A stretch of 38,203 nucleotides of DNA from Candidatus Aquivivens invisus (GCA_001804415.1 MHGA01000007.1:1-38203), one strand, 5' to 3'. Shown: positions 1 to 38,203, counted from the first letter of the stretch. Notes: a model not told the origin generated them from the letters alone. Translations and numbers: made by a program.

Positions 1-5
1 CTGCT

Positions 6-1724
6 ATGGCGATGGCGCCGAGGAAGCGACAGGTGCTCGGGCAAATCCTAGTGGAGCGCGGCTTGATCTCCCTGCAGGACCTGGAGGCCGCGCTGGCCGA
101 GCAGAAGCGCACCGAGGAGTTTCTGGGCAAGATCCTCTCGCGGATGGGGCTGGTCTCGGAAGACGTGCTCGTACCCATCCTGGCGGACCAGTTGGGGATT
201 CCCCACGTGCGCTTGCGGGAGACCGTCGTGGAATCCCAGGCGCTGGCCAAGGTCCCTGCGAAGTTTGCCAACCACTACACCTTGCTGCCGATCCGCGTGA
301 TCAACAACACGCTCGAGGTGGCGATCGCCGATCCCTTCGACGTCCAGACGATTGACGAGCTCAGGTTGCTGCTGGACTGCGACGTCAGGCCGGTCTTGGC
401 GGGCCCGCAAGAGATCCGCGAGGCGATCCAGCGGCACTACGGCCTGGGGGCCTCCGCCGTGCAGCAATTGCTGGATGCGGGCAGCCGCGCGGGCGAGCCG
501 ACCGCGCCGGTTACGGAAGACTTGAGCGCTCTGGTGGATGAGGCCTCGATCGTCTCGTTCGTCAATCAGCTGATCCTCCAAGCCGTGAAGGACCGCGCCA
601 CCGACATCCACATTGAGCCCTACGAACGGTTCATGCGCATCCGCCAGCGCATCGACGGCGTGCTGCATGAGGTGCCGATCCCCCAGGATTTGGTCAAGCT
701 CCATCAGGCGGTGATCTCGCGCGTGAAGGTCATGGCCAAGTTGGACATCGCGGAGCGGCGCCTGCCGCAGGACGGCCGCATCAAGGTCCGCCTGAACAAC
801 CAAGAGTTTGACCTGCGCATCTCGGTGGTGCCGACGAACTTCGGCGAAGGCATCGTGATCCGGCTGCTGTCGCAGGCGATGCTCTACAGCCTGGAGCAGC
901 TGGGGCTGGCGCAGGATCAGCTCCAGACGCTCGCGCAGTTGATCGACCGGCCCCATGGGATCATCTTCGTGACGGGACCCACCGGATCAGGCAAGACGAC
1001 CACGCTGTATGCGTGCCTCTCCAAGCTCAACTCGACGGATCGCAAGATCCTCACCATCGAAGACCCCATCGAGTATCAACTGGCCGGCATCACCCAGATC
1101 CAAGTGCATCCCAAGATCGGGCTGTCCTTCGCGCAGGGGCTGCGCTCCATGCTGCGGCACGATCCCGATGTCATGATGGTGGGGGAGGTGCGGGACCCTG
1201 AGACGGCGGAGATCACGATCCGCAGCGCCTTGACCGGGCATCTGGTCTTCTCGACGCTCCACACCAATGACGCCTCCGGCGGGATCACGCGCCTGCTCGA
1301 CATGGGCGTGGAGCCGTTTCTGGTGTCGTCCTCGGTCTTGTGTTTCATCGCCCAGCGGCTGGTGCGCGTGATCTGCCGCGAGTGCCAGGAGGACATGCCG
1401 GCTTCGCCGGCCCTGCGGGAGCAGTTTGGCGTGCGAGACCTTCCGAAGACGTTGAAGCGCGGTCGGGGATGTCCGACCTGCAAAGGGACGGGCTACCGCG
1501 GCCGCACGGCGATCTATGAGTTTCTCGTGGTGGATGAACCCATCCAGCGACTGATCCTTCAGCGCGCCTCCTCCCACGAGATCGCCCGAGCGGCCCAGCA
1601 GCACGGCCCGTCTGCTCCCTCCGGAGGTGCGGGGCGGGCAGGCATGCGCCCGCTACGCCAGGACGGGTGGCTGAAGATCGCGCAAGGGATCACGACCCCG
1701 CAAGAAGTCCTCCGCGTCACCTGA
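6..1724 (+). CDS. gspE: GspE/PilB-type secretion/pilus assembly ATPase
   Basis: Cytoplasmic hexameric ATPase that powers pseudopilus assembly. Visible in order: an N-terminal MshEN-like region (residues about 1-150); the Asp box TDIHIEP near 200; Walker A GPTGSGKTT near 324; Walker B region DPDVMMVGEVRD; His box STLHTND; and a CxxC pair (CREC and CPTC) forming the GspE zinc site. It heads the T2SS operon, with gspF next. No stop lies between the window edge and this ATG, so the true start may be further upstream, outside the window. Oddity: between the conserved helix ending AAQQ and the usual GMRxLRxDG block there are about 13 extra residues (HGPSAPSGGAGRA). The 39 nt behind them match the palindromic element described at 26056 and 29855. 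Family call is certain; the choice between GspE and PilB rests on the pseudopilin neighbours. Confidence 0.95.
   Translation: MAMAPRKRQVLGQILVERGLISLQDLEAALAEQKRTEEFLGKILSRMGLVSEDVLVPILADQLGIPHVRLRETVVESQALAKVPAKFANHYTLLPIRVINNTLEVAIADPFDVQTIDELRLLLDCDVRPVLAGPQEIREAIQRHYGLGASAVQQLLDAGSRAGEPTAPVTEDLSALVDEASIVSFVNQLILQAVKDRATDIHIEPYERFMRIRQRIDGVLHEVPIPQDLVKLHQAVISRVKVMAKLDIAERRLPQDGRIKVRLNNQEFDLRISVVPTNFGEGIVIRLLSQAMLYSLEQLGLAQDQLQTLAQLIDRPHGIIFVTGPTGSGKTTTLYACLSKLNSTDRKILTIEDPIEYQLAGITQIQVHPKIGLSFAQGLRSMLRHDPDVMMVGEVRDPETAEITIRSALTGHLVFSTLHTNDASGGITRLLDMGVEPFLVSSSVLCFIAQRLVRVICRECQEDMPASPALREQFGVRDLPKTLKRGRGCPTCKGTGYRGRTAIYEFLVVDEPIQRLILQRASSHEIARAAQQHGPSAPSGGAGRAGMRPLRQDGWLKIAQGITTPQEVLRVT
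1601..1639 (+). repeat. Diverged in-frame copy of the 37-nt palindromic element inside gspE
   Basis: The left arm GCACGGCCCGTC matches the consensus CCCCGGCCCGCC at 9 of 12 positions. The right arm TGCGGGGCGGGC matches GCCGGGGCGGGC at 10 of 12. The spacer is 15 nt and contains the perfect palindrome CCTCCGGAGG. The total of 39 nt is exactly 13 codons and coincides with the extra residues in GspE. Some arm changes look compensatory (GCAC on the left against GTGC on the right). Homology to the two intact copies is an inference. Confidence 0.55.
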
Positions 1725-1727
1725 AGC

Positions 1728-1808
1728 CGCTGATCAACGCTGATGGCAACGCGGATTCACGCGGAGAACATCGGCGCGTATCAGCGTCTAGATCAGCGTG
1801 AATCAGCG
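1728..1808. repeat. Inverted CGCTGAT/ATCAGCG repeat cluster upstream of gspF
   Basis: The gspE-gspF gap (1725-1845) holds CGCTGAT at 1728 and 1738, then the reverse complement ATCAGCG at 1780, 1792 and 1802. The outer pairs (7+3+7 nt) can fold into a long imperfect stem. The same heptamer in inverted orientation recurs before ribBA (16434-16469). Confidence 0.7.
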
Positions 1809-1811
1809 ATC

Positions 1812-1839
1812 TTGCGAACGCTCATCCTCATGCTATACT
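1812..1839 (+). promoter_or_regulatory. Putative sigma70-type promoter for gspF onward
   Basis: TTGCGA (1812-1817), a 16-nt spacer and TATACT (1834-1839). The ATG of gspF follows the -10 box by only 6 nt, so a transcript from here would be leaderless or nearly so. The same TTGCGA/TATACT pairing is found before ribBA. Confidence 0.5.
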
Positions 1840-1845
1840 CAACGT

Positions 1846-3054
1846 ATGCCCACGTACGCCTATCGGGCGAAGGATCGTGCGCTGAAGGTGGTGGAAGGCA
1901 CCATTGACGCGGAGAACGAAACCGCCGCCGTCAGCCGTCTTGGCACACTGGGCATCTATCCCCTGATTCTCAGCGAGCGCGGGATCCCTCGCGCCGTTCG
2001 TCCCCCTCCGACGTCCGCACGTGCCCCCAGCCGCGTCCTGGCTTACTTCAGCCGGCAGCTCGCCGATTTGCTCAGCGGAGGCCTGTCCTTGCTTCATGCG
2101 CTCAGCCTGGTTGCCCAGCAGACGGACCATCGGGCGCTGCGCGCGGTGATCGAGGAGGTGGCCGATGACGTGCGGGAGGGCCGGGCGTTGAGCGAGGCGC
2201 TCGCCAAGCACCCCGGCATGTTCTCCCCGTTGTACCTCAGCCTGATCAAGACCGGCGAGGCGACCGGCGAGCTGGATGCGGTGTTGATGCGATTGGCGGA
2301 GGTCACAGAGAGCGAGTCGGAGCTGAAGAGCCGCGTGGCCTCGGCGTTCGTGTATCCGTGCCTGGTGCTGCTGATCGGCCTGGGGGTAATCGCGTTTCTC
2401 TTGACCTACGTCGTGCCGAAGCTGACGACGCTGTTTCTGGAAACCGGGCAGCTGCTGCCGTGGCCCACGCGGCTGCTCCTGGGGGTGAGCGCAGCACTCA
2501 GCCGCTGGTGGTGGGCGTGGGCGGGCGGTGTGATCCTCGGGGGATGGGCAGGACGGCAAGGCCTGCGCTCCGAGACCGGCCAGTCGGCTGTGGATCGGCT
2601 GATCCTGCGACTGCCGGTGGTCAGTCCGTTTGTGCGGAAGCTGGACACCGCGCGCGCGATGCGCAATCTCGGGGTGATGCTGGAACGCGGGGTGCCGATC
2701 CTGCAGGCGTTGGATGTGGCGGGCACCACGCTGGCCAATCGCGTCCTCCGGGAGGCGCTGCGTCGGGCGAGGGACGAGGTGCGAGCCGGCCAAACGCTGG
2801 CTCGGGCGCTGTCGGCCAGTGGACAGTTCCCGGTCTTTGTCAGTAACATGGTGGCGGTGGGGGAGGAGGCCAACACGCTCGATGCGGCGCTGCTGAAAGT
2901 GGCCTCCAGTTACGAGCGAGAAACCGAGCAGGCCTTGCGCGTCCTGACGACCGTGCTGGAGCCGGTGGTCTTGGTGGTGGTGGGGGTGGTGGTGATGTTC
3001 ATCGTGATCTCGGTGTTGTTGCCGATCTTTGAGCTCGGGTTGGGGGCGCAATGA
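1846..3054 (+). CDS. gspF: GspF/PilC-type inner-membrane platform protein
   Basis: Polytopic inner-membrane protein that couples the GspE ATPase to pseudopilin extraction. The 402-aa product has two GspF domains (about residues 60-185 and 265-390). Membrane segments are visible near 167-190 (FVYPCLVLLIGLG), around 215-235, and at 374-398 (VVLVVVGVVVMFIVI). I chose the ATG at 1846 because MPTYAYRAKD is the usual family N-terminus; the in-frame GTG at 1798 lies inside the inverted repeat cluster. The stop overlaps the gspG start as ATGA. Confidence 0.95.
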   Translation: MPTYAYRAKDRALKVVEGTIDAENETAAVSRLGTLGIYPLILSERGIPRAVRPPPTSARAPSRVLAYFSRQLADLLSGGLSLLHALSLVAQQTDHRALRAVIEEVADDVREGRALSEALAKHPGMFSPLYLSLIKTGEATGELDAVLMRLAEVTESESELKSRVASAFVYPCLVLLIGLGVIAFLLTYVVPKLTTLFLETGQLLPWPTRLLLGVSAALSRWWWAWAGGVILGGWAGRQGLRSETGQSAVDRLILRLPVVSPFVRKLDTARAMRNLGVMLERGVPILQALDVAGTTLANRVLREALRRARDEVRAGQTLARALSASGQFPVFVSNMVAVGEEANTLDAALLKVASSYERETEQALRVLTTVLEPVVLVVVGVVVMFIVISVLLPIFELGLGAQ

Positions 3055-3539
3055 AACGAGTCCATAGTCCACAGTCCATAGTCCACAGTTCTGCTTTAGA
3101 ACATTCCGCATTCCGCATTCCGCATTCCGCATTCAGACGGGGGTTTACCCTCGTGGAAATCATGCTCGTCGTCATCATCATCGGGGTGCTGGCGGGTATG
3201 GTGCTGCCGCGGTTTGCGGGGCGGACCGAGCAAGCCAAGATGGCGCGGGCACGAGTCGACGTCGCCGCCATCGGGACGGCCCTTGATCTCCACGAGCTGG
3301 ATCTGGGGAGCTATCCGAAGAAGCTTGAGGAGCTCGTGTTGGCCAGCGCGCCCTCAGGGGTTGACGAATCGGTGTGGCATGGGCCGTATCTCAAGAAGGG
3401 GTTGCCGAAAGACCCGTGGGGGCGGGACTACCAGTACGAATGCCTCGGCGAGCCGTGCGCCGACTACAAGCTGTTCTCCATCGGCCCGAACGGTACGAAT
3501 GACGGCGGCAAGGGGGATGACGTCACGAGCTGGGAGTGA
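3051..3539 (+). CDS. gspG: Major pseudopilin GspG
   Basis: Main subunit of the T2SS pseudopilus. The prepilin peptidase site is RRG|FTLVE, with Gly31 at -1 and Glu at +5, followed by the hydrophobic N-terminal helix. The C-terminal half carries the GspG hallmarks LPKDPWGRDYQY, the YKLFSIGPNG turn and the acidic calcium-loop region before the final W-E. The mature part is ordinary. The leader is not: it is about 31 residues instead of a short basic stretch, and it is built from two 7-bp tandem arrays (3059-3093 and 3103-3130). The start is fixed by the ATGA overlap with gspF. Confidence 0.95.
   Translation: MKRVHSPQSIVHSSALEHSAFRIPHSAFRRGFTLVEIMLVVIIIGVLAGMVLPRFAGRTEQAKMARARVDVAAIGTALDLHELDLGSYPKKLEELVLASAPSGVDESVWHGPYLKKGLPKDPWGRDYQYECLGEPCADYKLFSIGPNGTNDGGKGDDVTSWE
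3059..3093. repeat. Heptamer array AGTCCAT/AGTCCAC in the gspG leader
   Basis: Units read AGTCCAT, AGTCCAC, AGTCCAT, AGTCCAC, then degenerate AGTTCTG. They encode part of the GspG prepilin leader (HSPQSIVHSS). The unit beginning at 3066 is in the phase where a T in its last position would give an in-frame TAG; it has C. Confidence 0.9.
3103..3136. repeat. Heptamer array ATTCCGC in the gspG leader
   Basis: Four perfect ATTCCGC units (3103-3130) and a partial fifth. They encode SAFRIPHSAFR just before the prepilin cleavage site. The reverse-complement family (AATGCGG, i.e. CCGCATT) reappears between mraZ and rsmH. Confidence 0.9.
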
Positions 3540-4116
3540 ATCAGAACAGAGACGGGGACTCAAGACGCAAGACTCACGACTCAAGCGAAAGAATCGTTCA
3601 AGTCTCGGGTCTCGGGTCTCGGGTCTTGGGTCTACGCAGGGGTTCACGCTCATTGAGTTGGTGGTGGTGGCAGCGGTCTTGGCCGTCGTGATGGTGTCGG
3701 CGGTTCCCCATCTCCAGCGGGGCTGGGTGAGCGCTCAGACGGAACGCACCGCCTTTCAAGTCGCGCAGAGCTTGCGCGCGGCGAGGACCCTGGCCATCAC
3801 CGGCACCCGTATGGTGGATTGGATATGGGATGGCGAAGGACGGCGGGTCTGCGTGGGTTCCTCCGAGGCGGTCGACTGCGCGGCAGCGGATCCGCATGAT
3901 CGTCTGGCGGGACCGCGTCGCGTGCCCTCGCCGCTTCGATTGGCGGTCACCCACGACGGGCAGGCGGTGAGCCGCGTACGATTTTTTCCCGATGGCACCA
4001 GCCAGTCTTCGACGGTGGTCGTCAACGACGCCGCCTCACCCCGCTACACGATTGTCATCGATGGATCAACCAGCCAGGTGGCGGTCCACGCCGCCACGCT
4101 CGCCTCGCCACGATAA
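3517..4116 (+). CDS. gspH: Minor pseudopilin GspH-like
   Basis: Type IV prepilin-like protein: cleavage site TQG|FTLIELVVVAAVLAVV with Glu at +5, then a GspH-type globular domain (QVAQSLRAARTLAITG...). In this frame no ATG, GTG or TTG lies between the end of gspG and the motif. The nearest start is ATG 3517, inside gspG, which gives a 42-residue leader. The GTG at 3536, which would make the usual GTGA coupling to the gspG stop, is out of frame with the pilin. The leader is made of two heptamer arrays, so start and frame may vary between cells. The product from 3517 is 199 aa. Family call is good; the start is uncertain. Confidence 0.8.
   Translation: MTSRAGSESEQRRGLKTQDSRLKRKNRSSLGSRVSGLGSTQGFTLIELVVVAAVLAVVMVSAVPHLQRGWVSAQTERTAFQVAQSLRAARTLAITGTRMVDWIWDGEGRRVCVGSSEAVDCAAADPHDRLAGPRRVPSPLRLAVTHDGQAVSRVRFFPDGTSQSSTVVVNDAASPRYTIVIDGSTSQVAVHAATLASPR
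3557..3584. repeat. Heptamer array GACTCAA in the gspH leader
   Basis: Units GACTCAA, GACGCAA, GACTCAC, GACTCAA. This is roughly the reverse complement of the GGTCTTG/GGTCTCG array 16 nt downstream, so the two could pair. Confidence 0.85.
3601..3635. repeat. Heptamer array GGTCTCG in the gspH leader
   Basis: Units AGTCTCG, GGTCTCG, GGTCTCG, GGTCTTG, GGTCTAC. They encode the last part of the GspH prepilin leader, ending a few codons before the cleavage site. Confidence 0.9.
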
Positions 4117-4525
4117 CCGCGCAGCACGTCCCTGCGGGGCTTGCGGCTTTCTGCTCATTGAAGCCACGCTAACGGTGACCGTGCTGGCCGTCGGCCTGGT
4201 CTTTATTGCCAGGGGTCTTGGCAACAGCTTGAAAACCCTCTCGGCGTTGGAACAGTCAGAGACCTTGCGGCAGCTGGCCGAATCCCAATTCGCAGAGCTC
4301 GAAACCCACGCGCAGCAAGGCCAGCCGCTTGCGCGAACCGGCTCCTGCGCGCCGCCGCAGGCGGGGTGCCGATGGACGCTGCAAGATCTGGAAGTCCCTT
4401 CACCCGATATCCCCGATGACATCCAGCCGTCCGTTCGGCTGGTCACCTTGACCGTCACCGGCGAGCGGCCCGGAAGTCCCAAGATGCGCCTCCAGACGAT
4501 CTGGCCGGCGGAATGGCTCCAATGA
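4061..4525 (+). CDS. gspI: Minor pseudopilin GspI-like
   Basis: Small prepilin-like protein (154 aa) with cleavage site GACG|FLLIEATLTVTVLAVG and Glu at +5. A coiled N-terminal helix follows (EQSETLRQLAESQFAELE), then a short beta domain. The position between gspH and gspJ and the size match the GspI tip pseudopilin. The ATG at 4061 lies inside the gspH 3' end (56-nt overlap) and gives a 29-residue basic leader. No heptamer array is obvious in this leader, unlike its neighbours. The assignment as GspI rather than a generic pilin rests on gene order. Confidence 0.8.
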   Translation: MDQPARWRSTPPRSPRHDNRAARPCGACGFLLIEATLTVTVLAVGLVFIARGLGNSLKTLSALEQSETLRQLAESQFAELETHAQQGQPLARTGSCAPPQAGCRWTLQDLEVPSPDIPDDIQPSVRLVTLTVTGERPGSPKMRLQTIWPAEWLQ

Positions 4526-5232
4526 CAGACCTCAGACCTCAGACCACAGACCTCAGACCACAGACGACAGACTGGACATCACTGAAGTCTGGAGTCTGGA
4601 GTCTGAAGTCTGAGCGAGGCTTGACGTTCATCGAGTTGCTGATGGCGGTGACGGTATTCGCAACACTCCTGGTGGGACTCTCCTCGCACGTGCGCGGCAG
4701 CGTGGTGGCGTGGCGGCGCGTGACCTCCACGACCGAGCGGCTCCAGCGCGTGCGCGTGGCGTTGGAGCGGCTCACCGCCGATGTGACGAATGCCTTCGTC
4801 TTCGATCCGAGCCAGACCTGGCAACCCGGCCACCAGTTTGCGTCGGATCGGTTCTCCTGTTACACCATTCAACCATCCTCGGCAGCCCAGGGGTCGGACA
4901 CCAATCGGGTGGTCTTCGTCACCTACACCATGGAGCCAAGCGAATCGCCGATGGTGTTGACGCGAACCGTGCGCAGCGTTCGCGAAGCCTCCGACGGAGT
5001 GCCCGGGGAGTCGCACCCACTGCTCGACGAGGTTGAGGGGTTCGCGCTGCGCTACGGCGTGTGGGATGCGACGATGAACCGTCTCGTCTGGATCGATCGG
5101 TGGGATGATCAAGGGCAGGTCCCCGGAGTCGTTCGGGTCGCGTTGACGATGAAGGCGTCGGCAGGGGCGGCTGTTGAGCAGACCATGCTGATTCCGACAG
5201 GAAGCCTGTCGCCGCCTGCTGTCGCGCCATGA
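4522..5232 (+). CDS. gspJ: Minor pseudopilin GspJ-like
   Basis: Prepilin-like protein of 236 aa. Cleavage site SERG|LTFIELLMAVTVFATLL with Glu at +5; the larger beta-rich C-terminal domain fits GspJ, a subunit of the I-J-K tip complex. The ATG at 4522 overlaps the gspI stop as ATGA; another in-frame ATG lies 9 nt upstream. The 33-residue leader is entirely repeat-encoded: seven CAGACCT-like heptamers, then four AGTCTGG-like heptamers that are their reverse complement, giving the peptide repeat TDLRPQT. Confidence 0.85.
   Translation: MTDLRPQTTDLRPQTTDWTSLKSGVWSLKSERGLTFIELLMAVTVFATLLVGLSSHVRGSVVAWRRVTSTTERLQRVRVALERLTADVTNAFVFDPSQTWQPGHQFASDRFSCYTIQPSSAAQGSDTNRVVFVTYTMEPSESPMVLTRTVRSVREASDGVPGESHPLLDEVEGFALRYGVWDATMNRLVWIDRWDDQGQVPGVVRVALTMKASAGAAVEQTMLIPTGSLSPPAVAP
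4526..4574. repeat. Heptamer array CAGACCT (7 units) in the gspJ leader
   Basis: Units: CAGACCT, CAGACCT, CAGACCA, CAGACCT, CAGACCA, CAGACGA, CAGACTG. The array begins immediately after the gspI stop codon. It is the longest array in the window. Confidence 0.95.
4584..4611. repeat. Heptamer array GRAGTCT, inverse partner of the CAGACCT array
   Basis: Units GAAGTCT, GGAGTCT, GGAGTCT, GAAGTCT. The reverse complement reads CAGACTCCAGACTC, the same family as 4526-4574 on the opposite strand. With a 9-nt gap the two arrays can form a long imperfect hairpin in the gspJ mRNA close to its start codon. Confidence 0.9.
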
Positions 5233-6224
5233 CCTCCCGGGGTTCCGTGCTGGCGATCGCCTTGTGGGTGATCGCCGCCTTGGCCGCCGCCGCCGTGGCG
5301 GTGTCGAGCTATCTCTCGACGGAAACCCGATTGGCGCGGTATGTGCTGGCGCGGGCGCAAGCCCGCGCGTGGGCGAAGGCCGGCATACTCCTGGCGATGC
5401 AGCGGCTGGCGCATGATGCCCTGCAGCCGGAAGATGCCTCGCAGCCGGAGCTGACGTACGACTGGCTCGGCGATGACTGGGCGGTGCCTCCGGATGATGC
5501 TCGGCAGACCGATCCGAGCCGATGGCGCGTGGAGATGATCCCGACCCCCGGGGCGGTGTCAGGGACAAACCGCGTGGTGATCACGGTGAAGGATGAAGAG
5601 CGGTTGCTGCCGCTGTCAAAAGCCCTCTTGGATGCGGAGATCTTGACGAGCTTACTGGAAGATCCCGAAGCTGCTCAGGCGCTGATCGAGTACCAGGGCA
5701 ACATCAAGAACGCGAAGGTGGTCGTGTTGGAAGAGCTGTGGGCGCTGCCGCCGTTTCAGGCGCGTCCGGAGTTGAAGGCGATGTTCGAGGAGCACGTGAG
5801 TCCTTATGCGGAGGGTCCGGTCAACATCAATACCCTCAGCCCGGAAGCGTGGAAAGCGATTGCGCAGGACTCCGCAGCCAACGCCTTGATTGACGCGCTC
5901 ACGCAGGCGAGGGATGGGGCAGGGGCGGCGGCTTCACCGTGCCATGCCACCAGCAAAACGACCGCGGCTCAAGAGCTGGCAGATTGCGCCAGGCTGGGCG
6001 ACGTCATGCCCGTGAGCCAACTCTTGAACAGCCTGGACGCGGTGGTGGGGTTCGATGTGCAGTCTTCGACGTTTTCCATCATCGCGGAGGGGGTGGCGGG
6101 TCTCTCGAAGACCGATGTGCGCTATTCGATCAAGGCCATCGTCCAGCGCAACGCCTCTTCCGTGAATCCCATGACGGTTGGCGGGGTGCCCTTTCGCGTG
6201 ATGGCGTGGCGTGAGCTGAGATAA
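5229..6224 (+). CDS. gspK: Type II secretion minor pseudopilin GspK
   Basis: Largest minor pseudopilin, which caps the pseudopilus tip with GspI and GspJ. It starts MTSRG|SVLAIALWVIAALAA and has no Glu at +5, as is usual for GspK. A long alpha-helical globular domain follows, including GPVNINTLSPEAWKAI, the helix-hairpin-helix-like stretch seen in GspK. Two cysteines (CHATS and ADCARLGDVMPVSQLL) are present late in the protein. 331 aa; ATGA overlap with gspJ. Confidence 0.9.
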   Translation: MTSRGSVLAIALWVIAALAAAAVAVSSYLSTETRLARYVLARAQARAWAKAGILLAMQRLAHDALQPEDASQPELTYDWLGDDWAVPPDDARQTDPSRWRVEMIPTPGAVSGTNRVVITVKDEERLLPLSKALLDAEILTSLLEDPEAAQALIEYQGNIKNAKVVVLEELWALPPFQARPELKAMFEEHVSPYAEGPVNINTLSPEAWKAIAQDSAANALIDALTQARDGAGAAASPCHATSKTTAAQELADCARLGDVMPVSQLLNSLDAVVGFDVQSSTFSIIAEGVAGLSKTDVRYSIKAIVQRNASSVNPMTVGGVPFRVMAWRELR

Positions 6225-6229
6225 TTGCG

Positions 6230-7636
6230 ATGCGGCGACTGGTGATTGAGCTGACACGAAGTTCGCTGCGGGCGGTGAGCGTGCACAACTCGCCGACAAA
6301 ACCGCAGGTGCAGCGCGTCCTCGTGGAGCCGATCCACGCCGCACCCGACGGGGCGTGGCTGCGAGGCGTTCTCAAGCCGCTTGAGCCTGCCGGGATGGAG
6401 GTGATCAGCGTGATCTCGCGCGAGCACGTGATCACCCGGATCCTCACGCTGCCTTCGACGCATCGCGAGGAGCTCGATCAGATGGTCCGGCTGGCGGCCA
6501 AAGCCCAATTGCCGTTTCCCCCTGAGCAGGCCGCCATGGACTGGGCGCTGCTCGAGGAACACGACGGCACCAGCGTGGTCCAGCTGGTGGCGTGTCAGCG
6601 GGAGGTGATTGATCGGCACCTGACGTTGTTGCGGGAGGGGGGCGTGGAACCCGCCGTGCTGATCCCAAGCTCGTGGGGGGTGGCGGGCTGGTATCGCTAT
6701 TTTGGGCGCAGCGATGAGCAGCGTGAGCCGGCATTCATCGTGCACGTCGATTGCGAACGCACCAACCTGGTGTTGGTGCGAGGCGATGGCGTGATGTCCA
6801 GCCGGAGCCTGAATCAGGGCCTCGCCGAGTGGCAGGCGTCGCTTGCGCCGTTGCTGCAGGAGCTTGAACGCAGCCTCGCCAGCGTCCGCAAGGAACTTCC
6901 CGGCCTGGACGCCGCCTCCGTGATGCTCACCGGCGTCGGGCCTCTTGAGGAGTGGCGCGGGACGATCGAGTCGCGGGTTAGCCTGCCCGTGGTGGTGCGC
7001 CAGGGCGAGGGCCCGATGAAGCGGCCTGAGATACTCAGCGCGCAGACCCATGCCACGCTCCCGACGTCGTTGGCCGTGGTCATGGGGTTGGCCTTCGCAG
7101 ATTGCCGCACCGCGGTGAACCTCCTGCCGCCTGATGTGCGCGAGGCCCACCGCCAACGCCGGCGGCTGCGCGAGCTGATGGTGACCGCGGCGCTGTTCGC
7201 GACGGCCCTCCTCTGCGGGACCGGGGTGCTGATGAATCTTGTTCACCGCACAACGCACCAGACGCGGCATCTGACTGAGGTCATGCACCAGCTTGAGGCG
7301 TTGACAGGCCGGACCGCGCAACAGCTGGATGATGTGCGCGTGATCGAGCGTCTCCTGACGGGTCGTCGGCAGCTCGCCGAGGCGTTGGCCGCCCTGATCC
7401 AGGCCACCCCGCCAGAGGTGCTGTTTGAAACCGTGACGTTTGAACGCGCCCGCCGGGAGCTGGTGGTCCGCGGCAGCGCCCCGACAACCCGGGACGTGCT
7501 CGATTACCTGCGGGTCTTGAAAGACGATCCCCACTGGCGGCAGGTGGAGCTGCGCTATTCCGCCAGGCGAGGCAGCAGCGCCGAGGCGCTGACCGCCTTC
7601 GAAATCGCCGTGGCGCTGGACGAACGGTCATCGTGA
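6230..7636 (+). CDS. gspL: GspL/PilM-PilN-like bitopic assembly protein
   Basis: Inner-membrane protein that recruits the assembly ATPase. The N-terminal about 300 residues resemble the actin-like PilM/GspL cytoplasmic domain (start MRRLVIELTRSSLRAVSV). A single membrane segment lies at about 316-338 (LMVTAALFATALLCGTGVLM). The C-terminal about 130 residues look like the periplasmic PilN/GspL domain, with a coiled stretch and a small alpha-beta fold. At 468 aa it has the GspL layout, in effect PilM plus PilN in one chain. It sits 5 nt after gspK and overlaps gspM. Confidence 0.8.
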   Translation: MRRLVIELTRSSLRAVSVHNSPTKPQVQRVLVEPIHAAPDGAWLRGVLKPLEPAGMEVISVISREHVITRILTLPSTHREELDQMVRLAAKAQLPFPPEQAAMDWALLEEHDGTSVVQLVACQREVIDRHLTLLREGGVEPAVLIPSSWGVAGWYRYFGRSDEQREPAFIVHVDCERTNLVLVRGDGVMSSRSLNQGLAEWQASLAPLLQELERSLASVRKELPGLDAASVMLTGVGPLEEWRGTIESRVSLPVVVRQGEGPMKRPEILSAQTHATLPTSLAVVMGLAFADCRTAVNLLPPDVREAHRQRRRLRELMVTAALFATALLCGTGVLMNLVHRTTHQTRHLTEVMHQLEALTGRTAQQLDDVRVIERLLTGRRQLAEALAALIQATPPEVLFETVTFERARRELVVRGSAPTTRDVLDYLRVLKDDPHWRQVELRYSARRGSSAEALTAFEIAVALDERSS

Positions 7637-8172
7637 TGCGCGCCTTCTCCGCCCGCGAGCGAACCCTGGCGATCGCCACGATCGCGGTGCTGGTCACGTG
7701 GGCGGCGGTCTCGGGCCTGGCGCTCCCGTTGTGGGAACGGTTGAGTTGGCTGCGCCAGCGCGCGGAGGGTTCACAGGAAAAACTGGCTCGGCTCACGACC
7801 CTGATGGACCGACGAGGGAGCATCGAGCGGCAATTTCAACGGTATGGTGTCTTTTTTTCCGATCAACCCGATGAGCGGCTCCAGAGTGAGTTCTTGGATG
7901 AGCTGGAGCAGCTGGCCGGGGCAGGGAATCTCCAGCTGGATCTCAAACCACGGTCGGTCCAGCACGCAGGACGCCTGAGCCGCATGACGGTTGAGCTGAA
8001 CGTCGATGGCACCCAGGCAGACATCCTGGGATTTCTCGATGCACTGCTGGCCTCTCCTTCCTTAATGGACATCGAGCGCTTCCGCCTGTCCACCACAACC
8101 TCTGCGGAGCGTCCCGTGCAAGTCTCCCTGGTGGTGACCAAGGCGGCGCTCCGCCAGGCTTCCTCCAAATAG
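7636..8172 (+). CDS. gspM: GspM/PilO-like inner-membrane protein
   Basis: One N-terminal membrane segment (residues about 12-32), a short coiled coil, and a ferredoxin-like periplasmic domain (about 70-170) typical of PilO/GspM, the partner of GspL. I chose ATG 7636 (overlap of one base with the gspL stop); GTG 7633 in the same frame is possible. It is the last gene of the first T2SS block. The following 72 bp change to AT-rich sequence with a palindrome. Confidence 0.75.
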   Translation: MRAFSARERTLAIATIAVLVTWAAVSGLALPLWERLSWLRQRAEGSQEKLARLTTLMDRRGSIERQFQRYGVFFSDQPDERLQSEFLDELEQLAGAGNLQLDLKPRSVQHAGRLSRMTVELNVDGTQADILGFLDALLASPSLMDIERFRLSTTTSAERPVQVSLVVTKAALRQASSK

Positions 8173-8204
8173 CCCCAAAATATTTTCCTTGACCTGCCCA
8201 TTCC

Positions 8205-8233
8205 TTGCGACTAGAGTATGTACTCTCTATATA
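8205..8233 (+). promoter_or_regulatory. Putative promoter of the MerR-type gene
   Basis: TTGCGA (8205-8210), 17 nt, TATATA (8228-8233), with the -10 box in the centre of the 18-bp palindrome. An alternative overlapping promoter is TTGACC (8189-8194), 17 nt, TAGAGT (8212-8217). Either would be occluded or remodelled by a protein bound to the palindrome. Confidence 0.5.
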
Positions 8234-8239
8234 GAGAGT
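8222..8239. promoter_or_regulatory. 18-bp perfect palindrome, likely operator
   Basis: ACTCTCTATATAGAGAGT lies 5 nt before the MerR-type start codon. A third half-site, AGAGT at 8213-8217, faces ACTCT across 4 nt. The position suggests autoregulation by the downstream HTH protein; that is an inference. Confidence 0.6.
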
Positions 8240-8244
8240 GACAG

Positions 8245-8478
8245 ATGTCAGTATTACAACTCTTTATGATAAAAGATGTTGCAAGATTAAGCGGCCACTC
8301 AATCTATACGCTGAAGTTTTATCTCAACCTTGGGCTCATTAAAGAGGTAGGAAGGAGTCCGGAAACGCGGTTTCGGTACTTTGACGATTCAACCCTTGAG
8401 CGCCTTTCGAGGATTCGCGCCTTCCGTAAGCAGGGAAAGAGCTTAGCCGAGATCCAATCTCTAGTTGCTGACTGCTGA
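8245..8478 (+). CDS. Small MerR-family DNA-binding protein
   Basis: The 77-aa product is little more than the MerR winged helix-turn-helix: MIKDVARLSGHSIYTLKFYLNLGLI, then RFRYFDDSTLERLSRI, then RAFRKQGKSLAEIQSL. There is no effector domain and no dimerising coiled coil of normal length. The gene and its upstream region are clearly AT-richer than the T2SS genes on either side, which suggests separate ancestry. Its last codons and stop (VADC-stop) are supplied by the heptamer array at 8461-8495. It may control the downstream exeA-gspC-gspD block or only itself. Confidence 0.8.
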   Translation: MSVLQLFMIKDVARLSGHSIYTLKFYLNLGLIKEVGRSPETRFRYFDDSTLERLSRIRAFRKQGKSLAEIQSLVADC

Positions 8479-8495
8479 CTGCTGACTGCTAGTTG
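8461..8495. repeat. Heptamer array CTGACTG at the merR end and gspA start
   Basis: Units CTAGTTG, CTGACTG, CTGACTG, CTGACTG, CTAGTTG, followed by CAATG, whose ATG is the gspA start. The array supplies the stop codon of one gene and fills the ribosome-binding region of the next; no Shine-Dalgarno sequence is visible. Confidence 0.9.
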
Positions 8496-8497
8496 CA

Positions 8498-9334
8498 ATG
8501 AGCTACTACCAAGCGCTCGGTTTGACGAAGGAGCCGTTTTCAACCAGCCCTGACCCGGCCTTCTTCTTCAGATCCAGCTCCCACGTGCAGGCCCTGACGC
8601 GGCTGGAGATCGCCATCCGGCTCAAGCGCGGCTTGTCCTTGATCCTGGGGGAAGTGGGAACCGGCAAGACGACTTTGGCGCGCACCCTGCTGGGCAATTT
8701 CGCGCAGGAGGATCACGTCGTCTTCCACATCGTCCTCGATCCCTCCTATGAATCCGAGTATCAATTCCTGCTCGGCCTCACCCGCATGTTCGGCGTCAAG
8801 CCGGCGTTCAAATCCACGCTGGATTGCCGCGAAGCCATCGAGCACTATCTGTTTCAGGCCGGCGTGACGGAGGGGAAGACCACCGTGCTGGTCATCGACG
8901 AAGGCCAGAAAATGACGCTGGAGATGCTGGAGAATCTCCGCGTGCTGCTCAACTATGAAACCAACGAATACAAGCTGCTCCAGGTCGTTATCTTCTCCCA
9001 GATGGAGCTGCTGCCCCGCATCAAGCGCATCAAGAATTTCATCGACCGCGTGGCCCTCAAGTACATCATCAATCCTCTCGATGAGCAGGAGACCTCGGAG
9101 CTGATCCGCTTCCGGTTGATCCAGGCCGGGTTGCCGGATGGCCGGCAGGTGTTCGCGCCGGAGGCCGTTCGCGCCATCTATCACTTCACGCAGGGCTACC
9201 CCCGGAAGATCTCCATGGTGTGCCACAATGCGCTCGAGGCGCTCGTCATGCATGAGCGCCAGGTCATCGATGAGGCGTTGATTCAGGAGTTGATTCGCGA
9301 TGAGTCCCGATGGGTCCAAGAGCATCTCGCCTGA
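8498..9334 (+). CDS. ExeA/GspA-type AAA ATPase
   Basis: Cytoplasmic P-loop ATPase of the ExeA/GspA/MshM family, implicated in assembling the secretin through the peptidoglycan. Start MSYYQALGLTKEPFSTSPDPAFFF is the classic family N-terminus. Walker A is GEVGTGKTT (residues about 50-58) and Walker B VLVIDEGQ (about 130). The C-terminal lid ends in GYPRKISMVCHNAL. At 278 aa it lacks the periplasmic peptidoglycan-binding domain that some GspA proteins carry. No ribosome-binding site is visible because the upstream sequence is a heptamer array. Confidence 0.9.
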   Translation: MSYYQALGLTKEPFSTSPDPAFFFRSSSHVQALTRLEIAIRLKRGLSLILGEVGTGKTTLARTLLGNFAQEDHVVFHIVLDPSYESEYQFLLGLTRMFGVKPAFKSTLDCREAIEHYLFQAGVTEGKTTVLVIDEGQKMTLEMLENLRVLLNYETNEYKLLQVVIFSQMELLPRIKRIKNFIDRVALKYIINPLDEQETSELIRFRLIQAGLPDGRQVFAPEAVRAIYHFTQGYPRKISMVCHNALEALVMHERQVIDEALIQELIRDESRWVQEHLA

Positions 9335-9938
9335 AGAACGGCTCCTCAGGTTAATCCGGGGCAAAAGCCCTGAGGCGGCTCGCCCTGCCGCAGGCGCCCT
9401 CGCAGGGATGACGGAGCTTCGCCAAGCTCAGCGACCGGTGCGGATGTGGACGCTGCCATCGTGGTGGCTGGCCGCGGTGAATTGGAGTCTCGGGGGGCTG
9501 GTCGTTGCGGAGGTGGTGATGCTCCTGGTGATCGCCACGCGGCCGGCCCCGCAACCCCCGGCCCTCGAGCGGCTTCTCCAGCCACGGGAGGCGGTCGCAC
9601 CCGACGGAGTTCCGGCGATCGAGGAACGAGCGGGAGGCGTTGGGCTGACGGGCGTGGCGGGGCGAGCGCTGTTTGCCTCGCTCCATCCAACGGCTCAGGC
9701 GAGCGTCCGTCTTTCCCCCGCGCTGAGCCAGGAAGCCAGGGCGTTGGCCGCGCGACTGAACGTGATCGGGCTGGTCGACGGTGATCCCCCTCAAGCGATC
9801 ATTGAAGACACGCAGACGCAAAAAACCTATTTCGTGTCCGCAGGGCAATCCGTGACCGAAGGTCTGATCGTCACCGAGATTCGAGAGAATCGCGTGGTGC
9901 TGGACCTCAATGGCCAACCCATCGAGCTGTCGCTCTGA
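9300..9938 (+). CDS. gspC: GspC/PilP-like inner-membrane clamp protein
   Basis: Links the inner-membrane platform to the secretin. A cytoplasmic N-terminus (ISPEERLLRLIRGK) is followed by a single membrane segment at about 54-80, a linker, and a C-terminal HR/PilP-like beta domain (LVDGDPPQAIIEDTQTQ ... VVLDLNGQPIELSL). The start overlaps gspA by 35 nt; ATG 9408 is an alternative. Residues about 24-45 are low in complexity and coincide with two nested inverted repeats in the DNA, so this part of the N-terminus may be acquired sequence. Confidence 0.8.
   Translation: MSPDGSKSISPEERLLRLIRGKSPEAARPAAGALAGMTELRQAQRPVRMWTLPSWWLAAVNWSLGGLVVAEVVMLLVIATRPAPQPPALERLLQPREAVAPDGVPAIEERAGGVGLTGVAGRALFASLHPTAQASVRLSPALSQEARALAARLNVIGLVDGDPPQAIIEDTQTQKTYFVSAGQSVTEGLIVTEIRENRVVLDLNGQPIELSL
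9368..9429. repeat. Nested inverted repeats in the gspC N-terminal coding region
   Basis: CCCTG (9368) pairs with CAGGG (9403) around GCGGC (9375)/GCCGC (9387). A second stem-loop follows: GAGCTT (9414), loop CGCC, AAGCTC (9424). The region encodes AARPAAGALAGMTELRQAQ, which I do not recognise from GspC. Confidence 0.4.
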
Positions 9939-9957
9939 CAAACAGCAGGAGGACATG

Positions 9958-11829
9958 ATGACGGTGTCCGGTTCGCGGTGTCCGGTGAACAGGGGAGTGT
10001 TCACCCTGCTTACTGCTTACTGCTTACTGCTTACTGCTGTGTCAGCCGTGTGGGCCCAGACCGCCGAAACCGGTCCGCCGGAGAGCTTCGTGACGGGACA
10101 GCGGATCTCGCTCGATCTGAAGGGTGTGGACATTCTCGATGTGTTGAAGCTGCTGTCCCAGAAGAGCGGGCTGAATTTCGTGGCGGGGCGCAACGTGACG
10201 GGCCGGGTGACGATCTTCGCCAAGGACGTGGACGTGTGGAAGGCGTTTGAGCAGATCGTGGATGCCAACGAGCTGGCCTATGAGCATCGGGGTGACATCG
10301 TGAACGTGATGACCGCCAGGGACTATGAATTGCTCCATGGGGTGCGGTTCCAGGAGCGCACGGTGAGCCGGGTGATTCCCCTGAAATTCGCCAAAGCCAT
10401 CCAGGTGTCCACCGCCCTCAATCAGGTGAAATCCAACATCGGGAGGGTCGTGGTTGATGAAGCCTCCAACACGATCATCCTGACCGACGCCCCGATGCGG
10501 CTCAACGAGATGGCCGCGTTGACGGGAACGCTCGACCGGCCCACCGAGACGCGCATCTACACGCTCCACTACGCCGAGGCGGAGAAACTGAAGGAGAAGC
10601 TCCAGGAACTGCTGACCCCCGGGTTGGGCACGTTTAGTTTCGACCCCCGGACCAACAAGGTGGTGATCTCCGACCTGAAAGATCTCATGCCGAAATTCGA
10701 CCGCATCATCCGCGCGCTGGATGAGCAGGACGGCGAGGTGCTGATTGACGCGAAGCTCGTGAAGGTCAAGCTGACCGACAGCTACAACCTCGGCATCGAC
10801 TGGAAGGAGGTCTTCGCCGGCATCGACTCGCAAGGCCGCCTGAGCTTCGATTCGGTCGACGGCGACGTCGTGGGATCCGGCGCGACGGGGGCGGCGCTGA
10901 AACTGCTCTCCGCGCCTAGCGGCGACAGCCAGGTGATCCTCGAGGCGTTGCAGAAGTACGGCAAGACCGAGACGATCTCCAACCCGCGCATCGCGGTGAT
11001 GAACAATCAGGAGGCCAAGATCCTCATCGGAACTAAGGAAGCGGTGATCTCGGTCACCACGACCATCCCGGCCAGCGGCTCGACCGTCAGCTCGCCCGAG
11101 ATCACGTACGTCGACGTGGGGACGAAGCTGTTTGTGACGCCCAGCATCAAATCCGACGGGCACGTGAAGTTGAAGATCCGTCCCGAGGTGAGCACGGCCG
11201 ATGTGCAGACCTTCAGCACCTCCGCCGATGTCAAAAACCGCATCCCGATCGTGACGACCACCGAGGCGGAGACCAACGTGATCGTCAGGAGCGGCACCAC
11301 GGTGATCATCGGCGGGCTCATCGACAGCACCGTCAAGCGGAATCAAAGCCAGCTCCCCTTCTTGGGGAACCTCCCGGTGCTGGGCATGCCGTTCCGCAGC
11401 CGGGCGGATTCCAACGAGAAAACCGAACTCGTGGTCTTCTTGACTCCGCAGATCATCTCCTCGACCGGGGAGCCCGTCACGCAGTTTCAGGAAGGCGCCT
11501 CAGTGGAAGCCATCGGCTCGGTGGGCGAGGGACCGCCGGTTCCGCTGAGTTATCAGGCGCTGGTGCGGGCGCTGGTCAGCAGCCAGCTCACCCGGCAACT
11601 TCGCGAGCGGTCGGTCCAGACCGGATCCGTGGAGTTGTCGTTCGTGCTCGGCAAGGATGGGCGCGTGGTGGGACGTCCGGCGATTGCGAGTCCGGAAGGG
11701 GAGCCGTTCATTCAGGCGGCCCAGGAGGCGCTCAAGGCGCTCTCTCCCCTGCCGTCGTTTCCCCAAGGGGCCTGGGCGGATCAGGTGCGATTTCAGGTGG
11801 TGGTGGATTATCGTCCGGACGGGTTTTAA
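9958..11829 (+). CDS. gspD: Secretin GspD/PilQ with a C-terminal TonB-like domain
   Basis: Outer-membrane secretin channel. The start is ATG 9958, 5 nt after AGGAGG. The signal peptide core (LLTAYCLLLTA, ending before VWAQT) is encoded by four CTGCTTA heptamers. An N0-like domain (ISLDLKGVDILDVLKLLSQKS) and further N domains are followed by the secretin core, which ends near residue 500 (TELVVFLTPQII). The remaining about 120 residues are unusual. After a linker, GSVELSFVLGKDGRVV ... PFIQAAQEALKAL ... DQVRFQVVVDY has the layout of a TonB C-terminal domain. Secretin call is certain; the TonB-like call is by pattern only. Confidence 0.92.
   Translation: MTVSGSRCPVNRGVFTLLTAYCLLLTAVSAVWAQTAETGPPESFVTGQRISLDLKGVDILDVLKLLSQKSGLNFVAGRNVTGRVTIFAKDVDVWKAFEQIVDANELAYEHRGDIVNVMTARDYELLHGVRFQERTVSRVIPLKFAKAIQVSTALNQVKSNIGRVVVDEASNTIILTDAPMRLNEMAALTGTLDRPTETRIYTLHYAEAEKLKEKLQELLTPGLGTFSFDPRTNKVVISDLKDLMPKFDRIIRALDEQDGEVLIDAKLVKVKLTDSYNLGIDWKEVFAGIDSQGRLSFDSVDGDVVGSGATGAALKLLSAPSGDSQVILEALQKYGKTETISNPRIAVMNNQEAKILIGTKEAVISVTTTIPASGSTVSSPEITYVDVGTKLFVTPSIKSDGHVKLKIRPEVSTADVQTFSTSADVKNRIPIVTTTEAETNVIVRSGTTVIIGGLIDSTVKRNQSQLPFLGNLPVLGMPFRSRADSNEKTELVVFLTPQIISSTGEPVTQFQEGASVEAIGSVGEGPPVPLSYQALVRALVSSQLTRQLRERSVQTGSVELSFVLGKDGRVVGRPAIASPEGEPFIQAAQEALKALSPLPSFPQGAWADQVRFQVVVDYRPDGF
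9964..9991. repeat. Heptamer array GTGTCCG at the gspD start
   Basis: Units GTGTCCG, GTTCGCG, GTGTCCG, GTGAACA, beginning 4 nt after the start ATG. Together with the next repeat it builds the whole N-region of the signal peptide. A perfect inverted repeat, GGTGAACA (9984-9991) and TGTTCACC (9998-10005), lies between the two arrays. Confidence 0.7.
10006..10040. repeat. Heptamer array CTGCTTA encoding the GspD signal-peptide core
   Basis: Four perfect CTGCTTA units and a fifth, CTGCTGT. Read in any frame the repeat has no stop and gives mainly Leu, Thr, Ala, Tyr and Cys, so copy changes would alter the frame but keep the segment hydrophobic. Confidence 0.95.
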
Positions 11830-11873
11830 AAAATCGTTGCGGGAATGCGACGACGGTGATAAGCTCAGCACTC

Positions 11874-11908
11874 AAAGTGAGAAGGGCGAAGTCGGAAGGG
11901 AGAAGTGA
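11874..11908. repeat. Degenerate heptamer array GAAGKSN before the fabI-like gene
   Basis: Units AAAGTGA, GAAGGGC, GAAGTCG, GAAGGGA, GAAGTGA. They are purine-rich and Shine-Dalgarno-like (AGGG/GGGAG), so the array doubles as the ribosome-binding region. Copy number would change its distance to the start codon. Confidence 0.7.
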
Positions 11909-11916
11909 AAAGCGCC

Positions 11917-12723
11917 ATGGGGACGCAAGCCGGTGAGTCGTGGGCACTCATCCTGGGGGCCTCCAGTGGGTTTGGGGCGGCGGTGTCGCGTGAGCTGGCC
12001 CGCAGCGGGTTCCATATCGCGGGGGTCCACCTGGATCGTAAGGGGACGCTGCCCAACGTCGAGCAAGTCGTCAAGGACATCCAGCAGGCCGGCCGGAAGG
12101 CGCAATTCTTCAACGTGAACGCCGCCGACCCGCTGAAGCGCGGCGAAGTCCTCGACCAACTCCAGGCCGCCCTCAAGACCTCCAACCCGCCCGGCCACGT
12201 CGCGGTCGTGCTGCATTCGCTCGCCTTCGGGACGCTGAGACCCTACATCACCCAAGAGGCCAAGGACGCCCTGACCAAGGACCAGATGGAGATGACGCTG
12301 GATGTCATGGCGAACAGCCTGGTCTATTGGGCGCAAGATTTGTTCTATCGCAGGATGATCGAGCCGGGCAGCCGGATCTTCGCGATGACCAGCTCAGGCG
12401 GGAGGCGCGTGTGGCCGAACTATGGCGCTGTGTCCGCCGCGAAAGCCGCGTTGGAATCCCACATCCGGCAGTTGGCGCTGGAGCTGGCTCAGCACGGGAT
12501 CACGGCGAATACCATTCGCGCGGGCGTGACCGATACGCCGGCCTTGCGCAAGATCCCGGGATCGGATCAGATGATCGAGTTCGCCAAGCTGAAGAATCCG
12601 CATCATCGACTCACGGCGCCGGAGGATGTGGCCAAGGCCATCGCGGCGCTCTCGAACTCCGCCACCCAGTGGGTGACCGGCAACGTCATCGGGGTCGACG
12701 GCGGGGAAGACATCGTCGGCTGA
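11917..12723 (+). CDS. Enoyl-ACP reductase-like SDR (FabI/FabL group)
   Basis: Short-chain dehydrogenase with a Rossmann N-terminus GASSGFGAAVS. The active site has Tyr-x6-Lys spacing (NYGAVSAAK), typical of enoyl-ACP reductases rather than the Tyr-x3-Lys of ordinary SDRs. VLHSLAFGTLRPYI is in the usual enoyl-reductase position, and the C-terminus is WVTGNVIGVDGGE. It would catalyse the last step of the fatty-acid elongation cycle. I chose ATG 11917; GTG 11905 in the same frame is nearer to the AAGGGAG stretch. 268 aa. It stands alone between gspD and smc. Confidence 0.8.
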   Translation: MGTQAGESWALILGASSGFGAAVSRELARSGFHIAGVHLDRKGTLPNVEQVVKDIQQAGRKAQFFNVNAADPLKRGEVLDQLQAALKTSNPPGHVAVVLHSLAFGTLRPYITQEAKDALTKDQMEMTLDVMANSLVYWAQDLFYRRMIEPGSRIFAMTSSGGRRVWPNYGAVSAAKAALESHIRQLALELAQHGITANTIRAGVTDTPALRKIPGSDQMIEFAKLKNPHHRLTAPEDVAKAIAALSNSATQWVTGNVIGVDGGEDIVG

Positions 12724-12727
12724 CAGC

Positions 12728-12743
12728 GGCCACGTGGCCACGT
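12728..12743. repeat. GGCCACGTGGCC palindrome / octamer duplication before smc
   Basis: A perfect 12-bp palindrome (12728-12739) that is also two tandem GGCCACGT copies, in the 40-nt gap between the SDR and smc. Function unknown; it could be an operator. Confidence 0.4.
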
Positions 12744-12763
12744 GAAAGCCAGCACTCACCGGT

Positions 12764-15700
12764 ATGCGTGTCAGGCAGCTCCAGCTCCTCGGGTTTAAGT
12801 CCTTCGCGACGACCACCACCATCCACTTCGAGCCCGGCGTGACCGCCATCGTCGGGCCAAACGGGTCGGGAAAATCCAATCTCGTCGATGCGATCCGCTG
12901 GGTCTTGGGAGAACATAATCCCCGCGACGTGCGGGCGCCGCGCCTGGAGGACGTGATCTTCAACGGGACCGACACCAAAGCCCCGCTCTCGATGGCGGAA
13001 GTCAGCCTGACGATCGACAACGACCGGGGGATGCTGCCGATCGCCTTCACCGAGCTGGCGATCACCCGCCGCGTCTATCGCTCCGGGGAAAGCGAATACC
13101 TGATCAACAACGCCCCCTGTCGCCTGAAGGATATCCAGGAGCTCTTTCTCGGCACCGGCTTGGGGGGCGGGACGTACGCGATCATCGAGCAGGGGCATAT
13201 CGACATGATCCTCTCCTCCAAGCCGGAGGAGCGCCGAGGGGTCTTCGAGGAGGCCAGCGGTATCGCCAAATATCTGTCCAAGCGCCAGGAGACGATCCGC
13301 CGCCTGGATGAAGTGGACGAGCATCTGACGCGGCTGGCGGATATCACCTCCGAGGTGCGACGCCAACTGTCCGCCCTGGAACGCCAAGCCGCCAAGGCCC
13401 GCCGGTATAAAACCCAATGGGAGCAACTCAAGGCATGGGAGATCCGCTTGGCGGCGGATGAGCTCAGCACGGGGCAGCAGGCGGGGGAGGCGCTGCGCGC
13501 GCGTGTGGAGGCGCTGACGCACGAGCGAGAGGGACTGGATCAGCAGAAACAGTCGCTGCTCGCCTCGTTGGAGGCGTGCAATGCCGCAGTGAGCCAGGCG
13601 CAGGCGACGGTGCAGGCGCTTCGCGCGCGCGTGATCGAGTGCGCCGGCCAGATCGAGCAGCAGACCAGCCAACTGCATGTGAAGACGACGTGGATTCACG
13701 AGTTGACCGCCCAGCGCGAGCAGGTCGCCTCGGAGCTGGCCCACCTCGAAGAGCGAGGGCGGCTTGGCGACGAGCATCTCGCCCAACTGAGCACGCAGCG
13801 CTCGACACTGGAGGGCCAACAGCAGGACGTCGCCTCCCAGCGTCAACGCCAGCAGACGGAAGACTCGGCTATCGAGCAGGCGATGGGTGACGCGCTGCAG
13901 GCGATGGAGCGGCTCAAGGCCGATCTCTTTGGCATGGCGGCGGAGGCATCCCTTCAACGCAACGCCTTCTCGAGCCATGCCGCGAGACTGCAGGCGCTGG
14001 GCGCTCAGGTCACGAGGCTGGGGGAACAGCGCGCTGGCGTGTCGGCGCGTGTGGAGTCGCTGAAGCAGCGGCAACAGGAGCTCGAATGGGAACGCTCCGT
14101 CTGCGCGGATCAGCACCACGAGGTCCAATCCCAGTTGACCTCGGCTCAGCAGGCCGCAGCCCAAGCCCAGGCGAGGCGCCACGAATTGATGGGGCGCCTC
14201 AATCAGGTGCGGGAGCAGCTCGTCAGCCAGCGCGCCAGGACGCAGGTCTTGGAAGAGGCGTGGCATCACCACGAGGGATTTCCGGATTCGGTGAAGGCGT
14301 TGCTCGCCAGTCCGCCCCAGGGGGTCGTCGGGCTGCTGGCCGATCTGTTGGAATCGCATGCAGGGTACGAGCAAGCCCTCGAGGCGGCGCTCGGTCCCTT
14401 AAGCGCGGCGGTGGTGGTGCGCGACCATGAGGCGTTGCGTCGGTGCCAGGAGGCGCTGAAACAGCAGGGATTGGACGGCGGGCAGTTTATCGCGCTCTCC
14501 GACTGCGCGCGCCAGGCCTCCTCGTCGGAGGATGATCGAACCGAGGGCGCGCTTGGCCGTCTGGCGCAATTCATCCGGTTCGACCCCGCGTACCGCGGGT
14601 TGGTGGAGTGGGTGTTGGGGCGATGGGGGGTGGTCGATGACGTCACCCGCTTGCTGGGACGGACCAGCCTCCCTTCGGGCTCGTGGGTAACCCAGACGGG
14701 CGATCGCTGGGACGGCACCACCTGGCAGTTGGCGGGTCGGCCGTCGAAAGACTCACTGCGTCTCGGGCGCAAGCAACGCTGGGAACGCGCGCACGAAACC
14801 CTCAGCACCCTCGAACAGGATACCGCGCGGCTGCAGGGTGAGTGGGAAGAGGCCGAAGCGCAGTGGCGGCAGCGCCTCGAAGAGGAAGAGCGCCTCCGGC
14901 ACCAGGGTGAGCAGCTCATGCCGACAAAGACCTTGCTGGAAGGACAGCTCACCCAGCTGGCGCATGAAGTGAAACGATCCCAGGAAGAAATCACGACCGT
15001 CGAGCTGGATCTCCACGACGTGCAAGGACAGCAGCGGACCCTTCAGGAGGCGGAGGGGGCATTGCGCGAGGCTGTCGCGCAGGCCGAAACAACGCAGCAA
15101 GCCGTGGAAGCCTCGCTGAAGGACGCGCGCACGCGCCAGGAGCAGGCGACGAGTCGCCGCCAGCAGCTGGCGGTCAGCCTGGCGCAACTGGAGACGACCG
15201 AGCAGTCGCTCGCGGAGCGTCTCGAATCACTGCGCGCCAGAGCGGACGATCTGCGTCTCGAGCAGCAGCAGACGCTGTCCCACCTGGAGGCGAAACAAGC
15301 GCAGGCGAAGGCCGCGGCGCAGCGATTAGCCGAGCTGATGAGCCAATCGGAGGAGCATCGACACCAGATCGCCACGCTCACCGAAGGCCGAGGCAGCGTC
15401 AACGCGGAAGCCGACCAGGCGACGCAACAGCTTCGTGAAGACGAACGGCGGCGGGACGAGGTGCTGCCCAAGGTCTTGGACGTGGAGCAGCGTCTTGTGA
15501 CGGTGACCCAGGACCTCCAGGCGCAGGAAGCGCAACTGACGCAACGCGTCTTCCGGAGGTCGCGGATTCTCGAGCGATTGCAAGAGGTCTATCGCATCGA
15601 GGAAGCCGCCGTGTCGGCGGAACAATCCAGTCTCTCGCCGCTGACGGATGAGGAGCGTGCCGGCTTGACCGAGCACGTCCAGCAGTTGAAAGCCAAGCTC

Positions 15701-16390
15701 GACGCCATGGGGCCGGTGAGCTTGGGGTCGGTGGAGGAATACGACGAGCTGACGAAGCGGCTCGAGTTCCTGCAGGCCCAGCAGCAGGACCTCCTCACGG
15801 CGAAGACCGATCTGCGCGATTCGATCCACCAGATCAATCGCTCCGCCCGCCAGCAGTTCCGCGACACCTTTGCGAAGATCCGGGAGGAGTTCCGGTATTA
15901 CTTCACGCGCCTCTTCGGCGGCGGGGAGGCGGATTTGACGTTGATGGATGAAGAGGACGTGCTGGAGTCGGGGATCGAGATCGTCGCGCGGCCTCCCGGC
16001 AAACGCTTGCAGAACATCAGCCTGCTCTCGGGCGGCGAGCGGGCCCTGACCGCCATCGCCTTGCTGTTTGCGTTGTTCAAGGTTCGCCCCTCGCCGTTCT
16101 GCATCCTCGATGAGATTGACGCGCCCCTGGATGAAGCCAACGTCGATCGATTCACCCGCGTCCTGGAGGAGTTTCTCAGCCTCTCGCAGTTCATCCTGAT
16201 CACGCATAACAAGAAGACCATCACCAAAGCCGACTGCCTCTACGGGGTGACGATGGAGCAAGCCGGGATGTCCAAGATCGTCTCGGTCAAGCTGACGAAA
16301 TCCAAGCGGCCGGTGCCATTCGTTCCCCCCGCCCAGGCAGCTCCCGCGCCGGAACCGGCCGAAGCCGCCGCCCAGCCCGCCCCACGCTGA
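12764..16390 (+). CDS. smc: Chromosome segregation ATPase SMC
   Basis: Full-length SMC, 1208 aa. It begins MRVRQLQLLGFKSFATTT, with Walker A GPNGSGKSN at about 32-40. Coiled coil 1 runs to about 500, and the hinge lies at about 515-640 (GVVGLLADLLESHAGYEQAL). Coiled coil 2 follows, then the signature LSGGERALTAIAL near 1087 and Walker B CILDEIDAPLDEANV near 1113. It homodimerises at the hinge and acts with ScpAB (not in this window) in condensation and segregation. The last about 25 residues are a Pro/Ala-rich tail (VPPAQAAPAPEPAEAAA) not part of the head fold. Confidence 0.97.
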   Translation: MRVRQLQLLGFKSFATTTTIHFEPGVTAIVGPNGSGKSNLVDAIRWVLGEHNPRDVRAPRLEDVIFNGTDTKAPLSMAEVSLTIDNDRGMLPIAFTELAITRRVYRSGESEYLINNAPCRLKDIQELFLGTGLGGGTYAIIEQGHIDMILSSKPEERRGVFEEASGIAKYLSKRQETIRRLDEVDEHLTRLADITSEVRRQLSALERQAAKARRYKTQWEQLKAWEIRLAADELSTGQQAGEALRARVEALTHEREGLDQQKQSLLASLEACNAAVSQAQATVQALRARVIECAGQIEQQTSQLHVKTTWIHELTAQREQVASELAHLEERGRLGDEHLAQLSTQRSTLEGQQQDVASQRQRQQTEDSAIEQAMGDALQAMERLKADLFGMAAEASLQRNAFSSHAARLQALGAQVTRLGEQRAGVSARVESLKQRQQELEWERSVCADQHHEVQSQLTSAQQAAAQAQARRHELMGRLNQVREQLVSQRARTQVLEEAWHHHEGFPDSVKALLASPPQGVVGLLADLLESHAGYEQALEAALGPLSAAVVVRDHEALRRCQEALKQQGLDGGQFIALSDCARQASSSEDDRTEGALGRLAQFIRFDPAYRGLVEWVLGRWGVVDDVTRLLGRTSLPSGSWVTQTGDRWDGTTWQLAGRPSKDSLRLGRKQRWERAHETLSTLEQDTARLQGEWEEAEAQWRQRLEEEERLRHQGEQLMPTKTLLEGQLTQLAHEVKRSQEEITTVELDLHDVQGQQRTLQEAEGALREAVAQAETTQQAVEASLKDARTRQEQATSRRQQLAVSLAQLETTEQSLAERLESLRARADDLRLEQQQTLSHLEAKQAQAKAAAQRLAELMSQSEEHRHQIATLTEGRGSVNAEADQATQQLREDERRRDEVLPKVLDVEQRLVTVTQDLQAQEAQLTQRVFRRSRILERLQEVYRIEEAAVSAEQSSLSPLTDEERAGLTEHVQQLKAKLDAMGPVSLGSVEEYDELTKRLEFLQAQQQDLLTAKTDLRDSIHQINRSARQQFRDTFAKIREEFRYYFTRLFGGGEADLTLMDEEDVLESGIEIVARPPGKRLQNISLLSGGERALTAIALLFALFKVRPSPFCILDEIDAPLDEANVDRFTRVLEEFLSLSQFILITHNKKTITKADCLYGVTMEQAGMSKIVSVKLTKSKRPVPFVPPAQAAPAPEPAEAAAQPAPR

Positions 16391-16410
16391 TTTGCCCAGC
16401 AGGGCAAATC
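16389..16410 (+). terminator. Terminator-like hairpin at the smc stop codon
   Basis: GATTTGCCC, loop AGCA, GGGCAAATC: a perfect 9-bp stem that uses the GA of the smc TGA. No T-tract follows, so it may act as an mRNA 3'-end stabiliser or pause hairpin rather than a strong intrinsic terminator. Confidence 0.5.
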
Positions 16411-16433
16411 AAAGCCGCGGGGGCTGTCGCCGA

Positions 16434-16469
16434 ACGCTGATCCGCGTAAATGCGCGTTGCGATCAGCGT
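16434..16469. repeat. Inverted ACGCTGAT/ATCAGCGT repeat before ribBA
   Basis: ACGCTGAT (16434-16441) and ATCAGCGT (16462-16469), with ATCCGCG copies around them. This is the same heptamer family as the gspF upstream cluster. The right arm overlaps the proposed -35 box. Confidence 0.6.
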
Positions 16470-16485
16470 CGATCCGCGCTATACT
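16457..16485 (+). promoter_or_regulatory. Putative promoter for ribBA and the following genes
   Basis: TTGCGA (16457-16462), 17-nt spacer, TATACT (16480-16485). The start codon is 11 nt after the -10 box, leaving a leader of only about 5 nt, so there is no room for an FMN riboswitch. Confidence 0.6.
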
Positions 16486-16496
16486 AAACGCTTTCG

Positions 16497-17771
16497 ATGA
16501 GCGCAACTAACCCCCAACCATCCAAGCAGATAGCGTCACCCGAGGCGCCTGCGCCTGAGACGTCCGGGTTCCATCCGATCCCCGAGATCCTCGAGGAGCT
16601 GCGCGAAGGCCATCTGGTGATCGTGGTGGATGACGGCGATCGCGAGAATGAAGGCGATCTCGTCATGGCCGCCAGCTTCGTCACGCCTGAGCACATCAAC
16701 TTCATGGCGAAGTTCGGCCGCGGGATCATCTGCGTGCCGATGGAAGCCAAGCGGCTCGATGAGCTCGACTTGCATCAGATGGTGACCCCGGCCCAAGATC
16801 CGATGAAGACCGCCTGGACGATCTCCGTCGATGCCGCGCAGGGCGTCACCACCGGTGTCTCCGCCCATGACCGGGCCCGCACCATCCAGGTGCTGATCAA
16901 CCCGGGCACGAAACCCGAGGACCTGATCCGGCCGGGTCACGTGTTTCCTCTGCGCGCCAAGGAAGGCGGGGTGTTGCGGCGGGCCGGGCATACGGAGGCC
17001 GCGGTGGATCTGGCGCGCCTGGCCGGACTCTACCCGGCAGGCGTGATCTGCGAGATCATGAACGATGACGGGACGATGGCCCGCACGCCGCAGCTCTTCG
17101 CCGTGGCCAAGCGGCATGGGTTGAAGATCTGCACCATCGCCAGTCTCATCGAATACCGACGGCGATTTGAGCGCCTCGTCCGTCGGATCGTGACGACCCC
17201 GCTGCCCACCGAGTTCGGGCCGTTCGCCCTGACGCTGTACGAGACGAGCATTGATGAGCGTCAGCATCTCGCCCTCGTGGCGGGGCGGGTGGATGACGGC
17301 CGGCCGGTGCTGGTGCGCGTGCATTCCCAGTGTCTGACCGGCGATGTGCTGCACAGCCTGCGCTGCGATTGCGGACCCCAGTTGCGCCAGGCCTTGCGGC
17401 AGATCGGCCAAGCGGGCCGTGGGGTGCTGCTGTACATCAGCCAGGAAGGGCGCGGCATCGGGTTGCTGAACAAGCTCAAAGCCTACGCCCTGCAGGACCA
17501 AGGGCTCGATACCGTCGAGGCGAACCAGGCGCTGGGGTTTGAGCCCGACTTGCGCGATTACGGCATCGGGGCGCAGATCCTCGTGGATCTGGGCCTGAAG
17601 GACCTGCAGCTGCTGACCAATAACCCTCGCAAAATCGTGGGACTGGAAGGCTACGGGCTGCGGGTCGTGGAGCGCCTACCCATCGAAATCCCTCCGCAAC
17701 CGGCCAACGTTCGCTACCTCGCCGCCAAGCGCGATAAACTCGGCCATCTTCTCAATGGCGGACAGGCGTAG
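16497..17771 (+). CDS. ribBA: Bifunctional DHBP synthase / GTP cyclohydrolase II
   Basis: Makes both riboflavin precursors. The N-terminal RibB half (about 25-225) has the acidic [11 protein letters not shown] motif and the [11 protein letters not shown] block; it converts ribulose 5-phosphate to 3,4-dihydroxy-2-butanone 4-phosphate. The C-terminal RibA half (about 226-415) has the three zinc cysteines in [15 protein letters not shown], plus the [13 protein letters not shown] and LLTNNPRKI motifs; it opens GTP. 424 aa. It overlaps ribH by 17 nt. The first about 22 residues, Pro/Ala-rich, precede the fold. Confidence 0.96.
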
Positions 17772-18300
17772 CGCGCCGGATGCCGACCGCCTCGCCTCGC
17801 GGGCCGTTCGCGAGCGGAACGGCCGGCTGCGCATTGCGATCGTCGCGTCCCAGTTCAACAAAACGATCACCAGCAGGCTGGCGGAGGGAGCGCGTCAGGC
17901 CTTGCAGCGGCACGGCGTTCGGCCCCGTGCCATCGCGACGTGGTGGGTCCCGGGGGCGTTTGAGCTGCCGGTGGCCGCGGTGTCCGCGGCCCACCGCAAG
18001 CCGGACGCCGTGATTGCGGTGGGCTGCGTGCTGAAAGGGCAGACGCCGCAGTATCTGGCGATCGGCGAGGCGGTGGCGAATGCGCTCGCCCAGGTGTCCG
18101 TCATGACGAAGATTCCTGTGACCTTTGGCGTGATTGTGGCCGACACGATGGCGCAGGCGAGGGCGCGCGCGGGCGGGCGGTGCAACCGGGGCCGCGAAGC
18201 CGCGCTGGCCGCGTTGGCCACCATCGGCGTGCTGGCGAACATCCGACGCGTCGCTCAGGCTTCGAGCGAGGCAAGGCCGAGTCGAAGGGCTCATTCCTAG
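17755..18300 (+). CDS. ribH: Lumazine synthase RibH, divergent active site
   Basis: Condenses the RibB product with the pyrimidine intermediate to 6,7-dimethyl-8-ribityllumazine. Recognisable parts are [31 protein letters not shown] and [14 protein letters not shown]. The family normally has a His two residues after the Thr of the GxTxH motif; here the text is [10 protein letters not shown], so that position is Gln. The tail from about residue 166 ([17 protein letters not shown]) is encoded by an inverted-repeat sequence and goes beyond the usual C-terminus. 181 aa. The operon context supports a real lumazine synthase; activity is uncertain. Confidence 0.85.
18253..18293. repeat. REP-like inverted repeat forming the ribH 3' end
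   Basis: CTTCGA (18260-18265) pairs with TCGAAG (18282-18287) around a GAGCGAGG...CCGAG interior. This kind of GAGCGAGG/CCGAGTCGAAGGG sequence looks like a dispersed palindromic repeat rather than coding sequence under selection. Confidence 0.4.
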
Positions 18301-18309
18301 CGTGCCCCG

Positions 18310-18780
18310 ATGCGCAAGCGCACGAAAGCTCGCGAATACGCGCTGCAGATTCTCTACCAAGTCGACCTGACGCGCGCCGACCCGGCCAGCTCCCTCCAGG
18401 ATTTCTGGACCTACCGGCATGCGCCCCAGGAGATCCAAGCCTTTGCGACGCGCTTGGTCCAAGGGACGCTCTCCCGCCTGGAGGAGATCGATCGGATGAT
18501 CGCCTCCCACACCAACAATTGGGAGATCGCCCGCATGGCGGTCGTCGATCGCAACATCCTGCGGCTGGGAGCCTATGAATTGCTCCATGAGGAAGACGTC
18601 CCGCCGAAGGTGTGTTTGAACGAAGCCGTGGAGCTGGCCAAACGATTCGGGGATGAGGAGTCGAGCAAATTCGTCAACGGCATCCTCGATGCGATCCATA
18701 AGGCGCATGCGCGTCCATCCGAGACCGCTCACGGTGACGTCCCGTCGCAGCCCCCCGCCTCAACCGGCAACCCGTCGTAA
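18310..18780 (+). CDS. nusB: Transcription antitermination factor NusB
   Basis: All-helical NusB that binds boxA RNA with NusE/S10 during rRNA transcription. It has the family start KRTKAREYALQILYQ and the C-terminal block DRNILRLGAYELL, VCLNEAVELAKRFG and SSKFVNGILDAI. 156 aa, with a Pro/Ser-rich tail of about 18 residues. The ribH-nusB order is common in bacteria and supports both calls. It begins 9 nt after ribH. Confidence 0.95.
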   Translation: MRKRTKAREYALQILYQVDLTRADPASSLQDFWTYRHAPQEIQAFATRLVQGTLSRLEEIDRMIASHTNNWEIARMAVVDRNILRLGAYELLHEEDVPPKVCLNEAVELAKRFGDEESSKFVNGILDAIHKAHARPSETAHGDVPSQPPASTGNPS

Positions 18781-18791
18781 AGGGACGGCCC

Positions 18792-19652
18792 ATGTCTGCT
18801 GCCAGAGCGCCTGAAGGAAACGCCGATCTGCATCTCCATACCGTCTATTCAGACGGCACCGAGACCCCCACGCGGGTGGTGGAGCTGGCGCAGGCGGCAG
18901 GCCTGCGCGCGATTGCGATCACCGATCACGATATCCTCGATGGGTATCCCGAAGCGGCGGCGGCCGCGCAGGAACGGGGGATTGAGCTCATCCCGGGCAT
19001 CGAGATGTCGGCCTCGTGGGACGGCTGCGAGGTGCATGTCCTCGGGTTCTTCCTCGAGTTGCAATGCCAGCCGCTCCAACGCCTCTTGGCCGAGCAACGG
19101 CAACGACGCGTCGCCCGCATCCACGACATGGTCAGCCGCCTCCAGCAGCTCGGCCTGCAGCTTGAACCGGAGGACGTGTTGGCCTCCGCCGGGCAGGGGT
19201 CCGTGGGGCGGCCGCACGTCGCGCAGGCCCTGGTCAAACGGGGCTACGTGGCGACCGAGAAAGAAGCGTTCAACCGCTACATCGGCAACAACGGGCCGGC
19301 GTTCATTCCGGGATCGCCCCTGGCTCCCTCCTTGGTGATGGACATGATCCATCAGGCCGGCGGCATTCCAGTGCTGGCGCATCCGATCTACCTGAAGAAC
19401 GACGGCCTCATTGCGCAGTTCGCGCGCAACGGGCTCGTCGGGCTCGAGGTCTACCATTCCAGCCACCAGGCGGAGGCGGTGCAGCGCTACGAGCGCATCG
19501 CCGAGGAACTCGGGTTGCTGAAGACAGGCGGCAGCGACTTTCACGGCAGGGGGAAGGAAGGCGCGGAGATCGGCGCCGCGACGATTCCGTACTCGCTCGT
19601 CGACCTCTTAAAGCAATGGAAAAGCGCACACCGCACGCGTTCATGCGCGTAG
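18792..19652 (+). CDS. PHP-domain phosphoesterase (RNase AM/YciV-like)
   Basis: Metal-dependent phosphoesterase of the PHP superfamily. Metal-ligand motifs appear in order: DLHLHTVYSDG, ITDHD, the Glu of GIEMSA, GRPHVAQALV, PVLAHP and GGSDFHG. 286 aa matches the stand-alone family that includes 3',5'-nucleotide phosphatase/RNase AM (E. coli YciV/TrpH). It lies between nusB and ribD and overlaps ribD by 37 nt. A part in riboflavin synthesis (dephosphorylating the pyrimidine intermediate) would be speculation. Confidence 0.85.
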   Translation: MSAARAPEGNADLHLHTVYSDGTETPTRVVELAQAAGLRAIAITDHDILDGYPEAAAAAQERGIELIPGIEMSASWDGCEVHVLGFFLELQCQPLQRLLAEQRQRRVARIHDMVSRLQQLGLQLEPEDVLASAGQGSVGRPHVAQALVKRGYVATEKEAFNRYIGNNGPAFIPGSPLAPSLVMDMIHQAGGIPVLAHPIYLKNDGLIAQFARNGLVGLEVYHSSHQAEAVQRYERIAEELGLLKTGGSDFHGRGKEGAEIGAATIPYSLVDLLKQWKSAHRTRSCA

Positions 19653-20734
19653 CCCTGCACTTGGCCGCCCGTGCGGTCGGCGACACGTCGCCGAATCCCG
19701 CCGTCGGGGCCGTGATTGTCAAGGGCGGGCGGATCGTGGGGCGAGGCTACCACCGGGGAGCCGGTCTGCCGCACGCCGAGGGGGAAGCCTTGCGGCAAGC
19801 CGGCCGGCAGGCTCGGGGCTCGACGATGTATGTGACGCTTGAGCCGTGCGACCACCTCGGGCGCACCCCGCCGTGCTGCGACGCCCTGATTGCGGCGGGG
19901 GTTGCGCGCGTGGTGGCGGCGATGAAGGACCCCAATCCGATCACCAACGGGCGAGGCATCGAGCACCTGCGCCGTGCCGGGATCACCGTGGCCACGGGCG
20001 TGCTGGCAGAGGAGGCGAGGCGGCTCAACGCCCCGTTTGTGAAAGCGATGACGGCTCAGGTGCCGTGGGTTGTGGCGAAGGTCGCGCAAAGCCTCGATGG
20101 CAAGATCGCCACCGCCACCGGCGAGTCGCGATGGATTTCCTCTCGGCCGTCTCGCCGGCTGGCCCATGAGCTTCGTCGAGGAGTGGACGCGATTCTGGTG
20201 GGCGTGAACACCGTGCGCGCCGACGATCCCTCGCTGACCGTCCGGGTTGCTCGGCGCCTCCGGAGGCGCGATCGTCCGCTGCGAGTCATTGTTGACAGCC
20301 GCTTGCGCACCCCCCTCTCCAGCCGTTGCCTTGCCTCCCCGTCCTCACCGACCACCGTGATCGCGACCACCGAGCGCGCCGTGAAGAAACAGGCTCCCTA
20401 TCGTCGGCGGGGCGTTGACCTGATCGTCATGCCTCCCGTGCAGGGACGGGTGCCGCTCACGCGACTCCTGCAGGGTTTGCTGCTGCGCTATCAGGTGCAA
20501 TCGGTGTTGATCGAGGGGGGCGGGGAAATCCTGGCAAGCGCCTTCGAGGAACGGCTGGTTGACCGTCTCGTGTGGGTGGTGGCGCCGATCATCATCGGAG
20601 GACGCGCCAGCCCCTCGTCGGTCGCGGGGCGGGGCATTCAGCGGCTCGCCGAGGCCATTCGGCTGAAGGACCTTCGCGTCCGTCGCCTCGGGACAGACGT
20701 CGTCATGGAAGCCGACGTGGTCTACCCCTCGTGA
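19616..20734 (+). CDS. ribD: Riboflavin deaminase/reductase RibD
   Basis: Two-domain enzyme. The deaminase domain (about 1-145) has the zinc motifs HAEGEAL and TLEPCDHLGRTPPCC. The reductase domain (about 150-372) has VAKVAQSLDGKIAT, ILVGVNTVRADDPSLT and LIEGGGEILAS. It performs the second and third steps from GTP in riboflavin synthesis. ATG 19616 gives a normal N-terminus; the in-frame ATG 19643 would cut into the first helix. It is followed by ribE after 3 nt. Confidence 0.95.
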   Translation: MEKRTPHAFMRVALHLAARAVGDTSPNPAVGAVIVKGGRIVGRGYHRGAGLPHAEGEALRQAGRQARGSTMYVTLEPCDHLGRTPPCCDALIAAGVARVVAAMKDPNPITNGRGIEHLRRAGITVATGVLAEEARRLNAPFVKAMTAQVPWVVAKVAQSLDGKIATATGESRWISSRPSRRLAHELRRGVDAILVGVNTVRADDPSLTVRVARRLRRRDRPLRVIVDSRLRTPLSSRCLASPSSPTTVIATTERAVKKQAPYRRRGVDLIVMPPVQGRVPLTRLLQGLLLRYQVQSVLIEGGGEILASAFEERLVDRLVWVVAPIIIGGRASPSSVAGRGIQRLAEAIRLKDLRVRRLGTDVVMEADVVYPS

Positions 20735-20737
20735 CCC

Positions 20738-21370
20738 ATGTTCACAGGTCTCGTGCAAGAGCTGGGGACCGTCGTGCGGGTCGAGCGCGCGCGGTCCGTG
20801 GATCGCCTGACCGTTCACGCGCCGAAGACCGCGGATCACCTTGAGACAGGGGAGAGTGTGGCCGTCAACGGCGTGTGCCTCAGCGTGGTGCGACGGCGGC
20901 CGAGTGAGCTGGTGTTCGAGGCGATTCCGGAGACGCGACGGCTCACGTCGCTGAAGACCGTCACCGCCGGGTCCCGTGTCAACCTCGAGCGGAGCCTGAC
21001 GTTGAGCGATCGGCTCAACGGCCATGTCGTGTTCGGCCACGTCGATGGGGTGGGCAGGATCGTGCGGCGCCGCCACCAAGCCGGGGATGTCGTCTTGGAG
21101 ATTCGGGTGGATCGATCCTTGCGTCGCTTCATTGTCCCCAAAGGTCCCGTCGCGGTAGACGGTGTGAGCCTGACCGTCGGCACGAAGCTGACGCCGACGG
21201 CCTTTCAAGTCTTCCTGATTCCCGAGACGATCCGCAAGACCACGTTGGGACTTCGGAAAGTCGGCGACCTCGTCAACATCGAGCTCGACTACTTCGCAAA
21301 ATTGGTCACTCAGGTTGTCTCAAGCCGTCTCGACGACAGACGTCGCCGACAGACGAAACGCGAAACGTGA
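20738..21370 (+). CDS. ribE: Riboflavin synthase alpha chain
   Basis: Dismutates two lumazines to riboflavin. It has the typical start MFTGLVQELGTV and the two internally repeated barrels, each with its signature (GESVAVNGVCLSV and PVAVDGVSLTVG), plus GHVVFGHVDGVG at the junction. 210 aa. The last about 18 residues (SSRLDDRRRRQTKRET) are basic and repetitive and are encoded by degenerate repeat sequence that continues to the tRNA. Confidence 0.95.
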   Translation: MFTGLVQELGTVVRVERARSVDRLTVHAPKTADHLETGESVAVNGVCLSVVRRRPSELVFEAIPETRRLTSLKTVTAGSRVNLERSLTLSDRLNGHVVFGHVDGVGRIVRRRHQAGDVVLEIRVDRSLRRFIVPKGPVAVDGVSLTVGTKLTPTAFQVFLIPETIRKTTLGLRKVGDLVNIELDYFAKLVTQVVSSRLDDRRRRQTKRET

Positions 21371-21393
21371 CCGACTGACGTTTGACGACTTTT
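21352..21393. repeat. Degenerate heptamer-like sequence between ribE and tRNA-Pro
   Basis: Reads in 7-nt steps as GACGAAA, CGCGAAA, CGTGACC, GACTGAC, GTTTGAC, GACTTTT. The periodicity is weak and could be decayed array or chance. Confidence 0.35.
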
Positions 21394-21394
21394 T

Positions 21395-21469
21395 CGGGGC
21401 GTGGCTCAGCTTGGCTAGAGCGCCTGGTTCGGGACCAGGAGGTCGAGAGTTCAAATCTCTCCGCCCCGA
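21395..21469 (+). tRNA. tRNA-Pro (anticodon CGG)
   Basis: A complete cloverleaf can be drawn. Acceptor CGGGGCG pairs with CGCCCCG; D stem GCTC/GAGC; anticodon stem CCTGG/CCAGG with loop TTCGGGA, giving anticodon CGG with G37; T stem GAGAG/CTCTC with loop TTCAAAT; discriminator A. CCA is not encoded (ATTG follows), so a CCA-adding enzyme is needed. Confidence 0.95.
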
Positions 21470-21487
21470 TTGTTTTCTTTGTCCTTC

Positions 21488-21766
21488 ATGAAACAGCAGA
21501 TTCATGTGTGGTACGCGGGGCGGGTGCAGGGGGTGGGCTTCCGCATGACCGCCGAGGAGGCGGCTCATCGGACTGCGGTCGTGGGCTGGGTCAAGAACCT
21601 GCGCGACGGCCGCGTCGAGCTCGTCGCCGAGGGCGAGAAACAGCAGCTGATTGAGCTCGTCGATTCGATCCGGTACGGCCCCATGCGCAACTTCATTCAG
21701 CACATTCATGTCGAGTGGAACCCGGCGACGAACGCCTTTACCAAGTTTGGCATCCGCTATTTCTAG
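21488..21766 (+). CDS. acyP: Acylphosphatase
   Basis: A 92-aa alpha/beta sandwich that hydrolyses acyl phosphates. The signature VWYAGRVQGVGFRMT contains the phosphate-binding loop and catalytic Arg, and GWVKNLRDGRVEL contains the catalytic Asn. It begins 18 nt after the tRNA. An in-frame TTG at 21470 is a less likely start. Confidence 0.95.
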   Translation: MKQQIHVWYAGRVQGVGFRMTAEEAAHRTAVVGWVKNLRDGRVELVAEGEKQQLIELVDSIRYGPMRNFIQHIHVEWNPATNAFTKFGIRYF

Positions 21767-21774
21767 GACGCTTC

Positions 21775-24585
<2,811 letters not shown>

Positions 24586-24592
24586 AAGCGCA

Positions 24593-25144
24593 ATGCGCCT
24601 TAAACGACTTGAGTGGTTTCAAGGAATCTTAGCGAGTGTCCTTTTCTGGTCACTGGTCACTAGTTCACTAGTCACTCTGTGTGGGTGCGAGGCGCTGCAG
24701 AAGAAATTTGTCCGCAAACGCAAGACGCCCCTCGCGCGTCCGACGCCGATCATCCACTTCCAGGATTACACCCGTGCGATCACCCCGCTCGACCGGTATC
24801 GCAAGCACTACGTCATGTTTGACTACTGGAACGCCGAGCTGCTGGAGACCTTGGGGGATCGCGACTTCAGCCTCAAGCGCCTGCGCAAAGACTCCGCGGA
24901 GGCCCTTCAGGAATTGCGCGTGCTTCAAGGGCTCCTGCAAGAAGATCTCGCGGCCGAGGTGGATCCGCTCATCGAGGAGCGCGCCTCGCTCGACCGGCAG
25001 ATCCACGAACGTCTCCTCATGCCCTCCGATGCCGGAGCTATTCGCCAGCGGCTGGAGGTTCAGAGCCGTCAGATCCATCGCGTCTTGTCCTGGCGAGAGG
25101 TCGAAGACCGGTTAAAAATCATCACGGATGCAACCTCAGATTGA
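24593..25144 (+). CDS. Putative lipoprotein of unknown function
   Basis: A 183-aa protein not recognised by family. A basic start (MRLKRLEWFQ) and a hydrophobic stretch lead to a lipobox-like LCGC (Cys at about residue 32). The mature part is charged and helical (LGDRDFSLKRLRKDSAEALQEL), probably a coiled coil. The signal core (WSLVTSSLVTL) is encoded by a heptamer array. GTG 24575 is an alternative start, coupled to the ligA stop. It overlaps xerD by 17 nt. Confidence 0.65.
   Translation: MRLKRLEWFQGILASVLFWSLVTSSLVTLCGCEALQKKFVRKRKTPLARPTPIIHFQDYTRAITPLDRYRKHYVMFDYWNAELLETLGDRDFSLKRLRKDSAEALQELRVLQGLLQEDLAAEVDPLIEERASLDRQIHERLLMPSDAGAIRQRLEVQSRQIHRVLSWREVEDRLKIITDATSD
24647..24675. repeat. 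Heptamer array TGGTCAC encoding a lipoprotein signal core
   Basis: Units TGGTCAC, TGGTCAC, TAGTTCAC (8 nt, one base longer), TAGTCAC. The one-base insertion shows that units can change length as well as sequence. Confidence 0.85.
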
Positions 25145-26045
25145 GAGCTTCCTGGCCCACCTGCAGCTTGAGCGGGGTGTCAGCCCCACGACGAGCGCCA
25201 GCTACCGTGATGACCTGCGGTTGTTCGCCCGGTTCTGCCGGGAGCGCGGCATCGCCCAGCCGAGCCGAGTCCGGCCGATGACCATTCGGGCGTTTCTCCA
25301 ATGGTTGGTGGAGTCCAAGCGCTCGGCATCCACCGCGGCGAGGAAGCTGGCGTGCCTGAAAGGGTTCTTTCGATTCCTGGTTGCCCAAGGGCTCATGCTG
25401 CGCAACCCGACCGAATTCATTCAAACGCCACGGTTGTGGCGTCGGCTTCCACAGACGCTTGACGAATCGGAAGTCGAGCGGATGCTGGCTGCGATTCCTA
25501 AGACGAGCCAGGGGATCCGTGCCAACGAGGCGGCGCTCCTGCGAGTGCGCGACATGGCCCTGTTCGAATTGCTGTATGGAGCAGGTTTACGCGTGTCCGA
25601 GGCGGCTTCGCTGGAACTCAACTCTGTCAATCTGGACGTGGGATTTCTTCGCTGTCTGGGCAAGGGCAGCAAAGAGCGCGTGGTGCCGGTCGGCACCTTC
25701 GCCGCGCAGGCCATTCGCCGATATCTGGATGAGGCGAGACCGAAACTGCTCCGGAAGGGATCGACGACCTCAACCCTGTTTGTGAACCGCGGGGGTTCCC
25801 GCATGACGCGGCAGCGCATCTGGCAGTTGGTGCGCCGCTACGCGATGGCGAGTCACGTCACGAAGCGAATCGGGCCTCATACGTTTCGCCACTCGTTCGC
25901 CACCCACTTGCTCTCACGGGGAGCCGACCTGCGCACGGTCCAAGAGCTGCTGGGGCACGCGAACATCTCGACGACCCAGCGCTACACCCAGGTGGATCGT
26001 GCGAGGCTCAAGGCTGTCCACGAGCAGTACCATCCAAGACCATAA
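25128..26045 (+). CDS. xerD: Tyrosine recombinase XerD/XerC
   Basis: Site-specific recombinase that resolves chromosome dimers at dif. A SAM-like N-terminal core-binding domain (IESFLAHLQLERGVSPTTSASYRDDL) precedes the catalytic domain with R (GAGLRVSE), K (LGKGSKER), HxxR (HTFRHSFATHL), H (LLGHANISTT) and Tyr (QRYTQVD). 305 aa. The N-terminus is closer to XerD than XerC. It lies in a housekeeping neighbourhood and is not part of a mobile element that I can see. Confidence 0.92.
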   Translation: MQPQIESFLAHLQLERGVSPTTSASYRDDLRLFARFCRERGIAQPSRVRPMTIRAFLQWLVESKRSASTAARKLACLKGFFRFLVAQGLMLRNPTEFIQTPRLWRRLPQTLDESEVERMLAAIPKTSQGIRANEAALLRVRDMALFELLYGAGLRVSEAASLELNSVNLDVGFLRCLGKGSKERVVPVGTFAAQAIRRYLDEARPKLLRKGSTTSTLFVNRGGSRMTRQRIWQLVRRYAMASHVTKRIGPHTFRHSFATHLLSRGADLRTVQELLGHANISTTQRYTQVDRARLKAVHEQYHPRP

Positions 26046-26046
26046 C

Positions 26047-26112
26047 GAGTGACCAGCCCGCCCCGGCTCTCGATCCACTGGGCGGGCCGGGGTGACCAGT
26101 GAGCGGACTGGT
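26047..26112. repeat. AGTGACC heptamer sequence interrupted by the palindromic element
   Basis: The xerD-cca gap reads AGTGACCA, then the 37-nt element, then TGACCAGTGAGCGGACTGG. It belongs to the same GTGACCA family as the two arrays around the lipoprotein start. Confidence 0.75.
26056..26092 (-). mobile_element. 37-nt palindromic element, copy A
   Basis: On the minus strand: left arm CCCCGGCCCGCC, 13-nt centre, right arm GCCGGGGCGGGC. Both arms are identical to copy B at 29855-29891 while the centres differ completely. TGACCA stands directly on both sides (26050-26055 and 26093-26098), and the repeat is 7 bp if the element's outer G is counted. It looks like a small non-autonomous insertion; the duplication could also be two array units. 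Confidence 0.7.
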
Positions 26113-26130
26113 GGCGAGACAACAACGACC

Positions 26131-26913
26131 ATGGGTCGACAGCGACGGATCGTGAAGATTCCTGAGGCGGTGAGGCCGGGGTTGGAAACCATCGGCCGAA
26201 TCGCGGACGCGCACGAGCTGAAGGCCTATGCGGTAGGCGGCTGCGTGCGGGATTGGATGTGGGGAATCGTTTCAACCGTTGATGTCGATGTCACCGTTGA
26301 GGGGAATGGCATGGCCTTGGCTCAGCGCCTCGGTGAAACGTTTGGGGTGCCGGTTCAGTCGCATCCTCAGTTCGGCACGGCAACCCTGGAACTGCCATGC
26401 GGAGCTCCGCGGCGCGCGATGAGAAGGCGCCTTGACATCGCGACGTGCCGGAAGGAGACGTATCGTGAGCCGGCGGCGTACCCTCGCGTGTCAGCCGGGA
26501 CGTTGCGTGATGATCTGCGGCGCCGTGACTTTACGATCAACGCGATGGCCATGGCGCTGAGTCCCGATCAGTTTGGGAGGCTGGCGGATCCCTTTGATGG
26601 CTTGCGCGATCTGAAGAAACGGCACTTGCGGATCTTGCATCCCGACAGCTTTGTCGATGATCCGAGTCGGATCCTGCGCGCGGCGCGCTTCGCGGCGCGA
26701 TTCCACCTGCGCCTGGAACGGCACACCGAGCGCCAGATGTCCCGCGCCCTGGCGAGTGGACTGCTGGGATGCCTCAATCGCGGGCGGGTGCGCAAAGAAT
26801 TTGAACGGATGGCTGCCGAACCTCAGCCGCTCGACGCGCTGGCGTGCTTGGGGAGATGGTTAGTCGAAGCCTCCGCCACCACACGACATGATCGTCGGCG
26901 TGTTGCACGTTGA
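26131..26913 (+). CDS. Short CCA-adding enzyme/poly(A) polymerase-like nucleotidyltransferase
   Basis: Class II tRNA nucleotidyltransferase head and neck: YAVGGCVRDWMWG, the catalytic DVDVTVEG, RRDFTINAMAMAL, then DDPSRILRAARFAARFH and a GRVRKEFERM helix. It ends at 260 aa, where family members usually continue with a body and tail of 100-200 more residues. The last codons overlap ylxP by 26 nt. Either a minimal enzyme or a 3' truncation created by the ylxP junction. The tRNA-Pro here needs CCA addition. Confidence 0.8.
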   Translation: MGRQRRIVKIPEAVRPGLETIGRIADAHELKAYAVGGCVRDWMWGIVSTVDVDVTVEGNGMALAQRLGETFGVPVQSHPQFGTATLELPCGAPRRAMRRRLDIATCRKETYREPAAYPRVSAGTLRDDLRRRDFTINAMAMALSPDQFGRLADPFDGLRDLKKRHLRILHPDSFVDDPSRILRAARFAARFHLRLERHTERQMSRALASGLLGCLNRGRVRKEFERMAAEPQPLDALACLGRWLVEASATTRHDRRRVAR

Positions 26914-27169
26914 CTTGCATCTGCCGTTCGCCCAGTCCCTGAAGGACAAACGGTCGGTGCTGAAAAGCCTTAAGGATCAACTCCACAACAGATTCCATAT
27001 CGCCGTCGCGGAGGACGACGCGAACGTCAAATGGCAGCGCGCGGCACTTGGCATTGCGGCGCTCGGGGGTGATCGAGTGACGGTGGAGCGCTGTTTTCAA
27101 CAGATCGTTGAGTGGCTGGACACCAATCGGTTCATCGAGCTCATTCGGGTAGAGCAGGAGTGGCGGTGA
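26888..27169 (+). CDS. ylxP: DUF503 family protein YlxP
   Basis: A 93-aa protein starting MIVGVLHVDLHLPFAQSLKDKRSVLKS, the unmistakable DUF503 N-terminus, followed by VAEDDANVKWQRAALGIA. Function is poorly defined; it is usually linked to ribosome assembly by its position before rbfA. Here too rbfA begins one base after the stop, but infB, often upstream, is absent. Confidence 0.92.
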   Translation: MIVGVLHVDLHLPFAQSLKDKRSVLKSLKDQLHNRFHIAVAEDDANVKWQRAALGIAALGGDRVTVERCFQQIVEWLDTNRFIELIRVEQEWR

Positions 27170-27170
27170 G

Positions 27171-27515
27171 ATGTTGGGGACGAGGAAGGAACGGCTCAAT
27201 CAGCAGTTGCAGCGGGAAATCGCGGTGATTCTCCAACGAGAGCTCAAGGATCCGGAGATCGGATTCGTGACGATCACGCGGGTGGAGCTCTCCAATGACC
27301 TCGCGTACGCGAAGGTGGGGTACAGTTGTTTGGGCGGGCCGGACGAACGGCATCGGTCTCAACAGGCGCTCGATCGATCCAGCGGCTATGTGCGCAATCT
27401 GGTCAGAAAGCGGCTCCATCTGAAAATCATCCCGCAGCTGCTCTTTCGATTTGACGAATCCATTGAAGGCTCAATCGACATGGCTAAGCAACTCGACCAA
27501 CTCAATCAGACATGA
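27171..27515 (+). CDS. rbfA: Ribosome-binding factor A
   Basis: A 114-aa KH-like protein for 30S maturation. The start RKERLNQQLQREIAVILQREL is followed by GFVTITRVELSNDLAYAKV, the RNLVRKRLHLKIIPQL block and FRFDESIEGS. Its stop overlaps truB as ATGA. Confidence 0.95.
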   Translation: MLGTRKERLNQQLQREIAVILQRELKDPEIGFVTITRVELSNDLAYAKVGYSCLGGPDERHRSQQALDRSSGYVRNLVRKRLHLKIIPQLLFRFDESIEGSIDMAKQLDQLNQT

Positions 27516-28237
27516 TGCTGGAAGGGGTCCTGGTCGTCAACAAGCCTCAAGGACCGACGTCGCATGACGTGGTCGACCATCTGCGTCGGCGCTTGGGGAT
27601 CCGCCGCATCGGGCATGCGGGTACGCTGGATCCCATCGCGGAAGGCGTCCTTGTCACCCTGGTGGGGCGTGCGACGGAATACCAGCGGGCCGTCCAAGCG
27701 TATCCCAAACAATACGAGACGGCGATTCAACTCGGCCTCCAGACCGACTCTGGGGACGCGTGGGGAAAGCCCTTGCAGACGGCCGAGGTCCCTCCGTTGG
27801 ATCGAGGCCGCGTCGCAGCACTCCTCACCTCACTGACTGGACCTCTGCTTCAAACGCCCCCGCGGTTCAGCGCCGTGAAGGTGCAGGGCCGGCCGATGTA
27901 TTGGTGGACCCGTCGAGGGGTGGCCAAGACCGTCGCGCCTCGTCAAGTGGAAATCTTCCAGATGGCGCTCATGGACGTGGGCCCGCAGACCATCCGCTGC
28001 CGGATCGATTGCTCCTCAGGGACGTATATCCGCACGCTGGCCGAGACCATCGCGCAGCGCCTTGGGACGCTCGGCCACGTCGCGCAGTTGACCCGATTGG
28101 CGGTTGGCCCGTGGACGATCGAGACCGCCCATCCGCTCTCGTGGATCCTCAGCGCCGGCCTCGACGAACTTCGCAACGCCCTTCAGCCTTCCTCGACGGT
28201 TGCTTCCATCGCCCATGCCCGTCCTCATCGGCTGTAA
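27512..28237 (+). CDS. truB: tRNA pseudouridine-55 synthase
   Basis: Makes pseudouridine 55 in the T loop. LVVNKPQGPTSHDVV is followed by the catalytic-Asp motif GHAGTLDPIAEGVL, then TDSGDAWG, PRFSAVKVQG and SSGTYIRTLAE. 241 aa: the catalytic core with a short C-terminus and no clear PUA domain. ATG 27512 overlaps the rbfA stop; another ATG follows directly. Confidence 0.95.
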   Translation: MMLEGVLVVNKPQGPTSHDVVDHLRRRLGIRRIGHAGTLDPIAEGVLVTLVGRATEYQRAVQAYPKQYETAIQLGLQTDSGDAWGKPLQTAEVPPLDRGRVAALLTSLTGPLLQTPPRFSAVKVQGRPMYWWTRRGVAKTVAPRQVEIFQMALMDVGPQTIRCRIDCSSGTYIRTLAETIAQRLGTLGHVAQLTRLAVGPWTIETAHPLSWILSAGLDELRNALQPSSTVASIAHARPHRL

Positions 28238-29144
28238 CCGTCTGACGACCATCCCTCCTCGGGCTGTGGTCGCCATTGGGATGTTCGACGGCGTCCATCG
28301 AGCCCATCAACAACTCATCCGCACCACGGTGCGGTTGGCTCAACGGGTGCGGGGCACCAGCGTGGCGGTGACGTTTGATCCAGATCCCCAAACGGTCCTG
28401 GACCCGCACCATGCCCAACGTCCCTTGATGCCGCTTCAACGGCGACTTGAGCTGATCGAATCATGCGGGGCGCGGCTCATTTGGGTGATTCGATTCACGC
28501 CCGCGTTCTCGCGCATGAGCCCCGAAGGCTTTGTTCGGTCGATGCTGTGGAGGCGGCTTCGAGCCCGATGGATTGTCGTCGGGAGCGCGTTTGCTTTTGG
28601 CAAGGATCGCCGCGGAGATCTGGCGTTGTTGCGCCGCCTCGGAGCGGTCTGCGGGATGCGGATCACCGCCCTGCCGGCGGTGCGCGCCGGCGGGATGCCG
28701 ATCTCCAGCTCCCGTATTCGGACGCTGGTGCAACGAGGCGCCCTCGCTGAGGCTCGGCAGTTGCTCGGTCGCGACGCAGAGCTGAGCGGCGTCGTCGTGC
28801 GTGGGGCGGGTCGTGCGACGCAATTGGGATTCCCGACGGCCAACATCCAACTGGCACCAACGCTCCGACCGCCTCGGGGAGTTTATCACGTGGGGGTGGT
28901 GGTCGGACGACGACGCTACGACGGACTCATGAATCTCGGTGTGCGTCCGACGTTCCTGCCAACCTCGCGGTCTGCGGGGCTCGTGTGCGAAGTGCACCTG
29001 CCGACCTTCCAGGGAACGCTGTACGGTCAATCGGTCAGGATCGAGCTCCATCGCTATCTCAGGGACGAACGGCGCTTTCCGAATCCGCAGGCGCTTGTCC
29101 GGCAGATCCGACGAGACCTTCGCCGACTCACCCGTCTTCCTTGA
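28215..29144 (+). CDS. ribF: Bifunctional riboflavin kinase / FAD synthetase
   Basis: Converts riboflavin to FMN and FAD. The N-terminal FAD synthetase part has GMFDGVHRAHQQLI, VTFDPDPQ and ISSSRIRTLV. The C-terminal flavokinase part has GRATQLGFPTANIQL, GVYHVGVV and MNLGVRPTF. 309 aa. It overlaps truB by 23 nt in another frame. This completes the flavin genes of the window, although it sits 8 kb away from the other rib genes. Confidence 0.95.
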   Translation: MPVLIGCNRLTTIPPRAVVAIGMFDGVHRAHQQLIRTTVRLAQRVRGTSVAVTFDPDPQTVLDPHHAQRPLMPLQRRLELIESCGARLIWVIRFTPAFSRMSPEGFVRSMLWRRLRARWIVVGSAFAFGKDRRGDLALLRRLGAVCGMRITALPAVRAGGMPISSSRIRTLVQRGALAEARQLLGRDAELSGVVVRGAGRATQLGFPTANIQLAPTLRPPRGVYHVGVVVGRRRYDGLMNLGVRPTFLPTSRSAGLVCEVHLPTFQGTLYGQSVRIELHRYLRDERRFPNPQALVRQIRRDLRRLTRLP

Positions 29145-29236
29145 GCCCTTCCTCTTCCTTTCCTCGTCGATCCCCACGCGTTGTCGTAACGACTTCATTT
29201 CGCTTAATCTTGCGTAAAAATTTTTGCCGCCTCCTC

Positions 29237-29265
29237 TTGACAGGTGTGGAGGGAACAGGTATAGT
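29237..29265 (+). promoter_or_regulatory. Sigma70 promoter of the mraZ division cluster
   Basis: TTGACA (29237-29242), exactly 17 nt, TATAGT (29260-29265): the best consensus promoter in the window. The 164-bp gap it lies in (29145-29308) also has a small GTCGT-A-ACGAC inverted repeat at 29183-29193 and otherwise nothing I recognise. Confidence 0.8.
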
Positions 29266-29278
29266 TTGAGCGTTTCTG

Positions 29279-29303
29279 TGGGAAGAAGTGGGAGGAAGTG
29301 GGG
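29279..29303 (+). promoter_or_regulatory. Three MraZ boxes
   Basis: TGGGA (29279), TGGGA (29289) and TGGGG (29299), each 5 nt with 5-nt spacers. This is the TGGGN repeat pattern known to bind MraZ. The third box lies 5 nt before the start codon and the AGGA at 29293-29296 is the ribosome-binding site, so MraZ binding would cover transcription start to translation start. Confidence 0.8.
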
Positions 29304-29308
29304 CAACA

Positions 29309-29746
29309 ATGTTTTACGGCGAATACAGCCACACCATCGACCGAAAAGGTCGCCTCATCATCCCCGCGAAATTCCGGCAGACCCTCCGCGCGAACGGCAT
29401 CGAGACGATCTTTGTGACCAGGGGGCTCGATAGCTGTCTCTTCGTGTTTCCCGAACCGGAATGGCGGACGGTTGAGGCTCGATTCAAACAAATCCCCTTC
29501 ACGAAAATGGAAGGCCGGAAATTCAACCGGCTGTTCTTTTCGGGGGCCGTGGAAGTCGATCTCGATCGGTTGGGACGGCTCCTGATTCCCAAACATCTCA
29601 AAGAGTTCGCCCACATCAAACAGGATCTCGTGATCATCGGCGTGTCGACGCGCATCGAAATCTGGGCGAAAGAGCAGTGGCAGGAGTTCTCCCAAACGTC
29701 CCAGCAGCAATTTGAAGACGTCGCCGAGAAGATCCTCTTGGAGTAA
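29309..29746 (+). CDS. mraZ: Transcriptional regulator MraZ
   Basis: A 145-aa protein with two SpoVT-AbrB-type swapped-hairpin domains. It starts MFYGEYSHTIDRKGRLIIPAKF, and the second half has EVDLDRLGRLLIPKHLKEF. A conserved repressor of the division cluster and of itself; here its target boxes are intact directly upstream. I chose ATG 29309 over an in-frame GTG at 29288 by family N-terminus. Confidence 0.96.
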   Translation: MFYGEYSHTIDRKGRLIIPAKFRQTLRANGIETIFVTRGLDSCLFVFPEPEWRTVEARFKQIPFTKMEGRKFNRLFFSGAVEVDLDRLGRLLIPKHLKEFAHIKQDLVIIGVSTRIEIWAKEQWQEFSQTSQQQFEDVAEKILLE

Positions 29747-29758
29747 ATGGCACCACGA

Positions 29759-29793
29759 AATGCGGCATGCGGAGTGCGGAATGCGGAATGAAA
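29759..29793. repeat. Heptamer array AATGCGG between mraZ and rsmH
   Basis: Units AATGCGG, CATGCGG, AGTGCGG, AATGCGG, AATGAAA. It starts 12 nt after the mraZ stop. It is the inverse complement of the ATTCCGC/ATTCCGA array 50 nt downstream, so the rsmH leader could form a hairpin. ATG 29747, just after the mraZ stop, opens a 14-codon frame through the array that ends at TGA inside it. Confidence 0.85.
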
Positions 29794-29819
29794 TCGGTGC
29801 GGCAAGAGGAGTGTTCACG

Positions 29820-30791
29820 GTGACTGACGAGACTTCGAAGGAGCATTCCGAATTCCCCGGCCCGCCGAGCGACGCACAGGCCGGGGCGGGCCGAATTCCG
29901 AATTCCGCATTGCGGCATACGCCGGTGTTGCTCCGGGAAGTTCTGGAGTGGCTGGCCCCGAAGCCGAACATGACCATTGTGGACTGCACGATGGGGGGCG
30001 GGGGACACAGCGCAGCGATTGTGCCGCGCCTCATGCCGGACGGGCGGTTGATCGCGATGGACTGCGATGAGCAGGCGCTCGAGGCGGCAAAAGCCCGGCT
30101 CGTCGAGTTCGCGCCCAAGGTGGCATACGTCCATCGCAATTTCAGGGATTTACCCACGGTGCTCGCGCAACTCGGCTGCGCGCGAATCGGCGGCCTCCTT
30201 GCGGATCTTGGCATGTCGAGCCTCCAGCTCGATGATCCGCAGCGCGGATTCAGCTTTTCGAGGGAGGGCCCGCTCGATATGCGCCTGGATCTCCGCCAGC
30301 CGATGACCGCCACCTCGCTGATTCGCCAAAGCTCCCAGCGACAGCTCGTCGACCTGTTCCGAGACTATGGGGAAGAGCGTTGGGCCGAGCGGATCGCGCG
30401 GCGCATTGTGGAGACGCGCAAGCGCCAGCCGCTCGACACGACCTTGCAGCTTGCGCGCCTGGTTGAGGAGGCGGTTCCTCGCGGGGCGTCGAGGCGGATC
30501 CATCCGGCGACCCGCATCTTTCAGGCGCTTCGCATCGCCGTCAACGATGAGCTGGGCGCCTTGCGGGAATTGCTGAGCGTCCTTCCGGATATCCTCGCTC
30601 CAGGCGGCAGGGCAGCGATCCTGACGTTTCACTCCCTGGAAGATCGCCTGGTGAAGCAGGCCTTTCGGCAGGGGGCTCAAGCCGGACGCTTGCGGGTGTT
30701 GACGAAGAAACCGGTGCGTCCTTCTGCGGAGGAAGCGGCCGCCAACCCCCGCAGCCGATCCGCTAAACTGCGCGCGGCGGAACGACCATGA
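29820..30791 (+). CDS. rsmH: 16S rRNA m4C1402 methyltransferase RsmH (MraW)
   Basis: SAM-dependent methyltransferase of the ribosomal P site. HTPVLLREVLEWL is followed by the SAM site VDCTMGGGGHS, LLADLGMSSLQLDDPQRGFSF, RIFQALRIAVNDEL and FHSLEDRLVKQAF. The body begins near 29917. Upstream the frame stays open through repeat sequence. I placed the start at GTG 29820 because AGAGGAG (29805-29811) is ideally spaced; ATG 29760 is an alternative. The first about 32 residues are then repeat-encoded, including 13 from the palindromic element. 323 aa; ATGA overlap with ftsL. Confidence 0.88.
   Translation: MTDETSKEHSEFPGPPSDAQAGAGRIPNSALRHTPVLLREVLEWLAPKPNMTIVDCTMGGGGHSAAIVPRLMPDGRLIAMDCDEQALEAAKARLVEFAPKVAYVHRNFRDLPTVLAQLGCARIGGLLADLGMSSLQLDDPQRGFSFSREGPLDMRLDLRQPMTATSLIRQSSQRQLVDLFRDYGEERWAERIARRIVETRKRQPLDTTLQLARLVEEAVPRGASRRIHPATRIFQALRIAVNDELGALRELLSVLPDILAPGGRAAILTFHSLEDRLVKQAFRQGAQAGRLRVLTKKPVRPSAEEAAANPRSRSAKLRAAERP
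29845..29915. repeat. ATTCCGA/ATTCCGC heptamer array in the rsmH 5' end, interrupted by the element
   Basis: ATTCCGA (29845), then ATT and the 37-nt element, then ATTCCGA (29895), ATTCCGC (29902) and ATTGCGG (29909). The units keep the gspG-leader heptamer family. Confidence 0.85.
29855..29891 (+). mobile_element. 37-nt palindromic element, copy B
   Basis: Left arm CCCCGGCCCGCC (29855-29866), 13-nt centre, right arm GCCGGGGCGGGC (29880-29891). CGAATT stands directly on both sides (29849-29854 and 29892-29897). Read in the rsmH frame it encodes PGPPSDAQAGAGR, similar to the GspE insertion, which suggests a tolerated reading frame. Confidence 0.75.
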
Positions 30792-31117
30792 ATTTCAGCA
30801 ATCAGCAATCAGCAATCAGCAATCAGCAATGGGGTGGTGGGTGGGCGATTCTGCTTGGGTTGTTGGGTGTGACGGGCTTCGTGAAGGTCGCCGCTGCCAC
30901 CATGGTGTGGCGGTCGGCCTACGCCGCAGGGCGGCAGGCGGTCCAGATCCACAGTGTCGAAAACGACACGCAGTGGCTGCAAACGGATGTCGTGGCCTTG
31001 CAGGCCCCGCGGCATCTTGCGAAGGTTATGGCGAACGAACGAAGCCCCTTTACGGCACGGGTGGAGCTCCCCGCGGCGCTGGGGCACACGCAAGTAGCGC
31101 AGGCTGCGGATGATTAA
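30788..31117 (+). CDS. ftsL: FtsL-like small bitopic division protein
   Basis: Called mainly by place (between rsmH and ftsI) and shape: 109 aa with a short cytoplasmic N-terminus, one membrane helix (about 18-40, WAILLGLLGVTGFVKVAAAT), then an amphipathic helical stretch. The sequence itself is poorly conserved, as usual for FtsL. The cytoplasmic tail (SNQQSAISNQQ) is encoded by five CAGCAAT heptamers. It overlaps ftsI by 8 nt. Confidence 0.7.
   Translation: MNFSNQQSAISNQQWGGGWAILLGLLGVTGFVKVAAATMVWRSAYAAGRQAVQIHSVENDTQWLQTDVVALQAPRHLAKVMANERSPFTARVELPAALGHTQVAQAADD
30796..30830. repeat. Heptamer array CAGCAAT (5 units) in ftsL
   Basis: Five perfect units starting 8 nt after the start ATG, giving a 7-residue peptide repeat. 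It is the most uniform array in the window, so probably recent. Confidence 0.95.
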
Positions 31118-32828
31118 GGGCGCTCGGACGACGAATCAACGGATCGTCCTCTTGTGCGCGACGTATCTCTGTCTCTTCGGGGTGTTATGGGTTCGGTGCC
31201 TCTACCTCCAAGTCTTCCAATCGCGACCGCTGGCTCGCCTCGCCGCCGCCCAACATCGGATCAGCCAGACGCTGATCGCGCCGCGCGGGAACATCCTGGA
31301 TCGAGACGGCCGCCTCCTCGCCACGAGCGTGCGGGCTCCGTCGGTGTTCGCCAATCCCCATCAGGTGAGCTCGAGGGAGTACCTCGCCGGCGTGGTCGCC
31401 CCGATCGTGGATCGGGATGCCGGGCTCCTCAAGCGACGGCTGGGCAAGGACAAAGGGTTCGTGTGGTTGGCGCGGCATGTGGACCGAAAGGCGGCGGGCC
31501 GGCTCGCGCCCTTACGCCGGCACGGCATCGGGGTTGTGGAGGAATCTCGACGCATCTACCCGAATGGGCCGCTGGCCAGCCATCTCGTGGGCTTTACCAA
31601 CATCGACCAACAAGGGCTTGAAGGCCTGGAGCTGGCGCTTGACGGCGTCTTGCGAGGACGTCCGGGATGGGAGTCGACGCTGCGGGACGCCAGAGGGCAG
31701 ACGCTCATCGGCCCGTGGACCATCCACGTCGATCCCCAACCCGGCGCCGACGTGGTGTTGACGCTCGACAGCGTCGTGCAAGGCATGGCCGAAGACGCGC
31801 TCTCGTGGGGGGTCAAGAAATTTCGCGCCAAGGGCGGGACGATTGTCGTGATGGACCCTCAGACGGGGGCCGTGTTGGCCATCGCGACCTCTCCGAGCTT
31901 CGATCCGAATCAGCCGGGGCGTGTCCCGACCGCGTCGCGTCGCAATCGCGCGTTGACCGACCTGTTCGAGCCCGGCAGCGTGTTTAAGATCGTCACGGCG
32001 GCGGCGCTGCTTGAAGAACGCTTGGTCCGTCCGGATGAACGGGTGTTCTGCGAGCAGGGCAGCTACAAGACCATCGGCCGGCACATTCTCCATGACCATC
32101 ATCCGCACGGATGGCTGACCTTCCACCAGGTGATCGCCTTGTCCTCCAATATCGGGACGGCCAAAACCGCCCAGCGACTTCCACCAGAGACATTGTATCG
32201 TTACATCCGAGGATTTGGCTTTGGGCAGAAAACCGGGCTGGAGCTTCCTGGAGAGGTGAGCGGGATCGCGGCTCCTCCCTCGAGGTGGTCGAAGCTCTCA
32301 CCCTTTATCATCCCGATCGGACAGGAAGTCGCGGTGACGCCGATCCAGTTGGCGGTCATGACCTCGGTCGTCGCGAATGGCGGCTGGAAGGTGAAACCGT
32401 ATCTGGTTCAGCGGATCCAAACCGCGTCGGGCACGATCCTCCGCGAGCATCGACCCGCGCCGCGCGAGCGGCTGCTGCGTGACGAAACGATTGGCGTCTT
32501 GCACGAGATGTTGAGCAGTGTCGTGGCATCAGGCACCGGCCGGCTGGCGAATATCCAGGGCCTCACGGTGGCCGGTAAAACCGGGACGGCTCAAAAACTT
32601 GAGCCGACCGGCCGCTATTCCCACAGCCTGTTCGTTGCCTCCTTCGTTGGCTATGGGCCGGTGCCTGATCCACGGTTTGTCATGGTGGTGTCGATCGATG
32701 AGCCGCGCCCTCTGTATTTCGGCGGGGTCGTGGCGGCGCCGATTTTCAAGCGGACGGTCGAGCAGCTCGCCGGCTACTGGGACCTCTCCCCTCACCGCTC
32801 GCCGGCCATGATGGTAAAAGTCCCATGA
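31110..32828 (+). CDS. ftsI: Septal peptidoglycan transpeptidase FtsI (PBP3)
   Basis: Class B penicillin-binding protein, 572 aa: one N-terminal membrane helix (about 10-30), the PBP dimer region (RGNILDRDGRLLA), and the transpeptidase domain with SVFK (active Ser290), SSN (345-347) and KTGTAQ (Lys490). It cross-links septal peptidoglycan with FtsW. The transpeptidase is followed only by a short tail with no PASTA domain, so it is closer to FtsI than to sporulation PBPs. Confidence 0.95.
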   Translation: MIKGARTTNQRIVLLCATYLCLFGVLWVRCLYLQVFQSRPLARLAAAQHRISQTLIAPRGNILDRDGRLLATSVRAPSVFANPHQVSSREYLAGVVAPIVDRDAGLLKRRLGKDKGFVWLARHVDRKAAGRLAPLRRHGIGVVEESRRIYPNGPLASHLVGFTNIDQQGLEGLELALDGVLRGRPGWESTLRDARGQTLIGPWTIHVDPQPGADVVLTLDSVVQGMAEDALSWGVKKFRAKGGTIVVMDPQTGAVLAIATSPSFDPNQPGRVPTASRRNRALTDLFEPGSVFKIVTAAALLEERLVRPDERVFCEQGSYKTIGRHILHDHHPHGWLTFHQVIALSSNIGTAKTAQRLPPETLYRYIRGFGFGQKTGLELPGEVSGIAAPPSRWSKLSPFIIPIGQEVAVTPIQLAVMTSVVANGGWKVKPYLVQRIQTASGTILREHRPAPRERLLRDETIGVLHEMLSSVVASGTGRLANIQGLTVAGKTGTAQKLEPTGRYSHSLFVASFVGYGPVPDPRFVMVVSIDEPRPLYFGGVVAAPIFKRTVEQLAGYWDLSPHRSPAMMVKVP

Positions 32829-34348
32829 TGACCTTACGACAGCTCCTCGACGGCCTGACGACTCAGACGGTTCCACCGTTGCCGGTCACCGGCCTGTCGT
32901 GCCATTCCAAGCTGATGCAACCGGGTGAGGTGTTTGTGGCGGTGCGAGGACCGCATCACGATGGGCACGAGTTCATTGAGGAAGCGATCGCCCGCGGCGC
33001 CAGCGCCGTGGTGGCGGAGCGACTGCCCTCTGCCCCGTCGCGATGTGCGGTGGCGGTGGTGCAGGATACGCGGCGGGTGCTGCCGGTCCTCGCGGCACGA
33101 TGGTACGGCGAACCGGCGAGGCGACTCCGCGTGATTGGGGTCACCGGCACGAATGGCAAAACGACGACGACCTATCTGCTGAAATCCATCCTGGAAGCCG
33201 CCGGCCATGGGGTGGGGTTGCTGGGGACGGTCACCTATCAAATCGGCGAACGCACCTTGCCGTCTGTGAACACGACGCCAGGCGCCCTGGAGCTCCAACG
33301 GCTGCTCGCCAAGATGGTCGAGCAACGGCTGGGTTGGTGCGCGATGGAGGTGTCCTCCCACGCGTTGGATCAAGATCGGATTGACGGGGTGCAATTCGAC
33401 GCGGCCGTGTGGACGAATCTCGGCTCCGATCACCTCGATTATCACAAGACCCGCGAGCAGTACGCGCAAGCCAAACGGAAAATTTTTTCCTCCCTGCGCT
33501 CGACGGGGAAAGCCGTGATCAATGCCGATGATCCGGATGGCGCCGCCCTCCTGCCTGAGCTGGCCGCTCAGTGGGGCGGTGAGGCGCGGCTCGTTCCCTA
33601 CCACCCGGAGGTGTTCGACGAGGCACGGGGAGAGGGTGCCGACCGATCCGTCACAGGGGTGCGGGCCCGGCACATCCTCTGCACCTGGGAAGGGACCAGC
33701 CTGGTCGTGGATTCTCCCTGGGGGACCTTTCCGTTGAGCAGCCCCTTGGTGGGCCGGCACAATGTGGCCAACGTGATCGCGGCCTGTGCGGCCAGCCTTT
33801 CCGTCGGCATGCCTGTCAGCGCGATTCAGCAGGGGGTGGGGAATTTCCTGCAGGTCCCCGGCCGGATGGAGCGGGTGGCCAATGAGGCGGGGATTCTGGC
33901 GGTGGTGGATTACGCCCACACCGCGGACGCGCTGCGGCTCGTCCTGCTGTCGCTTCGCGAGTTGGTTCGCGGTCGGTTGATCGTCGTGTTCGGCTGCGGC
34001 GGGGATCGGGACCGGACGAAACGTCCGGAGATGGGGCAGTTGGCCAGTCTGCTGGCGGATGACGTCGTGCTGACGTCGGATAACCCGCGCAGCGAGGATC
34101 CAATCGCGATCATCCGCCAGATCAAAACAGGATTCGTGCCGGCCTTTCGCGCCTTTCGCATCGAGGCCGATCGGGCACAGGCCATCACGTGGGCGCTTTC
34201 GATGGCGCAGCCTGACGACGCCGTGCTCATCGCCGGCAAAGGTCACGAAGCGTATCAAATTTTCAACCACATCACGGTGCCGTTTTCAGACCGGGATGTG
34301 GTGGAGCGTTTTTGTGCCAAACTCACCAAAGTCGTTGCGGTGCCCTGA
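32825..34348 (+). CDS. murE: UDP-MurNAc-L-Ala-D-Glu:meso-DAP ligase
   Basis: Adds the third stem residue to the peptidoglycan precursor. P-loop GVTGTNGKTTTT at about 105-116; a MEVSSHALDQDRI block; and the substrate motif DNPRSEDP near 419, whose DNPR form indicates meso-diaminopimelate rather than lysine. 507 aa. ATGA overlap with ftsI. Confidence 0.96.
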   Translation: MMTLRQLLDGLTTQTVPPLPVTGLSCHSKLMQPGEVFVAVRGPHHDGHEFIEEAIARGASAVVAERLPSAPSRCAVAVVQDTRRVLPVLAARWYGEPARRLRVIGVTGTNGKTTTTYLLKSILEAAGHGVGLLGTVTYQIGERTLPSVNTTPGALELQRLLAKMVEQRLGWCAMEVSSHALDQDRIDGVQFDAAVWTNLGSDHLDYHKTREQYAQAKRKIFSSLRSTGKAVINADDPDGAALLPELAAQWGGEARLVPYHPEVFDEARGEGADRSVTGVRARHILCTWEGTSLVVDSPWGTFPLSSPLVGRHNVANVIAACAASLSVGMPVSAIQQGVGNFLQVPGRMERVANEAGILAVVDYAHTADALRLVLLSLRELVRGRLIVVFGCGGDRDRTKRPEMGQLASLLADDVVLTSDNPRSEDPIAIIRQIKTGFVPAFRAFRIEADRAQAITWALSMAQPDDAVLIAGKGHEAYQIFNHITVPFSDRDVVERFCAKLTKVVAVP

Positions 34349-34395
34349 CCGTCGGCGGACGCTCGACGTGCGTTGCGGTCAGCAGCAGGCTGCTG
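34345..34395. other. Hairpin-rich 70-bp spacer between murE and murF
   Basis: CTGACCG (34345, holding the murE stop) pairs with CGGTCAG (34376). CAGCAG (34380), loop CAGG, CTGCTG (34390) is a second, overlapping stem. CGTTGCGGT occurs at 34333 and 34371. It is the only real gap in the otherwise overlapping dcw genes; an attenuator or decayed repeat is possible. Confidence 0.4.
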
Positions 34396-34418
34396 TCTCT
34401 CTGCGCGCGGGGGGTGAG

Positions 34419-35801
34419 ATGCCGGGCTGGACGGTGAACCAACTCCTGGAGGCCACTCAGGGGACGTTGGTCGTCGGCAATGGCTCCGAGGCGGTCAACG
34501 GGATTGGGATCGACTCTCGAAGGCTGGCGCCCCGGCAGGCGTTTCTCGCGATCCGGGGCCCCCGATTCGACGGCCATGCCTTTCTGCAGGAGGCCATCGA
34601 TCGCCAAGCCGCCTGCCTGATCGTCTCGCAGCGGCCCTCCACCCCGTCTGCCATTCCTACCATCGTGGTTCAAGACACGACGAACGCATTGGGAGATCTC
34701 GCAGCGTTTCACCGTCGCCGGTTTGCGATTCCCCTCATCGCGGTGACCGGCTCTTGCGGGAAGACGACGACGAAAGACCTGATCGCGCACCTCCTCAGCG
34801 AGGATGAGCCGGTGTTGAAAACGCAGGGGACTGAAAATAACCACATCGGGCTTCCGCTCACGCTGCTGCGCCTGGCACCCACCCACCGGTATGCCGTGGT
34901 GGAGCTCGGCTCCAATCATCCGGGCGAGATCGCCTATCTAGCCCGCCTCGCCCAGCCGACGATGGCCGTCGTGACGAATATCGGCCCGGCGCATTTGGAA
35001 TTTTTCGGATCGCTGGAGGCGGTTCGCCGCGAGAAACTCTCGTTGCTGGAGGCGCTTGACCCGCAAGGTGCTGCGATCATCCCCGGCGACCAATTGGACG
35101 TGCTCCTCGAGGCGAAATCGAGGATCCGCCCCGGCATGACGCTGGTGACGTTTGGGGCCTCGGATCAGTGCGGCGTGCAAGTGGTGGAGACGCACCGGAA
35201 GGCTGACGGGTTGTCGCTGCGTCTGCGCGGGACGCCGGGGGAGCTCTTTCTCCCGCTCCGGGGATTTCACAACGTGGAAAATGCCCTCGCCGCCCTGGCG
35301 TGCCTGAAAGCCTTGGGCGTGTCCTTCGAGTCGGTGCGCGATCGCTTGCGAGCGATGCCGCCACCGGCCATGCGCTCCGAGCTGATTCGATGCAACGGGT
35401 TTACGATCATCAACGACTGCTATAACGCCAATCCCCTGTCCTTCGCTCGGGCCCTGGAGTTGCTGGGAGAGCTGGACACCGCGCGGAAGGTGCTCATTGC
35501 CGGAGATATGCTGGAGCTTGGGGGAGCGGCGTCGAAGGCCCATCACATGATCGGAGAGCTGGCGGCGCGCTCCGGCATCGACGTGTTGCTGGCGGTGGGG
35601 GATTTTGCAGAGATGATCGCCCGCGGGGCCTCGGAGCGGCGTCCTCTGACCACCGAAATCTATCGCACGGTCGAGGATCTCCTGACGGCGTTGCCATCCC
35701 GCATTCGCAGCGGGGATGGGATTCTGATCAAGGGCTCAAGGCAGGTGCGCTTGGAGCGTGTGACCTCCTGCTTGCAAGCGCTCGGTCGTTCCCATGGGTG
35801 A
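34419..35801 (+). CDS. murF: UDP-MurNAc-tripeptide:D-Ala-D-Ala ligase
   Basis: Final cytoplasmic step of the stem peptide. MurF-type N-terminal domain (GIGIDSRRLAPRQAFLAIRG), P-loop VTGSCGKTTTKDLI near 108, GTENNHIGLPLTLL, then NDCYNANPLS and GDMLELG in the C-terminal half. 460 aa from ATG 34419, which is 4 nt after a run of six G; the same frame is open 123 nt upstream into murE but without family-like sequence. It overlaps mraY by 8 nt. Confidence 0.95.
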   Translation: MPGWTVNQLLEATQGTLVVGNGSEAVNGIGIDSRRLAPRQAFLAIRGPRFDGHAFLQEAIDRQAACLIVSQRPSTPSAIPTIVVQDTTNALGDLAAFHRRRFAIPLIAVTGSCGKTTTKDLIAHLLSEDEPVLKTQGTENNHIGLPLTLLRLAPTHRYAVVELGSNHPGEIAYLARLAQPTMAVVTNIGPAHLEFFGSLEAVRREKLSLLEALDPQGAAIIPGDQLDVLLEAKSRIRPGMTLVTFGASDQCGVQVVETHRKADGLSLRLRGTPGELFLPLRGFHNVENALAALACLKALGVSFESVRDRLRAMPPPAMRSELIRCNGFTIINDCYNANPLSFARALELLGELDTARKVLIAGDMLELGGAASKAHHMIGELAARSGIDVLLAVGDFAEMIARGASERRPLTTEIYRTVEDLLTALPSRIRSGDGILIKGSRQVRLERVTSCLQALGRSHG

Positions 35802-36777
35802 GTGGAGTCTCGTGTTTCTGCTGAGTGCGGTGTCCTGCATGGTTGCGGGTCCGCTGGCCATCCGAGCGCTGGTCACCCGCCGCTGGATTCAGCCTCTTCG
35901 CTACGAAGACTGTCCGCCGCTTTTGCCCATGCAACAAACCAAGCAGGGAACCCCCACCATGGGGGGAATCTTCGTGTTGGGGGTTGCCGTGATCACGGCT
36001 GCGGTGTGGGGCGGGTTCGCGCGGTGGGAAGGGTGGCTGCTGTGCGGGGCGACGCTCAGCCTCGGCCTGCTGGGGTTGGTGGATGATTGGCTGAAACTGC
36101 GCTCCCCCAACGCCAAAGGACTCTCGTTGATGATGAAGTTGCTGGTGGCGCTGGCGATCGGGGCGGCGATCGGGGCGCTGCTCAGCCGGTTGGTGCCGGC
36201 GTCCCAACGCGTGCTGATCCCTTGGACCTCTCGGTCCGTCGAGCCGGGTCTCCTCTGGATTCCCCTGGCCATGGTCGTCGTGGCCGGCTGCGCCCACGCG
36301 GTGAATCTCACCGATGGGATGGATGGGTTGGCGGCAGGATGTTTGGCAGTGGCCTTTGGGCTGTTGGGGGGTTGGTTGATGTTGCGGCCCTCTCCCGACC
36401 GTCTCACGGCGCTGTGGTGCGCCGGCTTGTCGGGGGCGTGCGCCGGCTTTCTGTGGTTCAACAGCTATCCGGCGTCGGTCTTTTTAGGGGATGTCGGGTC
36501 GCTTGGGTTGGGAGGGGCGCTGGGCACGGCGGCCTTGCTGTCTCACGCCGCCGTGGCGCTGGTGGTGATCGGGGGGATCTTCGTCGCCGAGGCGGTTTCC
36601 GTGATCGTCCAGGTCGCCTCGTACCGCTACGGCAATCACCGTCGGGTGTTTCGTGTGGCCCCGCTCCACCATCATTTTCATGTCGGCGGGGTGCCGGAGC
36701 CGAAACTCGTGGTGCGTTTCTGGATTATCGGGAGTCTGTTAGCCGCGCTGGGCTGGAGCGCCCTGGCGAACTCATGA
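35794..36777 (+). CDS. mraY: Phospho-MurNAc-pentapeptide translocase MraY
   Basis: Polytopic membrane enzyme that attaches the precursor to undecaprenyl phosphate (lipid I). Motifs: QQTKQGTPTMGGIF; the aspartates of LGLVDDWLKLR; NLTDGMDGLAAG; FLGDVGSLGLGG; and the cytoplasmic histidines APLHHHFHVGG. About 9-10 hydrophobic segments can be seen. 327 aa, at the short end for the family. ATGA overlap with murD. Confidence 0.95.
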   Translation: MGEWSLVFLLSAVSCMVAGPLAIRALVTRRWIQPLRYEDCPPLLPMQQTKQGTPTMGGIFVLGVAVITAAVWGGFARWEGWLLCGATLSLGLLGLVDDWLKLRSPNAKGLSLMMKLLVALAIGAAIGALLSRLVPASQRVLIPWTSRSVEPGLLWIPLAMVVVAGCAHAVNLTDGMDGLAAGCLAVAFGLLGGWLMLRPSPDRLTALWCAGLSGACAGFLWFNSYPASVFLGDVGSLGLGGALGTAALLSHAAVALVVIGGIFVAEAVSVIVQVASYRYGNHRRVFRVAPLHHHFHVGGVPEPKLVVRFWIIGSLLAALGWSALANS

Positions 36778-38117
36778 CCCACAGAGTGGATCGGTTTGGG
36801 GTCGATTGGCGCCTCCGGCGTGTGCTCGTGGTGGGCTTGGGCAAGAGCGGATTGGCGGCCTCCACGTTTCTCGCGGGTCTGGGCTGCCGTGTCCAGGTGA
36901 CGGATCACAGCGACGAGGACGCCACCCGCCAGCGCGCGCAACAGTTGCGCGATGTCGGGCTTGAGGGGATCGAACTCGGCGGTCATACCACGCAGCAGCT
37001 CAGGGGCTGCGAGGTGGTGGTGGTGAGTCCGGGCGTTCCAGAGTCTGCGGTGCCGCTTCAGTGGGCGATGCGTCAGGGCGTACCCATCATGAGCGAAATC
37101 GAGGTCGCGTTTCGATTTTGTCGCGCACCGATCATCGCGGTAACCGGCACGAATGGCAAAAGCTCGGTGGTCACGCTCATCCAGCAAGTCCTGACAAGCG
37201 CGCGACGATCAGCCATCGCCTGTGGCAATGTCGGCATTCCCTTCACGCAGATCCTTCCGCTGGTGAGGACTGACACGGTCGTGGTCCTTGAGGTCAGTTC
37301 CTTTCAACTGATGCGGTGCGACACCTTGCATCCCGCGATCGGCGTGCTGCTGAACCTGGGCGTGAATCATCTTGACCGTCATCGAGACCGCCGCAGTTAC
37401 ATTGAAGCCAAGGCAAGGCTCTTCGCCAGGCAAACCCCTCAAGACGCTGCCGTGCTCAACGGTCGGGATCACGAGGTGGTGGCCGTGGGCGGACGCCTGG
37501 TCAGCCGGCGGATCTGGTTTGGAGAGAACCGCGACAATCCGGAAGCCTTCACCCTGGATCGCGCCACGTGCCGGCTGTTCCCGGAAACCTGGCAGGCCGT
37601 GCTCCAGGTGACGCGCCTGGCGGGGGTCCCGGATCCGTTGGCCGTGCAAGTCATGAAAGAGTTTCGCGGATTGGAGCATCGCTTGGAGCATCTGGGAACC
37701 ATTCGGGGGGTCCAGATCATCAATGACTCCAAGTCCACGACACCTGACAGCCTGCTCTATGCCCTCCAGCGTTGCCGGGACGGGATCGTCCCGATTCTCG
37801 GTGGGCGGGATAAAGGGATGGATTTCGACGTGCTGAAAGATGCCCTCGCGCAGAAACGCATTCGGGGGCTGGTGTTGCTGGGCGAGGCCCGCCACCGTCT
37901 GCGCACCTTGTTCAACGGCACGCCGCCCAGCCGCGAATGCCACTCGCTGCAGGAGGCGTTTGAGGAAGCCATGGCCTTGGCGCATCCGGGGGACACGGTG
38001 CTCTTTTCCCCCGCGTGCGCGAGCTTTGATATGTTTCGCAACTTCGAAGAGCGAGGGCGCGCTTTTAAGCAGCTGGTCGAGCAGGCCCGCGGCCAGACGG
38101 CGGCGAACGCGCGATGA
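36774..38117 (+). CDS. murD: UDP-MurNAc-L-Ala:D-Glu ligase
   Basis: Adds D-glutamate. An N-terminal Rossmann-like UDP domain (VLVVGLGKSGLAASTFL) is followed by P-loop VTGTNGKSSVV near 122, the VLEVSSFQL block, NHLDRH, and INDSKSTTPDS plus ILGGRDKGMDF in the C-terminal domain. 447 aa from ATG 36774, coupled to the mraY stop. The frame stays open for 687 nt upstream through mraY, but that part is not protein-like. Confidence 0.96.
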   Translation: MTHRVDRFGVDWRLRRVLVVGLGKSGLAASTFLAGLGCRVQVTDHSDEDATRQRAQQLRDVGLEGIELGGHTTQQLRGCEVVVVSPGVPESAVPLQWAMRQGVPIMSEIEVAFRFCRAPIIAVTGTNGKSSVVTLIQQVLTSARRSAIACGNVGIPFTQILPLVRTDTVVVLEVSSFQLMRCDTLHPAIGVLLNLGVNHLDRHRDRRSYIEAKARLFARQTPQDAAVLNGRDHEVVAVGGRLVSRRIWFGENRDNPEAFTLDRATCRLFPETWQAVLQVTRLAGVPDPLAVQVMKEFRGLEHRLEHLGTIRGVQIINDSKSTTPDSLLYALQRCRDGIVPILGGRDKGMDFDVLKDALAQKRIRGLVLLGEARHRLRTLFNGTPPSRECHSLQEAFEEAMALAHPGDTVLFSPACASFDMFRNFEERGRAFKQLVEQARGQTAANAR

Positions 38118-38194
38118 TCCCCCCATCTATGAAAGGCTGCGCACTGTCAAGTCGATTCGACCTCCTTGAGTTGGTCAACCGGGTCCCACAATGA
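38114..38194 (+). CDS. Possible 26-codon coupled small ORF
   Basis: ATG 38114 overlaps the murD stop as ATGA, and its own TGA overlaps the next ATG at 38191, again as ATGA. The product (MIPPSMKGCALSSRFDLLEL...) is not recognised. It may be a translational relay rather than a functional peptide. Confidence 0.3.
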   Translation: MIPPSMKGCALSSRFDLLELVNRVPQ

Positions 38195-38203
38195 TCGAGA
38201 AAG
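38191..38203 (+). CDS. Possible start of the next gene (ftsW expected), cut by the window
   Basis: Only MIEK is visible. By dcw gene order ftsW would be expected here; the sequence cannot confirm it. Confidence 0.25.

What the first reader, a model, noticed from the sequence alone, without database searches (positions are those of the whole stretch)
26056..29891. Two copies of a 37-nt palindromic element with identical arms and unrelated 13-nt centres
Copy A (26056-26092, minus) and copy B (29855-29891, plus) share 24 of 24 arm bases (CCCCGGCCCGCC and GCCGGGGCGGGC), while the 13-nt centres have no clear similarity. Both sit inside heptamer arrays and have a 6-7 bp direct repeat on each side. 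Constant arms around a variable centre of constant length resemble a cassette or a REP/RPE-like element.
Basis: seen in the sequence. Interest (0 to 1): 0.85.

Follow-up and report, generated by a model that had tools for sequence, protein, structure and literature searches.

The report
Tiny mobile hairpin in Omnitrophota genomes
The two matching sequences are copies of a roughly 33-letter hairpin that has spread through one family of uncultured Omnitrophota bacteria, landing in short tandem repeats and, without breaking the reading frame, inside essential genes, which puts it among the smallest mobile DNA elements known.

Summary
The window is from an Omnitrophota genome (G000). CCCCGGCCCGCC-N-GCCGGGGCGGGC occurs six times exactly in G000 and, allowing 3 mismatches at N10, in 20 of 27 genomes of its family, up to 22 copies per genome. 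The reversed control gives about none. Centres are 10, 13 or 16 nt (7 in one variant), so the net insertion is 30, 33, 36 or 39 nt, always a multiple of three. Orthologues show the empty sites: tsaE and cysS carry an exact 11-codon insert in some genera and nothing in others, including nested and tandem copies. Copies also lie in frame in recG, leuS, dxs and dapF. About 21% sit at heptamer-array unit boundaries, against 0.5% of matched control sites. Looser searches show a 7-bp stem, CCCCGNC/GNCGGGG, whose covarying pair (G-C, C-G, A-T) supports a hairpin, followed by a CRGG foot. Centres are copied with the element, so it is not a cassette. The RAYT idea is not supported (no Y1 transposase in G000), and no reverse transcriptase is found in element-bearing genomes. 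Best reading: a non-autonomous, SDR-like miniature mobile hairpin inserting at YC|R. The enzyme is unknown.

The parts
26056..26092 (-). Copy A (N13, centre CAGTGGATCGAGA) between a tyrosine-recombinase gene (25128-26045) and a PolyA_pol/CCA-type nucleotidyltransferase gene; inferred net insert 26056-26091
   Evidence: the syntenic junction in G001, the closest relative found, and in most other family genomes with the junction lacks it
26049..26055 (-). heptamer TGGTCAC on the 3' side of copy A (minus-strand reading)
   Evidence: sequence
26092..26098 (-). heptamer TGGTCAC on the 5' side of copy A; its last C is the first C of the element
   Evidence: sequence
29855..29891 (+). Copy B (N13, centre GAGCGACGCACAG) just upstream of, or in the in-frame N-terminal extension of, rsmH; inferred net insert 29856-29891 (36 nt)
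   Evidence: relatives whose rsmH start region was read lack it
29849..29855 (+). heptamer CGAATTC, left of copy B
   Evidence: sequence
29892..29911 (+). heptamer array CGAATTC CGAATTC CGCATT, right of copy B
   Evidence: sequence
29820..30791 (+). rsmH (mraW) open frame from GTG; copy B would encode PGPPSDAQAGAG in it (a later TTG start would leave copy B non-coding)

Best explanation
Copies A and B are members of a non-autonomous, very small mobile element (net 27-42 nt, usually 33) of one Omnitrophota family. As a single strand (DNA or RNA) it folds into a hairpin with a conserved 7-bp base, CCCCGNC/GNCGGGG, a variable loop and a conserved 3' foot, CRGGY. An enzyme acting in trans is thought to recognise stem and foot and to join the element after a pyrimidine-C and before a purine (YC|R), with no target duplication longer than one base. 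Heptamer arrays, whose units carry this YC|R step, are preferred landing places. The arms stay constant because mobility needs them. The loop is copied with the element and drifts. Loop length is kept at 1 mod 3, so the net insert is a multiple of three and copies are tolerated inside genes as short, stop-free peptides such as PGPPxxxAGAG. Shown: copies, empty sites, nesting, target step, frame rule, stem covariation at one pair. Inferred: active mobility, strand and nucleic acid used, the enzyme.
For: Six exact copies in the genome and copies in 20 of 27 family genomes, control about nil. Empty-site proof: 19 of 23 tsaE orthologues read have no insert at the codon where G003 and G026 have +11 aa PGPPxxxAGAG, G016 a nested inverted copy, and G019 nested plus tandem copies; cysS GEH|K has +33 nt in G016, G009 and G018 and +30 nt in G001. 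Copies A and B are absent from the relatives' syntenic sites that were read. In-frame copies in recG, leuS, dxs, dapF, a Hel308-like helicase and AMMECR1. 130 of 138 distinct matches to a length-free pattern have total length 1 mod 3. Target: position -1 is a pyrimidine in 77%, +1 a purine in 71%. Heptamer abutment in 29 of 138 copies against 0.53% of control YC|R sites. L6:R2 pairs GC 88, CG 25, AT 5, GT 7, TG 1, against 12 non-pairs, in a search that left both positions free.
Against: No transposase or reverse transcriptase was tied to the element, so no mechanism of movement is shown. Everything is comparative, from draft metagenome-assembled genomes; no strain pair differing by one fresh insertion was seen. 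The same-site copies in tsaE and cysS could be ancient insertions kept by descent rather than repeated events. Apart from L6:R2, covariation is weak, and RNA folding prefers the simple register with mismatches in many copies. The two window copies fold only about 1.3 sd better than shuffles.
Confidence: 0.72

Rival explanations
1. A dispersed binding site for a chromosome-organising or regulatory protein (like matS, KOPS or parS): a dyad-like site with fixed half-sites and a free spacer, kept at each place by selection for binding.
For: Arms nearly invariant while the centre varies; the dyad-symmetric base preference of the N10 centre fits a two-fold protein-DNA complex. Between G003 and G026 tsaE, third codon positions differ at 20 of 38 flank sites and at none in the arms.
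Against: Copies are clean insertions into genes with empty orthologous sites, nest inside one another, keep a 3n length and sit at heptamer unit borders; a binding site explains none of these. Spacer lengths of 7, 10, 13 and 16 would rotate half-sites around the helix.
Confidence: 0.1
2. A REP/BIME-type element moved by a RAYT (Y1 HUH) transposase acting on single-stranded hairpins.
For: Size, hairpin with a conserved foot, insertion beside a short target motif without target duplication; Y1_Tnp proteins occur in 19 of 27 family genomes.
Against: G000 (93% complete) and six other element-bearing genomes have no Y1_Tnp match, while G020 has nine and no element; copies are inside genes, and the foot is not GTAG or CGTC.
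Confidence: 0.08
3. A MITE: the ends of a larger insertion sequence whose transposase moves it in trans.
For: Non-autonomous, dispersed, inverted-repeat arms.
Against: Net length 27-42 nt, no target duplication beyond one base in the empty sites, and no larger element with these ends was noticed in the loci read (not searched systematically).
Confidence: 0.08
4. An RNA-intermediate element spread by reverse splicing and reverse transcription, as was proposed for the cyanobacterial SDRs.
For: Hairpin with covariation, precise insertion, no duplication; close resemblance to SDRs.
Against: No RVT_1 protein in any element-bearing family genome; the only genome with RVT_1 (G012) showed no element. 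Drafts are incomplete, and an unrelated or exogenous reverse transcriptase is not excluded.
Confidence: 0.12

Closest known systems
Small dispersed repeats (SDR) of Nostoc and relatives (Elhai et al. 2008, Genome Res 18:1484)
   Same: Very small dispersed hairpin elements without genes, found inside heptamer tandem repeats and nested in copies of themselves, with compensatory changes in the stem (from my memory of the abstract; the paper is not held). Precise insertion of SDR5 into HIP1 is cited in PMC4390886.
   Different: Different phylum; 27-42 nt rather than 21-27; lengths kept at 3n and copies in frame in many essential genes; GC-rich arms. Sequence relation to SDR families was not tested.
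Rickettsia palindromic elements (RPE)
   Same: Palindromic repeats inserted in frame in unrelated housekeeping genes (PMC10969869).
   Different: RPEs are about 150 bp with a conserved encoded peptide; here about 33 nt, several reading frames and both orientations, and also in heptamer arrays.
Neisseria dRS3 repeats, ATTCCC(N8)GGGAAT
   Same: Constant inverted arms around a variable centre of set length, many copies (PMC3898611).
   Different: dRS3 belong to intergenic mosaics with an 8-nt centre, and one subtype is a phage integration target; unrelated arms, no in-frame gene copies described there.
REP/REPIN with RAYT
   Same: 20-40 nt hairpins dispersed in bacterial genomes.
   Different: No GTAG/CGTC foot, copies inside genes, no link with Y1 transposases.

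Membership tests
SDR (Elhai 2008) | dispersed copies of a very small gene-less repeat | tested here: met
SDR (Elhai 2008) | frequently embedded in heptamer tandem repeats | tested here: met
   29 of 138 copies against 0.53% of control sites
SDR (Elhai 2008) | nested insertions in copies of itself | tested here: met
   tsaE of G016 and G019; L033
SDR (Elhai 2008) | hairpin supported by compensatory changes | tested here: met
   L6:R2; weak elsewhere
SDR (Elhai 2008) | size 21-27 nt, confined to a group of cyanobacteria | tested here: not met
   net 27-42 nt, Omnitrophota
SDR (Elhai 2008) | sequence homology with an SDR family | not tested
   paper and SDR sequences not held
Rickettsia palindromic elements | in-frame insertion into protein genes | tested here: met
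Rickettsia palindromic elements | about 150 bp length | tested here: not met
   net about 33 nt
REP/REPIN with RAYT | associated Y1 (RAYT) transposase | tested here: not met
   absent in G000 and six other carriers
REP/REPIN with RAYT | extragenic location and GTAG/CGTC foot | tested here: not met
MITE | target-site duplication of 2 bp or more | tested here: not met
   empty sites in cysS and tsaE
MITE | parent element with the same ends and a transposase | not tested
   no systematic search for larger elements was run

The most novel reading that the evidence does not exclude
A self-contained class of about 33-nt mobile hairpins that spreads in Omnitrophota with neither a Y1 transposase nor a reverse transcriptase, through an undescribed enzyme, and whose length (3n) and stop-free reading frames have been tuned so that it can live inside essential genes and add peptide loops to proteins.
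Probability: 0.3. Interest if true: 0.85.

Novelty: new variant of a known kind. Interest (0 to 1): 0.62.

Why it matters
Mobile DNA this small was known to me only from cyanobacteria, and how such pieces move is an open question. Here is a second, unrelated lineage with the same habits (heptamer arrays, nesting, precise insertion) plus a clear new one: strict 3n length and in-frame landing in essential genes such as tsaE, cysS, leuS and recG. Dozens of filled and empty sites across about 20 genera make the insertion rules and the search for the enzyme directly testable, and they show a route by which ready-made 10-13-residue loops enter core proteins.

Tried and rejected
Cassette with exchangeable centre: rejected because centres are inherited with the copy. 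RAYT: Y1_Tnp does not track copies. Reverse transcriptase: absent from carriers. Pseudoknot of the two shifted stems: rejected because the two stems would have no linkers (reasoning). Second stem L6-12/R6-12: one compensated variant (L264), but broken in G001, G009 and G018 and by the common L11 C>A change. Heptamer arrays created by the element through a 7-bp duplication: rejected, because most arrays in the window hold no element and gene insertions have no duplication. Phage or viral origin: no exact match in 2.9 million viral contigs. Rfam: no hit at either copy. Exact matches in Streptomyces and other GC-rich genomes have scattered spacers of 8-20 and look like chance. The scan of public genomes returned 100 stretches, so its phylum counts are lower bounds.

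Full report
What was checked. The genome (G000, 1.42 Mb, 46 contigs) holds six exact arm pairs and the reversed control none. With up to three arm mismatches at N10, 20 of 27 family genomes have copies, up to 22 in one genome, against a single control match. Public record titles name the host group as Candidatus Omnitrophota, mostly groundwater genomes. Exact copies are rare outside the family: one genome of another family in the order, and two in other families of the phylum. Matches in Streptomyces and similar GC-rich genomes have scattered spacers and look like chance.

Anatomy. Centre lengths are 10 (most), 13, 16 and, in one variant, 7. A length-free pattern keeping only CCCCGNC...GNCGGGGCNGG gave 138 distinct sequences in the listed rows, of which 130 have total length 1 mod 3 (28, 31, 34, 37, 40, 43); 48 of the 55 that differ from the canonical arms obey the same rule. 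These matches exceed the reversed control several-fold, though some are probably chance. Positions L6 and R2 were left free in that search and covary: GC 88, CG 25, AT 5, GT 7, TG 1, against 12 non-pairs. This supports the hairpin base L1-7/R1-7. The simple register pairs 9 of 12 arm positions and is often the RNA minimum-energy fold, so alternative folds exist. N10 centres follow NNTNRYNANN with nearly mirror-symmetric base frequencies, but pairing inside the centre covaries only weakly.

Insertion. The filled and empty sites are the strongest evidence. In tsaE, most orthologues read REYP|G. G003 and G026 have an extra 11 residues, PGPPxxxAGAG, at that codon; G016 has a second, inverted copy inside the right arm of the first; G019 has that nested pair and a third copy abutting it. 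In cysS, empty GAGCAC|AAG becomes GAGCAC + 33 nt + AA(A/G) in G016, G009 and G018, and + 30 nt in G001, with divergent arms that keep the L1-7/R1-7 stem. Copies also lie in frame in recG, leuS, dxs, dapF (a G000 copy), a Hel308-like helicase and an AMMECR1 domain protein, in both orientations and several frames. The join is after a C preceded by a pyrimidine (77%) and before a purine (71%). No duplication longer than the single shared C is seen.

Heptamer arrays. 29 of 138 copies abut a lag-7 repeat of at least 6 of 7 matches; only 0.53% of control YC|R sites in G000 do, about forty-fold fewer. In the exact array copies the element begins at a unit boundary, because the units carry the YC|R step. 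The window has 11 period-7 arrays against 0-4 runs at other periods, and most hold no element, so the arrays are targets, not products.

The window copies. Copy A lies between a tyrosine recombinase gene and a PolyA_pol-domain gene. In relatives that keep this junction, including G001 where the two genes almost abut, the element is absent. Copy B lies before rsmH, in frame with a GTG start at 29820, though a downstream TTG start is also possible; relatives whose rsmH start could be read lack it (four could not be read by the script).

Why constant arms and a variable centre. Within a genome, 8.5% of centre pairs differ at two positions or fewer, against 0.85% between genomes, and no label shuffle reached this. 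The centre is therefore copied with the element and drifts, while the arms are held. Between G003 and G026 tsaE, third codon positions differ at 20 of 38 flank sites and at none in the arms, which fits either selection on the arms or separate insertions. The arm count is biased towards conservation because copies were found by their arms.

Mechanism. A trans-acting enzyme that recognises a single-stranded hairpin and its foot and joins it at YC|R explains the fixed stem and foot, free loop, precise insertion without duplication, nesting and array preference. This enzyme was not found. Y1_Tnp is missing from G000 and six other carriers while abundant in an element-free genome. RVT_1 is missing from all carriers. 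The 3n rule is inferred to come from selection against frameshifts when copies land in genes; array copies obey it because they derive from the same lineages.

Comparison with the known. The closest kind is the cyanobacterial SDR elements; the original paper is not in the library and its content is cited from memory, except for SDR5 insertion into HIP1 (PMC4390886) and their mention beside REPINs (PMC3116915). RPEs share in-frame gene insertion but are about 150 bp (PMC10969869). Two searches of the paper library for Omnitrophota together with repeat-element terms found no report, and one for palindromic repeats returned two papers not about such an element by title. I file it as a new variant of a known kind: works like SDRs and RPEs, membership in SDR not shown.

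Noticed in passing
window 3059-3085, 3101-3136, 3601-3633, 4525-4613, 8465-8491, 10005-10039, 24646-24664, 29768-29790, 30794-30831: Many short tandem arrays of period exactly 7 with different units, in a 38-kb stretch; other periods give 0-4 runs. What makes heptamer arrays here is unexplained.
   Followed up: partly
window 24646-24664 and 26049-26098: The same heptamer, TGGTCAC, forms an array 1.4 kb away from copy A and also flanks copy A.
   Followed up: no
G018:C19:80064-80093, C24:29772-29801, C32:16615-16644; G002:C4:31055-31084, C24:15594-15623: A related subfamily with a perfect longer hairpin, CCCCGCCAC...GTGGCGGGGCRGG (27-30 nt net), in G018 and G002.
   Followed up: no
L200, L205, L308 (G019 tsaE); L199, L206 (G016 tsaE): The nested pair in tsaE is shared by two genera, while G026, in the same genus as G019, has a single copy with another centre: repeated insertion, precise loss or transfer.
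   Followed up: partly
L035, L070, L094:4440: Some copies sit at the apex of another repeated inverted repeat (CCTTCGACYCNGCT ... AGGGC ... GAGTCGA-like), suggesting layered repeats.
   Followed up: no
L063 and L068: Exact arm pairs in contigs filed as Nitrospirae and Acidobacteriia genomes; mis-binning or transfer not tested.
   Followed up: no
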